From Komarekiella atlantica HA4396-MV6 (GTDB taxonomy: Bacteria; Cyanobacteriota; Cyanobacteriia; Cyanobacteriales; Nostocaceae): 64,000 bases of DNA. The stretch spans positions 124,001 to 188,000 of the forward strand of contig JAHHHK010000008.1 in NCBI GenBank assembly GCA_019359395.1, given 5' to 3'. Each line of letters begins with the position of its first letter. Positions within the stretch are counted from its first letter, which is position 1. Below the pieces are notes generated by a model, which made no database searches, was not told where the DNA came from, and saw only the letters and a program-made list of their open reading frames with translations. Shown here one piece after another: positions 1 to 64,000 of this stretch. Made by a program: the position numbers and the translations under genes.

Positions 1-2
1 CT

Positions 3-281
3 AAGAACGCTAAGAACGCTTTTACCATAGAGAAAGAGCTTAAAAAAATATTTGTTCAACTCCAACCGAATGAAAATAATTTGTTGGTTCGAGTTAAACG
101 CTCAGTTGATTTCAAACAATGGAGTCACCTTATTCCTCACGGTCGCGTTCTGGAAATCTACCGACAAGACGGACTGCATTATCAAGTAATTTTTGACATC
201 GGGATGACCTTTTTAGCAAGAGAGCGCGGAAAATATCGTGTTAAATTTACTACTTATGTAGTAGTTGAGAAAACCATTTAA
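3..281 (+). CDS. C-terminal part of a hypothetical protein, open to the left edge
   Basis: Frame is open from base 3 (KNAKNAFTIEKELKKIFVQLQPNENN...) into the listed ORF 81..281. Confidence 0.5.
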   Translation, partial: KNAKNAFTIEKELKKIFVQLQPNENNLLVRVKRSVDFKQWSHLIPHGRVLEIYRQDGLHYQVIFDIGMTFLARERGKYRVKFTTYVVVEKTI

Positions 282-790
282 AATTTGAGGATGGCGAAGA
301 ATTGGCGTTGCACAATACGGGATTTCCAAAGAAAAAAATATCCCATCGCTCTGAAGGCAAGGGAGCAGGGAGCAGGGGGAGGGAAAGTTGTAGTGAAGTC
401 CAGAAATTGGATAATTTATTTTTTGGAGTTCCCTAGAGGGCTGTTTAAAACTTTGTATTATTCGTCAAATTCACTCCTCAATCCAGAAAACCTCTAGCTC
501 AATTCATTGGGGCTTATTTTTGGTCAATACAATTGTTTTATGATCAATTTCAAAAACCCTCAGTATTTTCTGCTTCCACACCACCGGAGCCTTCCCCAAA
601 AAGCCAGTCGCTATCAGTGTCGGAATTTCCTTCGCCATCCACCTCTACTTCGCGTTCGGATGGGGACTGGCGCCAGTTGTTCAGACGTTGCCAGTCGCAA
701 CAACTTTAACTTTAGACATAAATTACAAAATATAATCTTTAAGCGCGAGCTTCTTCCCACGAGAAGAATAATTGAGAATGTATCGCTAAG

Positions 791-2011
791 ATGCAGAAAC
801 CACCCATGCCGAAAAACTGGATTATTAAAGTAGACAACTATTTCCATGCAAACCCCAATTGCATCATCGCCACCGCCCATGTGGACACGTTTCCCACAAA
901 CCTACCCCTAGAACCCAACATCCGAGAACCTAACCGCAAAAGTGCGACATACCGACAAATCTTTGACTCTGTGACAACTCAACCAGAAAAATTCTTCTCT
1001 CGTCACAGTGGAATCGTTCTGTCAGCGAATAAAGTTAAGCCCAGCAAAAACAAAACCGAACTGGAGCTAGAAGTCTTAGAAGCTAGCGAGGGGGGTAGCG
1101 ATGGCATTATCAATGGAGGTCACACAGTTTTAGCGTTTGAGCAAGCTAAAAATTACAAATATGACCTAACTCAAGCCAGAGTCAAAGTTACCATCCACAT
1201 TGGCCTCCAGGAAGAGGAGGCTAAAGATATAGCCCTCGCATCCAATACTACAACACCAGTAGATTCTCGCTCCAAAGTGAACGCTAGGGGAGATTACAAA
1301 TTTATCAAGCAGTATTTAGCACAGTTAGAAAGAGCAGAAGATAGAAAATTTAGAATAGCCTATTACCAAAACCAAAGCGGCGCTCCTAGAAATGCCCAGT
1401 GTAATGTTAACCACTTGTTCAAGCTTCTAAACTGCCTCGACAGAAATAGATACAACCCTGACGGCAATAAACGAAGCAAGCACCCTACAGGTACGAACAC
1501 CCCAAGCCAAATCACAGACACTGAGAGGGAAAGATTAACTCTTTTACTGCCTCTACTTCCCAAAGCTCTGTGGATAGAGCAAAGACTGTACGAAATTATC
1601 CAAGAACATATCAGCAACCCCAGAAGAAAGGGTGTCAACGATTTAGCATCAATCGATACACGCAAAAGTACCCTTCTCCCCGACAGCAAGTACTCGTTTG
1701 GGTTTGGTGCGCCAACTGACCTGGCACTACCCATAATTGCATCCTATCGGGTATTCTTAGACCAAGACTATAACTGGATTATTCCTTTTGACGAATTCGC
1801 CGAAAACTTTCTCCAACACCTGTGGGTTAACTATTACCGTAAATACTTGATATCGGAGAAAACAGCAGGAAATACAGTGGGGACTAAAATTTGTCGCAAC
1901 TCAGAAATTTGGGAAAGTCTGTACATTTCAGCCCAAAGTTATCTCAATCAGCACTTGGTGAAAATTGTCAACTCCAGCAAGCATGAAGAATTAACGCTGA
2001 CACCAAGCTAA
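791..2011 (+). CDS. AIPR-like (abortive infection phage resistance type) protein
   Basis: 406 aa; 'FFSRHSGIVLSANKV...GIINGGHTVLAF' resembles the AIPR 'NNGI...vNGgQT' core; true start may be ATG at 806. Confidence 0.5.
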   Translation: MQKPPMPKNWIIKVDNYFHANPNCIIATAHVDTFPTNLPLEPNIREPNRKSATYRQIFDSVTTQPEKFFSRHSGIVLSANKVKPSKNKTELELEVLEASEGGSDGIINGGHTVLAFEQAKNYKYDLTQARVKVTIHIGLQEEEAKDIALASNTTTPVDSRSKVNARGDYKFIKQYLAQLERAEDRKFRIAYYQNQSGAPRNAQCNVNHLFKLLNCLDRNRYNPDGNKRSKHPTGTNTPSQITDTERERLTLLLPLLPKALWIEQRLYEIIQEHISNPRRKGVNDLASIDTRKSTLLPDSKYSFGFGAPTDLALPIIASYRVFLDQDYNWIIPFDEFAENFLQHLWVNYYRKYLISEKTAGNTVGTKICRNSEIWESLYISAQSYLNQHLVKIVNSSKHEELTLTPS

Positions 2012-2833
2012 AATGTCCACTTAACAATTAATTGTCATCTAGGAAGAGATTATAGGCATTTTCTAGAATACCAGTCTCTAGGCAAAGCCTAATTGTGTTG
2101 CGATCGCCCACCGTAGGCGCTTTGTGCCATCGCAGCGCAAGGGATTTTCAAAATACAGGTTCTGTGGGTTGGCAATTACCGTCTACCCCTAAAACCTGTA
2201 GCCTTTACTAGAAAAGGATTTCCGAATTTCAATAACAAATTAGACTTGACACGATGGATTTTACGGCGTACCTAGGTAGGTAAATTGCGCTTTCACGAGA
2301 ATTAAACCTCGTCCAAGTTCAAAAGGGAACTCTTAACAGGCGAAAGTATAGGATTTGGGAGTAAAACCCGATTAAGAAAAAACTATGGGTTTCAAAGTAG
2401 ACGCGGTTTATCTGCACTTTATTGGTGCGATGGGCTTACGCCCCGTCTTTTCGCGATGACCTCCGGTCGGTCGGAGACCATCGCATTCCTAAACAGTTGC
2501 TCCCGTTCACCTGCGGCGGTTTGGGAAGAAGCTAACAGCACCAGCTTCCGAAACAAACACGGGCGGTGAATTAATTTCAGAATGCCTATGACAAGAGTAG
2601 TTTTAGATACTAAGCCTGATGAAGGCCCTTGCAAAGGAGTATCAAAAAACCGACTTGTGCGTTCACACAAGTTAACATTTCAATTAATTTGGCAAAACCC
2701 TTTTTATTAGTAGTGAGTAGAGTAGCAAGGGGGAGTAGAATGAGACTAAAAATGTCTGGGAACAAACGTTATCGGACATTTATTTCGGGTGGATAAACCC
2801 GCTTTATTCCGCGTATTATTTTGAGGCTGTGTG

Positions 2834-3901
2834 ATGACGTTATCACGTACAGACGCAGGTGTAGATACAGAAGAATTAGGGGTGGCGATCGCTCAGTTAT
2901 CACCGGAACAACTAGCGGTGATCAAAGCAACGGTCGAAGCGGTGGTACAGGCAACTGGCACGCCCAAAATCACTGGGGCGGAAACCACCAGCGAATTGTT
3001 TTCTAGTTGGCTCACAAGTAGGGAGTCAGAGCAAACTGTGCGGGCATACCGAAATGACGTGATGCACTTTGTCCAGTGGCGACTAGGCATTGACTATCCA
3101 GACTTAGACAATTTAAACCTGCACGCGACCACCAAAGAAGATGTGGACAATTACAAAGCTCACCTACTTAAGAAAGAGAAAACAGGGGAAATTGCTCGTG
3201 CTTCTGTCCGCCGTCGCCTTGCTTCCCTTAAAAGCTTTCTACGCTACGCTTGCGATGTAGGCTACTTGCGGGCCAACCCTGCAATGTTGTTGAAAGTACC
3301 TCCGGAGCGCAAAAAGATTAAGGAGCGCACCCTGACTGAGACTGAGATTGAAATGCTATTTGACGCAGCTGCACAAGTTGTAGAACAAGCCCCCACTCCT
3401 CACAAAAAGATACAAGCGCTACGCAACCAACTAATTCTGGAGCTTTTTTACTACGGTGCTATTCGGGTAGGTGAGAGTGGTTTAACCTGGGCTACCATGC
3501 ATTCAAATCAATCCGGGCTACCTTATATCAAAGTGGTAGGCAAAGGAGACAAGGAGCGCGATGTTCCCATACCAACAGAACTTTACCAATACCTTTTGGC
3601 TAATCGACAACATACTAAAGACAAAACCGAGCCGCTTTTCACAAGCCAAAAAACGGGTGAACCCATTTGCGATCGCCACATCCGCCGCATCATCAAATCC
3701 ATTGCCGAAGTAGCAGGGTTAAGTCGCATTCCCTCCCCACACTGGTTGCGGCACAGTCACGCCACCCATGCTGCTAAAAACACGCCTATTCACATCATCA
3801 CCAAAACGCTGGGACACTCGTCAGGGAAAATCACGATAGACAACTATTTACATGTGGGTGAAGATGAAGCTAGCTCTCTTAACCTCAAACGATATCGCTG
3901 A
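2834..3901 (+). CDS. Tyrosine recombinase / XerC-D-like integrase
   Basis: N-terminal SAM-like core-binding domain; catalytic pattern 'GAIRVGE', 'HWLRHSHATHAAK', 'LGHSSGKITIDNYLH'. Confidence 0.93.
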   Translation: MTLSRTDAGVDTEELGVAIAQLSPEQLAVIKATVEAVVQATGTPKITGAETTSELFSSWLTSRESEQTVRAYRNDVMHFVQWRLGIDYPDLDNLNLHATTKEDVDNYKAHLLKKEKTGEIARASVRRRLASLKSFLRYACDVGYLRANPAMLLKVPPERKKIKERTLTETEIEMLFDAAAQVVEQAPTPHKKIQALRNQLILELFYYGAIRVGESGLTWATMHSNQSGLPYIKVVGKGDKERDVPIPTELYQYLLANRQHTKDKTEPLFTSQKTGEPICDRHIRRIIKSIAEVAGLSRIPSPHWLRHSHATHAAKNTPIHIITKTLGHSSGKITIDNYLHVGEDEASSLNLKRYR

Positions 3902-3985
3902 GGCTTTGTGAGACATGCCCCAATTAGAAATGGCGATCGCCACGTAGCCCATCGCGCCACTACCCCAGAAATGTGAACGCTTGCG

Positions 3986-4540
3986 TCACCTGAGCGGATG
4001 ATACAGTTCGTCAAGAGCATTCCATTCCCAACCCACGCTCATTGGGTCGCGGTTACGTGACCAACTCAAAAATTCTTTGGCGCTGAGTTTTTCTCTTTCA
4101 GCAATCAGGCTTTGGGGGCTAACACCGAGTCTTGGAGCAAGACTTTCATTTGTCCTGGGTTGTAATTCAACTTGTGTTTGTTGGTATGGGTGCACTTGTC
4201 TTCGCGGTTTGTTGTTGCCCAATCTCCCAGAGGCGATTGCCCGTTCGATTAGCTCCAGCTTTTTGGTGATAGCTTCAAGTTTTGTTTCCACCAAGGAGCC
4301 TTGATCGGCAAGATGGAATTCCAGTTTCTCCAGCTTTTTCTCTAGCTGTTTGACTGATTTACTGCCTACCGTTACATCGATATCATTATTGATATCAAAT
4401 TTTATTAGTAATTCCTCTAAGGCTTGCAGCAAGGCAATTGTATGCCCTTGCCTGTGTAGTTTTGATAGTCGCCGAACCACCTTAATTAGTGGAACGGGCA
4501 CACGAATCATCTCGCTTGGTGGGGACTTTTGCTCAGGCAT
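3986..4540 (-). CDS. Putative plasmid DNA-binding protein (short N-terminal RHH-like segment plus coiled coil)
   Basis: N-terminus 'MIRVPVPLIKVVRRLSKLHRQG' plus a coiled-coil region; paired GATATC sites at and inside the gene. Confidence 0.5.
   Translation of the reverse strand: MPEQKSPPSEMIRVPVPLIKVVRRLSKLHRQGHTIALLQALEELLIKFDINNDIDVTVGSKSVKQLEKKLEKLEFHLADQGSLVETKLEAITKKLELIERAIASGRLGNNKPRRQVHPYQQTQVELQPRTNESLAPRLGVSPQSLIAEREKLSAKEFLSWSRNRDPMSVGWEWNALDELYHPLR
4379..4396. promoter_or_regulatory. GATATCATTATTGATATC, candidate operator or centromere site inside the CDS
   Basis: Near-identical (1 mismatch) to the site at 4543-4560. Confidence 0.4.
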
Positions 4541-4542
4541 TT

Positions 4543-4560
4543 GATATCATTTTTGATATC
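4543..4560. promoter_or_regulatory. GATATCATTTTTGATATC, candidate operator abutting the start codon of the minus-strand gene
   Basis: Two GATATC 12 bp apart directly upstream of the 3986..4540 start codon. Confidence 0.45.
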
Positions 4561-4993
4561 GACATATTGATTGTAAAAGGTTTGGCGCAAAGCTATAATT
4601 TACTGAGTATAAATTATGCCCATATTTTAAAGAGTTAGTTACATTTAGACACAATCTGCAACGGAGGCGATCGCTTCCAGCGGGCGGTTACGCCATCGCA
4701 CTTGCTATTTAGACCCGGCGCGTTGACGCACTTCCCCTCGCTGTCCGTATACTCATTACTCAGCACTCATTACTCCCTAGTGCCGATACATAAGCACACT
4801 ATCCGAAAGAGATTGTCCCAGTTTAAGAAGTGAACTTAAGACATCACCTCATAATTTGGTTGAAATTCTAGTGTCCCTTTTCGTTGATTAGTTTCATAGG
4901 TGGGCTAGAACCAACAGAGTGTTCTGATTATTCTGTAACTAACTGAAAGCTAAAATTTTAACCATGTAGGGGTAGAGCTACCAATGTAGGGAA

Positions 4994-5509
4994 ATGACCG
5001 AACTATATAAAGCTGGAATCATTGAGGTAATAGAAGCAGAAGATGAAGATGAAGATTTATTTGACGTTGCGGTGCATTTTGACGGCGATATTTTTCTTCC
5101 CAACGTCGTTTTTGAAGGCAAAGACCACGCATTGCGGCAAGCTAAAAAGCTTTATGATTGGCTAGAAGCTAATCCAAAGGAAATCAATGGGGAGCGACTG
5201 CGTTGGCAATCATACACAGTTAATCGTGAATCTCTAAGAGAGTATCCAGCCTGCTATTTACCTTACTACTATTCAAGGTACGAGCAAAGTTTAGAAGTTT
5301 TTTCAATTGTTGAGCGAGACCAAGAAGCCATTGCTTATGGTTGGTTGAGCGCTGAACCTTTACCTTACTATATGGATAAAGAAGATGGTTTGGTAGTTAT
5401 TGGAGACATTTCAGATGATGCTGTGCTTGCTGGTTGGCATAAAGCTATTGATATACGCATTCACATTTACTCTTTTATCTACCAGTCAAATAGCAGTCAC
5501 AAGCTTTAA
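4994..5509 (+). CDS. Hypothetical acidic protein
   Basis: 171-aa ORF with ATG start, in a run of plus-strand genes. Confidence 0.6.
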   Translation: MTELYKAGIIEVIEAEDEDEDLFDVAVHFDGDIFLPNVVFEGKDHALRQAKKLYDWLEANPKEINGERLRWQSYTVNRESLREYPACYLPYYYSRYEQSLEVFSIVERDQEAIAYGWLSAEPLPYYMDKEDGLVVIGDISDDAVLAGWHKAIDIRIHIYSFIYQSNSSHKL

Positions 5510-5536
5510 TAATCAGTTGACAATTAGGAGCTTTAG

Positions 5537-6085
5537 GTGCAGCGAAAAATCGAGTTAAAAAGGGGTGTTGATAATACATCTGTTGAAGCCTATTTGGTAG
5601 ATTTAGTCCAAAGACATGTTGATGATTATGTCAACTATTGGGTAGAAAACTTAAGGTTATTTAGTCAAGAAGATAAATACTGGGACTGGATATTCAAATT
5701 AAGATATATTGACAATCAAGAAAATCTTGAAGGTTACGCAGTTGAGTGCGAAAACAAAACTCAAGGATTAATGATAATAGAAACGCAAATGCACGGTTCC
5801 CGATTGAATATTGGTAAGAGGCTAGTTTATGTTGATGGTATTGCCACTGCCCCCACTAACCGAATCGAGATTCAACGCCCACCTCAATTCAAAGGTGTTG
5901 GTCAAGCACTATTAAATTTCGCAAGAATTAGAAGTGTTGAGCTTGGGTATGAAGGTAGAATTGGGTTGCATTCCTTACCAAGGTCTGAAGGATTTTATGA
6001 AAAACAAAATATGTTGAACTGCGGTTCGGAAGAAGAATATGAAAATTTAGTCTACTTTGAGTATGGTGTATTGAGACCAAGATAA
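5537..6085 (+). CDS. GNAT-like acetyltransferase
   Basis: 'FKGVGQALLNFARIRSVELGYEGRIGLHSLPRSEGFYEKQNM' resembles the GNAT acetyl-CoA-binding motif and C-terminal region; likely GTG start. Confidence 0.65.
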   Translation: MQRKIELKRGVDNTSVEAYLVDLVQRHVDDYVNYWVENLRLFSQEDKYWDWIFKLRYIDNQENLEGYAVECENKTQGLMIIETQMHGSRLNIGKRLVYVDGIATAPTNRIEIQRPPQFKGVGQALLNFARIRSVELGYEGRIGLHSLPRSEGFYEKQNMLNCGSEEEYENLVYFEYGVLRPR

Positions 6086-6107
6086 GGGCTGATCCAGGTA
6101 AAAATTT

Positions 6108-6647
6108 ATGAATCATCAACAGCAAAAGGATAATTCTGAGGCAAACGAGTCAATAACAACCCAAGAAGCTATAGATTTACTTTTTGGTGAAGGATGGCTC
6201 GAAGAGGCTGTTTGCATCGAAGATGAAGCAAATTGCACTATTGGCGCTGGTTTGGATTGGGGTAATGCATTACCACCTTTAATGCTCAACCTTCCTTTAT
6301 TTGGTCGCCTATCAACGCTGCGTGTATCTCTCAACCGCGAAGTCAGGCTAATAATTGAAACATGGGATTTAGGTATAGGTACAACTTCTGCAACAGAGAC
6401 TGCAAGGACACGCATTAAAGAGCGGTTGCTATCTCCTACGCCTGAGTTAATACCTCACTTGGAAGCTACTTTGTTGCAAGATGATTTATACGGTGAGGAG
6501 TTTATATCTAACCGCGAAGCTCTCAAATCGCTACTTGCAGTAGTTCTTACTGATTCTGATAGAGAAGAAATTGCAGAGAAGGCTGCTAATTCAATACGCA
6601 CACAAGTTATGTCACAGGTGAATTTTTCCGGAAAACTTTCTGCGTAA
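6108..6647 (+). CDS. Hypothetical protein
   Basis: 179-aa ORF, closely spaced after the GNAT-like gene. Confidence 0.6.
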   Translation: MNHQQQKDNSEANESITTQEAIDLLFGEGWLEEAVCIEDEANCTIGAGLDWGNALPPLMLNLPLFGRLSTLRVSLNREVRLIIETWDLGIGTTSATETARTRIKERLLSPTPELIPHLEATLLQDDLYGEEFISNREALKSLLAVVLTDSDREEIAEKAANSIRTQVMSQVNFSGKLSA

Positions 6648-6717
6648 ATATAATCACAATAATATCGCGTCAAATTAAATCAAAATTAGTTTTCTGCAAC
6701 CTAAAAATAACTGATTT

Positions 6718-7017
6718 ATGACTGGTAAAAACCGCAGTCGCTATTCTTCAAACTGGGATACTATCGCACTTGAGGTCAAATCAAAATCAGACTGGAAATG
6801 CACGCGCTGCGGTATGCAATGCTTACGTCCAACTGATAAAAGAGATGGATTAAATCGTAGAGAACGCAGCATTAAAACGTTAGTGGTTCACCACCGAAAT
6901 TATACGCCCGAGGACAACCGAGCAGAAAATCTCGCGGCTTTATGCAGCAGCTGTCATATGCTGTTCCATACGCGCAGACGGGGAAACATATCACCAGGAC
7001 AACTATCTTTGTGGTAG
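6718..7017 (+). CDS. HNH endonuclease domain protein
   Basis: 'CTRCGMQC...LVVHHRNYTPEDNRAENLAALCSSCHMLFH' two CxxC pairs and HH/N/H core. Confidence 0.85.
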   Translation: MTGKNRSRYSSNWDTIALEVKSKSDWKCTRCGMQCLRPTDKRDGLNRRERSIKTLVVHHRNYTPEDNRAENLAALCSSCHMLFHTRRRGNISPGQLSLW

Positions 7018-7151
7018 AAAAACTAGTAGTTTAAGACAAATCAATAGTAGATAGTTATCATAAAGGTAAAAGATAAATATTATCTTTCTAAGTCAACATC
7101 ACAACATTTGCTGACGCAACAACTTCGTTGAAAAATTGAAGTTGTATAGAC

Positions 7152-7319
7152 ATGAAAACTACTACGAGTTCTAACCCAAAAACTAACCAAAAATTAGTAA
7201 AGTTTGCACAGCAAATTCAACAAACAAGCACCTTCATAAGCGAAGCAGATTACTACGACTACGAAGCAGAATTAGCACAAGAAAAATCAGACTACTATCA
7301 CTTGCAGTACAGATACTAA
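7152..7319 (+). CDS. 55-aa Tyr-rich small protein (not in ORF track)
   Basis: MKTTTSSNPKTNQKLVKFAQQIQQTSTFISEADYYDYEAELAQEKSDYYHLQYRY, followed by a terminator-like hairpin. Confidence 0.45.
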   Translation: MKTTTSSNPKTNQKLVKFAQQIQQTSTFISEADYYDYEAELAQEKSDYYHLQYRY

Positions 7320-7357
7320 ATTCAATCTCCCTTCAAGCATCAACTCTTCTTAGTCAA

Positions 7358-7390
7358 CAACTAGTAGCAACTAACTGCTAGTTGTTTTTT
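7358..7390 (+). terminator. Rho-independent terminator-like hairpin
   Basis: CAACTAGTAG...CTGCTAGTTG then TTTTTT. Confidence 0.65.
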
Positions 7391-7406
7391 ATATCAAAAG
7401 TAAATT

Positions 7407-8009
7407 ATGACTTCAGCAATTGAACGTGAAATCAACCAACTCACTCTCAAAGAATTAAGCCTAGATGCTGCTAAACTTTGGTCACAGATAGAAGAAGCAG
7501 GCGAGTTAGGCGAACAGGGTAATGTAGAACAACTCGTACAAGAACTTATGACTATTCAGGATGGTATCGAAACCAAAATCGATGCGATCGCCTGGGTAGT
7601 TGACCAGTTAAATCTTGACCTTGAAACTTGGGAGGAAAGAAAAGCGCGAGTAGCCGAACTCCACGACCAGGTAATCTCACGTCGTAAAACTCAACTTGAA
7701 CAAATCAAGCGCACCCTCATCCACCTACACGAGATTGGATTAATCAATGACAAAAACATCGGTAAGGAAAGGGTAATTGAAATCAGGGATAATCCACCCA
7801 AAGTGGCTAACTTACTAGTAGAAGTAGATGATGAAGATTTTCCTGATGAATTTAGAGTTATTAAGTACCAAGCTAATAATAAGGCAATTCTTGAAGCCTA
7901 TAAATCTGGTAAAGATATTAGCAATGTTGCTGAGGTAACTATCGGTAAACAGGTACGGTTTAAGGTGCAATCAGGTAGTAAAACGCGCAATAAGAAAAAC
8001 CACAACTAA
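7407..8009 (+). CDS. Siphovirus Gp157-like protein
   Basis: Gp157-type layout 'MTIQDGIETKIDAIAWVVDQLNLDLETWEERKARVAEL...' and C-terminal 'YKSGKDISNVAEVTIGKQVRFK'. Confidence 0.75.
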   Translation: MTSAIEREINQLTLKELSLDAAKLWSQIEEAGELGEQGNVEQLVQELMTIQDGIETKIDAIAWVVDQLNLDLETWEERKARVAELHDQVISRRKTQLEQIKRTLIHLHEIGLINDKNIGKERVIEIRDNPPKVANLLVEVDDEDFPDEFRVIKYQANNKAILEAYKSGKDISNVAEVTIGKQVRFKVQSGSKTRNKKNHN

Positions 8010-8566
8010 TGGCATACGCCTCAACCATGTAAATCAAACATAGCTATATCCCATTTCCGAATATATCATCAAATGGTTAAGGGTCAAATCTTAATCATTT
8101 TTATTTTTTCTAAAAACTATAGGACTAGTATTTGATTTTTGCCAAGATAGGCACAACTTCAAGAGGCTTCTTTCCTGCGATGCACTGAGCTTGCCGAAGT
8201 GTTCCCTGTTCCCTGCATACACAAATAATTTTAGAAATCAAACCTGATTCCTATATAGCTTAATTTTAAACTTCTTCAAAAAATCATCAAAACTTTGCCT
8301 AGATTTAAAATCATTGAAGATATAATCGATGAAATAGGAAATATCAATGTTAGCAACAGTAACTATGTCGGACTAGGTACAAACATCGTTACGATAGGTT
8401 GGTATATTTAACCTTATTTAGTATGGCTCAATAGGTAATTGCATTTGATTAGGTAGTTTCTAATTTTCAACTAGTAATCAAACTACCCTTAGTTTAAGCT
8501 TAATCTGAAGGTATGCAATCACCATCAATAAAAAGTTAAATATTAGCCCTTGGAAGCAACCTTCAA

Positions 8567-9016
8567 ATGTCATATCACAAGAACCGAAGTATAGTTATCC
8601 GTAACGCTATTATCGACAGTTTGTTTATCCTCTGGTGTTTAGTCTGGCGCACTGGTTTAGGGCTAACCTTTTTTATCATCTATGCTTCCCTTGGCTACAT
8701 ATATAGCTGGCCATTCTATCTTCCAATTTCGATTATTTTAGGATTTACCCCTTGGGGCTGGAAGGTACAAGAAGAAAGAAGGGATAGAGAAGAAGAACGA
8801 AAAATGAGGAAATTGAAAAATCAAATAGTGGACGATTTTATCTATGCCAAAGCCGAATCAAATATCGAGATAAATTACAGGGGAGTTATCTTCCTCAAGT
8901 CAGTATTTGGTCTATTTGTTAGCGGCTTTTGGGGGATAATATTTGGCTGGAAAGCTATTTGGAGTATGGTAGTACAGTTAGTAGATAATATCAAAACAGT
9001 TATTAAATATATATAA
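8567..9016 (+). CDS. Membrane protein, hypothetical
   Basis: Hydrophobic segments flanking a charged central region. Confidence 0.5.
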   Translation: MSYHKNRSIVIRNAIIDSLFILWCLVWRTGLGLTFFIIYASLGYIYSWPFYLPISIILGFTPWGWKVQEERRDREEERKMRKLKNQIVDDFIYAKAESNIEINYRGVIFLKSVFGLFVSGFWGIIFGWKAIWSMVVQLVDNIKTVIKYI

Positions 9017-9351
9017 AATAACATTTTCATCCAACCAAACCAAGCCCAAGAGTTATTTCATCACTGTTTCAGTATCATTTGGAGACAGTAAGTATTAAAA
9101 TATAACTTATTTTTGAGCTTTTAATTAATAGAAAATTTATTAACACTTCCGATAAATAAGCACCAATTAAATAATTATGTCATTCAATAATATTTAATAT
9201 CTCTGGTTTTGGGATAACATCAAAGCTGACAGAGTAATTTTGTAAAAAAGTATTTTTAATATCACACAAGCTCACGCTTAATATAAATAGAAAGCTGGCA
9301 TATCTCTTCATAAATAGCCAGTTACTAGTTATATCAACAGGAGTTACAACA

Positions 9352-9726
9352 ATGGAATTAACACAGTATATGCTAACAGGGCTTCTCTACGTGATTATTT
9401 ACGGATTTTCTACTTTCTTTATTTTTCAATTCTTGCTAGAGATATCTATCGCTTTTGAAAAACACTGCAACTGCACTACATCTATAAAACCCACTGTAAT
9501 TCAAACCGAAACCTTAACTGAAAAATCCAAAATTCGGATATCTACCAAAAACAAACATCAAGTATCTACAACCAAACAGATGACTGTTCAACAGTTAAGA
9601 AAGAAATGCTCACAAGTTGGAATAAAATGGAGTTACGCTATCCAAGAAACCAAAACAGGCAAGAAACGACATCTCAACCGAGAAGAAATGTTAATAGCCT
9701 TAAGCCAAATTAAACAGTCAGCATAA
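9352..9726 (+). CDS. Membrane-anchored hypothetical protein
   Basis: N-terminal TM helix; C-terminal basic helix 'MTVQQLRKKCSQVGIKWSYAIQETKTGKKRHLNREEMLIAL'. Confidence 0.5.
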   Translation: MELTQYMLTGLLYVIIYGFSTFFIFQFLLEISIAFEKHCNCTTSIKPTVIQTETLTEKSKIRISTKNKHQVSTTKQMTVQQLRKKCSQVGIKWSYAIQETKTGKKRHLNREEMLIALSQIKQSA

Positions 9727-9787
9727 TAAAAATATAAACTGATAGTAATCCATTCTATCGCAGTATAAAATAGAGCTAAGGAAAAAG

Positions 9788-10105
9788 GTGGCTTATATGA
9801 CTGACGATGTGGGGCGAATTGGATTGGAAGAAACAATTGCGGCATTGCGGCGGGAAATAATAGCATCCATCGTTGCCTCTCAAGACGAAAGACTGCGCTT
9901 TGAAGTCGGAGAGGTGACAGTGGAGTTTCATGTCGAAGTAGAACGCAGTGCAGATGTGAAGGGCGGAATCAAGTTCTGGGTAGTTGGACTAGGTGGAAGC
10001 AGTGGCACAAAAGACAAGTCCATTCACAAAGTAACTATTCCTCTCAAACCTCTTAGACGAGATGGAAAACCTGTGTTAACAGGCAGTGACGAGGTTCCAA
10101 AGTAG
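9788..10105 (+). CDS. Trypco2-like (trypsin-co-occurring) domain protein
   Basis: 'IGLEETIAALRREIIASIVASQDERLRFEVGEVTVEFHVEVERSADVKGGIKFWVVGLGG' plus adjacency to a trypsin-NTPase gene. Confidence 0.75.
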   Translation: MAYMTDDVGRIGLEETIAALRREIIASIVASQDERLRFEVGEVTVEFHVEVERSADVKGGIKFWVVGLGGSSGTKDKSIHKVTIPLKPLRRDGKPVLTGSDEVPK

Positions 10106-10118
10106 GGGGTGAGTGTGA

Positions 10119-12905
10119 TTGCGTATGATTAGGCAGTTTGAACCAACCCTACGTGCATTGGAGATAAGATATCCTAAGTTTGGCTCTGCTTATCGCATTG
10201 GAGGCAGACTTGTACTGACTGCTGCCCATCTCCTTGCTGAAGTGGGATCTACCTGTCGCGTTAGGACAAGTCTGAGTTTTGACGAAGTGGAAGCCAAAGT
10301 CGTTTGGAAAGCTTCACAATCAGATATCGCTTTGATTGAACTGCCTGAAATCATTGCCCCCTGTGCAGCAGTCGTATTTGGCCGATTGCCGGAATCCATA
10401 ATGGGAGAAACGCTTGAGTTCGACATGTACGGCTATCCACGATGGGGGTGGACACAAAGCGAAGAAGGGGCAACAGTCGGAGGGCGACATGTTAAAGGTA
10501 CTATCTATCTGTCGGATACCTCACCGGATGACTTATTGGTACTAGAAGCTTTGAGAGTCCCATCCGAAGCTTTGTCTGAATCGGAGTCTGATTGGAAAGG
10601 CAATTCAGGAGCGGCAATCGTCTGTCATGGGCTGGTAATCGCGGTGCAACGACAGCATCAGAATCCGAAACGTCCTGCATCGCTCGAAGCGTCTCCACTG
10701 TGGACAATTTATAGCGATAAGCTATGGTGCAGCTTGTTGACGCAGCATGACATTAATCCAGAGCCTGCGATCGTTCGTGTCCAAAAGCAAACAAAAGAAC
10801 AATCCACAAAAGCTTTCAACCCTCCACAAAAGCCGCCTTACAAGCTTGTTGGTCGCACCGATTTTTTACGTTCCCTTAAAGCAGAACTCTTCAGTGGCAA
10901 CAGCATAGCTCTGAAAGGTCTACCCGGTGTCGGGAAAACAGCGTTACTTTTGGAGTTAGCTTACGAGCCTGATGTGCAGCGGTACTTTAATGGTGGTGTA
11001 CTTTGGGCAAAACTAGGTCGTGATGCCGATGCAATGGCTATCTTGCTTGAATGGATTACAGCACTAGGAATTTCGCAACCCAATAGAAATGAACTGGCTG
11101 GTATTACAACCAGGGAAAAGACTATTGAAATACTAAAGCAGAGAATTCAAGAAAGAATCAATGTTGATAATAACCCATTCCTGTTAGTAATTGACGACGC
11201 TTGGGAATCTGAAACTGCATTAGCTCTCAAACTTGGTTCTACAAACTGTACTTATATTATTACGACTCGTTCTTCCCTGATTGCATTAGATTTTGCAGGA
11301 AAAAGCGTTAAAGAAATAAACGAACTGAGTGAAGATTCAAGCTTAGAGTTGCTGAGACAAATATCAGGACGAATAGTAGAAACCTATCAAGAGAAAGCAA
11401 AACTACTAGCAAAAGCGGTTGGTTATTTGCCACTTGCACTAATCTTAATGGGAAGATATTTACAAAAAGAGTCTGATAGCCGTTCTCCTAATCGGATAGA
11501 AAAAGCACTTAAAAATTTACAGAAAACTGAGATGCGATTGAGACTAGAGCAACCTCAAGTATCGCCAGGTACTAATCCTAGCTTACGAGCAGGTACACCA
11601 TTGTCCTTACTTGCAGTTATTGAGATCAGTTATGAAGCACTAGATGATGAAGCAAAAGTAGCTTTCTGTGCATTATCAATTTTTCCACCCAAGCCGAACT
11701 CCTTCTCAGAGGAAGCAGCTTTAGCAGTAAGCCTAACTCCTGATGTTTCGTTGTATAAGTTATATGATTCCGGGTTGCTGGAGAGTGATGAATCAGGACG
11801 CTACAGGCTGCACCAAACAATTTCTGATTATTCACGAGAAAAATTAATCGATCAATCTGTTTATGAGAGGATGGCTGTTTTCTACGCTGAACATGTTGAA
11901 AGTAATAAAAGAAATTACGACTTGATCGATCAAGAATATATCAACATAGTCGCGTCGCTTGAGGCTGCAAATCAGAAAAAAATGCACTTTATTTCTATAA
12001 GACAAATGAAGGCATTTTATCCGTTTTTAGAAGCTAGAGGTCTGTATGAAAAAGCAGAAAACATTTTAAATGAAATCAAAGAACAGTTTGGGAATCTGGA
12101 TCAAGAGTGCAACCTAACGCAAATTCTTCTAAACTTGGGCAGAGTCAGACACCGACTTGGGAAATATAGTAGATCAAAAGAGGATTTACAAAGAGCAATA
12201 GATCTATCTGAAAAATGCAACGATAGTGAAACAATTATTTATTCTAAATTAAATTTAGGGGTGCTAGAAGAGATACAGGGAGATGATGGAGAAGCAGAAA
12301 GGCTTTACAAAGAGGCTTTAATACTTGCCAAACTAAATGGAAACGATGAAGCAGTAAGTATTGTATGTAGAACTATAGGCTCACTATTGCTCAACTCCAA
12401 AAAATATCTTGAAGCAAAGGGATACTTTGACGATGGATTAGTATCAGCAGAAAAAAATAGAGATGAACAAGTTATTTGTGGGATCTTAATTAATTTAGGA
12501 TGGGTATCAGCTATTTCAGGGAATGTTGAAGATGCAAAAGAATATTATCGAAAGAGTATAACTATAGTTCGCAAACTTAAGCATTACGATTTTGCTACTT
12601 ATGTACGGCAAGGGATGGGAGAAATAGCTAAGCGAAAAGGTGACTACAAGCAGGCAGAATACCATTATAAAAAAGGTCTTGCGCTTGCTAATCGAATTGG
12701 ATTTCATGAGAGGAAGATTATACTGCTTCAAAATTTAAGCTCAGTTTTAACAATTCAACAGAAGTATTTACAAGCTGATAAATGCCTTCGGGAGGCTTTA
12801 TTAATTGCTTCTAATATTGAACATTACGAGTTAGTTGATCACATTATTAAAGACATAGCCAGGCTGCTGAATGCTCAAGATGATTATCAACGAATGGAAG
12901 ATTAA
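10119..12905 (+). CDS. Trypsin-like domain + NB-ARC/STAND NTPase + TPR repeats
   Basis: Trypsin-like N-terminus ('GGRLVLTAAHLL', 'GNSGAAIV'), P-loop 'LKGLPGVGKTALL', 'LLVIDDAW', 'TYIITTRS', 'LPLALILMG', then TPRs. Confidence 0.9.
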   Translation: MRMIRQFEPTLRALEIRYPKFGSAYRIGGRLVLTAAHLLAEVGSTCRVRTSLSFDEVEAKVVWKASQSDIALIELPEIIAPCAAVVFGRLPESIMGETLEFDMYGYPRWGWTQSEEGATVGGRHVKGTIYLSDTSPDDLLVLEALRVPSEALSESESDWKGNSGAAIVCHGLVIAVQRQHQNPKRPASLEASPLWTIYSDKLWCSLLTQHDINPEPAIVRVQKQTKEQSTKAFNPPQKPPYKLVGRTDFLRSLKAELFSGNSIALKGLPGVGKTALLLELAYEPDVQRYFNGGVLWAKLGRDADAMAILLEWITALGISQPNRNELAGITTREKTIEILKQRIQERINVDNNPFLLVIDDAWESETALALKLGSTNCTYIITTRSSLIALDFAGKSVKEINELSEDSSLELLRQISGRIVETYQEKAKLLAKAVGYLPLALILMGRYLQKESDSRSPNRIEKALKNLQKTEMRLRLEQPQVSPGTNPSLRAGTPLSLLAVIEISYEALDDEAKVAFCALSIFPPKPNSFSEEAALAVSLTPDVSLYKLYDSGLLESDESGRYRLHQTISDYSREKLIDQSVYERMAVFYAEHVESNKRNYDLIDQEYINIVASLEAANQKKMHFISIRQMKAFYPFLEARGLYEKAENILNEIKEQFGNLDQECNLTQILLNLGRVRHRLGKYSRSKEDLQRAIDLSEKCNDSETIIYSKLNLGVLEEIQGDDGEAERLYKEALILAKLNGNDEAVSIVCRTIGSLLLNSKKYLEAKGYFDDGLVSAEKNRDEQVICGILINLGWVSAISGNVEDAKEYYRKSITIVRKLKHYDFATYVRQGMGEIAKRKGDYKQAEYHYKKGLALANRIGFHERKIILLQNLSSVLTIQQKYLQADKCLREALLIASNIEHYELVDHIIKDIARLLNAQDDYQRMED

Positions 12906-12956
12906 TGTTTTAAGTCTTTATCCAGATCTTAATTGTACTCATTTAAGGAGAATATC

Positions 12957-13388
12957 ATGGGAAACGTCACTGTTTGCAAAACTGAAAAGCAGCTAAAAAG
13001 CGCTCTTTCCAACAAGGATTCCACTATAAGAATTGAAAATTCTGATTTGATAAACAAAGTCAAAAGCATCAAGGCGCTTAAGCTTAAAACTTGGACATCA
13101 ATAGCTACAGGTCTGGTGGTTGTAATAGGTGCGGCAATAGTTGCCGCACATCCACCTGAGCCAGGAGACGTTGCAATCCCGGTGGTTAAAGGTACTATTC
13201 GTTTTGGTGGTGGAACAGTAGCCGCAGTTGCTGCAACCGTTATCATAGGCAAAATTGGTTTCGTAGCAGCAGCAGCATTGATAACGCTGGGTGTTACATT
13301 TGGCGGAATTGATCTTCTAAATTCGCTTTATCATGATTATGAAATTACTGAAAGTGGAAGCAATTATCTGGTTTTGCAAAGAGGATAA
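12957..13388 (+). CDS. Small membrane protein downstream of the STAND gene, possible effector
   Basis: Two Gly/Ala-rich hydrophobic segments; 50-bp gap to the STAND gene. Confidence 0.55.
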   Translation: MGNVTVCKTEKQLKSALSNKDSTIRIENSDLINKVKSIKALKLKTWTSIATGLVVVIGAAIVAAHPPEPGDVAIPVVKGTIRFGGGTVAAVAATVIIGKIGFVAAAALITLGVTFGGIDLLNSLYHDYEITESGSNYLVLQRG

Positions 13389-13643
13389 ATAACTACAGTA
13401 GTCAGCAGCCCAACAACCCCAATGCACCCGACCGCCGAGAGCTTATTTGTAAGCATTCGAGGCTATCTGCGGCGAGTTGAACTGACATTGAATTGTTTTT
13501 GCTGCCTAGCATAACAACTCAACTTGATGATCTTTGCGATCGCCCCACCAAAAATCTCAAAACAAAACCCTCACCGATAAATTTCAAAACTGAAGAACGC
13601 TAATGGCTCTGATCAAATTGTCTCGAAATACTTTTTCACATCC

Positions 13644-14222
13644 TTAGTTCTTCCTTTGGACAAGATAGCCTTGGCGGTAATCACTCTTCTTTAATTTGGA
13701 AGCTTGACGTGCAGACCACTGACGCATAGGAGTAACTTTCTCTACATGAACTAGCTTCTGGCGATAAGTATCATTACCCGTTAGTTGGGCGATCGCACCA
13801 GCAATAAATCGAGCGCAGCGTTCTGGCTGAGACGAGACTTGTTCCTCTGCAAACCGGATGACTAGCCAGTTGGCATCGACAAAACACTTGTTTCGGTAAT
13901 CATCCTCGCCGATACAGTGGGTAGGCTTAAAAGTTGCAAACGAAATTGGCTCATCGACCTCCAAATCTATGTGTAAGCCAGTATTGGGTTCAATAATAAG
14001 AAAATCAGCCGTAAAAGGTAGTCGATGCCCTGGTGGAAGCATCACCTGCTGGGGAGAAACAATTTCACCAAAATAGTGTTTGAGAACATTTTCAAACAGC
14101 CCCTCACTTGCCCCGATTGGTGCATCTCCCTGTCCAGAAGGAAAAACTAAAGGGGTAAACTGTTTTTTTTCTTTAACTAACTCTGGGATAACAACAATTG
14201 GATATTCTGGTGTCTTTGCCAT
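13644..14222 (-). CDS. PD-(D/E)XK/Vsr-like endonuclease-domain protein
   Basis: 'FTADFLIIEPNTGLHIDLEVDEPISF...DDYRNKCFVDANWLVIRFAEEQV'. Confidence 0.6.
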   Translation of the reverse strand: MAKTPEYPIVVIPELVKEKKQFTPLVFPSGQGDAPIGASEGLFENVLKHYFGEIVSPQQVMLPPGHRLPFTADFLIIEPNTGLHIDLEVDEPISFATFKPTHCIGEDDYRNKCFVDANWLVIRFAEEQVSSQPERCARFIAGAIAQLTGNDTYRQKLVHVEKVTPMRQWSARQASKLKKSDYRQGYLVQRKN

Positions 14223-14404
14223 ACTTGCACTAACTCTTCATACTGCAATTATCTAAATTCACAACGCCATTACACAATCAACAAAATACTGAAAATCAAC
14301 CAACTTTTTTCTAATTTTTGGACGCAAGAATTAGAAAATTATCAGTTCTCGTACAGCATCCCTTCTGGATAAGATTACTTCTGAGTACGCTACAAGCAAC
14401 TAAG

Positions 14405-16039
14405 ATGAAGTCTAGCTTTGACTATCTAGAAGACCTTCTTGCGGACAACTATCCAATCATCGCCTGCGAATCCCCCCTCCAAGAACGTCACCGCCTCCTC
14501 ACCCGAATCACTACTTACTGTCAGCAAGCAGGCAAAAAAGCCTATATATGGAATCTCAGCGAGGACAGTATTAAAGAACTAGCCGTCAGCGCCGAAGAAA
14601 ATCTCGTTCTTCGAGAGTTTGACGACTATAAACCTTCGATAAAACAAAATAAAGAAGACTATTTTCAAGTACTCAATTTCTGGAAGGTTTATTCTGGCAC
14701 TGGAGTATTAATCGTTGAGAATATCTTCCCTTGGATAAAAGAAAATACACATAAAGAAACCGATTCTATTATATCAGAATGGATTAAGTCGTCGCTAGTT
14801 AACCTCAAATTTCATACCAAAGATAAAGACAAAACTACTTTATTACTAGGAGCCAACGCTGAGATAGCAAGCGAAATAGCGGCAGAAATTCCCCTATGGA
14901 GTCAAGAACTACCAGATGCACAAGAAATTATTGACAGTTTAATTAAAAGCAAAAAATTTTCTTTCACATATACGGATCAAGACTATTTAGAAATTGCTAA
15001 CACTGGTGCTGGTTTGTATATTTCTGATGTTATGTATTGCCTAAACGATATTAGTCAAAATCATGATTTAGGCGATTCCAGTGAGATAGCCAAGCTTCTA
15101 CTAGCAAAAAAAATTCAACAGATCAACCGCTTGTATGACATTGAATTCTTACCTCCGCCAAAAGTCCAACTTGGCGGGTTGGAACTCATGCAGCAGTCAT
15201 TCAAAAAGTTCAAGCGATTGCTTACCCCGCGTGCCAAACAATATAATCTGCGCGTACCCAAAGGGATTATGCTTGTGGGGCCACCGGGGACAGGAAAATC
15301 ACACTCAGCAAAAGCCTGTTCCCAGAATATGGGTATTCCCCTTATCATGGTCGATTGGGGCAACTTTAGAAGTTTTGGCAACCAAGCAGAAATGAAACTC
15401 AAACGCTTGTTGCGGCTGGCAGATAGGCTCAGTCAAGTAATTTTGTACTTCGACGACTTTGATAAAGGCTTCGCCGGGGATGATGACCTCGCCAAACGGC
15501 TTGCTGGCCAACTGTTGACATGGATGCAAGAGCGCACGTCAGATGTATTGGTCATCGCCTCAGTCAACCGAATGGAATGGCTGCCACCCGAACTCACCCG
15601 TGCCGGACGGTTTGACTATTTATTTAAGGTAGACCTGCCCAATAATGGGGAAAGATATAGTATCTTCAAACTGCACGCTGCCCGATTTGACGAACGTTTT
15701 CGCAATGGCGGCGACCCCTGGAGCGAGGAACAGTGGCGCAGAATTCTTAAAGCCACCAATCGGTGTGTAGGTGCAGAAATCCAGACAATTGTAGAACGCG
15801 CCGCTAGTACCATATTCTGCGAAACAGTAATAGAAGATACCTACGCATCAAGCAAACTCCCCGCACTCGAACTAACAATCGAAGCATTGCTAGAAGAACG
15901 CCGCCAGATTAACCCGCTTGCTATCCGCGAAGCCGATAAAGTCGAGTCGATGCGTAACAAAGCTGACCAACAAGCTTTACCTAGTAGTCCCCTCGACGAA
16001 AGCAAGTTTGCTGTTGGCAACATTGATATTTTCAGCTAG
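14405..16039 (+). CDS. AAA+ ATPase, Ycf46-like
   Basis: 'GIMLVGPPGTGKSHSAKACSQ', 'VILYFDDFDKGF', 'SVNRMEWLPPELTRAGRFDYLFKVDLP'. Confidence 0.85.
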   Translation: MKSSFDYLEDLLADNYPIIACESPLQERHRLLTRITTYCQQAGKKAYIWNLSEDSIKELAVSAEENLVLREFDDYKPSIKQNKEDYFQVLNFWKVYSGTGVLIVENIFPWIKENTHKETDSIISEWIKSSLVNLKFHTKDKDKTTLLLGANAEIASEIAAEIPLWSQELPDAQEIIDSLIKSKKFSFTYTDQDYLEIANTGAGLYISDVMYCLNDISQNHDLGDSSEIAKLLLAKKIQQINRLYDIEFLPPPKVQLGGLELMQQSFKKFKRLLTPRAKQYNLRVPKGIMLVGPPGTGKSHSAKACSQNMGIPLIMVDWGNFRSFGNQAEMKLKRLLRLADRLSQVILYFDDFDKGFAGDDDLAKRLAGQLLTWMQERTSDVLVIASVNRMEWLPPELTRAGRFDYLFKVDLPNNGERYSIFKLHAARFDERFRNGGDPWSEEQWRRILKATNRCVGAEIQTIVERAASTIFCETVIEDTYASSKLPALELTIEALLEERRQINPLAIREADKVESMRNKADQQALPSSPLDESKFAVGNIDIFS

Positions 16040-16163
16040 CACACATCATAAATCAATTCAAAGTTTCATCATGTTTGAACGAAAGCAAATGTAACCAAAA
16101 CATTTCAAAAGTTCATAATGCCTGCCATTTCTAACCACTCTACTACTTTATTTATCTAAGATT

Positions 16164-16721
16164 ATGGAAGTTACAAGACAAACCGCTCAAACCAACATTC
16201 AAACTAAACAAACACAAAATCCCAAAAAAAGCCTATTTTTCAGAATTCTCAATATTGCTGGCCCAATTGCCGGTTTTACTGCTGCCCTCTCACCCCTACC
16301 ACTATACTTTTGGACTCGCCAGCCCCAGTATCTACCTATTGGTGCAACCTTTACCAGTAATAATCAAATAGTTCAACTCGAACTAGCAGACGATAGAAAA
16401 GAATATGCCCACGGACTCAAATTTCGTGACTCGATTCCCGAAAATCACGGAATGCTATTTGTCCTCAACAAACCTGAAAAAGTTAAACTTTGGATGCAGG
16501 ATACGTATATTCCTCTAGATATGATATTTCTCCAAGACGGAGTTATTAAATCAATCGTAGAGGCGGCTCCTCCCTGCAAAACAAAAACCTGTCCTAAGTA
16601 CGATTCCATCTATCCTGTTAACCAAGTTATCGAACTACCTGCTAACAGTACCAAAACCCTCAACCTCAAAGTAGGCAAGAAGCTCCATCTCGACTTCAAC
16701 CCAAATCAAACGCAGAATTAG
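16164..16721 (+). CDS. DUF192 family protein
   Basis: 'YAHGLKFRDSIPENHGMLFVLNKPEKVKLWMQDTYIPLDMIFLQDGVIKSI'. Confidence 0.88.
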   Translation: MEVTRQTAQTNIQTKQTQNPKKSLFFRILNIAGPIAGFTAALSPLPLYFWTRQPQYLPIGATFTSNNQIVQLELADDRKEYAHGLKFRDSIPENHGMLFVLNKPEKVKLWMQDTYIPLDMIFLQDGVIKSIVEAAPPCKTKTCPKYDSIYPVNQVIELPANSTKTLNLKVGKKLHLDFNPNQTQN

Positions 16722-16795
16722 TTGACGGACAATTTATTTCACTCGGTAAATTAACGGTAAACCACCGTAATTACACTACCTCATATATCAATTAC

Positions 16796-16826
16796 TGACC
16801 CCCGATATAGACTATATCGGGGGTCA
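16796..16826. terminator. Bidirectional terminator-like perfect hairpin
   Basis: TGACCCCCGATATA-GAC-TATATCGGGGGTCA, 14-bp perfect stem; no strong T-tract. Confidence 0.6.
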
Positions 16827-17121
16827 AACATTATGAAATAAACCACTGATTTAAAAATTGGAATTTGTCAATCCAATTTTTCTAATTTTTTACTAATGAT
16901 TTACTGAAAAACATAGTGTTTAAAAATGGAAAATTCTTAGATGCTTTTACGGATATTATCCTTATAAAATAGGTTCACAAGCGAGAAGTTGGAGCAGAGA
17001 TTTACTCCAATCCAAACTATGTACTAGGGGCAGACTCCGCCAACGGAATAAAGCAGTAATTCAGTCGTAATTACCCCTACAAAGTTTCATCCAGTAATTT
17101 CCGAAATCATCTACTTTTTTT

Positions 17122-17718
17122 ATGAGAACAGACTACGAATCTAATTTTAGCAACGATCGCGTTCCTTCTTACGAAGAATACGGATACCCCGCTCCCACCC
17201 GTCGCCGTCGCAACTGGAAAGAAAACGCCAGCATCGCCGGACTAATGGCAGTTGGTACTGGCTTGATGATTGCAGATATCTCCATTCATCACATGGTAAT
17301 GGCATCGCTGGCTTTTGGAACTGGCATTGTAGCGTTACTACCCAAGGAAGCAAACTTGCTACTTTCCAACTTCGAGCGTATGCAGCGCAAGTATGGCATC
17401 AATATCTATACCGTCTTGTTCTGCTTGGTAGGTGTAGTATTTATGTTGGATATGGCCGCTGCACCTGCAAACGCCCAGTTCATGCAAAACGCAGAGGACT
17501 TTTTCACAGAGTATTTTACAGGTGTTGACGCAGACATCATTAAATACGTATTTGCAGTACTGCGCGGTCTGTTCTTAATTTACCTTGGTATTGGTCTGAT
17601 CCGGGTCGTTCAATCAGCCAGAAACGACGAGGATTGGCAAACAATCGCCCGTACACCAATTATCGTTGCCCTCACAGTTGTAGTTGGAGATTTGCTTGCA
17701 GGGCTGGTAACAGGCTGA
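17122..17718 (+). CDS. VirB2-like pilin candidate
   Basis: Hydrophobic segments, 'AAPANAQF' processing-like motif, first gene of the T4SS block. Confidence 0.5.
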   Translation: MRTDYESNFSNDRVPSYEEYGYPAPTRRRRNWKENASIAGLMAVGTGLMIADISIHHMVMASLAFGTGIVALLPKEANLLLSNFERMQRKYGINIYTVLFCLVGVVFMLDMAAAPANAQFMQNAEDFFTEYFTGVDADIIKYVFAVLRGLFLIYLGIGLIRVVQSARNDEDWQTIARTPIIVALTVVVGDLLAGLVTG

Positions 17719-17721
17719 GGA

Positions 17722-17752
17722 GCCACTCGTCAAAAAAGCCACCACGAGTGGC
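17722..17752 (+). repeat. Hairpin just after the pilin-like gene, with a further partial copy near 17770
   Basis: GCCACTCGT ... ACGAGTGGC, 9-bp arms. Confidence 0.55.
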
Positions 17753-17811
17753 ACTATTCCACAAGTGCCACTCATCAAAATTTCAAAAACTGACTTTTGT
17801 TTTTCGTAATA

Positions 17812-18147
17812 ATGGGCAGAGAACGGGAATTTCGTACTGTCAACCGCGTATTAGGAGACCAGCCACGCCTCGGGCCATTCCCCGCCGACCAAATTGTTCC
17901 CTGGAGTGCGATCGCTCTCATCTCCTACATGGTAGTCAAGGGTTTTATGCAAGCTTCTTGGCTTGCAACCGGAATTGTAACCGCCTGGGGATGGGCAACC
18001 TGGTGGACAGTAAGTTCCAACAAAGCCTTTTTCGGTAAGTTTGTCGGCACACCCCGCATCACCCGTGGCTATAAACCTTTTGTCTCTCTCGTTAATCCTT
18101 TACAACCTCAACCCAAGAAGAAGCGCCAGCTGAAAAAACGCAGATAA
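17812..18147 (+). CDS. VirB3-like membrane protein candidate
   Basis: Short membrane protein directly upstream of VirB4; position-based. Confidence 0.45.
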   Translation: MGREREFRTVNRVLGDQPRLGPFPADQIVPWSAIALISYMVVKGFMQASWLATGIVTAWGWATWWTVSSNKAFFGKFVGTPRITRGYKPFVSLVNPLQPQPKKKRQLKKRR

Positions 18148-18163
18148 AGCTTCTGGTAAAAAA

Positions 18164-18277
18164 GAATTCAGGAGTCATGAGCCAGAATTCAGTTCTGAAT
18201 TCTGTGTGACTGGTAAATGAATAAACGGGTTTAAATCCCCACTTTCTTGTTCTGAATTCTGAGTTCTGACTTCTCAT
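18164..18277. repeat. STRR-type heptameric repeats
   Basis: GAATTCA GGAGTCA TGAGCCA GAATTCA ... TTCTGAA TTCTGAG TTCTGAC heptads. Confidence 0.6.
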
Positions 18278-18308
18278 TAAGAAATATCACCGAACGAAAC
18301 TACAGGCT

Positions 18309-21137
18309 ATGAGTTCGACCGCCTCAACGAAAATAAAGCACAAAATTGGTAAAAAATCTCTCGATACCGAACAATTAGGTGTTGTCAAAAACCTGACACC
18401 GTTTGAGGATATTACCCATTTAGCCGGGATTGCAAGTATCTCGCTTGCTGGTCGTAGAGATATCGGCGCACTTATTCTCCAGAAAAAAGAAGATATTCAA
18501 ATCAAGTTCTGCTTTGACGTACAAGGAATTCACACATCTTTACCAGAAGAACAGATTCTCCCCATTTTTGAAAATATTGAGGGCGGACTCAAAGAACTTC
18601 CCGAACGCGAAACCTTAACAATTCATCTTGGTTCGTTCACTGATGATTTTCTCCGGCAGCAGGAACTAAAAAAGATAGAGGATAAATGCGACCTAGAGCA
18701 ATTAACTTTATTAGTGCGATCGGAACGTCTGCGAGCGAGAGAACTTACCGAAGCAGGAACCCGTAAAAACAAGTTCTTACGTTTCTGGTGTACCTATAGT
18801 GTCCTGGCTTCTGAAGACAGTCGCTCAAATGATGCAATTGAAAAAACTATCAAACAATTACAAAATGCCTGGTTCCAATTTACTGGCCAAATTCACGGTG
18901 TGCGGCAAGAACGAATCGAAACAATCTTACGGGATAGTTTTACCTCTGGGTTTCAACGGTGGGAACAACTTTTTACAAACTCGATGGGGCTTTCAGTACG
19001 AGCAGTCACAAGTGAGGAAGTATGGTCAATTCTTTGGAGTCAATTTAACCGTAGCGACGCACCCAAAGTTCCCAATCCCCTCATATTAGATGAAGAAGGA
19101 CTTCGAGAAGTTCAAAGCAGCGATTTCCATATTCGCCACCTGATGCTGGAGAACGAAAAATCTGTCCCGTTTCTCGATCGCAGCTGGGTAAGACTACAAG
19201 ACAAGTATATTGGTGTCTTACAATTTAGCGAAAAGCCCCAAGGGTGGGTAGACGAATACGCCCAGCTTCGATACCTTTGGGAGGTAATATCCAAAGAAAA
19301 AATCTCTGATACTGAGATTATCTGCCAGCTATCTAAAGCTAACCAGGGACTAGCCAAAACTGCCCTTCAACGGATTACCAAACAGTCAATTACCTCCAGC
19401 GCGATGTCTTCTGAGAAGGGATCAATTGACGTAAAAGCCAATATGAACATTGAGGAGGCAGTTAAGGCACAAGAAACTATCCTCAGAGGCAGTCTACCCA
19501 TCCATACTGCCGTTGTTTTTTGTGTTCATCGTCACAGTCGTCAAAAACTCGATGAAGCTTGCCAATACCTTTCTAGCTGCTTCTTGCGTCCTGCCGTAGT
19601 TGATAGAGAAATCGAGTATGCTTGGAAGACATGGTTACAATGTGTACCTGTAGTCTGGGAAAACCTACTTACAAGACCCTTTAACCGTCGCCTCCCCTAT
19701 TTCTCATCAGAAGTTCCCGGACTCATGCCGATAGTTAGAACGGCTACGGGAGATAAATCCGGGTTTGAGCTAATTGCTGAAGAGGGAGGAACTCCAGTAC
19801 ATCTCGACTTGTACAAGCAGCACAAAAATCTCGCTATTTTTGGTACTACCCGTGCTGGTAAATCTGTCTTAGTAGCAGGTCTATTAACACCTGCCTTAGC
19901 TCAAGACATTCCCGTAATTGCACTTGATTATCCCAAACCCGATGGTACTAGTACGTTTACCGACTATACCAAATTTATGGGAGAAGAAGGGGCATATTTC
20001 GATATTAGTAAAGAATCGAACAACCTATTTGAATTACCTGATTTAAGGGGGTATGAGCCTGAACTTATTAAGGAGAGGATGACCGATTTTAAGGAATTCC
20101 TGAAATCAACATTAATGATAATGGTACTTGGGACAAACCCTGTAGGGATAAGTGCCACAATGATATCAAATATCGAGAGTATCATTACAATCACAATTGA
20201 AACTTTTTACAACGATGATGATATCAAACTTCGATATAAACTTGCACTAGAAAATGGATTAGGAACAAGTGAATGGGCAGATATTCCAACACTTAAGGAT
20301 TTTTATAATTATTGTTCGCCTGGGTTTATCAAACTCGATTCCATCACCAATAATAGTAAAGAAATTCTCGATGCCCTTGACCAAATTAGATTGCGATTAA
20401 AGTTCTGGTTAAACTCACGAGTTGGACAATCAATCGCCAATCCATCTAGCTTTAAAACTGATGCCCGACTACTGGTATTCGCACTGCGATCGCTTGGGAG
20501 TGAAGCTGATGCCGCAGTCCTTGCTCTTAGCGCCTATTCCGCAGCATTACGTAGAGCTTTATCATCCAAAGTATCAATATTTTTCTTAGATGAAGCGCCG
20601 ATTTTATTCAGTTTTGACAGCATAGCCGAGTTAATTGGTAGACTCTGCGCCAACGGTGCAAAAGCAGGTATACGTGTAATTTTATCCGCCCAAGAACCAG
20701 AAAGTATTTTCCAAAGTAAGTCTGCCTCCAAAATATTTGCTAATATCACAACCCGCCTTATCGGTCGGATTCAAACATCAGCTGTTGACCCATTTGTGAG
20801 CAGGTTTAAATACCCTTATGAAATTATCTCACGCAATAGTACTGAAGCATTCTTCCCAAAACGCGAAAGTATTTACTCACAGTGGTTACTTGACGATAAT
20901 GGCAAACTTACTTTCTGTAGGTATTACCCTGCTTATTGCTTACTTGCAGCAGTAGCAAATAACCCGAATGAGCAAGAATTACGCACTCTCTTCCTCAATA
21001 AATATGCCGATAATCCAATGCTGGGTATGGTGAGATTTTCTGAGGTATACATACAAATGCTTCGGGGGGATGAGTTAAGCCAAGAAGCACAACAATTACT
21101 GGATAACAATAACAATAAGCAATTAAAGTCAGCATAA
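18309..21137 (+). CDS. virB4: VirB4/TraC-like T4SS ATPase
   Basis: 942 aa; 'HKNLAIFGTTRAGKSVLVAGLL', 'VIALDYPKPDGTSTFTDYTKFMG', 'IFFLDEAP'. Confidence 0.85.
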   Translation: MSSTASTKIKHKIGKKSLDTEQLGVVKNLTPFEDITHLAGIASISLAGRRDIGALILQKKEDIQIKFCFDVQGIHTSLPEEQILPIFENIEGGLKELPERETLTIHLGSFTDDFLRQQELKKIEDKCDLEQLTLLVRSERLRARELTEAGTRKNKFLRFWCTYSVLASEDSRSNDAIEKTIKQLQNAWFQFTGQIHGVRQERIETILRDSFTSGFQRWEQLFTNSMGLSVRAVTSEEVWSILWSQFNRSDAPKVPNPLILDEEGLREVQSSDFHIRHLMLENEKSVPFLDRSWVRLQDKYIGVLQFSEKPQGWVDEYAQLRYLWEVISKEKISDTEIICQLSKANQGLAKTALQRITKQSITSSAMSSEKGSIDVKANMNIEEAVKAQETILRGSLPIHTAVVFCVHRHSRQKLDEACQYLSSCFLRPAVVDREIEYAWKTWLQCVPVVWENLLTRPFNRRLPYFSSEVPGLMPIVRTATGDKSGFELIAEEGGTPVHLDLYKQHKNLAIFGTTRAGKSVLVAGLLTPALAQDIPVIALDYPKPDGTSTFTDYTKFMGEEGAYFDISKESNNLFELPDLRGYEPELIKERMTDFKEFLKSTLMIMVLGTNPVGISATMISNIESIITITIETFYNDDDIKLRYKLALENGLGTSEWADIPTLKDFYNYCSPGFIKLDSITNNSKEILDALDQIRLRLKFWLNSRVGQSIANPSSFKTDARLLVFALRSLGSEADAAVLALSAYSAALRRALSSKVSIFFLDEAPILFSFDSIAELIGRLCANGAKAGIRVILSAQEPESIFQSKSASKIFANITTRLIGRIQTSAVDPFVSRFKYPYEIISRNSTEAFFPKRESIYSQWLLDDNGKLTFCRYYPAYCLLAAVANNPNEQELRTLFLNKYADNPMLGMVRFSEVYIQMLRGDELSQEAQQLLDNNNNKQLKSA

Positions 21138-21250
21138 ATTATATAAGGCAAACTAACAAATAATCTGGACTGGGAAAAAGAAGAATCAATAAATCATAAA
21201 AAAGTGGCTTAACTTTAATTGCCACATTGGTTATTTTATCCACAAAAAGT

Positions 21251-21982
21251 ATGAAACACAAGTTCAAGTTTAGTAAGAAAGGGGCAATAATCGGGTCAAT
21301 CATTGGTCTGGTTACTTTACTCGGTACAGCACCCAGTTATGCTTTTTCAATTGACGATTTTTTCAAGGTTTTAGGCAAATTCAATAACTATTTTGAGGAA
21401 ACCAAAAACGAACTCACCGCAGCAGCTAATGAATGGGGTGGGATGAAAAGCGAAGCTAAAACTGCTATTCAGACTGGCAGTATGGATATGCCAGACCCAG
21501 TAAATTCAGCCGAAAAGCTCAAAGAGCAACTCAAGGGAAAGGGTAACTGGAATGAAAGTAACACAGTTGAAGGTGCTGTAGGTGCAGCTAACGAACTGGA
21601 GAGAGAAACCACCCGCGCCACGATCGCCAGCGTCTTAGGGGAAATCGGTCAGGAACGTACCAAAAATGAAATAGAAGCAACTGAACAAACTGTAGCTGAG
21701 GCCAAAGAACTTGCGGAATCTGCACAGGCAATGGATGCTTCACAAAACATTCTTAAGGTAATTGCTGCCCAAAACTCGCAAATTGTCTCAATGTTGGGGC
21801 AATCCCGTACCGACGGACTGCAAGCACGGCACGATGTCCAGCAAACTAACCTGATGCTAAGTCAACTTGCCGAGCAAGGGGCAAGCGATCGCCGTCGTCA
21901 AAACCTGATGATGGACGGTATCAGCGCCCAGTACATCGAAATCAGCGGGTTTAGTAGTCTCAAAACTACTGCTGGGCAATAA
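21251..21982 (+). CDS. Exported T4SS-associated protein, VirB5-like by position
   Basis: Signal peptide '...GLVTLLGTAPSYAFS', long helical body, between VirB4 and VirB6. Confidence 0.45.
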   Translation: MKHKFKFSKKGAIIGSIIGLVTLLGTAPSYAFSIDDFFKVLGKFNNYFEETKNELTAAANEWGGMKSEAKTAIQTGSMDMPDPVNSAEKLKEQLKGKGNWNESNTVEGAVGAANELERETTRATIASVLGEIGQERTKNEIEATEQTVAEAKELAESAQAMDASQNILKVIAAQNSQIVSMLGQSRTDGLQARHDVQQTNLMLSQLAEQGASDRRRQNLMMDGISAQYIEISGFSSLKTTAGQ

Positions 21983-22051
21983 TTCACCCTAATTAGTTGG
22001 TCATCTCAATTGCAGAGATGACCAAACCTTCACGCCTGTTAATCAAGTGCT

Positions 22052-23203
22052 ATGTTAGAACACCTCATAATTGCAACCGACCCATTTTTTGGACAAGACA
22101 TTTTAGAAAATGCCGCCGCCGGAGCGCAATTAGTAGCTGAAGGTTTCAATGAACTTTGGCAAGAAACCCTCAACGGTAGCTTGTATGGCTCAATGTGCAA
22201 AGTTGGTCAGTTTTTTGCGATCGCAACTCTCACCCTTTTTATGGTTGAGTTAGGCAAAAACTGGATAAATCAAGAGGATATGAAAGCCCTCTCTAGTTGG
22301 ATATGGCCCATCCTGGTTATCGGGCTACTAGCTAACAATGGCACTTTACTCAGAAGTGGAACACTCGCAATACGAGGATACATTAATACTGTCAATAGTG
22401 ACATTCTTGAATTTACCGCTGCCGGAGCAAACCTAGAAGTAGCATTCAATCGAGCAGTCGGCAATATTGCCCTCCAGCAACAAGTAGGGGCAGCAATGGA
22501 AAGATGTCGCTCGATCCCTGGTAACACGCAAGATTCAATCACCTGCTTGCAACAAGCAGAAGCAGAACTCAAAACCTCTGCACCCGATCTATTCAAAGGA
22601 GAAGCTCCCGATAGCGGTAGTTGGGAGTTTAACCCACTTCAGGCTTTATCTGATGCCAAAGATGCGCTCAACGACCTCTCCCCCGGTCAAATTGCCGAAA
22701 AGATTGGTAATTCTATCACTAGTACAATCGGTTCGATGATCACTGGATTTGTCGCAGTCATCCTCCTCGCCCTAAATAACGCCTACCAGTGGGGTATCGA
22801 ATTCACGATGCTTTTAACTGCCCTGCTTGGCCCATTGGCAATAGGCGGTTCACTACTCCCTTTTGGCGCAAAACCTATTTTCGCTTGGCTAACTGGTTAT
22901 TTCACCGTTGGAATGGCAAAACTTTGCTTCAACATGATTATTGGTTTGTGCGGACAACTAATTGCTAATTCCGAACAAAACCAACCGATGATATTTCTCC
23001 TTTTTGTTGGGTTGGTTTCTCCTATCCTTTCATCTGCATTAGCCGCAGGTGGTGGAATAGCTGTTTGGACAGGATTAGGTAAGACAGTAGCATTTGGATC
23101 TGAAATTGCAGCAGGAATCGCTACTGGTGGAGCAAGTACAACTGCTACGGTTGCTGTCAATGCCACCAAATTTGTTAGTTCAAAAATTAAAGTTAAAAAG
23201 TAA
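22052..23203 (+). CDS. VirB6/TrbL-like multi-spanning membrane protein
   Basis: Several TM segments including 'FTMLLTALLGPLAIGGSLLPFG'; T4SS context. Confidence 0.65.
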   Translation: MLEHLIIATDPFFGQDILENAAAGAQLVAEGFNELWQETLNGSLYGSMCKVGQFFAIATLTLFMVELGKNWINQEDMKALSSWIWPILVIGLLANNGTLLRSGTLAIRGYINTVNSDILEFTAAGANLEVAFNRAVGNIALQQQVGAAMERCRSIPGNTQDSITCLQQAEAELKTSAPDLFKGEAPDSGSWEFNPLQALSDAKDALNDLSPGQIAEKIGNSITSTIGSMITGFVAVILLALNNAYQWGIEFTMLLTALLGPLAIGGSLLPFGAKPIFAWLTGYFTVGMAKLCFNMIIGLCGQLIANSEQNQPMIFLLFVGLVSPILSSALAAGGGIAVWTGLGKTVAFGSEIAAGIATGGASTTATVAVNATKFVSSKIKVKK

Positions 23204-23237
23204 TTAGTCAGAATTCAGAAGTCAGGAGTCAGAATAA

Positions 23238-23303
23238 ATGAGACAGCCAGCCAAGACATTTCAAGATTTAATAGTTTGGCAAAAAGCACATCAGTTTGTT
23301 TTA
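23238..23303 (+). pseudogene. 5' fragment of a four-helix-bundle (23S rRNA IVP-like) protein gene
   Basis: MRQPAKTFQDLIVWQKAHQFVL then runs into unrelated repeat sequence. Confidence 0.65.
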
Positions 23304-23393
23304 TCGCAAATAAAGGGTTTAAGACCCCAACCAAAACACGTAGCCCCCGTTTCAGTTGGGGCTTAAATCCCCGTCTGAAACTGTCTAAAATGT

Positions 23394-23421
23394 TTGAATT
23401 TTGAATTTTGAATTTTGAATT
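23394..23421. repeat. STRR heptamer (TTGAATT)x4
   Basis: Four perfect tandem copies. Confidence 0.9.
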
Positions 23422-23468
23422 GTTAATAGTATATCAATTTACTGGTCAGTTCCCTAAATCGGAAATTT

Positions 23469-24254
23469 ATGCTTAAACCTAAGTCTAAATCTCAACCAGC
23501 CCGCCTCCTCAGTTATGGTCAATCTACTTCTACACCTATTGCAATGGCAATCACCATAACAGCAGGAGCAACTATTTTATCTATCCTATTGCAAATTATA
23601 AATATTGGTATGAGTTCTAGTACAAATCGTCATGTCAGAGGCATGACAGTTGTTCAACTTCAAGATGGCTCTATTTCACCTGGTAAATTTGCTGCTCCCA
23701 ACGAACGCGAAGACGAAACTATCAAACGCTTTATCTCAGATAGCATGATTAAAATGTTCGGTTGGAACGGAATAATCGAAGCAACAGAGAATGGCGAAAA
23801 CGTTACCAAACCTGATAAAGGAATAGATGTTCAAACAACAAAAAATAGTAGAAAAAGAATTCCGACTAGAGCCTGGGAAGCTGCATTTGCACTATCTGAA
23901 AATCAAGATTTTCGGGCAAACTTCCTCAAAAAGTTAGCAGAAATTGTCCCAAATGGTGTATTTAACGGTGAAGTTCAAGTCTCACTCGTCACCCGCCATA
24001 TCTCTGAACCCAGAAAAATCAAGGATGGAAAGTGGGAGGTTGATTATATCGGCACGCTTGTAAGCTTTGATAGAAATGAAAATCAAGGTAAAGGAATCGC
24101 CTTTAACAAAACAATTACTGTCGAAGCTATCGATACTCCCAAATTACCAGCCAAGCCAACTGAACTTGATAAAAAAATTTATTTAGTACGAGAGCCAAGT
24201 TTAGAAATTACTCAAATTGTTGATTATAATCTCGGCAAAAAAGAAAATAATTAG
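23469..24254 (+). CDS. VirB8-like T4SS protein candidate
   Basis: N-terminal TM, periplasmic domain, upstream of VirB10-like gene. Confidence 0.45.
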   Translation: MLKPKSKSQPARLLSYGQSTSTPIAMAITITAGATILSILLQIINIGMSSSTNRHVRGMTVVQLQDGSISPGKFAAPNEREDETIKRFISDSMIKMFGWNGIIEATENGENVTKPDKGIDVQTTKNSRKRIPTRAWEAAFALSENQDFRANFLKKLAEIVPNGVFNGEVQVSLVTRHISEPRKIKDGKWEVDYIGTLVSFDRNENQGKGIAFNKTITVEAIDTPKLPAKPTELDKKIYLVREPSLEITQIVDYNLGKKENN

Positions 24255-24271
24255 TAATTAGATACCAAAAT

Positions 24272-26116
24272 ATGTTACAGCTACAGAATGAGGCTTCAAA
24301 TAAGCATGAATTATCTTCCGTAGATAGTCTTTTACCAATTGAGAGTAAAGATATAAAACTTTTAGAAGATGAACTGGAAGGTTCACAATTTGAGGTAGCC
24401 GAAGAAGATGAACTTGAAGTAGAAGACCCCGCATTAATACAAACTAAACACGATTTTGTCACATCCCCCTGGTCAAGATTAGGAATTATTGGTGGTGCAT
24501 TCGGTGCTGGGTTCCTAGTTATATTTGTTGTCCTCAACGGCATGATGAATGGGGGTGGTAAAAATGCAAAAAAACCAGAAGTAACCCCTACCCCCACTCC
24601 CACAGTTGCGGCATCTGAGAAAAAAGATGGGGATGTTTATGCCAAGCTTGCCCTTGCCAAGCAACAGGAAGAACTTGATGCACTAAATGGTAAAGGCAAG
24701 ACAGAAGACAAAGAAGAGAAAAAGGAAGGTGCTGAAGAAGAACAATCCAAAAACAAAGAGAAAACACGTTCTACTCGACAACGAAGGGTAGTCGCTCAAG
24801 AAACTCCCCCTACTTCCAGAAGACGTGTATACCGAGAAGAAGCACCCGAAACTGTTAGACCAAGACGTAGAGAAGTCGCTTCACAGCCAATACCACCCCT
24901 GCGTCCTAGCGCTCCTCTGCCAAAATTTGCCAAACAAATAGTTGCCAGCAACCAGAGTGTCGCCAAAGACCCAATAGCCGAACTCGAACGCCTGCGTAGT
25001 CTGGGTTCGGTTGGTCGGGTTGATTATATGTTAGCCAGTACCACTGTAAGTGAACCTACAAGCACAACAGCAGAAGAAGTTACAGCTAAAACTGAAGAAA
25101 CATTACGCCCAGCAGAACAAAATACCAGTCGCTCCCGTCGTCGCCGTAACCGCCGCAGCGAGAATACCGAAACAGTTACCAACACTCCCAGTCAAATTGA
25201 AGAACTACGGCCGCGTTGGGAACCTGTAAACACAAACGACAGTACTCCAGAGTATAGCAATACTGGTGACGAAGAAAACAATCAAGCCGTACCAGTTATT
25301 TATAGCTTCTCGGTAGAAAAACCACAAACTAGCTCAGAACTTGGCAAAGAAAAAACCGTAGAATCCAGTTTTGCTGGTAATAAAGAAAACAACCCCACTC
25401 AGCAAGTCGAACGACTTGCAAATAACTACTTGCCAGAAGAAGCACAGATACTTCAAGAAACACAACCACAGTATCTAGTTGTCGGTTCGTTTGCAAGTGC
25501 AACCCTCGTAACTCCGCTCGTTATGCCCCAAATCAGCAATAACGGTCGTTCCCAGGAGCAGACAAATACGTTACGGTTTGTCGCCCAGTTGAACGAGCCG
25601 CTTTACAGCAATACTGGCGAAATAGCCATTCCAGCAGGAACACAGGTAACTATCGCCATGATTTCGGTTGATAGCACATCAGGCGTGCGTGCCGAAGTCA
25701 CGGCCATCCTCAAAGACGGAACCGAATATCCCCTATCACCCGGAACAATATCAGTCCTGGGAGAAGCAGGTTCCCCCCTAGCCGCCAGACCCTACGACGA
25801 CAAGGGATCTGAAATTGCCAAGTATGATGCCACTTTAGGAACAATAGCTGGTATTGCCAAGGTAGGGGAAATTATCAACCAGCCGGATGAAGAAGTCACA
25901 GAAGATTTGCCTTTAGGTGGGACAAGAACCCGCAGCCGCAATAGCAACCGCAACCTGGGAGCTGCTTTTCTTGAAGGTGCCTTTGGCAAACTTGGCGAAA
26001 CAGTCAGCAAGCGGACAGAACGTGCCACTGACGAAATCAACCGCCGTCCCAATGTCTGGTATGTGCCTAAAGACACCAAAATCACTATCAAAGTCGATAG
26101 GTCAATCAAGCTGTGA
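24272..26116 (+). CDS. VirB10/TrbI-like protein
   Basis: Cytoplasmic N-terminus, one TM, low-complexity linker, 'LNEPLYSNTGEIAIPAGTQVTIAMISVDSTSG...AVLKDGTEYPL'-type domain. Confidence 0.7.
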   Translation: MLQLQNEASNKHELSSVDSLLPIESKDIKLLEDELEGSQFEVAEEDELEVEDPALIQTKHDFVTSPWSRLGIIGGAFGAGFLVIFVVLNGMMNGGGKNAKKPEVTPTPTPTVAASEKKDGDVYAKLALAKQQEELDALNGKGKTEDKEEKKEGAEEEQSKNKEKTRSTRQRRVVAQETPPTSRRRVYREEAPETVRPRRREVASQPIPPLRPSAPLPKFAKQIVASNQSVAKDPIAELERLRSLGSVGRVDYMLASTTVSEPTSTTAEEVTAKTEETLRPAEQNTSRSRRRRNRRSENTETVTNTPSQIEELRPRWEPVNTNDSTPEYSNTGDEENNQAVPVIYSFSVEKPQTSSELGKEKTVESSFAGNKENNPTQQVERLANNYLPEEAQILQETQPQYLVVGSFASATLVTPLVMPQISNNGRSQEQTNTLRFVAQLNEPLYSNTGEIAIPAGTQVTIAMISVDSTSGVRAEVTAILKDGTEYPLSPGTISVLGEAGSPLAARPYDDKGSEIAKYDATLGTIAGIAKVGEIINQPDEEVTEDLPLGGTRTRSRNSNRNLGAAFLEGAFGKLGETVSKRTERATDEINRRPNVWYVPKDTKITIKVDRSIKL

Positions 26117-26973
26117 AACTCAGATATATAGCCGACTTTAGTTTAATTATCCGTTGCGCGATTGCCTCTGGCACTGCGCTCCGCGCGATCGCCTTTGGCG
26201 GGTGCCTCACCATTGCCTCCGTATTTACACTAAGCCAGCTTGTGCTAGCAAATACTATCCGTCAAGTTGCAGCGTCCCAGGTGTCAGGGGAAAATGCCCA
26301 ATTGCAGACAGTTAAGGTCTGGCCCGGACATGGGGTATCAATATCGTTTTACAATACCAGAGAAGTCATCAAGAAAATCTGGCTGGATGACCCATCTAGG
26401 TTTGTTTTTGATGTAGACGGATGTCTTGAAGGCTTGGGTAAGTGTTCTAACAACAGTTCGGGTGCTGGACTAATTCATATTCGCCGCATCGAGACAGTCA
26501 AAATCCCCGGTTTACCACAAGCTTCTTACGGGGCGCACATGACGGTGATTACCGAATCTGGGTCAACAAGGAAAAGCTATCACTTTCGGATTGTAGCGGG
26601 TAGTGGCACACCAGAGTACAGCCAAATTGAGATTATTGGCGATACTCCCAGCAAACCTGAAGAAGTAAAACCAAAAGTCAGTTACACCGCATTATCTGAT
26701 AGCAGACATATCGCCAAAGGGATGCAAGTTGCCCTGAAAAACCAGTGGGTTACGACAGACAGCAAGCTTTGGAAGCGTCTCAACCAACTTGTTGAGTTGC
26801 GATCGCAAGGAGAGGAACTTGTTGTCGCCGCCAGCACCACCGGAGTATCAATGCAGTTGGTTGAAAAACTTATGCTGCTAGGTGGAAAGCGCTTCTTAGA
26901 AATACCGCCACAGCGCAATAACCCTCCCATAACACCAAATACAGGTAAAACAAAGTTTCTCTGGAATCAATAA
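26113..26973 (+). CDS. VirB9/TraK-like secreted protein candidate
   Basis: GTG start overlapping virB10-like stop; 'VKVWPGHGVSISFYNTREVIKKIWLDDPSRFVFDVDGC'. Confidence 0.5.
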   Translation: MKLRYIADFSLIIRCAIASGTALRAIAFGGCLTIASVFTLSQLVLANTIRQVAASQVSGENAQLQTVKVWPGHGVSISFYNTREVIKKIWLDDPSRFVFDVDGCLEGLGKCSNNSSGAGLIHIRRIETVKIPGLPQASYGAHMTVITESGSTRKSYHFRIVAGSGTPEYSQIEIIGDTPSKPEEVKPKVSYTALSDSRHIAKGMQVALKNQWVTTDSKLWKRLNQLVELRSQGEELVVAASTTGVSMQLVEKLMLLGGKRFLEIPPQRNNPPITPNTGKTKFLWNQ

Positions 26974-26987
26974 TTTTTAAACAACCA

Positions 26988-28403
26988 GTGATGTATAACG
27001 AAAATCTGACCTCTAACAACCAAATTTTAGATATCACAACCGAGGTAACTGCGATCGTACCAGTGAGAGCTGCAAGTCAGGAAAGTACTCACAACAAAAC
27101 CAACCGAGCGCTTGAGTATCGGATGGAAAAGTTTAATAATTTACGCTACCTGATGGTAGCAGGACTTATTGCAGGACTTGCCCTACATGGGTTAATCCGG
27201 TTTGGAGGTAGCTACAATATCGGCAGTCTCCTATTCGGTGATAAAGCTGTAGCTCAAACAGTTCTATCGAAGTATTCAAATTTGAACACTTCGATAGATA
27301 AAACAAAACAAACAAAACAGCCACAGCCCGTTGCAACTAAATACGTCAACGGCGCACCTACTCCTGACTGGAGTAGTATCACGTTCAAAAATATGAAATT
27401 TGGCGGTGCTGGCAGCGTCGAATTTCCTAATATCAAAAACCCTGGTATGAAGGAGACACGCACCTGGAGTACCGGACAAAGCCTTGCCGAAGTCATGGAA
27501 CTGGGCGATTTTGAAGCAACTGAGTTCAATATTGAAGATTTCACGCTTGAAGATATCGCCAGCATCACGGGCGTTCAACTCAAAAATCTCAAACTGTCAG
27601 ATTTTGAAACACTCAATTGGCAAACACTTGAAGACCTCGCCGAAGCAATTCCTAATTTAGAAAATTCAGAAGTCGGAGCTATCCCACCAATTCAAGAACT
27701 AGTGACCAAAGTAACAGGCAGCACTGCAAGCTACCAAACTGTTGGTGAAGTGCTAGACAATTATCCCGAACTGGGAGAAGTGGAACTTGGTAAGTACGTC
27801 AAACTTGATAAGTATAAACTAACCAGCATCCCCGGTATTCAGGATGCACAGCTAAAGGACTTTACTAACTGGCAAAACACAACAATTAGTAAGGTTCCAG
27901 GATTGGCTGATGTACCGTTTGATCAGTTCCCCAGTGTTCCCATCCCCGATGTTAGCTTTATCGGCAAAGTAGACTTACCCCTCGGTTCGCTTGAAAGCGG
28001 ACGCTGGAAGTCAATAAGCGGTAGCTATCAAGCTGGGTTTAATGTCCCGTGCGAGAAAAAGTGTGGTCATATCGAAGTTTCGGGCAGTGAGACTATCGTT
28101 GGCGCACAATGGATGTCTGGTAAAGACCAAAACGTTAAAGGCGGATTCGGCATCTTGGGCAGCCTCAACGGTGGGAAAGAACCCACAGGTCGTCATCCCT
28201 TTGGAAAATCATTTAAACAAGTCATCTGGGACATTAACGAGGCCGACGGCAGTATCACCACCGCGATGTTTTTCCGTATCTGCAAGCGGGGATGGGTTGA
28301 CTTAGGCTGCTCGCCCTACTTCGTTGGCCCAGTTCCCTTCTTCACCTACCGCGAGATAGACCCAATTATCCTTGGTACACCCCTTACCGTACCAAAGAAG
28401 TAA
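26988..28403 (+). CDS. T4SS-locus membrane protein of unknown function
   Basis: Single TM 'LRYLMVAGLIAGLALHGLI', repetitive 'F...ATEFNIEDFTLEDI' region, C-terminal Cys-containing domain. Confidence 0.65.
   Translation: MMYNENLTSNNQILDITTEVTAIVPVRAASQESTHNKTNRALEYRMEKFNNLRYLMVAGLIAGLALHGLIRFGGSYNIGSLLFGDKAVAQTVLSKYSNLNTSIDKTKQTKQPQPVATKYVNGAPTPDWSSITFKNMKFGGAGSVEFPNIKNPGMKETRTWSTGQSLAEVMELGDFEATEFNIEDFTLEDIASITGVQLKNLKLSDFETLNWQTLEDLAEAIPNLENSEVGAIPPIQELVTKVTGSTASYQTVGEVLDNYPELGEVELGKYVKLDKYKLTSIPGIQDAQLKDFTNWQNTTISKVPGLADVPFDQFPSVPIPDVSFIGKVDLPLGSLESGRWKSISGSYQAGFNVPCEKKCGHIEVSGSETIVGAQWMSGKDQNVKGGFGILGSLNGGKEPTGRHPFGKSFKQVIWDINEADGSITTAMFFRICKRGWVDLGCSPYFVGPVPFFTYREIDPIILGTPLTVPKK
27263..27298. 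repeat. 36-bp near-perfect palindrome inside a CDS
   Basis: TCTATCGAAGTATTCAAATTTGAACACTTCGATAGA, 17 of 18 pairs match. Confidence 0.9.
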
Positions 28404-28469
28404 AAAGGCAATCATAGAAGAATTTATCCTCTTTAACTTTTGACTTTGAGAAGAAATTCCACACAACTA

Positions 28470-30308
28470 ATGGAGAAATATGCAACTTCACTTCATCGCA
28501 TATTTATTCGATTTATTCATGCAAAATCAGCACAGATTAATATGAATAATTATCTGTTTTCAATCGCTAAAACTAAGACTGTTAGAGAAGTAAAAGCTAA
28601 CAACAAAAATAGCAATACTGACTTTAGTAAATATACAGATAAGCTCATGTCACCTCAAGGTTTACTACTTGCAGGGGGAATTGGCTTAATGTTGCTTTTA
28701 CAGCTTTTTAGTAATGGCAAAAAAGGCAAGCTTGCTACTAGCTATTGGGGCGGAGCAAAGGAAACTGCCCAAGCTAAGAAAAAAGCCTTGAAGCAAATCT
28801 TAGCTCCTAAGTGTGATAGTGCTAGTCTGTATATCGGAGTACATAGATATAAGGGTCAAAAATCACCCAAGGGGAGTGGGGGAGTACCAGTTTATGTACC
28901 CGATGTCCAACGCGGAACTGCTGTAATTGGCGCACCTGGTAGCGGTAAATCATTCTCGGCTATCAACCCGATGATTTACTCAGCAATAGACCAAGGTTTT
29001 GGTATCGTACTATACGACTTTAAGTATGCCAGTCAAGCCAAAATCGCCAGTTATGCCAAATCAAAGGGGTATGACGTACACATATTTGCACCAGGATTCC
29101 CCGAATCGGAGGTATGTAACCCAATCGATTTTTTACGCGACAGTAGCGATGCTGAAACCGCACGGCAGTTAGCTACAGTAATTAACAAGAACTTCCGCCT
29201 GTTAGGTAATGCCTCTGAGGATGCATTCTTTGGCCCTGCGGGCGATCAGTTGACGCAGGCTATCTTAATGCTAACCAAGGAGTTTGGCGATCGCGCTGAT
29301 ATTATGACGGCTGCGGCAATACTTTCCAGTGAGAAGATGGTCGAACGCTTGATGGCAGCAGCACTAAACCCCTGGATTAAGATAGCTTTTGGTCAATTAT
29401 TTAGTTCGGCTGGCTCCGAAAAAACCGTGGCGGGTATCGCTGGTAGCGCTTCATTGATGTTCACCCGGTTCATGGCAAGGGGTACATTGGGATGCTTTGT
29501 CGGTAAAACAACCCTCCCCCTGGAGGTAAAACGCAAACAGATGATTATCTTCGGGTTAGACCGCGAACGCCGCGATGCTGTCAGCCCCCTGATGACCAGT
29601 ATTCTCCACATGGTAGTTTCCCGCAGTATCGCCAAAAAACGCAAGGAAGATGGCCCATTAGTAGTATGTCTTGACGAGTTGCCGAGTATCTTCCTGCCAG
29701 ATTTATTTAAATGGCTTAACGAATCTCGTTCCGAAGGATTCTGCGGTATCCTTGGTTGGCAAAACATGGGTCAGCTTGAAAAGATTTATGGTAAGGAAAT
29801 CTCTAAAGCTATCCTTGGTGCGTGCGGTACAAAATTTGTTTTTAATCCGGGTGAAGAAGAGTCAGCACGATTATTTTCTGCATATTTAGGTGAAGAGGAA
29901 ATTAAATATAAACAAAAATCTCGCTCAACTGGAGGAGGTAGAGCTAGCACATCTATCAGCGAGCAAGAACGGACTCGGAAGCTATTCGAGCCTGCCCAAT
30001 TCCTCAAATTACCACCGGGGAAATGTCTATTTATTAACCCAGCTTATAGTAATAAAAATGAGGGTTCAGTACCAATATTAAAAAATATCAAAATCCCGAA
30101 ATATATTATCGGACTCGAACAAGAAAACGATACTAAGTGGGATAAAGTCATTAAGGAGCTTGCTAGGAAAAGTACCCAGAGAAAACCCACTCAGGAAGAT
30201 TTAGATATGCGAGTTAAGGAAGTAGATCGGAAGTTTCCTATCCCACAAGCACCCGTACAAGCGGGCAATGCACCGTTACCTGTTGATGCGTATAAGAGCT
30301 TTTTCTAA
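28470..30308 (+). CDS. virD4: VirD4/TraG-type coupling protein
   Basis: 'GTAVIGAPGSGKSFSAINPMIYSAIDQGFGIVLYDFKY', 'PLVVCLDELPSIFLPDLFKWLNESRSEGF'. Confidence 0.9.
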   Translation: MEKYATSLHRIFIRFIHAKSAQINMNNYLFSIAKTKTVREVKANNKNSNTDFSKYTDKLMSPQGLLLAGGIGLMLLLQLFSNGKKGKLATSYWGGAKETAQAKKKALKQILAPKCDSASLYIGVHRYKGQKSPKGSGGVPVYVPDVQRGTAVIGAPGSGKSFSAINPMIYSAIDQGFGIVLYDFKYASQAKIASYAKSKGYDVHIFAPGFPESEVCNPIDFLRDSSDAETARQLATVINKNFRLLGNASEDAFFGPAGDQLTQAILMLTKEFGDRADIMTAAAILSSEKMVERLMAAALNPWIKIAFGQLFSSAGSEKTVAGIAGSASLMFTRFMARGTLGCFVGKTTLPLEVKRKQMIIFGLDRERRDAVSPLMTSILHMVVSRSIAKKRKEDGPLVVCLDELPSIFLPDLFKWLNESRSEGFCGILGWQNMGQLEKIYGKEISKAILGACGTKFVFNPGEEESARLFSAYLGEEEIKYKQKSRSTGGGRASTSISEQERTRKLFEPAQFLKLPPGKCLFINPAYSNKNEGSVPILKNIKIPKYIIGLEQENDTKWDKVIKELARKSTQRKPTQEDLDMRVKEVDRKFPIPQAPVQAGNAPLPVDAYKSFF

Positions 30309-30394
30309 AAACTTTAAGTTTGATAATCAACAGGTTTTTGTAAAGCACAATCAGAATGTTTGAGTTTATAGATTATCTGCACCACAATTAATAT

Positions 30395-32659
30395 ATGTTT
30401 GACCCCAGACACACTCAAATTAATGAATCATATTTAAATACAGCCGATACTGCAATTAAAACAAGTCGGGAATTAAGTAAAACCCTCATCAATGCATTTA
30501 TTAAGATAACTAAAGTAATTCTCGAAAAACTCAAAGAAGCTCAAGAAGCAAGTAAAATCGCAATTGAAGTTGGCAAAGACATTTACAATCTTGTACCTGA
30601 TGAATCTATCCCTGGTGCGTATAAATGGGAAAAGGTAGATTTAACCAACCAAAGTATAAAAAGCAATCAAGAAACTAATATTGTGTTAATGCCCGATCTA
30701 TTAATAGAAGGTCAATACACAATAGAAACTGAACCTTTTACAGACTATCAAGCACAAAGAATTGCTGCAAGATTAGTAAAAGATGTACCCGATTTAAATA
30801 CTGATTATCAGCAAACAGGTGAAAGCACTCTGAAAATTACAGCTTATTTGGAGTCAGAGGGTTCAGAAAAACAAATCGTTATCTACGAACAAAATAGCGA
30901 AGGTAAATGTACAACTAATCTCGTCACTGAAATACTTACCCCAGATGAAATAATAAATGTAGCAAGTGAACCAATGATTAAGCTACTACCTCCATCTGCT
31001 GAAATTATTGAAAATTCTGAAGATACAAAAGAGTTATTATCTGATCATGAAAATTTCACTGCTATAGAAGTAAATTCACTGTTAGATGATAGTCATCTGA
31101 CTATAAAGAAGTTACTACAAGATGAAAACAGCGAAAACAGTTCGCCTATAACTCAAGAAATAAACTCATCTGTTGGAATAAAAGCAGATGAAAGTTTTGA
31201 AGATGATGTAGTCAATAATCTTCAAGAAGAAATAGCACAGTCAAAAGAAACTCTTCAAATCAGAAAGATAGTTGTTAGTAACTACCAACCTCAAGATAAA
31301 ACTGAAGGAGAGGTAAACGAAAATGCAACTCGCAATCAGTTTTTTGCACAAGAGCCAGAGGAGCTAGAAACTAATAATCGAAACAAATATGCACCTGAAT
31401 TTAGCTATCAAGAAGTAGCTAACTCCCAAGGTGTAGAGTCAACAGCGCAGCAGTGGGCGCGTCAGGTTGAAGTACCTATCTATCAAATTAATAATAAACA
31501 AGCGCGGGAGGAACGCTACAAGGGGGAAAATAAAAATATTGCTGAAACCGCAACGGCAATGTTAAAAAAATACGGCATCCTTGAACAAGACGGCTCGCGT
31601 GTTTACCGTAGCGATACATTTGTGATTCGCCAAGAGGGAGACACTGTTAGCATTCACCGCCGCAGTGATGAACTATTTGGGTGGGAAAACTCCTTGATGG
31701 ATTTTAAACTCAACAAAGAAGAGGAACCCAAAATAACGAAAAAACCTACAGAGATGTTACCTGTTGAACGTCAGGAGTTTCTGATAGTAGCCGAGTACTT
31801 GGGCGACAATGACAAGCTCCCTGACCTCAACAATGCCGATATCCGTGATGTAGCAAATAGCTTAGGAAGTCTTGCACCCGCTGGCACGATTAAAACCTTG
31901 GAAGTCTTTAAACAAAACGAGTTGTTGCACACCCTCAATAATGTCCTCATCCAGGCTGATAAGGAAGAACTGACAGTAGGTGAATTTACTATCAAGCGGA
32001 CTCGTGACCCCGAAAATAATCGAGCCAGCTTGCAATTATTTAAAACTACTGAAGAGAAAGGTACTCAAGAACTTGTCCAGTTTGACCTAACTAAAACCGA
32101 AGCTGGCATTACTAAAAAAGTCAGCAAGATGAATATCTCTGACTACGATATCAACCAAATTAAGTTTATTGCCCAAAACGCCAGCAAACTCAACTTGGAA
32201 CAAATTTTTGGTAACGAACAATCTACCCCCACAACCGCAGCTGCACCCAAAGAACAAGTAATACAAGCAGCTGGTGATATACCTGTGAAAGTTCACCCAT
32301 ATATAGCTGAGGAATGGGCGAACATGGTCAAGCATGGTAGCCCTGACTGGGGAAAGGCAATGAACCAGGGTAATGAAGAGATTCTTCAACGGATAAATGA
32401 GAATGACGGCAAGTTACCAATTGCTGATCAGCGGGAGATGTACTTCAAGATTATGACTTACAAGGCTACCGTTGCACAAAAGCAAGGGGAAACAGTCGTT
32501 GATTTTGTTCCACTTAAAGAGATTATGAACGACTTACAAGCATGGCGAGGGGAAGAAATTCGGCAGCAATATACCCCGATTGAACACATACCCTCCCCTC
32601 AACGAGAAACTGTCGCTGCCGCTGTACCTAAAACCAAGTCAAGAGGAGTTGAACTGTAA
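30395..32659 (+). CDS. Large hypothetical protein following VirD4
   Basis: 754 aa; 'MLKKYGILEQDGSRVYRSDTFVIRQEGDTVSIHRR' plus a second similar module. Confidence 0.7.
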   Translation: MFDPRHTQINESYLNTADTAIKTSRELSKTLINAFIKITKVILEKLKEAQEASKIAIEVGKDIYNLVPDESIPGAYKWEKVDLTNQSIKSNQETNIVLMPDLLIEGQYTIETEPFTDYQAQRIAARLVKDVPDLNTDYQQTGESTLKITAYLESEGSEKQIVIYEQNSEGKCTTNLVTEILTPDEIINVASEPMIKLLPPSAEIIENSEDTKELLSDHENFTAIEVNSLLDDSHLTIKKLLQDENSENSSPITQEINSSVGIKADESFEDDVVNNLQEEIAQSKETLQIRKIVVSNYQPQDKTEGEVNENATRNQFFAQEPEELETNNRNKYAPEFSYQEVANSQGVESTAQQWARQVEVPIYQINNKQAREERYKGENKNIAETATAMLKKYGILEQDGSRVYRSDTFVIRQEGDTVSIHRRSDELFGWENSLMDFKLNKEEEPKITKKPTEMLPVERQEFLIVAEYLGDNDKLPDLNNADIRDVANSLGSLAPAGTIKTLEVFKQNELLHTLNNVLIQADKEELTVGEFTIKRTRDPENNRASLQLFKTTEEKGTQELVQFDLTKTEAGITKKVSKMNISDYDINQIKFIAQNASKLNLEQIFGNEQSTPTTAAAPKEQVIQAAGDIPVKVHPYIAEEWANMVKHGSPDWGKAMNQGNEEILQRINENDGKLPIADQREMYFKIMTYKATVAQKQGETVVDFVPLKEIMNDLQAWRGEEIRQQYTPIEHIPSPQRETVAAAVPKTKSRGVEL

Positions 32660-32756
32660 ACTACCTATCACCAAGTTTGCAAAGTAGCATTGACAATATA
32701 AAAACTTGGGTTTAGAAGTTACGTAAATTTACCTCAATTGCGGAACTTAAAACTCA

Positions 32757-32779
32757 AAAAGCTTAATATACAAGCTTTT
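32757..32779 (+). terminator. Hairpin downstream of the T4SS block
   Basis: AAAAGCTT-AATATAC-AAGCTTTT. Confidence 0.4.
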
Positions 32780-32835
32780 CACTGATTTTGAATGATAAGT
32801 ATATTTAGTTAAATAACACGATTAAAGGAAAAATT

Positions 32836-32854
32836 ACCACGTAAAGCTCACGCA
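32836..32854 (+). promoter_or_regulatory. ACCAC-N6-CTCACGCA motif
   Basis: One of five intergenic occurrences, upstream of 32892 gene. Confidence 0.4.
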
Positions 32855-32891
32855 AATACTCAATGTAGTATTTCAAGCGAAAACCCAAAAA

Positions 32892-33773
32892 GTGAGCTTA
32901 ACATCCGAACTAAAAAATAGAAATTCGCCTATCAGAAGATGGTTTGACTCTAGACTAAACCAGACAGTTATCAAGATGATTACTAGCCATAACCAGCTAT
33001 TAGAAAATCAAGAAATTATCAGACCAGTTGATGGGGTAGATTTTCCATTAGTAGGAAATGCGATCGCCAAAGCACTTGCCAAGTATTTAGGAAACATCTA
33101 TGAAGACCAAACATGGTTTACTAATTGTCTTGCTCAGGTTGGAGCAAAAGCCCTCAAAATAGAATATGCCTTCGATTATTGCATTACAAATTCAAATTCA
33201 CTTGAAGAAGAAGCTCTAAAGTGTATGCTCTTGGGTGCATTAGAAAATTATGCTCGTAGCCGTAATATTCATGAGATTATTCAACCTTTTCTACAAGGAG
33301 AAAAATCCCTTGAGCTTGAAGCACAATACTTCAAAAAATGGCTTCCTAGTATCCAAGATACATCTCAAGTTATCGGTATTGTACCCCGTACATGGCAAAC
33401 AGTAGCTAATCAAGTAAGTGGGAATATTAACTGCAATGCTTCATACCCTTTAAGTGAATATCTTGGAGGTGCTGATTGCCAGATAATTGCTGGAAATACT
33501 CTTATTGATGTACGAACAACTGCCAAGAAGCGTCCCTTCTCCCTAGAAAATTTTTACCAACAAATTAGTTATGTTCTGCTTGATAGCAATGACACCTATC
33601 GTATCAATCAACTAGTCTGGTTTTACAGCCGTCAACAGTCGGTATTCTTCTATCCCACTAACAAAATATTCCGCGACTTGCAAGCAACAAGGGAAGAATT
33701 TAAGAGAATGATTCTTGATAACTATCTCACAAATAGGCTGGCAGAACAAAACAAGTGTTTATATCTTCCCTAG
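32892..33773 (+). CDS. PD-(D/E)XK-like nuclease-fold protein
   Basis: 'LGGADCQIIAGNTLIDVRTTAKKRPFSLENFYQQISYVLLD'; GTG start. Confidence 0.6.
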   Translation: MSLTSELKNRNSPIRRWFDSRLNQTVIKMITSHNQLLENQEIIRPVDGVDFPLVGNAIAKALAKYLGNIYEDQTWFTNCLAQVGAKALKIEYAFDYCITNSNSLEEEALKCMLLGALENYARSRNIHEIIQPFLQGEKSLELEAQYFKKWLPSIQDTSQVIGIVPRTWQTVANQVSGNINCNASYPLSEYLGGADCQIIAGNTLIDVRTTAKKRPFSLENFYQQISYVLLDSNDTYRINQLVWFYSRQQSVFFYPTNKIFRDLQATREEFKRMILDNYLTNRLAEQNKCLYLP

Positions 33774-33786
33774 TAAGGATAAAAAT

Positions 33787-33960
33787 ATGATTCAAGACTT
33801 TCAACTCAATCCTAGCTTCAATATCCACTTCGATGGTATGAAGTATCACGCCAAGATTCACTTTGATATGCTTTTGAAACTGAAGCAGAAGAAATTCCAG
33901 CAAGTGATATTAGCACTCTTGCTACAAGAGTATCTAACCGTTGGCGGCAGTATCTTCTGA
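33787..33960 (+). CDS. 57-aa small hypothetical protein
   Basis: MIQDFQLNPSFNIHFDGMKYHAKIHFDML..., ATG 13 bp after the preceding stop. Confidence 0.45.
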   Translation: MIQDFQLNPSFNIHFDGMKYHAKIHFDMLLKLKQKKFQQVILALLLQEYLTVGGSIF

Positions 33961-34059
33961 ATATTGCAAATAAATACAGACAGTAATCTACTAGTTAGCC
34001 TTCTCCAAGCAGAGGGTTAACTTAACGAATGTAAATCAAATTTTGCTCGTTTAAATACT

Positions 34060-35454
34060 ATGAAATTAGGTTTCTATCCAGTATTGGGTAAGAGCGATTT
34101 TGTTAGAAGCAAGGGTAAAAAAATCCCAATCTGGCAGTTGCTTGAGTATCAGCCGGTGGGCTGGCTATACTCACTCGCAATCAAGGCAGAAATTGTTCCA
34201 GATAGTCCTATTATTCATGACTGTGGGGCATTTAACTACCGTGACCAAGATATCCCCACTCTAAACGGTAAATATGTTGATGCCCACTGGTCTATTCATA
34301 GATATCGAGAACGCTCAAAGGTCGGCAATATTATTGTTTGTCCCGACCATTTACTTGTTGGAGAAAATATCAGGGAACGGCAAGAATACAACCTTAAACA
34401 AGCAGAAACATTTATCCAACTTGCTAAAAGTTATCTTCCCAACAGAATACCCCTAGCAGTCATCCACGGACAGTCTCTCAGTGAACGCCTCGAAGTAGCA
34501 AAATATCTTTTGGGACTGGGATACCGCCATCTCGGCATCGGTGGGCTTGTTTCCCAGGCAAGAGAGTATTCGATTAACTTACACATTATCAAAACAATAA
34601 CTCAAGTTGTGCGATCGCTAATTGACTCGGAACGAGTATTGCCGAAAGCGGATGCAATGCCTGCGGCGGGCGTAGCCATCGCACCATTGCACGAGCCAAA
34701 TGCTCATCTACACGTTTTTGGATTATGCTCGCCCCAGTATGCCAAAGCTTTTATTCAGATGGGACTATCCTTTGATGGTTCAACTTTTATCCGGGAAGGA
34801 CTAGGCGGTGGGATGTTCGTCAGCCACGAGGAAAAATTAATTCGGATACCAACCCACTGTGCGCCAAAGTGCAACTGTCATGTTTGCAGGGTTCTCAACC
34901 AACATAGGATTGACCCTCGGCTGACAAACAAAGGACGGACGCATACTATGGGAAGAATCGCCCACAACCTCAATCTGGTGATCAGCACCTACAGAAAGTT
35001 CACTCCCAAGGAAAAAATTTACCTGGTTGCTGGATGTGGCAAGCAGCTTACCTACCCTGCTGCCGCCAAAGACTTATATTATTCCCAGCACTTTCAAGCG
35101 TGCCGTCGCTACGTAGAAGAAGAAGAGTCAAGATGGTATATCCTGTCACCCTTACATCAAGTTCTTAACCCGGAAGCAATCATCAAGCCCTACGATAAAT
35201 CCCCGTATACCTTATCTCATCAGGAACGCATACTATGGGCACGACAAGTAGCAGAAAGCCTCATACAAGTTGCGTCCCCAGAAATAGAGTTTGTATTCTT
35301 GACAGGCAAGCTTTACAGACAGGAGGTAACGCCCATTTTACAAGCAAACGGATACGAGACAAAAGTACCAATGCAGCACCTAGCCATTGGACAGCAACTT
35401 GCCTGGATAAAGAAGGAACTGGAGCAAGAAAAACAGCTTGTTTTAGATATATAA
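34060..35454 (+). CDS. TGT-like transglycosylase fused to a DUF6884-like domain
   Basis: 'IIHDCGAFNYR', 'GYRHLGIGGLV', 'GLSFDGSTFIREG', Zn motif 'CNCHVC...H', then 'YLVAGCGKQ...KDLYYSQHFQACRRYVE...WYILSPLHQVLNPEAIIKPYD'. Confidence 0.75.
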   Translation: MKLGFYPVLGKSDFVRSKGKKIPIWQLLEYQPVGWLYSLAIKAEIVPDSPIIHDCGAFNYRDQDIPTLNGKYVDAHWSIHRYRERSKVGNIIVCPDHLLVGENIRERQEYNLKQAETFIQLAKSYLPNRIPLAVIHGQSLSERLEVAKYLLGLGYRHLGIGGLVSQAREYSINLHIIKTITQVVRSLIDSERVLPKADAMPAAGVAIAPLHEPNAHLHVFGLCSPQYAKAFIQMGLSFDGSTFIREGLGGGMFVSHEEKLIRIPTHCAPKCNCHVCRVLNQHRIDPRLTNKGRTHTMGRIAHNLNLVISTYRKFTPKEKIYLVAGCGKQLTYPAAAKDLYYSQHFQACRRYVEEEESRWYILSPLHQVLNPEAIIKPYDKSPYTLSHQERILWARQVAESLIQVASPEIEFVFLTGKLYRQEVTPILQANGYETKVPMQHLAIGQQLAWIKKELEQEKQLVLDI

Positions 35455-35482
35455 CCCAGCAGTAATGGCACCAAAATGATTT

Positions 35483-36325
35483 ATGGAGACTACAAAACGA
35501 GTAATTAATATAAGTGAAAAATTCGGTAGCTGGATTGTACTAAATAAACAAGGAAAGCAAGTATTATGCCAGTGTGATTGTGGAACCCAAAAACTTGTCT
35601 ACAGTCACACCCTTACCAATGGTCGGTCAACTAATTGCGGTTGTAAAAAAAGAAAAGAATCCATCCCAGTTGGGGCAAACTTTGGGAGACTAAAAGTTAT
35701 ATCAGATGTAGAAGTTAAGGGGAAAAGGGGTGAATTACTACTCCTTACCCTATGCAGCTGCGGAACCCAAAAGTATATCAGTAAAAATAGCCTAAAAAGA
35801 GGGCTTACACAAAGCTGCGGATGCTTGCAGCGCGAAACCCTCAAGAGCGATAAAACTGTCCACGGTCACTGCAAAAGCCACGAGTATAATTCCTGGTTGC
35901 ACATCAAGCGGATCTGCTATAACAAGAACCACCATCAGTACAAGTATCATGGCGGGTGCGGAATTGAAGTTGATGCATCCTGGCGCGATAACTTTACCCA
36001 GTTCTTAAAAGATATGGGAGTAGCACCCGAAGGAACAGTCATAGCACGTATTGATCTAGAGAGTGACTTTGCTCCCGGAAATTGTCAATGGATACCCAGA
36101 AAAGAGCATTACCGTCAAATACATTTCTTAAGAAGAAAAGAATTCTTCATTTCTCAAACTTTACCCAAACCAGTTGTTACAAATTGTGAGATTAATGTTT
36201 CACCAAATATTATTCGCGCAATTGTCAAAGCTCATGCAAATGGTGAAGCCAATATGAATAAACTTGCTACACAATATCAAATTAGCACTCAAGACGCAAT
36301 AAATATTATCCTTCACCACGCTTAA
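35483..36325 (+). CDS. Cys-rich HNH/AP2-type phage-like endonuclease
   Basis: Repeated 'CxCG...S.NCGC' modules then 'HGHCKSHEYNSWLHIKRICYNKNHHQYKYHGGCGIEVDASWRDNFTQFLKDMG...ARIDLESDFAPGNCQW'. Confidence 0.75.
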   Translation: METTKRVINISEKFGSWIVLNKQGKQVLCQCDCGTQKLVYSHTLTNGRSTNCGCKKRKESIPVGANFGRLKVISDVEVKGKRGELLLLTLCSCGTQKYISKNSLKRGLTQSCGCLQRETLKSDKTVHGHCKSHEYNSWLHIKRICYNKNHHQYKYHGGCGIEVDASWRDNFTQFLKDMGVAPEGTVIARIDLESDFAPGNCQWIPRKEHYRQIHFLRRKEFFISQTLPKPVVTNCEINVSPNIIRAIVKAHANGEANMNKLATQYQISTQDAINIILHHA

Positions 36326-36346
36326 ATCATAAATTTCTTTTTAATA

Positions 36347-36384
36347 AAAGTGCGCTATCAATTAAAATGGCGTACTTTTTATTT
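36347..36384 (+). terminator. Rho-independent terminator-like hairpin
   Basis: AAAGTGCGC ... GCGTACTTT then TT-rich. Confidence 0.6.
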
Positions 36385-36678
36385 CCAAGAAATTAGTGAA
36401 TTTTTAAAATAAAAATTAATCTATTAATAGATGAATCACCACAGTTATTACACACCTTATAAAGGTAGTTATTAGGAGTAATTCAGCAATCAATAAAATC
36501 CAAAGTATTTTACCTGAGCATGAAGTTGACTGCACATGGCTAATAAGGGCGAGTTTTAACTAAGTGTTCATACAAATACGAAATCATTCTTTAGGTAGAA
36601 AAAGTAGCTAAATTTTTTACCACAGACGAAATTATCAATTAGCTAGGCAAGCAAAACCTCAAGTCAAAATCATAAAAC

Positions 36679-37140
36679 TTGTACATGATAATACACAACG
36701 GCTCTTACATCTGGTTTCACGCAGGACAAACTACAAGATGGGGAACTATAAATGCGATTAAAGCATTGCCATACCTAATGATTGCATACCAAATCGACGG
36801 ACAGTGGTACAGTGACCCCGATTTTTTACCACCCAAAAATCTAGGAGTAAAACCAACAATCCCTATAAGTTCAGCAATTATACACATACCAAAAACAACA
36901 GTTGAGCTACAACCAATTGTTCAATTATGTGCGGGATTTAGAAACAGAAAAATTCACAGTCTTTGGGTAGTTAATGCTCCAGAGCAAGTATTTAAACATA
37001 TCTTAGAGTGCAAGCAATGGGGCAGTATATCACCCAAGCAACTATTAGAAACTCTGTATGAATTAATTCTTTATGGCTACGAAGTCAAAATACTTCCCGC
37101 CAAAAAGGAAACCATATCCCCAATCGAATGGATGGAATAG
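36679..37140 (+). CDS. Hypothetical protein
   Basis: 153-aa ORF; 'LILYGYEVKIL' resembles part of the 48904 gene product. Confidence 0.55.
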   Translation: MYMIIHNGSYIWFHAGQTTRWGTINAIKALPYLMIAYQIDGQWYSDPDFLPPKNLGVKPTIPISSAIIHIPKTTVELQPIVQLCAGFRNRKIHSLWVVNAPEQVFKHILECKQWGSISPKQLLETLYELILYGYEVKILPAKKETISPIEWME

Positions 37141-37142
37141 TA

Positions 37143-37973
37143 ATGACTAATAGCAACCAACAACTCACACTTTACTATCCTTGTGTAGTCCAAATTTTAG
37201 ATCAGTTTGTACAAACAATATCAGTTGAGTTTTGGATACAGAATCCAATAAACGACAAATGGAATTTGGTAGTCTTGAAAGATGGTGATAGCAGCAGCCT
37301 ATCGGGTTATACATCTGCGACAGCACCACGTAAAATGGCATACCTCAATGAAGAATATCTATCAATAGAAGCCTTTTTGCAAGCCAAAAAAGAAGAAGGT
37401 GTAGACTATCCCATTCGACATAAAAGAACTTATCTGACAGTTAAGGGTGCTGCATCTCACAAACTATTCTGGACATGGACAAATCCTCAGACCAATAAAA
37501 TTGAACGCATCCATTGGCATCCTTTAGCTATAAAAGCAAAGGCAAGTGAAGATGACCGAACTGATTACTCAAATATAACTCCAGTCAAGATTGTAAATGG
37601 AAAATTAATTACACTTGAAAAGGAGAATTTACCATCAAATAGAGCAGCTTTTTCGGAGTTTCTTGCAGACAGGGAAGAAAACCTCCGCCTTGCACTCGAA
37701 GCCCTAAAATCACCCAATCCTGATGCAGCCCTTGAACTGCTAGCCATCATGGAAGAAATATCCAAAGACTGCTTCTACGCCAGTTGGATTATGGGCAATG
37801 GATACAATTTAGAATCAATTCTTAAATCATGGGATGGCACTAGCAACGTCAGCTACGGCGGTGGGGAAATCACACAGCAACAGTTAGCACTAATGCGCGT
37901 TCTTTCTGAACTATCCCAAGGTTGGTGGTTTTGGGATGAAGATCAGGATACTGGGGTAATTTTCCAAAGTTAA
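37143..37973 (+). CDS. Hypothetical protein
   Basis: 277-aa ORF, ATG start 2 bp after the upstream stop. Confidence 0.6.
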   Translation: MTNSNQQLTLYYPCVVQILDQFVQTISVEFWIQNPINDKWNLVVLKDGDSSSLSGYTSATAPRKMAYLNEEYLSIEAFLQAKKEEGVDYPIRHKRTYLTVKGAASHKLFWTWTNPQTNKIERIHWHPLAIKAKASEDDRTDYSNITPVKIVNGKLITLEKENLPSNRAAFSEFLADREENLRLALEALKSPNPDAALELLAIMEEISKDCFYASWIMGNGYNLESILKSWDGTSNVSYGGGEITQQQLALMRVLSELSQGWWFWDEDQDTGVIFQS

Positions 37974-38049
37974 ACTTACAGGGGAATCGCCTGATTATTT
38001 GGGCTGGGAGTATTGCAATCGCTGTGAGAAATTTATTAGTGGATTAAAC

Positions 38050-38463
38050 TTACAATTCTATATCCCTGTTTTGAATCGGAAAAAACTGATATTGCTTTTG
38101 CTGTGCAGCAGCTATTTCTGACGGAGTATTAAATACAGTAGCCTTTGTACCAAGTTGGAGTTCTTGGTATAAAGGCACACCATCACCATCATTATCGCTG
38201 AGAAGAATCTTGGTCATGATGTGAACAGGGGCAACTTGCGCGAGGCGATTGACTACATTAGCAACAAACTCGTTAGATGCGTCGCAGCTATCAAGGTATC
38301 TAATCAAAGCATCAGCAGTAGCCTCAGTCATCTTGGCTGGGTCTTTTACCCCCGCTTCCAGAATAAAATCGTCATAAATAGCTTTCTCGCTATCAGTAAA
38401 ATTTTCTTTGCCAGCTTGCTGGATGATTAATTCAGCAAGCTGTTGTTGATTTAAAGTTGCCAT
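38050..38463 (-). CDS. Hypothetical protein with EF-hand-like DNDGDG loop
   Basis: 'LLSDNDGDGVPLYQELQLGT'. Confidence 0.6.
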   Translation of the reverse strand: MATLNQQQLAELIIQQAGKENFTDSEKAIYDDFILEAGVKDPAKMTEATADALIRYLDSCDASNEFVANVVNRLAQVAPVHIMTKILLSDNDGDGVPLYQELQLGTKATVFNTPSEIAAAQQKQYQFFPIQNRDIEL

Positions 38464-38586
38464 AGTGGTTTTTAGATATTATTAAAAGGTAAGTACTCTG
38501 GTAACAGTCTTGAATCAATTGTTTTGCTTTATTAACTGAGCCGTATCGTAGCTGGTGAATAGCTTAGTGCAGCCTATGTGGGTGTT

Positions 38587-38616
38587 AGTTACAAAGAGTG
38601 ATCGCTCTTTGTAACT
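38587..38616. promoter_or_regulatory. Perfect 12-bp hairpin between divergent genes
   Basis: AGTTACAAAGAG-TGATCG-CTCTTTGTAACT. Confidence 0.5.
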
Positions 38617-38746
38617 GCTTTATGTTATTTACTAATACTACTTGGGTACTATAAATTCATACCTCTCATGATACCGCCAATAATCAGGGTTTTTGGATTG
38701 ACAGAATCTGAGCTTATTCCAAAAGCTATTTTAAAAAATTAAAGCT

Positions 38747-39487
38747 ATGACTGAACCTGTACTGCTTTTTCTCGACATTAATGGTGTAATCGACGTTAAA
38801 GATAATGCTAAAACAACAGAAGAAAAACTCTCAAAAAATGAAACAGTATACCCTGTCCCTGGATCTGAAGAATTATTACAGTTAATAGATAACTGTAGCT
38901 GGATTCATCCCATGTGGATTTCTTCTTGGGGATGCCAATCATATCTGTGGAATAAATGGTCTAAAACCCGCTCTTGGCATAGTGCTTATCCATTAAATGA
39001 AGATGAAGAAAATAAAGCTTTGAGATTATTTCCAAATGCAAGTGATAAGTATTTAGCAGCACGCTGGCATAGCCGGGACTGGCAGCATCGTGTTGTGTGG
39101 ATTGAAGATGGATTCTGGTTTATGAGTGCAGCTTTGAAATGGGCTGAAAGCAATTCTAAAATTCAAATAATTGATACATCACCGACTCCTAAAGAGCGCC
39201 GTAAAGGTTATGAAGAAGGAATAGGACACTGGAATATTGAGCGAATCTGTGATGCTTTAGATATTCAGGAAAATCGAGAAATATTGTTGAATAAAATCAA
39301 GGGTTCTATTCCAGAATTAACGGATAATTTTAGCCAAAACCTAATCTCAGAGCCAGAAGAAAATCAAACAATAATATTAAATCAAATTAATATTTTCACA
39401 GCACATAAAAATACTAAAAAGCCAAAAAATCCAACGTCGTTTATCTGGAATATTCGCAATCTGTTTAAGTTCAGTAATCGCACTTAA
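38747..39487 (+). CDS. HAD-like protein
   Basis: 'LLFLDINGVIDV' motif I, 'VVWIEDGF', 'IIDTSPTPKER'. Confidence 0.7.
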   Translation: MTEPVLLFLDINGVIDVKDNAKTTEEKLSKNETVYPVPGSEELLQLIDNCSWIHPMWISSWGCQSYLWNKWSKTRSWHSAYPLNEDEENKALRLFPNASDKYLAARWHSRDWQHRVVWIEDGFWFMSAALKWAESNSKIQIIDTSPTPKERRKGYEEGIGHWNIERICDALDIQENREILLNKIKGSIPELTDNFSQNLISEPEENQTIILNQINIFTAHKNTKKPKNPTSFIWNIRNLFKFSNRT

Positions 39488-39669
39488 GAACAATTAATTA
39501 GCCGTACAATTCCTATTTACAACTCCAGTAAACTCAACAATTTCTCTGGCAACACAGTCAAATAAGCAGAGTTCAACTTCCCTAACGACTCTGAAAACTT
39601 TTGCACCGAACCCTCAACAGAAACTGGTTTTTAGGATTAAGTAATCAATCAGTGTTCTAATACCTAAAT

Positions 39670-42600
39670 TTACAAAATTTTGCGAGAGCGAATAAGATGC
39701 TCTCGAAGGTAGTACGCTCTTGATGAAGCAGTCTCGACAATTGTATTAAGCAATACAAAACAAGATTCATGCATACTTCTTGGCAAAGATCCAGTTTGCT
39801 CAAGCTGTAGAAAACGCTGAATCGCTCTTTCTAAGTAGAACGCAGTATTCACTCCTAAGAGCAAACGAGTTCCACCCTCCTCCTTTTGATGTTTTGAGAG
39901 GATATGTACCCCTAATTCAAAGAAAATTGAAGGGAAATGATACATAAGTGAGGCTAATGCTTCAAACACGTCTGAATTCTTTCCAGCATTCGTGACAAAC
40001 TCAAGCAGTAAGTCTTTGCCAAGTGCAATATCCTGAGTTTCATAATCAACCTTCTGCCAAGGCGTATCAGCATGTAACATGCTGCGAATTAATTTTCGTC
40101 TGTTATCCTGTTGCCTATAGTCGGAGTCATTACCAGAAAACTCAATAGCTATCTTTTGCATCTTCTGCGATAACTCTTTCCATAGCTGCCAGTAAATTTC
40201 TTTCTTATTTGCCCTTTCAGCAACCATAGCCACCTGTAGCATTAAAAAATTCATAAAATTAGGTGCTATCTCACAACCCATTTGCAAATGTTCAAGATAG
40301 GGTTGAAAGTTTGAATCGTACAAATAAAACAAATATTTAGCGAAACGTTCTGTGAAACTCAGTCGGATATTATAGTTTATTTCTAGATATTCTTCTTTTT
40401 CAGAACTATGCCTATTTTCTTGTTGCTCAACTTCAAAGAATAAAGTCAGCATTTTCGACAACAATTTGATATGGCTGGGTTCTAGTGAGCCATTTGGAAT
40501 CATCAGGCAAGGGCTTAAAATATGCCATGAACTATGCGAAATAAGAGTAATTTGTTCAAGGGCAGTCGAAATATCACCTCGTGTAAATCGAACGCGAAAC
40601 TCATCTTTTTGTGCTTTTCTATTAGCTAATTCAGCTTTTTTAGCATCGCTTTCTAGGAAAGATATTTGGCTTATTGTATGCTGATTATCTTGCTTACACC
40701 AGGCATATTCAAGTGTTCCGATAATGCATTTTTGAGCAAATTCACTATCTCTTTGCCAAAGATGTTTTCTAATACCATCTGCGGCTTTTTGTCTAACATT
40801 TTCGTTAGCATGTGTTAACGCAGTCACAATTAAACCCTTAACAATAAGCTTCTCATTTTCTTCAGAGGCAAAGTCTAGTAGAATTGGAAGAACAGATGCG
40901 GCGGCGGCTGCACCATCATGATCTGTTGCATCTGCAATTGCAATTGAATTGTCTGTATCTGCATTTGCCCCAACTGTTTGACCAATTAGCTCGGCACACC
41001 ACAAAATATCTTCTTCATTTAGTTCACCCGAATAATCTCGTACAAAAATAGCAGCAGCAGTAACAATAGCACCAAAATACATTGCTGCCAGCTCGCTTAC
41101 TGCACCTGCCTTAAGTTCTTCAAAAATCTCTTTCGTCTCAGCAAAAGCTTTACGCCACGTCGCGTAGTATTCAGTCTCTAGTGGCTTGTATTCAAAGGTT
41201 TTGCTTGCCCACAGATATAGCGCAGAGAAGCGATTTTGTACCTGCATCCTTTCTTGAGCTTGTTGCTGAATATCCTTTAATTCAGGTTCCAAACCTTCAG
41301 GCTCAAAAATAATTCTGTTGTTCTCTTTATCTTCGATAGGTTTCCAACCACGACTGTCAATCCTATGTAAAAGGAACCGCATCGTTTCATCTTGAAGTTC
41401 AAATGCACGCAGCACATCAATAGCAGCAAGCGCTTCATCTCTCCATTCGGAAAACTGAAGGCGCACAACCAGCGTTTCTAAATGCTCTCTTCGCCACGGA
41501 CGCAGTGCAGCAGTACGTCTTTCTTCCGAATAGAGTTTAGATAGCGCATTTCTTTGATAGCCAGAACTATGCAAATCAATTTCATTGCCTCCCTCCTCAT
41601 GAATCATCCGACTCCGATCCATGTGATATAGTTCGGGATTTCTTAAAAGTGGTAGCGCAGCTTTCCCAACTTTTTCAGGAAATCCCATTGCTACAGAAGC
41701 TAACACTGCTGTAGGCATTACAGAGTTACTATTTCGCAAAATATAGTCAAACAGCCACTCTATCTGGTCTGATGTACAAGATTCTGTATATGCAATGAGA
41801 AAGTTTTCAAGTGCCATCAAGGCACACTGTAGTAGATATGGAACATTAGAAAGTCCACGGTATGCTGACCAAAAATCACCAGAATAATGATATACTTTTT
41901 TCCCATTATTTAACCGAATCGTCAATGGTTCAAACACCGATTCTGATAATTCTCGTGAGATCGACGAATATCCTTGTGATAAATACAACTCAGGGTGAGT
42001 ATATTCTTCTACTGCTCTGTTCAGCAGTTTCAAAATAAAATCCAAGCCTTTTTTTGGATGGAAACGTAAAAGGTGTTGGAATGGTCCCTTAGAGCCACTA
42101 GCTGGGAAAAAATTGTTTTTGTATTCGTGAAGACCAAAGTGTTGAGCTACTCCTAAATCACGCCTATATCTAGGCTGATCTTTATCCTCGATTTCTTCAA
42201 TGAACCATTCAAACCAAGCTAGTTTAATTAATCTATTTGGAGCATATTTGCAGAAGAAAGCTGATTCAATGCCCTCAAAAGACATGTTGCAAAAGTCTTT
42301 TATATAAGATAGTCTATGGCTTGTACTTCGGTAAACAAGAACATCTATCTCCAAAAGCTCTATAAATTCTTTACGAATTGCTGGAATAGTTTTTATAATG
42401 ATACTAAGTAGTTTTTTTCTATCATCATCATCTCTGTATGACTCTTTAATTCCAGCTAACAGATGAAGGGCTAGTAACCCTGCTTCACAGGCTGGCACTA
42501 ATAATTCCTTATCCAGGTGGAGTAAAGACGACCAGTCATTTAGGATTGCTGTTACATGTGATGTTAAAGCTTCTGATAAAAGTTCTCTATTTTCAAACAG

Positions 42601-44787
42601 AAAACAGATGATGGCTTTCCATCCTTGACCATAAGGCTTAAGAAACAAAGCATCAACCAAAGTCTTTTCATCATTTTCTTTTGGTCTTAAAGTTAACGTT
42701 TGATCTGGAGTTTGACATGCTATTCGGAGAATGAAACAGAAACGTTTAAGAAGCTCTCCATTTTCTAAAAAAAGTTGATCCTTTAACAATCTGAGAAATT
42801 CGTCTGGATTATCACCTTGAAGTACAGCAGCAATAGTTTCATCTTGCCAGTATCTCTGGATGTCTTGACTGCTAAGAACAGAGCGTACAAATTCTCCAAC
42901 TTTCTCTCGATACCTTAGTTTTTGGTGAAGCCATAAGCGAAAAGCCCGATTTATAGAAGGTTCATGACCTATTGCATCAAGAAAATTCTGTGTATTGCCT
43001 GAGTGTCTCCGATAAGCATCATCAATGTATTGATCGAGCGCCCAATCCTCTAGAACGTCGTGTGCTGGGCTAACGAGACCATTCTTGGAATCGCGACGAA
43101 CTAAATTATCCTCTTCAAGCTTGAGTACAACATCGCCATCAAACTCAGTCTCTGGAACTCCATAAACCATTTGCTTGGCGCGATTAATTGCGATACCTAC
43201 AAAGACTTGCCTACGCTTAAGCGGCATCCCGTTTGCTCTCACTTGTTCCTTTGCAATCACATCTCGCCAAACTGCGGTGCGAAACTCCTTTTCACCATCT
43301 TTAGGCGCAAACTCTGTTCCGGCTTGAAGAACTCTATATGCTAAATCCGCAAAAAAGGGAGATTTCAACAACAGCTTTAAAGTTGAATTATCAGCAATTT
43401 TTTGTAATGGTTCAAGTTGTTCACACAGATTCTGAACTTGGTCATTACTAAAACCACTTAATGTAAGCGTTGTAAAGTTAATCCCAAAAGGTTGAAGATA
43501 GTGAAAAGTTATTAGTTGATATGCGTAATCACGACCGGTAGCAATCACAGTCCAACCTTGCTGTTTTTTCAGTAAATGAAGCAAATCTCTGAACGCTGTC
43601 GTTTTTTCTAACTCAAGAAGCTTTTCTAACGATTCGATAATCAAGTATTTTTTTGGCATTAAAGCGAAACCTGCTTCTAAATCGCGAAGCGAACCTCTTA
43701 AGCCCATTGCTGAAAACACATTATCGAGGTGGGCTTGATCCAGATCCTCTGTGCGTAAACAGAAGATAGGGGCGCGTTCGCTTATATAGTCTGAGAATTC
43801 TCGTATTAGACTAGACTTTCCAGCACCGCGTTCACCAGACACAAAAACAAAACTGGAGGTTTCAATAAAGCTGAGTAATTGAGCAAATGTATCTGATTGC
43901 TTAATGTGAATTCCACCAACAGTAGTTCTTATACCACCTAAAATGTAATTACCATGCTCCTTAAGCTTATTGACATCTGATGACCAACTAGAAGAATTAA
44001 CGGTATTAAATGCATTCCGAATATCTTCGGGCAAAGTTTTTAAAGTGAGTGTTCCTGCGTTCTGGTTAGCAGTTTGAACAGCATCAACAACTCTCGTCCA
44101 CAATGATGGCGCAGCTTGATTTGAATATTGAGCAATCAGGGAGTGAAGCAAAGACAATGTACTTCCTGATTCTGTATCTAAATCGTAGCCAATGATATGA
44201 AAAACTTTTAAGAACTCCCATAACTGCCTGTCAGAAACATCAGTTTCGTTATTTGCAGTCTTCAAATGTGTTTTGAACGCTTCTAGCTTTTTTCTTTTTG
44301 CATCACTACTAAAATTAGCAGTATTAATTTTTATGAGAAATTCTTCTTCATTTTCAGCGTGCCTTGCCCATTCAAGAATAGGTCTTACATCGTTTATGTC
44401 AGTTGCGCTTAAAAGACCTGTAATAAGAGCGAGGGCATCAGTGTTGGAATCAAAACTTTCGTCATTAAAATCATTCCAGGTACTTTGAATTACTTCAGCA
44501 AAGGTTGCATCCTTTCCCGTTATACTAATGTCATGTTTTATTTGAGCCAGCAGCTTTGCTTCTTTCTCTGTTTCTAACTGTTTCGAGATTACAATAAAAT
44601 CATCAGTATTAAAGCCAGCGTAACGTCCTTGTAGCTTGATCTTCGTGATTGGAAAAGGTGCTAGACAGGGCGCAAGCCGACCTGAAAGCATAAGAACAGT
44701 GAATGCTGCTTGAACTCGCGTTTCAAAGTTCGATCCACCACCACCAGTAGAAAAAGGGTTACTTTGTTGCTTTGCTGCCTCAGTCAT
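39670..44787 (-). CDS. Avs-like STAND NTPase with putative Cap4-type nuclease N-terminus
   Basis: 1705 aa; N-term 'STGGGGSNFETRVQAAF...GRYAGFNTDDFIVI...LLAQIKHDISIT', Walker A 'VFVSGERGAGKSSLI', 'TVIATGRDY', HEAT-like C-terminal half. Confidence 0.85.
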   Translation of the reverse strand: MTEAAKQQSNPFSTGGGGSNFETRVQAAFTVLMLSGRLAPCLAPFPITKIKLQGRYAGFNTDDFIVISKQLETEKEAKLLAQIKHDISITGKDATFAEVIQSTWNDFNDESFDSNTDALALITGLLSATDINDVRPILEWARHAENEEEFLIKINTANFSSDAKRKKLEAFKTHLKTANNETDVSDRQLWEFLKVFHIIGYDLDTESGSTLSLLHSLIAQYSNQAAPSLWTRVVDAVQTANQNAGTLTLKTLPEDIRNAFNTVNSSSWSSDVNKLKEHGNYILGGIRTTVGGIHIKQSDTFAQLLSFIETSSFVFVSGERGAGKSSLIREFSDYISERAPIFCLRTEDLDQAHLDNVFSAMGLRGSLRDLEAGFALMPKKYLIIESLEKLLELEKTTAFRDLLHLLKKQQGWTVIATGRDYAYQLITFHYLQPFGINFTTLTLSGFSNDQVQNLCEQLEPLQKIADNSTLKLLLKSPFFADLAYRVLQAGTEFAPKDGEKEFRTAVWRDVIAKEQVRANGMPLKRRQVFVGIAINRAKQMVYGVPETEFDGDVVLKLEEDNLVRRDSKNGLVSPAHDVLEDWALDQYIDDAYRRHSGNTQNFLDAIGHEPSINRAFRLWLHQKLRYREKVGEFVRSVLSSQDIQRYWQDETIAAVLQGDNPDEFLRLLKDQLFLENGELLKRFCFILRIACQTPDQTLTLRPKENDEKTLVDALFLKPYGQGWKAIICFLFENRELLSEALTSHVTAILNDWSSLLHLDKELLVPACEAGLLALHLLAGIKESYRDDDDRKKLLSIIIKTIPAIRKEFIELLEIDVLVYRSTSHRLSYIKDFCNMSFEGIESAFFCKYAPNRLIKLAWFEWFIEEIEDKDQPRYRRDLGVAQHFGLHEYKNNFFPASGSKGPFQHLLRFHPKKGLDFILKLLNRAVEEYTHPELYLSQGYSSISRELSESVFEPLTIRLNNGKKVYHYSGDFWSAYRGLSNVPYLLQCALMALENFLIAYTESCTSDQIEWLFDYILRNSNSVMPTAVLASVAMGFPEKVGKAALPLLRNPELYHMDRSRMIHEEGGNEIDLHSSGYQRNALSKLYSEERRTAALRPWRREHLETLVVRLQFSEWRDEALAAIDVLRAFELQDETMRFLLHRIDSRGWKPIEDKENNRIIFEPEGLEPELKDIQQQAQERMQVQNRFSALYLWASKTFEYKPLETEYYATWRKAFAETKEIFEELKAGAVSELAAMYFGAIVTAAAIFVRDYSGELNEEDILWCAELIGQTVGANADTDNSIAIADATDHDGAAAAASVLPILLDFASEENEKLIVKGLIVTALTHANENVRQKAADGIRKHLWQRDSEFAQKCIIGTLEYAWCKQDNQHTISQISFLESDAKKAELANRKAQKDEFRVRFTRGDISTALEQITLISHSSWHILSPCLMIPNGSLEPSHIKLLSKMLTLFFEVEQQENRHSSEKEEYLEINYNIRLSFTERFAKYLFYLYDSNFQPYLEHLQMGCEIAPNFMNFLMLQVAMVAERANKKEIYWQLWKELSQKMQKIAIEFSGNDSDYRQQDNRRKLIRSMLHADTPWQKVDYETQDIALGKDLLLEFVTNAGKNSDVFEALASLMYHFPSIFFELGVHILSKHQKEEGGTRLLLGVNTAFYLERAIQRFLQLEQTGSLPRSMHESCFVLLNTIVETASSRAYYLREHLIRSRKIL

Positions 44788-45153
44788 TTATTCCCAGCGC
44801 TTTAGTCTCCCTCCGATTATCTTCTTCATTTAAACTAAGTGTCAATCCTAATTAAAAATTGTTGAAACCTATATATAGTAGGAGCTTTCAGATTATTTTC
44901 TGAAAAATACACCTGTCTCATTGATGACACATTTGTGAGATATTAAATTTATATACTATTTATCAATAAGCAATAATACCTAAATTATTACTAAAATTGG
45001 GGAACACAACTAAAATCATTTGCTGGTATAAAAGTTAGCAAGCACATCAGATTCAAACATTCTTTTAAGAAGAAATAAGCTCGCTATTAGGCAACAAATT
45101 CAAACTGCGATCGATTCAACAATAACGCAATCAACTGATAGAGGTATAGAGCT

Positions 45154-45987
45154 TTGAAACTATCAATTATCACTGCAACCTACAATAGACCTATGCAGCT
45201 TGCATCTACTACACTGCCAAGCATTCAAAGTCAAACTGACCGCAATTTTGAGTGGATCGTCATCAATGATGGCGCTAATCCTGATACCAAAGATATCATC
45301 TCTAGCATTAAGGCAAGAGCTGATTTTCCCATCAGTTACATTGAAATGGAACACCCTGAACCGAACAGTGGCTTTGGCTTGTGCTACGCTCGAAACTTGG
45401 GACTAGATGCAGCTGGTGGTGACATTGTTTCATACCTGGACGATGACAACAGCATTGCTCCTGAATTTATTGCCTCAATGCGGCAGTATTTTGAACAATA
45501 TCCCAATATTCGATACAGCATGGCAAGACAACAGCGCCGCCGCGATGTCATCCACAATGGTAGTGTTATTCGCCAAGGAAAGCCGTTTGTTTCGCCTAGC
45601 AATTGCTGCTCCTTACAGCAGCTTCTATGGCAACAAGAGATATTCGACAGCAATGGTTTCGTCCACTACCGAAGCAATGCTCCTAGATGGAACCCCCAGT
45701 TTCAAGTATTCGCGGACTACGAGTATTTGCTGCAATGTGCTTGCATCTGGGGTGAAGGTGGCTTTGGTCTCAATAACAGCATTCTTGTTAACTATATTCA
45801 GTCTTCTATCGGTATTATTGGTAGTTCCAACTATGAGCAATGGGCAACTGAGCTATCACTGATTGTTAGTAATCAAGCTAACTATTCCATCCTTCAAGAC
45901 AATGCTGTTGAACGCTTAGAGCAGCTTGTAGACACTTATAGTACTAAAGCACAAATTTCATTAACGCCAAAAGCATTTGCATTCTAA
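45154..45987 (+). CDS. Family 2 glycosyltransferase
   Basis: 'LSIITATYNRPMQLASTTLPSIQSQTDRNFEWIVINDGANPDT', 'YLDDDN'; TTG start. Confidence 0.88.
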   Translation: MKLSIITATYNRPMQLASTTLPSIQSQTDRNFEWIVINDGANPDTKDIISSIKARADFPISYIEMEHPEPNSGFGLCYARNLGLDAAGGDIVSYLDDDNSIAPEFIASMRQYFEQYPNIRYSMARQQRRRDVIHNGSVIRQGKPFVSPSNCCSLQQLLWQQEIFDSNGFVHYRSNAPRWNPQFQVFADYEYLLQCACIWGEGGFGLNNSILVNYIQSSIGIIGSSNYEQWATELSLIVSNQANYSILQDNAVERLEQLVDTYSTKAQISLTPKAFAF

Positions 45988-46027
45988 CAATATAAAGAAG
46001 CTTGTTAATAGCATAGCAATAACTAAA

Positions 46028-46048
46028 ACCACTACTTTTGACTAACGC
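46028..46048 (+). promoter_or_regulatory. ACCAC-N9-CTAACGC motif
   Basis: One of five intergenic occurrences; upstream of the helicase gene. Confidence 0.4.
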
Positions 46049-46080
46049 CTACCTGCTAAAACAGCAAGTAGGTAATTTTT
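46048..46080 (+). terminator. Hairpin with T-tract abutting next ATG
   Basis: CCTACCTGCTAAAACAGCAAGTAGG then TAATTTTTT, ATG at 46082. Confidence 0.6.
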
Positions 46081-46081
46081 T

Positions 46082-48802
46082 ATGAACCAGCCTGAATGGT
46101 TAGAAGCAAATAAACAGGTTTATTCCAAAGAACATGGTGTTATCCATATCGCCGCCATCATCGAGAAAAACCTTTACTTTAAAAAAGGAAGTTTAAATCA
46201 AATTATTTTCGACTGGGAGCATGAAGTAAAAAGCGGTAATTTATTACCTCTTAACCAAGCACCAACAGGTAAAAGTATTCTCTACCAAGAGATAGCTGCT
46301 ATTCTTGACGGTTCAGGAAAATTACAAAGCTGCAATATAATTCCTGCTCAAAAAGCTAAACTTTATCCGATACCAGATGATATTCACCCTCTAGTAAGAA
46401 ATGCCTTAAGTAAGTCAGGAATTACCCAACTATATTCTCATCAAGTCGAGGCATGGGAGGCTTACAAAAAAGGTGAAGATATCATTCTCCAAACTCCTAC
46501 CAGCAGTGGTAAAAGTATCTCTTTTTTAATTCCAATCGTTCACGAGTGCCTAAAGGGTAAATCAGCTTTAGTATTCTTTAATTTGAAAGCACTTGCATTT
46601 GACCAGGTAGAGAAAATACGTTCGTTTGTTAGTCACCTGGATGAAGAAATTCGCCCACAAATTCTCAATATTAATGGGGATATTCCGCCTCAAGAGCGCA
46701 AACAACTCTACAGCAATCAACCCTCAATTTTATGCGTAACACCCGATGTGTGGAACCACGAACTTAACAACTATCAATTTGACTCAAACTGGGGATTTAG
46801 AGAAACAATTAGAAAACTTTCTATCATAGTCTGTGACGAAATGCATTTTTATCAAGGCATATTTGGCTCGCATTTCGCACTACTTAATCGGCGAACTCAA
46901 TTCATGATAGAATCTGCTGGCAATGATATTTCTAAATTACAGTATATATTCGCTTCTGCAACAATTAGTAACAGTAGTGAAATTGCCCAAAAGATATCCA
47001 ATCGAGTAGAACAAAGCAACCTTGCTGTTATTGACGAAAGTGGGGCAAAACGCTCGGAGATTACTTTCCTTAGCCTCAAAGCACGAAACAATACTCTTTA
47101 CCAAACTGCCCAAGTTGCAGCGATGCTCGTAAGTAAAGGAATAGTCGGAATTTGTTTCTGCGATAGTAGAGAACTGGTAAAGGTTTTAACTAATGCCATT
47201 CGTAAAGCTTTAGTGGAGATGCAACTGCCCCACATGGGAGAAACCATCTCAGCATTTTATGGCAGCATGAAGGCAAATCAGCGTAACAAAATTATTGCAA
47301 ATATACAGGGTGGAAAGGTCAAGTTCATTATATCCACGAGTGCTTTAGAAGCGGGTCTGGATATCGGGTCTATTGATGCAACTATCGTACATAGTTACCC
47401 AGGTTCAATTCTTGCCTTTCGCCAAAGGGCGGGACGTGCGGGGAGGCAGGAAGCAGGGCTATTGGTGTTTATTCCGTCGAAAAGGTCGATTATGGATTCT
47501 TACTACGCCAATCATCCAGAACGTCTCCTATCTGATCCTCCAGAAATTATCAACTTTAACCACAATTATGAAACAACTTTGGAGCAACACATTCTCGCCT
47601 GTTGCAAAGAAAGTAAACCGACACAAGCTCAAATTGCTCGACATTTTGGTAGTTCTGGGGATGCGATCGCCCGACAATTAATCGGTGATAATCAACTGAT
47701 TTTCAGTTACAATCAAAGACTGACAACTAATCGAAACCTCGGTTATGTCCACTCAAAAATTAAATTCAGAGGCAACACTGACCAAAACATCAGTTATATC
47801 AATCAAGATAGCGCGGAAGACTTTGAGGAAAGTTCGGCATCTTCTGCACTAAGAGAAGTTTACCCTGGTGCAATATATCTTGCTCAAGACTTTGATGGCA
47901 ACCCCGTACAGTATAAATCACAAGAGCTAAATTTAATTGAAGGGAAAGCAATTCTTAAGCCAATTGAGGCAACTAACTTATTTAGTCGTCCCGAAGGAAG
48001 CCTAAATTTCGAGGAAATCAAAATTGTAGGGGAAGCCAAAATTATCAATCTTTCTCAAGGGGCAGCTAGATTTACACCTGTTTCAGCCAAAATCAAAGAA
48101 GAAATTTACGGGTACAACTTGTACAGGCTGGAACAAAAATGGACTTGCACTAATAACAGATGTCGCAACTTCAATTTAAATTTACCCGGACACATACAAA
48201 CTTGTCCTGCTTGCAATACCCAACTTATTGAACGAGAATTTGTCGAACTATTGGAGGAAAATAAATACAAGGAAGCATTTGCTCTTAATTACAATACATT
48301 CTGCGTTAGGGTTGAAATTAACGCTGATGCAAGAAAATATTTTTCAGCCATCGTCAAAAATCTCCGAAAAGAGATACTCAACAAACAGAAATATATTTCC
48401 AATGAAGATAAACAACTATTTGAAAGCAATGAAACTCAGATTTGCGTTCATACTCTCGCGCACCAACTTATGCTCAGTTTACCACTTGTCGAACATGGAG
48501 CAAACAGTCGAGATATCGATTTCATGTTAATCGAAGTACCATCAAATTATAAGATAGTAGGCTATTTCTTCGATACGTGCGAACATGGTACAGGTATGTG
48601 CGATACTCTCATCAAGTATTTAGAAACTGCTTTTATTAAGGCAAAGTTTCTAGTAGATAATTGCCCTTGCAAATACGGCTGCTCATCTTGTACAACAATT
48701 CAACGCTGCCCTGATGATAACAAAGCACTGTTTAAATCAGTTGGGCTATCTCTACTGGAGGAAATAATCAATCCGACACAAACAAGAACCATTAATCAAT
48801 AA
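46082..48802 (+). CDS. DEAD-box helicase with DUF1998/MZB C-terminus (YprA/MrfA-like)
   Basis: 'LQTPTSSGKSISFLIPI', 'DEMHFYQG', 'SALEAGLDIGSID', 'RQRAGRAGR', C-term 'CPCKYGCSSCTTIQRCPDDN'. Confidence 0.9.
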   Translation: MNQPEWLEANKQVYSKEHGVIHIAAIIEKNLYFKKGSLNQIIFDWEHEVKSGNLLPLNQAPTGKSILYQEIAAILDGSGKLQSCNIIPAQKAKLYPIPDDIHPLVRNALSKSGITQLYSHQVEAWEAYKKGEDIILQTPTSSGKSISFLIPIVHECLKGKSALVFFNLKALAFDQVEKIRSFVSHLDEEIRPQILNINGDIPPQERKQLYSNQPSILCVTPDVWNHELNNYQFDSNWGFRETIRKLSIIVCDEMHFYQGIFGSHFALLNRRTQFMIESAGNDISKLQYIFASATISNSSEIAQKISNRVEQSNLAVIDESGAKRSEITFLSLKARNNTLYQTAQVAAMLVSKGIVGICFCDSRELVKVLTNAIRKALVEMQLPHMGETISAFYGSMKANQRNKIIANIQGGKVKFIISTSALEAGLDIGSIDATIVHSYPGSILAFRQRAGRAGRQEAGLLVFIPSKRSIMDSYYANHPERLLSDPPEIINFNHNYETTLEQHILACCKESKPTQAQIARHFGSSGDAIARQLIGDNQLIFSYNQRLTTNRNLGYVHSKIKFRGNTDQNISYINQDSAEDFEESSASSALREVYPGAIYLAQDFDGNPVQYKSQELNLIEGKAILKPIEATNLFSRPEGSLNFEEIKIVGEAKIINLSQGAARFTPVSAKIKEEIYGYNLYRLEQKWTCTNNRCRNFNLNLPGHIQTCPACNTQLIEREFVELLEENKYKEAFALNYNTFCVRVEINADARKYFSAIVKNLRKEILNKQKYISNEDKQLFESNETQICVHTLAHQLMLSLPLVEHGANSRDIDFMLIEVPSNYKIVGYFFDTCEHGTGMCDTLIKYLETAFIKAKFLVDNCPCKYGCSSCTTIQRCPDDNKALFKSVGLSLLEEIINPTQTRTINQ

Positions 48803-48811
48803 TTAAGATAG

Positions 48812-48841
48812 TCCTACCCAAGATGGGTAGGATTACTTTTT
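48812..48841 (+). terminator. Rho-independent terminator
   Basis: TCCTACCCA-AGA-TGGGTAGGA then TTACTTTTT. Confidence 0.8.
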
Positions 48842-48851
48842 CAGTAATGAA

Positions 48852-48872
48852 ACCACATACATCGCTTACGCA
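48852..48872 (+). promoter_or_regulatory. ACCAC-N8-CTTACGCA motif
   Basis: One of five intergenic occurrences. Confidence 0.4.
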
Positions 48873-48903
48873 CAAGATTTATGAAAATTTGTGAGAATAA
48901 GCA

Positions 48904-49650
48904 ATGTACATCGAACTATTAGCCGATTCTAGTCAAAATCCTAAACGGTTTCAAATTCTCCATGCACCAACATATCTCCTCCTAGAAACAGATTTTAAGT
49001 TAGGAGATTTTGTTGAGTCTAATAACATCGATTTTATTATCAATCATGCTGTCAATCTAGGATACGAAGTAAAAATATCCCATCCCAAAGAGCAAGAAAA
49101 TGATAAATATCCTCTTCCCAAAATCAGTGATGAACTTACTGACTTGATGATTAATTATCCATCAGACTTAAAACTGCGAACCAACGGGATGGTTTTTGAA
49201 CAAAGGGCATATTTAATGTCTAAAGTTTACGATGAAGTATGCCAAAATATTGAATCAAAAGCTCTTTTAAGAGAAGCTGAGTATTGGTTGATAAATTACG
49301 CACGAGAAGTAATTGCCAAACAATGCCATTACTTACCAGATATCCTTCTTAAAGTAGATAACCCGGTTATTAGAGCAATGGCAATAGATACACTCATGCT
49401 CTGGCAGCCAGACTGGAAAAAGGCTATCTCCCAATATGCAGGAAGCAGATTTGAAGCTGGTAACAATGAGTTTGAGGTTATCAGCTACTATCACAATCAA
49501 AAAAAGAAGAGTAAGGACGGGATAATGGTACTGTGCAAGGTAACAAAAACTATGAATAATTATCTGGATTTTCCTAATTTTCCATTGAATATAAACTGTA
49601 CTCTTGGAACTTATCAAGTCGAAAATGCCTTGAACAAAAGGTTGGCTTAA
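48904..49650 (+). CDS. Hypothetical protein
   Basis: 248-aa ORF; HEAT-like 'PDILLKVDNPVIRAMAIDTLMLWQPDW'. Confidence 0.6.
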   Translation: MYIELLADSSQNPKRFQILHAPTYLLLETDFKLGDFVESNNIDFIINHAVNLGYEVKISHPKEQENDKYPLPKISDELTDLMINYPSDLKLRTNGMVFEQRAYLMSKVYDEVCQNIESKALLREAEYWLINYAREVIAKQCHYLPDILLKVDNPVIRAMAIDTLMLWQPDWKKAISQYAGSRFEAGNNEFEVISYYHNQKKKSKDGIMVLCKVTKTMNNYLDFPNFPLNINCTLGTYQVENALNKRLA

Positions 49651-49679
49651 AACAGAAATCAGAAGCTGAAATATCACTC

Positions 49680-49898
49680 ATGAGCGACCAAGAAATCAAT
49701 TATTTAATAACAGGCATTTGCACGTTTCATTGGAATGCTGACTTTCATAAATTCTGTGAAATCTGCAACTTTGATCCCAATCATGCTTACTCAAAGGAGA
49801 AATGGCAACAGTAGCAACAATTTGTATCTAGTATCAAAGCGTTTGACCAAAATACCCTTGCCAAGCTAGTTGAAGCAGGCCATCAGTTAGCACCGTAA
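49680..49898 (+). pseudogene. Small ORF interrupted by an in-frame TAG
   Basis: MSDQEINYLITGICTFHWNADFHKFCEICNFDPNHAYSKEKWQQ*QQFVSSIKAFDQNTLAKLVEAGHQLAP*; TAG at 49812-49814. Confidence 0.5.
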
Positions 49899-49913
49899 TT
49901 ATAATATCAAACC

Positions 49914-49931
49914 ACCACAGTCACTAACGCA
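49914..49931 (+). promoter_or_regulatory. ACCAC-N5-CTAACGCA motif
   Basis: One of five intergenic occurrences; upstream of PrimPol gene. Confidence 0.4.
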
Positions 49932-49971
49932 GCTGTGCATGAATTATCGAAATAATTAGCCACATGAATTC

Positions 49972-50970
49972 ATGCACGCCCAAATCCGTCATTTGGTATC
50001 TTCGCTTGACAACTTACCCGAAGAATGGCGAATCGTCCCTACCTTTGGTAAACGTCCTCTAGGGAAAGAATGGGAAAAAAATACTTACTCTCCCAGAGAA
50101 CTACAAGCCGAACTCGTCCGCCGCCGCCTAAAAGTTTGGACAAATAACAGATTTATCACCCCCACTGGTGTAGCTTTGGTATGCGGTTCCAATCATCCTC
50201 AAGGGTACTTAGTAGCTATTGACTGCGACGGGGAAACCTCCTGGCGACAAATTATCCAAATTAACGAACATACAGAACCAGAAGAACTCAACCAGATAAT
50301 ACCCGCCGAAGCAACCGATGTTCCTACGGAGTCGTTACACGATCGCGCTCAAAAATACCTTCCTCCCACAATTGCATTTACCTCTGGAAGGAAATATCGG
50401 AGCCAGCGCTTATACCTTATTCCAAATTCAAAAGCTTGGGAGGTAAAATCTCGCAAAATCAAAACTGGGAAGGATGAACACTTGGAGTTTCGAGGCAAAA
50501 ATCTAGCCTCAATCCTTCCCCCTTCCTTTCACCCAGAAGGCAGAAATTACAAATGGCTTCCTGGCTGTAGTCCATCTGAGCGCCAAATAGAAATAGCCCC
50601 CGACTGGGTAATTGCTCAGATGCTTGCCAAACAGGAGAAAGCAAGAAAGTTTAACCTACCCCAAGAAAAATATAACCGCAGATATGGGGTAGACAGATAC
50701 GCTCATTTAATTCCCTCAATTGAGACAAATATCCAGACTGCACTTGTACTACTAGAAGTCATCCACCCTCGATTTGCAGATGATTACCACTCGTGGATTC
50801 AAGTGGGAATGGCACTTCATAGTGTTAGTCCCATTTTATTTAAAGCATGGGACACTTGGAGTCAACTTTCTCCTAAGTACAAATCAGGCGAATGCGCCTA
50901 CAAATGGCAGTCTTTTAACAAGACAGGTATTACTATCCGCACCTTATTTAGATTAGCCAATCTCTCTTAA
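49972..50970 (+). CDS. Bifunctional primase/polymerase (PrimPol) N-domain with PriCT-like C-terminus
   Basis: 'VPTFGKRPLGKEW', 'GVALVCGSNHPQGYLVAIDCDG', 'LEFRGKN...LPPSFHPEGRNYKWLPG', C-term 'DDYHSWIQVGMALHSVSP...WDTWSQLSPKY..GECAYKWQSF'. Confidence 0.8.
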   Translation: MHAQIRHLVSSLDNLPEEWRIVPTFGKRPLGKEWEKNTYSPRELQAELVRRRLKVWTNNRFITPTGVALVCGSNHPQGYLVAIDCDGETSWRQIIQINEHTEPEELNQIIPAEATDVPTESLHDRAQKYLPPTIAFTSGRKYRSQRLYLIPNSKAWEVKSRKIKTGKDEHLEFRGKNLASILPPSFHPEGRNYKWLPGCSPSERQIEIAPDWVIAQMLAKQEKARKFNLPQEKYNRRYGVDRYAHLIPSIETNIQTALVLLEVIHPRFADDYHSWIQVGMALHSVSPILFKAWDTWSQLSPKYKSGECAYKWQSFNKTGITIRTLFRLANLS

Positions 50971-50972
50971 TC

Positions 50973-51467
50973 ATGAGCAGTCAAATATCACCTGACGAGA
51001 ATGTAACTAAGCTTGAGGACAGTTATAGCAGTAGAGATTTTAATCCTGATATTCAGGAGAATAGCGATTTAGAAGAAATATTAGATGAATTAGCAAACAC
51101 TGAAGTTATAAACCAAGATTCATCTATCGAGATAGATTTAGGCAATTCTGACACAAAAACCACCTTAATAACCATTCAACTAATACCAAATTCTGAAACA
51201 GTAATTGTCTCAATTGGAATCCAAGGCGCACCTCCAATTATCAAAATAATTAACCTTACTGAGATAACATCTCATCCTGTCATCAATAACTTGCTACAGG
51301 ATTTAGAAAAATCTCTCCCAGAGATGTTAGATATCTGCAAGCAAAGGATGGAAAAGCAGACTATACATCAGAATCGACAGGAACAATCAAGACAAGTACA
51401 AAAGCGTAACCTGTCTGAAGATAAAGACAAAACACCCGCGCCTAACAACCAACTGTCACTATTTTAA
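50973..51467 (+). CDS. Hypothetical; PRTRC protein E position
   Basis: 164 aa directly upstream of the PRTRC C-like gene; weak sequence support. Confidence 0.4.
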   Translation: MSSQISPDENVTKLEDSYSSRDFNPDIQENSDLEEILDELANTEVINQDSSIEIDLGNSDTKTTLITIQLIPNSETVIVSIGIQGAPPIIKIINLTEITSHPVINNLLQDLEKSLPEMLDICKQRMEKQTIHQNRQEQSRQVQKRNLSEDKDKTPAPNNQLSLF

Positions 51468-51472
51468 TTACC

Positions 51473-51895
51473 ATGAAGTACATTGCGATTATCGAAGGAC
51501 AAGAAATTCCTCTTGATGAGGCGATCGCTCTTGATGACAATACCCTCAAAACAGCCATTAGCGTCTACTTTCCAGAATATGCTAATGCCGAAATTGAACG
51601 ACAAACAACTGATGATACAGTTTCAATTCGTCTGGTAAAAAAAGCAGGTACTAAGGGAAGTCAATTCAGAGAATTGAAAAATAGTTCTGAAGAAATAAAT
51701 CCTGCACTAAAGTTAGGGTGGCAGATAAAGCTTCTGGAGATAAAAAGTCAAATTAGTCTCGAAAATTTAATTACCCTACAACCTGAGATAGAAAAAGCTA
51801 TCAAGCTCGGTCAAAATTGGGAAACCTACATCGAAAAAGTAACTCGAAGCCTTAAGCATCAACCTGCTGCCACGAATAAATATCCCGTACTGTAA
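51473..51895 (+). CDS. PRTRC protein C-like / prokaryotic ubiquitin-like protein with C-terminal extension
   Basis: 'MKYIAIIEGQEIPLDEAIALDDNTLKTAISVYFPEYANAEIE...IRLVKKAGTKG' followed by about 75 aa. Confidence 0.65.
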   Translation: MKYIAIIEGQEIPLDEAIALDDNTLKTAISVYFPEYANAEIERQTTDDTVSIRLVKKAGTKGSQFRELKNSSEEINPALKLGWQIKLLEIKSQISLENLITLQPEIEKAIKLGQNWETYIEKVTRSLKHQPAATNKYPVL

Positions 51896-51938
51896 TAACA
51901 AATTTATAGCCGCTATGAGTTATGGCGGCTGATTAATT

Positions 51939-52667
51939 ATGCTTGCAAACATACAATCATTCAAAATACCCATTACTTGTTTAACAGCAATTATCTACCT
52001 AGAAAATCTCTCCGAACGAGTAAATCTCTTAAGCCTGTATCAAAAAATATTCCCAGAACAATGGCTAGACTCAACCATTCGTATTGATAAACAATCACAT
52101 CCAGCAAGCGCCTATATGGATAGAGAAATTGAATTTATTCAACTGGTGAATGATAATCTATTTCCCATAGAATATATCGATGAGATTGAGTTTAGTCCCG
52201 AACATAATAGTATTCCTGTATCACCACAAAAAGTTGAATGGTGGTATGAAGATTTCGAGGAACTAGAATACTCAGAAAAGTTCCTACTGTCGTTGATGGG
52301 GCAAGGGTACAATATAAGCCAATGGGAACTAAATTTTGGTTTTACTCCTGATTACATTGCTCTAGCAGAAGAAATTTACTTCGAGACACTTGTCAAGCTA
52401 TGCCGTCGTTACAAAAGTCCTCTTCAATATTTAGATACAGCCATACGAATTATAGATTACTCGACTGAAAATATCTGGCTAGATGTTACGTGTGAAACAA
52501 GCGATTGGCTGGAATGGACTTATGAAAATATCATATTTCTCGGTCAAAAGTGGAAAGAAGCCGTCTCGATGATGGAAAAATCAAATAAGCTTACGCACTT
52601 GCTAGAAACATCTCTTCTTGCCCGAAAAGCAGCAGTCAAAATTTGGAATCAAGCATCAAAAGCATGA
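51939..52667 (+). CDS. Hypothetical; PRTRC protein F position
   Basis: 242 aa between the C-like and B-like genes. Confidence 0.4.
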   Translation: MLANIQSFKIPITCLTAIIYLENLSERVNLLSLYQKIFPEQWLDSTIRIDKQSHPASAYMDREIEFIQLVNDNLFPIEYIDEIEFSPEHNSIPVSPQKVEWWYEDFEELEYSEKFLLSLMGQGYNISQWELNFGFTPDYIALAEEIYFETLVKLCRRYKSPLQYLDTAIRIIDYSTENIWLDVTCETSDWLEWTYENIIFLGQKWKEAVSMMEKSNKLTHLLETSLLARKAAVKIWNQASKA

Positions 52668-53386
52668 ATGTAGATACAAATATCTTACCAATAATTAACT
52701 TAGAAAATATCTCCCAAATCCTGCTTGCAAATATTCCCCAAGATGATTTACTAGCGCAGTTAATTATCCTCAAAGGACAGTTTATCTTAGTTGAACGCGA
52801 AGGCAAACAATCTAAGTACAAGTTCCTTTCTCCTGAAGCAGTAGAGAAAGCCTTCACAAGTAAAACTGCTGTATCTGGATGGCTTTCTAGCAACACGATT
52901 TGGTGGGGTAAAAATCCAGAGGGAGAGGCAATTATTCAGTTTTACTCTCCCCAAAAATATCAAATTCAAATTATGGGACAGGAAACTAAAGTAATTACTA
53001 TCCCCATGCCTGCATTCCTCTTTGCTGGATGCGGTAGTAGATATTACCTGTGGGCAGTTAAAGGAAGGGTATTTAAACCAGACGCACAACTGTACAAGCC
53101 ACCTCTACCTAACGTCTGGGACGACTCTAGTATTTGCTTTGGGGGAAATTCTCCCGATACGTGCAGTGCTGCAACTATAAGCCAAACTTGGGAGTTGTTC
53201 TGGAAATCACCCTTTAATAAGGACTTGTCCCAAGGCAAGTCAAAAACTCATCCCGACAATATCTGCAACCAGCTAATCAAATTGCACGAGTCTAAACCCA
53301 AATCCTACCCTTCAAGTGACCTTGTTTCCGTTCATAGCTGGAAAGTCACAACTCCAGAAGACATTATTAACCACCTGTTCAGTTAG
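52664..53386 (+). CDS. PRTRC protein B-like (prokaryotic E2-like family)
   Basis: 'SSNTIWWGKNPEGEAIIQFYSPQ', 'MPAFLFAGCGSRYYLWAVKG', 'YKPPLPNVWDDSSICFGGN'. Confidence 0.75.
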   Translation: MNVDTNILPIINLENISQILLANIPQDDLLAQLIILKGQFILVEREGKQSKYKFLSPEAVEKAFTSKTAVSGWLSSNTIWWGKNPEGEAIIQFYSPQKYQIQIMGQETKVITIPMPAFLFAGCGSRYYLWAVKGRVFKPDAQLYKPPLPNVWDDSSICFGGNSPDTCSAATISQTWELFWKSPFNKDLSQGKSKTHPDNICNQLIKLHESKPKSYPSSDLVSVHSWKVTTPEDIINHLFS

Positions 53387-53388
53387 CC

Positions 53389-53985
53389 ATGAATGCCTTT
53401 ATCGGTTATCACCTCGCTACAAGTAATAATTTTCCTCCCTACAGCCAAAAACTTCAAGAATACTGGCTGGCAGCAAATGGACTTTTCTTGCGATCGCACC
53501 GCCGCGAGTTAGAGGTTTGCTTGCAAGTGACTCAAACTCAAGTTGCTGGACTCCAACCCCTTGAACCCTACTTTCGCCTGAAAGTCCCAAAAGTCCCAAG
53601 CCTTGTAATCACCGATATTATCAATACTGCCAGTATCAACCCCCAACAGGAAATCCTATTCTACTTGGGAGTGACAACCAACCAATGGTGGTGTCACACG
53701 CCACTGCAAACTGCGTCTTCTACTCACGTCCTATCTCTAGAAAGCGCACTCGATAAAAACTATACAGATGGCTTGGTGGAAATGCACAGTCATGGAACTC
53801 TAGCTGCTTACCCTTCAAGTGCAGACAATCAGGAAGAAAAAGGCAAATTTCGAGTGTTTGCGATCGTCGGCACACTGAATATCATTCCCACAATCTATAC
53901 CCGCATCGGGATATACAATCACTTTTTCGACATCAACCCCAATCAAATATTTGAACTTCCGCCACAGGTAAAATGCTCGAATTAA
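53389..53985 (+). CDS. PRTRC protein A-like, JAB/JAMM metalloprotease domain
   Basis: 'VEMHSHGTLAAYPSSADN' matches HxHx7SxxD. Confidence 0.8.
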   Translation: MNAFIGYHLATSNNFPPYSQKLQEYWLAANGLFLRSHRRELEVCLQVTQTQVAGLQPLEPYFRLKVPKVPSLVITDIINTASINPQQEILFYLGVTTNQWWCHTPLQTASSTHVLSLESALDKNYTDGLVEMHSHGTLAAYPSSADNQEEKGKFRVFAIVGTLNIIPTIYTRIGIYNHFFDINPNQIFELPPQVKCSN

Positions 53986-54812
53986 CTGCTTACCAACAAG
54001 CTTTACCAGTCTTACCTCGCAATCATACTCGTATCAACTTTGTTTTAGTAGGAGTAGGAGGAACAGGCGGGTTTCTTGCAGAAGATTTATGTCGAATTAT
54101 TCTGCAACTCCAGCACACTAGAAAAGAAATTAACTTTGCGATCGTCGATGGCGATACTGTCGAACTTAAGAATATCACCCGCCAAAATTATCAACAAGCT
54201 GAAATTGGGCTACCAAAGGTACAAACACTGGCTGCAAGATGCAGCGCCAAGTATGGAATTGAGATTACAGCCGTTTGCGACTGGTTTGAAGAATATATGA
54301 TTCGCACTACCAATTCATGGAACACCCTAACAGTAATTATTGGTTGTGTGGATAACAGCACAGCCAGGAGCAAAATTCACTCTGTTCTCAAAATAAACAG
54401 TGCAAATGAGCCAGCATCGCTATTTTGGCTGGATTGTGGAAACAGCAACCACTCCGGCCAAGTAGTAGTTGGAACGCACTCTAATTTTGATATAGTCCAA
54501 GCCGCCAATAACCCAGACAAACCTAAATTCTGGTTGCATCTTCCCTCCCCAGCGCTGGTTCACCCGGAATTGTTAGTTCCTCAACTGGAAGAACTCACCG
54601 ACAATAGCCTCTCATGTGCAGAAATTCAAGCACGAAATTATCAGTCGCTATTTGTCAATAAAATGACGAGTGCGATCGCAGCCCAGTACTTACTAGAATT
54701 AACCCTTACGGGGGGTTTGAAAAAGTTCGCCAGTTATTTCGACCTCAAAGCAATGTCAACCCGAAGTTTATACGCAAGTATCGACAATCTGAAAAAATAC
54801 TATATACCGTAG
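53973..54812 (+). CDS. PRTRC ThiF/E1-like adenylyltransferase
   Basis: 'FVLVGVGGTGGFLAEDL', 'FAIVDGDTVELKNITRQNY', 'GLPKVQTLAARC', 'GCVDNSTAR'. Confidence 0.88.
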   Translation: MLELTAYQQALPVLPRNHTRINFVLVGVGGTGGFLAEDLCRIILQLQHTRKEINFAIVDGDTVELKNITRQNYQQAEIGLPKVQTLAARCSAKYGIEITAVCDWFEEYMIRTTNSWNTLTVIIGCVDNSTARSKIHSVLKINSANEPASLFWLDCGNSNHSGQVVVGTHSNFDIVQAANNPDKPKFWLHLPSPALVHPELLVPQLEELTDNSLSCAEIQARNYQSLFVNKMTSAIAAQYLLELTLTGGLKKFASYFDLKAMSTRSLYASIDNLKKYYIP

Positions 54813-54819
54813 AAAAATC

Positions 54820-54838
54820 ACCACAAATAGCTCACGCA
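54820..54838 (+). promoter_or_regulatory. ACCAC-N6-CTCACGCA motif
   Basis: One of five intergenic occurrences. Confidence 0.4.
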
Positions 54839-54839
54839 T

Positions 54840-54874
54840 ATATATCCCAAAAAACAAATTTGGGATATATTTTT
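54840..54874 (+). terminator. Perfect 12-bp hairpin with T-tract abutting ATG
   Basis: ATATATCCCAAA-AAACAAA-TTTGGGATATAT TTTT, ATG at 54875. Confidence 0.65.
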
Positions 54875-55558
54875 ATGAATAGATTCAATCACAAAACACT
54901 TGAGTTAGCCGAACATCATCCAGAGTGTTTATCGACAAAAAATTATTCTAATCTCACTGTAAAAAGTGAATCCGAAGTTGCTGGAGGTCAGTTTCATCTC
55001 GTCATGCAACAAATTGGTTTAGGGCTACCAGTCGAACCTTTCTTAAAGGAATACCCCCAAATTAATAACTGGGTCGATAAGGTAAAACCTTTTCTAAACA
55101 TCCTTGGAAACAAACAATGGAGCGCCCAACTTCAATATTTATATCACGATATCCTTCTCTATAGCGAGTGCGACCTCATTATCTATGGTGAAAATCAAGT
55201 AGTTGCGTTTGACTGGACAATTCAAAAACCTCCTAAATTTGAAATTCTTCAGAGCAAGTGGCAAACCCAATTGAGATTATTTCTTCTTCACGAACGAACT
55301 GGAATGCCATTAGAACAAATTAGCCTAGTTTACTTGTTCATAAATACTGATAGTATCTACCAGTTTACTTACTCTGATAAGAAATATTTGGCTTTCAAAG
55401 AACGGTTAGAAGAAACACTCGCTCCTTTTATAGGAGACAACAATGAAAATAAACATTTAGCCGATAAAATAACTCCTCATGAAGCACATGATAAATGGCT
55501 GGCAAGAGAAATATCAACTACGGAATATTTAGCAGCAATTCCTGAAGTGGAATTATGA
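54875..55558 (+). CDS. PD-(D/E)XK/RecB-like fold protein, possibly degenerate
   Basis: 'ECDLIIYGENQVVAFDWTIQKPP...LQSKWQTQLRLFLLHE' matches the PD-(D/E)XK layout with DWT in place of DxK. Confidence 0.55.
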   Translation: MNRFNHKTLELAEHHPECLSTKNYSNLTVKSESEVAGGQFHLVMQQIGLGLPVEPFLKEYPQINNWVDKVKPFLNILGNKQWSAQLQYLYHDILLYSECDLIIYGENQVVAFDWTIQKPPKFEILQSKWQTQLRLFLLHERTGMPLEQISLVYLFINTDSIYQFTYSDKKYLAFKERLEETLAPFIGDNNENKHLADKITPHEAHDKWLAREISTTEYLAAIPEVEL

Positions 55559-55905
55559 ATCCAACAGAATTAAATATTACCAAAATCGAACTCACTTCTA
55601 ACAGTGGTTGGACGCTCAATATTCTCTCACGTCGAGTAGCAACTATTACTGATCCCTTGGGAAACCGAAAAACCAGCTATTTCGGGTTCGATACCAAAGA
55701 ACAAGCCGAAAAGTTTAGAGATTGGCTTCTCCGAAAAGACAAATGTAGTAGTGCAGTTATCCGTCACTCAGAACGATTAGCTACTGAATGGGAGGTAAAA
55801 ACTTGGAATGTACCAACCTCCCTAATTCTTAAATGCGCCGTTAAAGATTTAAAGGAATCTAGCAATGCAACTATCTCTCCTGAATCTGTCTTACAACGAG
55901 GATAA
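55555..55905 (+). CDS. Hypothetical protein
   Basis: 116-aa ORF overlapping the stop of the upstream gene. Confidence 0.55.
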   Translation: MNPTELNITKIELTSNSGWTLNILSRRVATITDPLGNRKTSYFGFDTKEQAEKFRDWLLRKDKCSSAVIRHSERLATEWEVKTWNVPTSLILKCAVKDLKESSNATISPESVLQRG

Positions 55906-56917
55906 CTCATCACTAGATATTTTCAATATTCCTAACTTAGAAAAAGCAGAAGCTCTCCGCAAGCTAGCTGCCTCAATGCAGTCAAATATTGACCAAAAGA
56001 AAAATCCTGCTATTGGGAATCAAAGGGCAACCAAGCGCCGTAAAACTATAGCTCAAGGGATAATCCAAGAAGGGATTGAACTTGAGATTATCCAGTCTTG
56101 GCTATTTGCGATCGCACAAATGTGGGAAATAGGAAATATCCCACCAATACTACGCGGTATATCTCGCAAATCACAGGTTGAAGTGCTATTTAGGATTTCT
56201 CAAAGTGGAGAAACTAGCCAGAAAGTCCAAGAAATACTAGAAGACGAATATTACCAAGACTGGGTAAAATCTCTCAGTCGCGCGGGGTTAAATACATTGG
56301 GCGAAATCATATCAGCAATAACAGAAATTCAACAGGTAGTAAAACCTGAAGCAATTGATACTACCAAGCAACAACTTAATAAGCTTGAGTTAGAAATCAT
56401 TGGCATGAAATCTGGAGATTTCTTTCCTACTCCCAAACCAGTCTGTCAACGACTTGTTCAACTGGCAGATATTAAAGCGAATTGGCGAATTTTAGAGCCT
56501 AGCGCTGGTAGCGGAAATATTGCTGAATATATTACTAAAACCTACTCCAATGTCCAACTAGAGGTAGTTGAAGTGAATTACAATCTAAGACAAATTCTAG
56601 AACTCAAAGGATTTAATCTCGTAGGGAAAAACTTTCTGGAGTTTAACCCCAGTCATTTATACAATGCCTGTATCATGAATCCTCCATTTTGCGAACTTGT
56701 CGAACATATCTATCAAGCTTGGAAGTTAATTATATCAGGTGGTGTATTAGTTTCAGTCGTTCCTGAATCGGTTTTCTTCAACCGGAAGTATCAAAGCTTC
56801 AAAGAGTGGCTACAGAGCAATAAAAGCTATGTCGAGTTGGTAGAGAAAGATGCCTTTTTGAGTTTAAATAACCCTACAAATGTAGCTACTAGAATCGTCA
56901 AAATAATTAAACCATAG
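55865..56917 (+). CDS. N6-adenine-type DNA methyltransferase
   Basis: 'GDFFPTPKPVCQRLVQLADI', 'ILEPSAGSGNIAEYI', 'ACIMNPPF'. Confidence 0.85.
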   Translation: MQLSLLNLSYNEDNSSLDIFNIPNLEKAEALRKLAASMQSNIDQKKNPAIGNQRATKRRKTIAQGIIQEGIELEIIQSWLFAIAQMWEIGNIPPILRGISRKSQVEVLFRISQSGETSQKVQEILEDEYYQDWVKSLSRAGLNTLGEIISAITEIQQVVKPEAIDTTKQQLNKLELEIIGMKSGDFFPTPKPVCQRLVQLADIKANWRILEPSAGSGNIAEYITKTYSNVQLEVVEVNYNLRQILELKGFNLVGKNFLEFNPSHLYNACIMNPPFCELVEHIYQAWKLIISGGVLVSVVPESVFFNRKYQSFKEWLQSNKSYVELVEKDAFLSLNNPTNVATRIVKIIKP

Positions 56918-56931
56918 TGTACTACAAGCGT

Positions 56932-57135
56932 ATGGCGTACTACCAAATTGATGAAACTAGATATGTCACGTACATCTTCCCTAAATTCGGAAAGTATGCG
57001 AGATACAAAATTCTTACACAGCAAGAATTAGAACTAGCAGTTACTAAGTGCAAGCTTGCTGGTTGGAAAGTCAGTAATGTCACCAAACTTACTAATAAAA
57101 TGCTTGAAATTAAACCCCAACGAACAAGGAGATAA
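56932..57135 (+). CDS. Small hypothetical protein
   Basis: ATG start inside the tightly packed gene run. Confidence 0.5.
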   Translation: MAYYQIDETRYVTYIFPKFGKYARYKILTQQELELAVTKCKLAGWKVSNVTKLTNKMLEIKPQRTRR

Positions 57136-57137
57136 AT

Positions 57138-57485
57138 ATGGCAATTGAAACTATTGCTTCCTACAGATTTATTCCTGGTAAAGATAGTCACATAACAACT
57201 TATGGCGCACCTGAAGAACAAACAGTTGCAATACACAATTCAAGCACAACATCTGTGTCACTGACTTTCACAACTGAAAATACATCTGTTCTTAGACAAA
57301 TCATCATCAATCTTCAGCAAATATATCAGACACTTTTAAACACCAAAGCTGGAATTATTCAGGAAGACACTTACATGAACAACTTTACCGAATTAAAGAA
57401 AGAGTGCATTGAGAACAGCACTACGAGAGGGTTTACTTCCACAAGCGATTGCGAGGTTTTCTCGATTAAAGATTCTAAAATTTAA
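57138..57485 (+). CDS. Hypothetical protein
   Basis: 115-aa ORF, 2-bp gap to upstream gene. Confidence 0.5.
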   Translation: MAIETIASYRFIPGKDSHITTYGAPEEQTVAIHNSSTTSVSLTFTTENTSVLRQIIINLQQIYQTLLNTKAGIIQEDTYMNNFTELKKECIENSTTRGFTSTSDCEVFSIKDSKI

Positions 57486-57530
57486 ATGATGAAAACTGTA
57501 TCTAAATAGCGAAAAATTAATAAATCTTTC

Positions 57531-57564
57531 AAGTCGTCTTTATAACAGACGATTTTTATTTTTT
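57531..57564 (+). terminator. Rho-independent terminator-like hairpin
   Basis: TCGTCT...AGACGA then TTTTTATTTTTT. Confidence 0.6.
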
Positions 57565-57615
57565 ACAACTGCTTTTGCTTGACGCATTAAAGATTGATTT
57601 CAATTAATTAAAATT

Positions 57616-58599
57616 ATGGCAAGAAATCAAACAAAGCCTACTACTGAAGAAAGCACAGTCTCAGAGTCGGAACCCCCTCAACAAACCGTTCAGAATGGGG
57701 CAAACATACAAAAGCGTAAATCAGCTATTTCTAAATTTGCCAACCCTGAGTACAATGCGCCGATTAGCAATATCTGCATCTGCCAAGTCATCAACCACAT
57801 GGAAGCAGAAAAAGTTGGATTGTTTATAAAAGATAAGTATTTAGCAGCAATTAACTGGCAAGGACAAGAACCTACACACAAGCACACCTTCTCTAGTGGT
57901 ACGCCAGAAATGGGAGTGTTGTTGCAATCGCCCAGAATGCACATTCTTGATGTTTCTCCCAGATATATTGAACAGCGCGATGACGGCAAAATTGTGGGGG
58001 TGTACGAATCACCTGATGGGTACGAAATGTACCAAGCACTCGGCAAAGATGCCGCAGTGTTGAGACGATTCTACTTGTTGCAACTTGTCGATGAAAATAA
58101 TAACAACCTGCACTCAGTACCAATTGTCTTGTCAATCAAAGGCGTTGCATCATCAAAATTTGGCGAGGCTTACAAACAGTTCCAACGCGAACTAGAGGTT
58201 GCATTCGCCCGATTTACTGATACAACTGTCGCTGAAAAACGTGCAGAGTTTCATCGCCTTGGTGCATTTCAACCCACCTTCACACCATCCCTTGAACCGA
58301 AAGAAGCAGTTAACCAAAGAGATAAATCCTGGGTAGCAGTTGTCACTTCCTACAAATCACCAAACCCCGATGGCAGCGATTTTCTCGAATTCTTCTCAGA
58401 AGGCAAAGAAATCGATATCCAAACAACGATGCAGGCAAATCCCGAATTCTCTCACCGCATCGGTAAAACATCAACCGTTGTAGCAGAACATAACCGCCTC
58501 ATAGGTGCAGCCGATATGCCAATAGCAGCACTTCCTCCTAGTACAGGAGGTCATGACTATACAGCATACAGTCCTGAGATCGAACAACTGCCTTACTAA
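57616..58599 (+). CDS. DUF5895-like protein
   Basis: 327-aa protein; 'SPRMHILDVSPRYIE' and surrounding layout; replication-gene context. Confidence 0.6.
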   Translation: MARNQTKPTTEESTVSESEPPQQTVQNGANIQKRKSAISKFANPEYNAPISNICICQVINHMEAEKVGLFIKDKYLAAINWQGQEPTHKHTFSSGTPEMGVLLQSPRMHILDVSPRYIEQRDDGKIVGVYESPDGYEMYQALGKDAAVLRRFYLLQLVDENNNNLHSVPIVLSIKGVASSKFGEAYKQFQRELEVAFARFTDTTVAEKRAEFHRLGAFQPTFTPSLEPKEAVNQRDKSWVAVVTSYKSPNPDGSDFLEFFSEGKEIDIQTTMQANPEFSHRIGKTSTVVAEHNRLIGAADMPIAALPPSTGGHDYTAYSPEIEQLPY

Positions 58600-58679
58600 A
58601 ACAAACTACCTCATCTAAGCAAAAAGGGTGCTAGAAATAGCGCCCGTCAAGGAATCATCCACTAAAAACCAAGTAACAA

Positions 58680-60056
58680 ATGAAACTAACAATTGAACAA
58701 TCTAAACTCGCAGAAATTCTAGAAACCGCTTATCTTGCAATCAGTCCTAAACCCACTGACCCAATTTTAGGAAATATCTTACTGATTGCAGACGAAGACG
58801 GGATCGTATCAGCAACAGGTACAAACCTTAACCTCACAATTCATACTACAACCACCGCTAACGTCGAAATTTCAGGTCAGGTAGCACTTCCTGCCAAACT
58901 ACTAACTGATACTGTTAGTAATGTCAGAGGCGAAATTACCCTAGAAGTAGAAAATCAAGCCTGCATAATTACTCACAATAGCGGTAAGTGCCGACTAATT
59001 GGCGGAAAATCTGACGAGTTCCCAACACTTCCAAAGGCAGAAAATCCAACAGAGATAAACTTAAGTGCCAAGAAACTCCAAGCCGCACTTGAAGGGACAC
59101 TCTATTGCGCCAGCAGCGACGAAACAAAGTTGGTTTTAACTGGTGTCAACTTCAAAATTGATACCAACAAGTGGCAAGCTGCTAGTACAAATAGCCACAA
59201 ATTAGCGCTAGTAACAGGAACACTCGATAGCGAATATTCTGACCCAATCAACTTCACTGTTCCAGGTAAGTCACTTGGCGAGTTAAACAAAATTCTCTCT
59301 CAAAGCGCCGATACGAGCGTCTGCAATATTCTTCTATCAGATAGAACTATCGAGTTTAGCCTTCCTAATACAAAGCTCATTTCCCGGCTTCTGGAGGGAG
59401 AATATCCCAAAATCAATAGCTTGATTCCCCGGTCGTTTGAGTATGAATTTACATTAGAGCGCAAGGGATTTGAGAGCGCGCTGAAGCGGGTAAGTTATCT
59501 AGCCGAACGCAAGCAAAAGGTTGTCAAAATCCTCTGGGAATTGGAAGTTACACAGGCAACACTATACACCGAAGCTACTGATATCGGGGATGCAGTTGAC
59601 TCGGTACTGATGAAATCGGTAACTAGTAATTCAGAAAACATCAGTATTGGATTAAACATCGACTACCTGATCGAAGGATTAAAGCATATCAGTACCGATG
59701 AAATCGTGGTGCGGTGCAACAAACCCACGCAACCAGTCATTGTCTGCCCGATGGGAGGGCTGCTCAATCAGTTGTATCTGGTAATGCCTGTAGAAATCAA
59801 GCAGGGATTTGAAAAAGTAAATAGCCAAAGTACAAAGGCAAAAGTCAGCACTCAAAGTGAGCCTGATACTGAAGAAGTAACAGAGGTTAGCACTCAAACT
59901 GAGTCTGGCACTGAAGAAGTAACAAATGTGGCACAGCCAACAGACGATAGTGAAACTCCTCAAATAGAAACGCCATCCGTGGTAGCCAAAGATACTACCA
60001 AAGGTAAGTCAACCTCACGATCGCCACGAACGAAAAAAGAAGCGGCGACTGCCTAA
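58680..60056 (+). CDS. dnaN: DNA polymerase III beta subunit (sliding clamp)
   Basis: Three-domain clamp: 'GNILLIADEDGIVSATGTNLNLTIHT', 'LTGVNFKI...AASTNSHKLALVTG', 'LEGEYPKINSLIP', 'PVIVCPM'. Confidence 0.92.
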   Translation: MKLTIEQSKLAEILETAYLAISPKPTDPILGNILLIADEDGIVSATGTNLNLTIHTTTTANVEISGQVALPAKLLTDTVSNVRGEITLEVENQACIITHNSGKCRLIGGKSDEFPTLPKAENPTEINLSAKKLQAALEGTLYCASSDETKLVLTGVNFKIDTNKWQAASTNSHKLALVTGTLDSEYSDPINFTVPGKSLGELNKILSQSADTSVCNILLSDRTIEFSLPNTKLISRLLEGEYPKINSLIPRSFEYEFTLERKGFESALKRVSYLAERKQKVVKILWELEVTQATLYTEATDIGDAVDSVLMKSVTSNSENISIGLNIDYLIEGLKHISTDEIVVRCNKPTQPVIVCPMGGLLNQLYLVMPVEIKQGFEKVNSQSTKAKVSTQSEPDTEEVTEVSTQTESGTEEVTNVAQPTDDSETPQIETPSVVAKDTTKGKSTSRSPRTKKEAATA

Positions 60057-60068
60057 AAAATCAAACTT

Positions 60069-60089
60069 CCTACCAACCACACTGGTAGG
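60069..60089 (+). terminator. Hairpin between dnaN and dnaX
   Basis: CCTACCA-ACCACAC-TGGTAGG. Confidence 0.45.
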
Positions 60090-60122
60090 GAGTAAATAAA
60101 ACACCCGTTTATCATCAAAATT

Positions 60123-61484
60123 ATGTACCAACCACTACATCTCAAGTACCGCCCCCAGAGCCTTAGTGAAGTTATCGGGCAGGAACATATCGTCCGCACT
60201 CTCATAAATGCGATACTCCCAGGAGGGAGTCACTCCGCGATCGCGCAACGCCCGCCTTCTCCTAAAGGAGACGCGCAAGGGACGGCGATCGCATTCCAGA
60301 AGATTGCACCCGCCTACCTATTCAACGGCCCCAAAGGCACGGGCAAGACTAGCACCGCCCGCATCATGGCTAAATCCCTCAATTGCCAGTCAACCCAGGA
60401 GCCGACAACCAAGCCCTGCGGAGAATGCAACTCATGCAAGGGAATTACAGCCTCTTCTTCCTTGGATGTAACTGAGTTAGATGCTGCCAGCAATAGCGGG
60501 GTAGAAACAATCCGCGAGTTAATTTCCACTATCCAGTTTGCACCAGTTGAGGGAAGGTACAAAATTTTCATTATTGATGAATGTCATGCCCTAAGCAGTC
60601 AATCGTGGCAGGCGCTTCTCAAGACAATTGAAAATCCACCTCGTCATGTAGTTTTCATCTTCTGCACAACTGAAATACACAAGGTTCCTGAAACTATCAT
60701 CTCGCGCTGTCAAAAGTTTGATTTTAGGAGAGTAGGGCTAGAAACACTTGTTCAGTATTTATCAGAAGTTGCCCAGAACGAAAACATCAACATTAACGCA
60801 GCTGGTATTTGGGCGATCATCAAGTCTTGTGGAGGTTTTATTCGCAACTGTCTTGTATTGCTCGATCAATTGAGCAACCTGGGAGTAGATGAAATCACAC
60901 CAAACTGGGTTTGGGAATTATCAGGTGTCGTTCCCGAACACGACCTACTTACCCTAACCGAAAATCTTGCTAAAGGGGAGGTAACAGCTAACTTACAAAT
61001 CCTCCAAGACTTAATTGAGTATGGCAAAAACCTATTCGTCATCTACTCAAGTTTAACTGGGTTTCTCAAAGACCTGCTAGTGGCTAAAACTGCTCCTGAT
61101 AATAGACAAATTACTCAACTGGAGGAAGACACTTGGCAGGAACTCGTTACTATTTCTCAGATGTGGGAACTAACCCAGATTCAGGCAAGTATTGCCCTGT
61201 TAATGTCAAGACAACAGTTAATGCGTGACTCGGAGGCAGCTAAACTTTGGTTGGAAGCGACACTCATTGAGTTAAGCAATATCAAAGAAGAAAAACAACC
61301 TTGGACTAATTGGAAAACAATCCAAGATGCTATCAATTGGGGTAAAGAACAACTCCCACATTTATCCCAATCTGAACTCGAAAGGCATTGGAACAATCTT
61401 ACTCCCATTAAAGGTAAAAAAGCACCTGCGTGGGTACAACTGGTACAAGAGCTTCAGATGAAGTCTCAATTACAAACTGCCTAA
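60123..61484 (+). CDS. dnaX: DNA polymerase III gamma/tau-like clamp loader
   Basis: 'HLKYRPQSLSEVIGQEHIVRTLINAI', 'KIAPAYLFNGPKGTGKTSTARIMAKSLNC', Zn Cys motif, 'FIIDECHALS'. Confidence 0.93.
   Translation: MYQPLHLKYRPQSLSEVIGQEHIVRTLINAILPGGSHSAIAQRPPSPKGDAQGTAIAFQKIAPAYLFNGPKGTGKTSTARIMAKSLNCQSTQEPTTKPCGECNSCKGITASSSLDVTELDAASNSGVETIRELISTIQFAPVEGRYKIFIIDECHALSSQSWQALLKTIENPPRHVVFIFCTTEIHKVPETIISRCQKFDFRRVGLETLVQYLSEVAQNENININAAGIWAIIKSCGGFIRNCLVLLDQLSNLGVDEITPNWVWELSGVVPEHDLLTLTENLAKGEVTANLQILQDLIEYGKNLFVIYSSLTGFLKDLLVAKTAPDNRQITQLEEDTWQELVTISQMWELTQIQASIALLMSRQQLMRDSEAAKLWLEATLIELSNIKEEKQPWTNWKTIQDAINWGKEQLPHLSQSELERHWNNLTPIKGKKAPAWVQLVQELQMKSQLQTA
60216..60296. repeat. Palindromic cyanobacterial repeat apparently inserted in frame in dnaX (27 codons)
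   Basis: Between NAI and QKIAPAYLF, normally near-contiguous in DnaX; contains CGCGATCGCG and GGCGATCGC. Confidence 0.7.
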
Positions 61485-61516
61485 TTCAAATGTTCGTCAC
61501 TTTGTAAAAACACTTA

Positions 61517-61551
61517 CTTTCCCCAATAAAAACTTTGGGGAAAGATTTTTT
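61517..61551 (+). terminator. Rho-independent terminator after dnaX
   Basis: CTTTCCCCAA-TAAAAACT-TTGGGGAAAG then ATTTTTT. Confidence 0.85.
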
Positions 61552-61804
61552 CAGACTTATTCAAAAATTACATTAAATATAATACACTTACATCTACAGC
61601 AATATCTACCTTGTGCAGCAAGCCTCAAGATTAATAAAGACTGTCCTGACTGGGAAGCAAAAAATTAAGATATCAAGTAATACCACAACAAAATTTAACA
61701 ACTGGCATTCTGGAAGTATCTGATTAAAATTATGCCAGTTGAAGCAATTAGCCTTCGTACAGGACTTGAATTACCAGCAGCGAGCAGACATTTGTGCAAT
61801 TCTC

Positions 61805-62629
61805 TTAACCTCTCACAGGTGCTTTGCGGGCAACATGAACAGCAGAAAGAAACTCAAGTTGCACACTATCTCCAATTTTTTCTAGCTTCTGGCGCAATCC
61901 TGCAAATAGTCGCTCTTCCGCTTGTGGCTCTAGTCCCCGATGGGTACTCAAAAGCTTGAGGTAGTCATCAATGCTACAGGTGACTTCACACGCAGTTTGC
62001 TCGACAACCAACTCTTGAAAACAATTGGAGTCTAAAATCTCTTGTTCAAAACCCCTCAAAATCTCCGCTTGAACTTCCGCACCTTCGTATCGAACAAAGG
62101 AGGGTGCATAAGCTTGATACACTTCCTCTAGAACTTGGTAAACTTCGTATTTCGGTTCTGGGGTCAGATTCCATAGCAAAATAAGAAAACCATTATCGCA
62201 CATTGCCGATGCTGTCTTGGTATGTCTAATCTCTGGCGGTATCCAGTGAAAGGCATTAGCAGATAGAACGGCATTGAACTGTTTTGCTTCTAGTTCCCAC
62301 TCCTCAAATGAAGTATTGCAAATTGTAACTTTTGGATATCGATCGCAGTTGTGTTGTGCCAAATGACAAAAATCCTGGTTTGGCTCAATACATGTCATTG
62401 AAAAACCAAATTGAGCAAAAGCCACCGTCGCATTTCCTGGACCACAACCAACCTCAAGAATCGATGCATCTGAGTCAAGTTGGGCTAAAGCCACAGACCA
62501 ATCAATTAGTTCCTTTGGATAGTGCGGTCTTGCATTGTAATAAACATCAGCAACGGGAGAATACCAAGTCTTTCGCTGTTCCAAATCCATAGAAGCTCTG
62601 GCATTTATTTCTTGTCTAAAGTCTTGCAT
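61805..62629 (-). CDS. Class I SAM-dependent methyltransferase
   Basis: 'ILEVGCGPGNATVAFAQFGFSMTCIEPNQ', 'FNAVLSANAFHWIPP'. Confidence 0.88.
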   Translation of the reverse strand: MQDFRQEINARASMDLEQRKTWYSPVADVYYNARPHYPKELIDWSVALAQLDSDASILEVGCGPGNATVAFAQFGFSMTCIEPNQDFCHLAQHNCDRYPKVTICNTSFEEWELEAKQFNAVLSANAFHWIPPEIRHTKTASAMCDNGFLILLWNLTPEPKYEVYQVLEEVYQAYAPSFVRYEGAEVQAEILRGFEQEILDSNCFQELVVEQTACEVTCSIDDYLKLLSTHRGLEPQAEERLFAGLRQKLEKIGDSVQLEFLSAVHVARKAPVRG

Positions 62630-62844
62630 AAGCTAGGGCGTGTCAGCTTTGATCGTCCAATTTCATTTTAGAACCAGCAAGGGATCTGTCAAAATTTTTA
62701 TTAATAACCACATACACAGCCGCTTTCAATATTCGCCCTTCCTAATAATCTAAATATGATTTTTGAGGTATTTTTATTACCCAAAAAACCACCAACTAAA
62801 CCACAAGGATTCATGCAAAAAAAAAGTAATTAATTTTGGAGATT

Positions 62845-64000
62845 ATGAATTATAACCACCGAGATTTTATTACCAAATCTGGTAATAAGATTATCGTTGA
62901 TGAGGAAAGACTCGACATATTTTGGTCAGATACTACCCCAATACCTGAGTGGCATCCCACAGTAAATATTCCGACCTACGGAGCGATCAAAACTCTGGTA
63001 GTCGATATTGAGACGGCAGGGATAAACCCAAGAGAAAATCGGATCTATGCAATTGGCTGTATGAGCGAGATAGGGGAGATTGCGATCTTTATGGATCAAG
63101 CCGAAAGCAAAATCCTCCTGGAGTTTTTCAAACACCTAGAAGCAAGCAAACCAGAAGTAATTTACACCTACAATGGAACAGAATTTGACCTACCGTTTCT
63201 CATTACCCGCTGCGAGTTACATGGCATTCCTCATCCGTTTAGAATTGCATCTAAGAAGCGTACTATCCGAACTGCTCAAGTACGCAGCGAACCACTGGAA
63301 ATTCGGGAGGTATTCATCCGCAACTGCCTGCACGTAGATATCTTTATCTGCGTTCTCAGGTGGGATTTTATCGCCAAAGAACTTACTAACGGGCGATCGC
63401 TTAAACAGGTGGTACTGGAAATGGGATTGCGTAAGCAAGCGCGACTGGTTCTACCCTATGAAGAAATTCTCGCCTGCTGGAAAGCCGATTCTGGTAGTAG
63501 GGGATGGCAGAAAATCAAGGATTACCTTATTTACGACTTGGAAGATACGCAACTCATAGCTAACAGACTTGTACCTTCATACCACTATGAAGCACTGGTT
63601 GTACCGGGGATGAACCTCCAGCAGTTAGCCCTCGCTGGTAACGGCACCAAGTGGAAGCAAATATTCTCGCATCACTACCCAGGATACAAACCCAAGCCCG
63701 ACCGTAAGTATAAATTTCAAGGGGGGATAGCCTACTCTATTCCAGGACTATATAAAAAGGTTGGATACATTGATATCAGTTCTATGTACCCCAAAACCAT
63801 CTTGTCGAAAGGGATTGTCTCTCGTAAGGATACAAAGCGAATCGGCTTGAGCATCTTGCAATATTTGGTAAATGAGAAATCAAGGTTGGAACAAGTTGCC
63901 AGCACCGGAGACATTGTTGCCAAGGAAAAAAGAGAATCTACCAAAGTTTTAGCTAATTCTCAGTTTGGGTTCTTCGGAACATCGGAACTCACCTTCAACG
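62845..64000 (+). CDS. Family-B DNA polymerase, truncated by window end (not in ORF track)
   Basis: Open from ATG to window end: exonuclease 'TLVVDIETAGINP', 'YTYNGTEFDLPFL', 'YDLEDTQLI'; PolB 'VGYIDISSMYPKTIL' and 'KVLANSQFGFFG'. Confidence 0.88.
   Translation, partial: MNYNHRDFITKSGNKIIVDEERLDIFWSDTTPIPEWHPTVNIPTYGAIKTLVVDIETAGINPRENRIYAIGCMSEIGEIAIFMDQAESKILLEFFKHLEASKPEVIYTYNGTEFDLPFLITRCELHGIPHPFRIASKKRTIRTAQVRSEPLEIREVFIRNCLHVDIFICVLRWDFIAKELTNGRSLKQVVLEMGLRKQARLVLPYEEILACWKADSGSRGWQKIKDYLIYDLEDTQLIANRLVPSYHYEALVVPGMNLQQLALAGNGTKWKQIFSHHYPGYKPKPDRKYKFQGGIAYSIPGLYKKVGYIDISSMYPKTILSKGIVSRKDTKRIGLSILQYLVNEKSRLEQVASTGDIVAKEKRESTKVLANSQFGFFGTSELTFN

Follow-up and report, generated by a model that had tools for sequence, protein, structure and literature searches.

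Within the 64,000-nucleotide stretch of Komarekiella atlantica HA4396-MV6 DNA analyzed here (the window), a plasmid-borne gene at 34060-35454 encodes a protein whose most fitting description is a divergent DpdA-like DNA-guanine transglycosylase with a non-canonical DUF6884 domain. We consider it probable that the protein is a stand-alone, plasmid-encoded enzyme divergent from DpdA that incorporates preQ0 into DNA, with the DUF6884 part serving as a non-catalytic half for DNA binding or presentation. The features of the locus are as follows.

34060-35454, + strand: fusion gene, a 464-aa ORF with a TGT/DpdA-like domain followed by a DUF6884 domain
34060-35010, + strand: DpdA-like transglycosylase domain, residues 1-317 (PADLOC DpdA, 7ui4, HHalign)
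34219-34233, + strand: DCGAF motif, with D54 at the position of the general acid/base Asp in TGTs (DSGGF)
34345-34350, + strand: D96-H97, aligned with S-x-D-H of DpdA and the Asp of FDEC in tRNA TGTs; D96 invariant
34618-34692, + strand: repeat insert, residues 187-211, unconserved and in-frame; ortholog length varies in 24-base steps
34774-34776, + strand: D239, aligned with the nucleophile Asp of TGTs (SFDGS)
34870-34965, + strand: zinc site C271-x-C273-x2-C276 ... H302-N-L, invariant in 11 orthologs and in diverged TGT-only relatives
35017-35415, + strand: DUF6884 domain (DpdC/YaaA-related fold), residues 320-452, PF21818 E = 3e-41
35032-35046, + strand: GCGKQ at the place of the family motif CxxxK; signature Cys and Lys replaced, invariant in 11 orthologs
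35143-35160, + strand: LSPLHQ at the place of the family motif LSAxxG; signature lost, invariant in 11 orthologs
35483-36325, + strand: HNH endonuclease-like ORF directly downstream (phrog_374, E = 1e-49), a syntenic neighbor outside the proposed mechanism

The first-pass annotation had placed a plasmid-borne ORF at this locus. The ORF was confirmed in position and length, and homology assigned the replicon to a plasmid of the MOBP/MPF_T type, as pCC7120beta. Orthologs with 86-97% identity were found on more than 12 plasmids or contigs of Nostocales (Nostoc, Tolypothrix, Trichormus, Calothrix, Fischerella, and others), and they are plasmid-borne wherever the replicon type is known; one of them, WP_010993871, is carried by the plasmid pCC7120beta in Nostoc sp. 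PCC 7120, a model strain. They have in common type IV secretion genes before the fusion gene and an HNH gene after it. The dN/dS values of 0.08-0.33 in the two TGT parts and 0.11-0.18 in the DUF6884 part revealed purifying selection on both domains. These values, well below 1, together with the high identity of the orthologs indicate that the fusion gene is functional. For the insert comprising residues 187-211, a dN/dS of ~1 was obtained in divergent comparisons. This insert, and the same place in the orthologs, is rich in GGCGGGCGT.../GCCATCGC units, and most ortholog lengths step by eight codons (464, 472, 480, and 488 aa). It resembles cyanobacterial small dispersed repeats placed within a coding region.

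The TGT-like character of the N-terminal part, which had been proposed from motifs, was substantiated by matches to PADLOC DpdA (E = 8e-16), to the solved DNA-guanine transglycosylase 7ui4 (E = 4.6e-8), and to NCBIfam DpdA NF041059 (E = 8e-15, residues 48-184); the score for NF041059, a strict equivalog model, was 54.6 bits, far below its curated cut-off of 200 bits. The Pfam TGT model PF01702 gave no match in the window protein. The motifs DCGAF (residues 54-58), GLSFDGS (235-241), and CNCHVC (271-276) quoted in the first-pass annotation are all present, and the zinc-ligand His is H302 within AHNLN. The GG loop (G161-G162) is likewise present. Every alignable catalytic or zinc position (D54, D96, GG161-162, D239, C271/C273/C276/H302) is kept and invariant across 11 orthologs; A57 of the DCGAF motif is replaced by Ser in most orthologs of the alignment. 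Relatives with 34-48% identity keep all TGT-type residues except H97. A structure predicted with 11 close orthologs had a mean pLDDT of 38.8.

Profile-profile comparison by HHalign clearly separated the two possible affiliations, with the subfamily profile matching DpdA at E = 3e-24 (99.6%) versus tRNA TGT at E = 6e-5 (65.6%). Against the PDB, the same profile matched 7ui4 at E = 3e-16 and a tRNA TGT at 0.0014. The phylogeny with DpdA proteins and tRNA TGTs that had been suggested as a check was run, and the tRNA TGTs, including the one of the host itself, were split from the window protein with supports of 100/99 and 100/100. Clustering inside the canonical tRNA TGTs was thus not observed. 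TGT-only proteins encoded on Chroococcidiopsis plasmids joined the window protein with supports of 97/93 and 95/92, and a looser group, supported at 94/95 in the first tree, also took in further plasmid proteins and one protein from Deinococcus. Phylogeny, profile-profile comparison, and PDB matches therefore agree with the earlier DpdA-like assignment: the protein clusters with DpdA in the broad sense, outside the tRNA TGTs, and carries the residues of that group, and the missing PF01702 match and the place outside the clade speak against a tRNA-guanine transglycosylase.

The C-terminal half had been assigned to DUF6884, and it indeed matched PF21818 over profile positions 1-135 of 135 with 141.2 bits (gathering cut-off 30); this was the sole Pfam match, and it lies in the C-terminal part. 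The CGKQ stretch that had been read as a DUF6884 pattern stands at the position of the CxxxK motif, but its residues do not match that motif. In the same alignment columns, the window protein and its orthologs have GxxxQ instead of CxxxK and LSPxxQ instead of LSAxxG, while 10 stand-alone DUF6884 proteins and the DpdC halves of six fusion proteins have both CxxxK and (L/I/V)SAxxG intact, the first residue varying conservatively. Stand-alone DpdCs were left out of the motif alignment for this point because of their poor N-terminal alignment. The PYD and GQQLAW parts of DUF6884 are retained in the window protein, and Cys326 lies one residue off the expected position of the signature Cys. The signature loss is fixed in 11 full-length orthologs, and dN/dS there is still 0.11-0.18. 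The simplest reading of these sequences is that the domain would have been kept for binding and its chemistry lost. CxxxK and LSAxxG have been described as conserved, possibly catalytic DUF6884 motifs in a YaaA-like DNA-binding fold (PMC11701544). On this family description in the Pfam paper rests the view that the domain most likely serves as a DNA-binding module.

According to a genome-mining preprint, the DpdC domain is DUF6884 (PMC11888242). The conversion of dPreQ0 to dADG is carried out by DpdC (PMC12839542, PMC6884629). DpdC proteins of Dpd clusters gave weak DUF6884 matches, and HHalign of the DUF6884 set against the DpdC set gave E = 8e-11. The window protein itself cannot be counted as a DpdC, showing no PADLOC DpdC match and replaced CxxxK and (L/I)SAxxG motifs; its DUF6884 half is closer to stand-alone DUF6884 (PADLOC PDC-M57A) than to DpdC. 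The first-pass interpretation thus stands in its DpdA-like assignment but had missed the relation of DUF6884 to DpdC, the lost DUF6884 signature, and the reverse-order fusions of Dpd clusters. The latter are proteins of approximately 650-735 residues with a DUF6884/DpdC-like front and a TGT behind, several of them labeled DpdA, and they occur in Nostoc NIES-3756, Paenibacillus (sp. 37), Deinococcus (taeanensis), and other cyanobacteria. Given these fusions and the DpdC-DUF6884 relation, the window fusion pairs two domains known from one pathway, in reverse order.

On a plasmid of Deinococcus taeanensis, the DUF6884-TGT fusion lies beside dpdE-, dpdF-, and dpdH-type genes, of which DpdE and DpdF were confirmed by PADLOC. 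The best non-self matches of its TGT half among plasmids were members of the cyanobacterial plasmid family described here (4e-14), and the best annotated DpdA followed at 2e-6. In an AU test, holding the Deinococcus fusion with canonical DpdA gave p = 0.066, and this alternative was not rejected; its tree placement is supported but not settled. Compact Dpd-like clusters were observed on a Nostoc NIES-3756 plasmid (L030:7840-16357) and in Deinococcus taeanensis (L028:2324-18897), each holding a DpdC-DpdA fusion, a second TGT/DpdA-like protein, and helicases.

The DpdA of Salmonella Montevideo needs DpdB. A later paper notes that some clusters may do without DpdB (PMC12839542). Among the larger window ORFs tested, neither dpdB nor clear dpd restriction genes (dpdD-dpdK) were found; the DEAD helicase at 46082 gave weak generic DpdF/DpdJ matches that were weaker than its BrxHI and SngC matches, and the only DndB-family match in the host genome was weak and on another contig (C59). 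Judged by these larger ORFs, the window locus is not a Dpd restriction system.

The diverged TGT-only relatives have no DUF6884 on their own plasmid or, in one case, in their genome. The Gloeothece relative adjoins an ArdC antirestriction gene and polymerase III subunits, those of Chroococcidiopsis adjoin PcfJ, ssb, and ParA/ParB, and in another Nostocales genome the relative lies by ORFs resembling polymerase III delta-prime, ssb, and ParA/ParB, as named from sequence only. The window plasmid has the same sort of replication genes (PrimPol, DnaN, DnaX, DUF5895), and in Sphingopyxis a stand-alone DUF6884 gene was found near an antirestriction gene and KleE/ParA/ParB. This setting of ArdC, ssb, ParAB, and polymerase III genes suggests a role in anti-restriction, self-marking, or plasmid maintenance, unlike a defense island of the Dpd type.

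The order of upstream ORF, fusion gene, and HNH gene is fixed in all complete loci. The 293-aa ORF constantly found upstream (32892-33773) shows a faint PD-(D/E)XK resemblance (GADCQII...GNTLIDVRTT; PADLOC RTasPDDEXK, E = 0.002) and otherwise belongs to an unnamed family. The small ORF at 33715-33960 seems frameshifted near 33865 in comparison with the 66-aa version of its orthologs. In seven related plasmids or contigs (L018-L024), the slot matching window positions 33961-35482 is occupied by a near-identical 506-aa TnpB-like gene with a Cas12f1-like TNB domain, and the fusion gene is reduced to its final 20-26 codons; in an eighth plasmid (L015), the DUF6884 part alone survives as an ORF. 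The fusion gene is accordingly not essential to the plasmid, its neighbors are independent of it, and any benefit that it confers would be conditional.

Other readings of the protein were weighed against these data. It is unlikely that a one-polypeptide DpdA-DpdC enzyme is present, in which the transglycosylase half inserts preQ0 and the DUF6884 half hydrolyzes the nitrile to give dADG with the shifted Cys326 or different residues doing the chemistry. In its favor, the two domain types, DpdC-like and DpdA-like, occur fused in other cyanobacteria as well as in Dpd-type clusters of Nostoc NIES-3756, Paenibacillus, and Deinococcus, a dN/dS of 0.11-0.18 shows conservation of the DUF6884 half, and a Cys is present one residue off the expected place; however, both signature motifs are replaced in all orthologs, yet intact in the other aligned DUF6884 proteins and in the DpdC halves of the fusions, and the domain is nearer to PADLOC PDC-M57A than to DpdC, the models of which do not match. 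Slightly less credit is due to a tRNA-modifying or otherwise RNA-directed TGT paralog. Its place outside the tRNA TGT clade, the weak match to the tRNA TGT profile, and closest relatives that are plasmid genes and a Dpd-cluster protein all outweigh the TGT fold, zinc site, and HNL motif that the protein has in common with tRNA TGTs. The host genome moreover encodes one canonical tRNA TGT, in addition to one clear QueC and a QueF; tRNA modification is already provided for by this enzyme, and another of its kind would be superfluous.

The fixed synteny, the weak nuclease-type match of the upstream ORF (E = 0.002), and the strong HNH match of the downstream ORF could be taken to mean that the protein acts as the modifier in a compact restriction-modification module whose cutting half is formed by the ORFs at 32892-33773 and 35483-36325. 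The eight related plasmids that retain both neighbors with the transglycosylase half mostly or wholly gone make this improbable: in an obligate pair, a nuclease would not be expected to persist once the modification that protects against it is gone, and such natural deletions suggest that loss of the transglycosylase is harmless while both neighbors are retained. The diverged relatives, in addition, lack these neighbors. More improbable still, in our view, is a function in DNA repair or base exchange in which damaged guanines are the substrate and DUF6884 recognizes the lesions. The Bacillus subtilis DUF6884 protein YfjM was found among the interactors of abasic and RNA-base lesions (PMC11701544), but no neighboring gene of the window protein points to repair, and its transglycosylase half resembles preQ0-installing enzymes.

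Returning to the preferred reading of a stand-alone DNA-guanine transglycosylase, the first half would put preQ0 in place of selected guanines in DNA, most likely that of the plasmid, using D239 as Asp nucleophile and D54 as Asp acid/base. The preQ0 would be supplied by the host queuosine pathway and, considering the host genes for QueC, QueF, and tRNA TGT, is probably available. The DUF6884 half would descend from a DpdC/YaaA-like fold, with the presumed catalytic Cys/Lys and LSAxxG gone, and most likely serves to bind DNA or to present the base that is targeted. The loss of the signature residues argues against dADG as product, and dPreQ0 would be expected instead. The plasmid would likely benefit by escaping restriction while it is transferred by conjugation or becomes established, or by marking itself.

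More tentatively, we suggest that a conjugative cyanobacterial plasmid family may mark its own DNA with a 7-deazaguanine by means of one enzyme, a decayed DpdC-type domain acting as DNA-targeting module. If true, this would be the plasmid counterpart of the evasion of restriction by base replacement in phages. Modification of DNA with 7-deazaguanines is already known from phages and Dpd islands, and with a compact single-gene version on conjugative plasmids it would reach into plasmid biology. Such a single-gene modifier could help to explain how conjugative plasmids cross restriction barriers in cyanobacteria. Through the fusion, deazaguanine chemistry is also connected with DUF6884, an uncharacterized family that occurs on plasmids and phages.

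The same plasmid carries other possible defense genes. A 1705-aa ORF on the minus strand (39670-44787), lying among plasmid genes, gave a strong match to the antiphage protein Avs4 (PADLOC Avs4, E = 3.5e-187; NF041815 704 bits, below the 1500-bit cut-off). Further candidates are an AIPR-family protein related to abortive infection (791-2011) and an NB-ARC/TPR protein (10119-12905).

Compared with known systems, the window protein has in common with DpdA (NF041059, 7ui4) the TGT fold, DCGAF, the D-H motif, GG, the nucleophile Asp, and C-x-C-x2-C...H, but its identity is about 25% over part of the sequence, and it is about 100 residues shorter, lacks the long DpdA insert ahead of the zinc site, and is encoded without dpdB or dpdC alongside. 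The DpdA of Enterobacteria phage 9g (317 aa) resembles it in length and stand-alone use, but is very distant and unstable in its tree position. Bacterial tRNA Tgt (PF01702) belongs to the same superfamily with common zinc ligands and catalytic Asp positions, but forms a separate clade, and the host has its own Tgt. Profile comparison shows homology between DpdC and the DUF6884 half; DpdC is longer, however, and its profiles do not match the window protein, which is devoid of the signature residues. Stand-alone DUF6884 proteins (B. subtilis YfjM, PADLOC candidate PDC-M57A) show full-length likeness to this half with common PYD and GQQLAW parts, but the window DUF6884 differs from them in its replaced CxxxK and LSAxxG motifs and in its fusion to a transglycosylase. 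The DpdC-DpdA fusions of Dpd clusters likewise join these two fold types in a single polypeptide, but in reversed order with DUF6884/DpdC first and with CxxxK and (L/I)SAxxG intact, and those examined adjoin dpd, helicase, or preQ0-synthesis genes.
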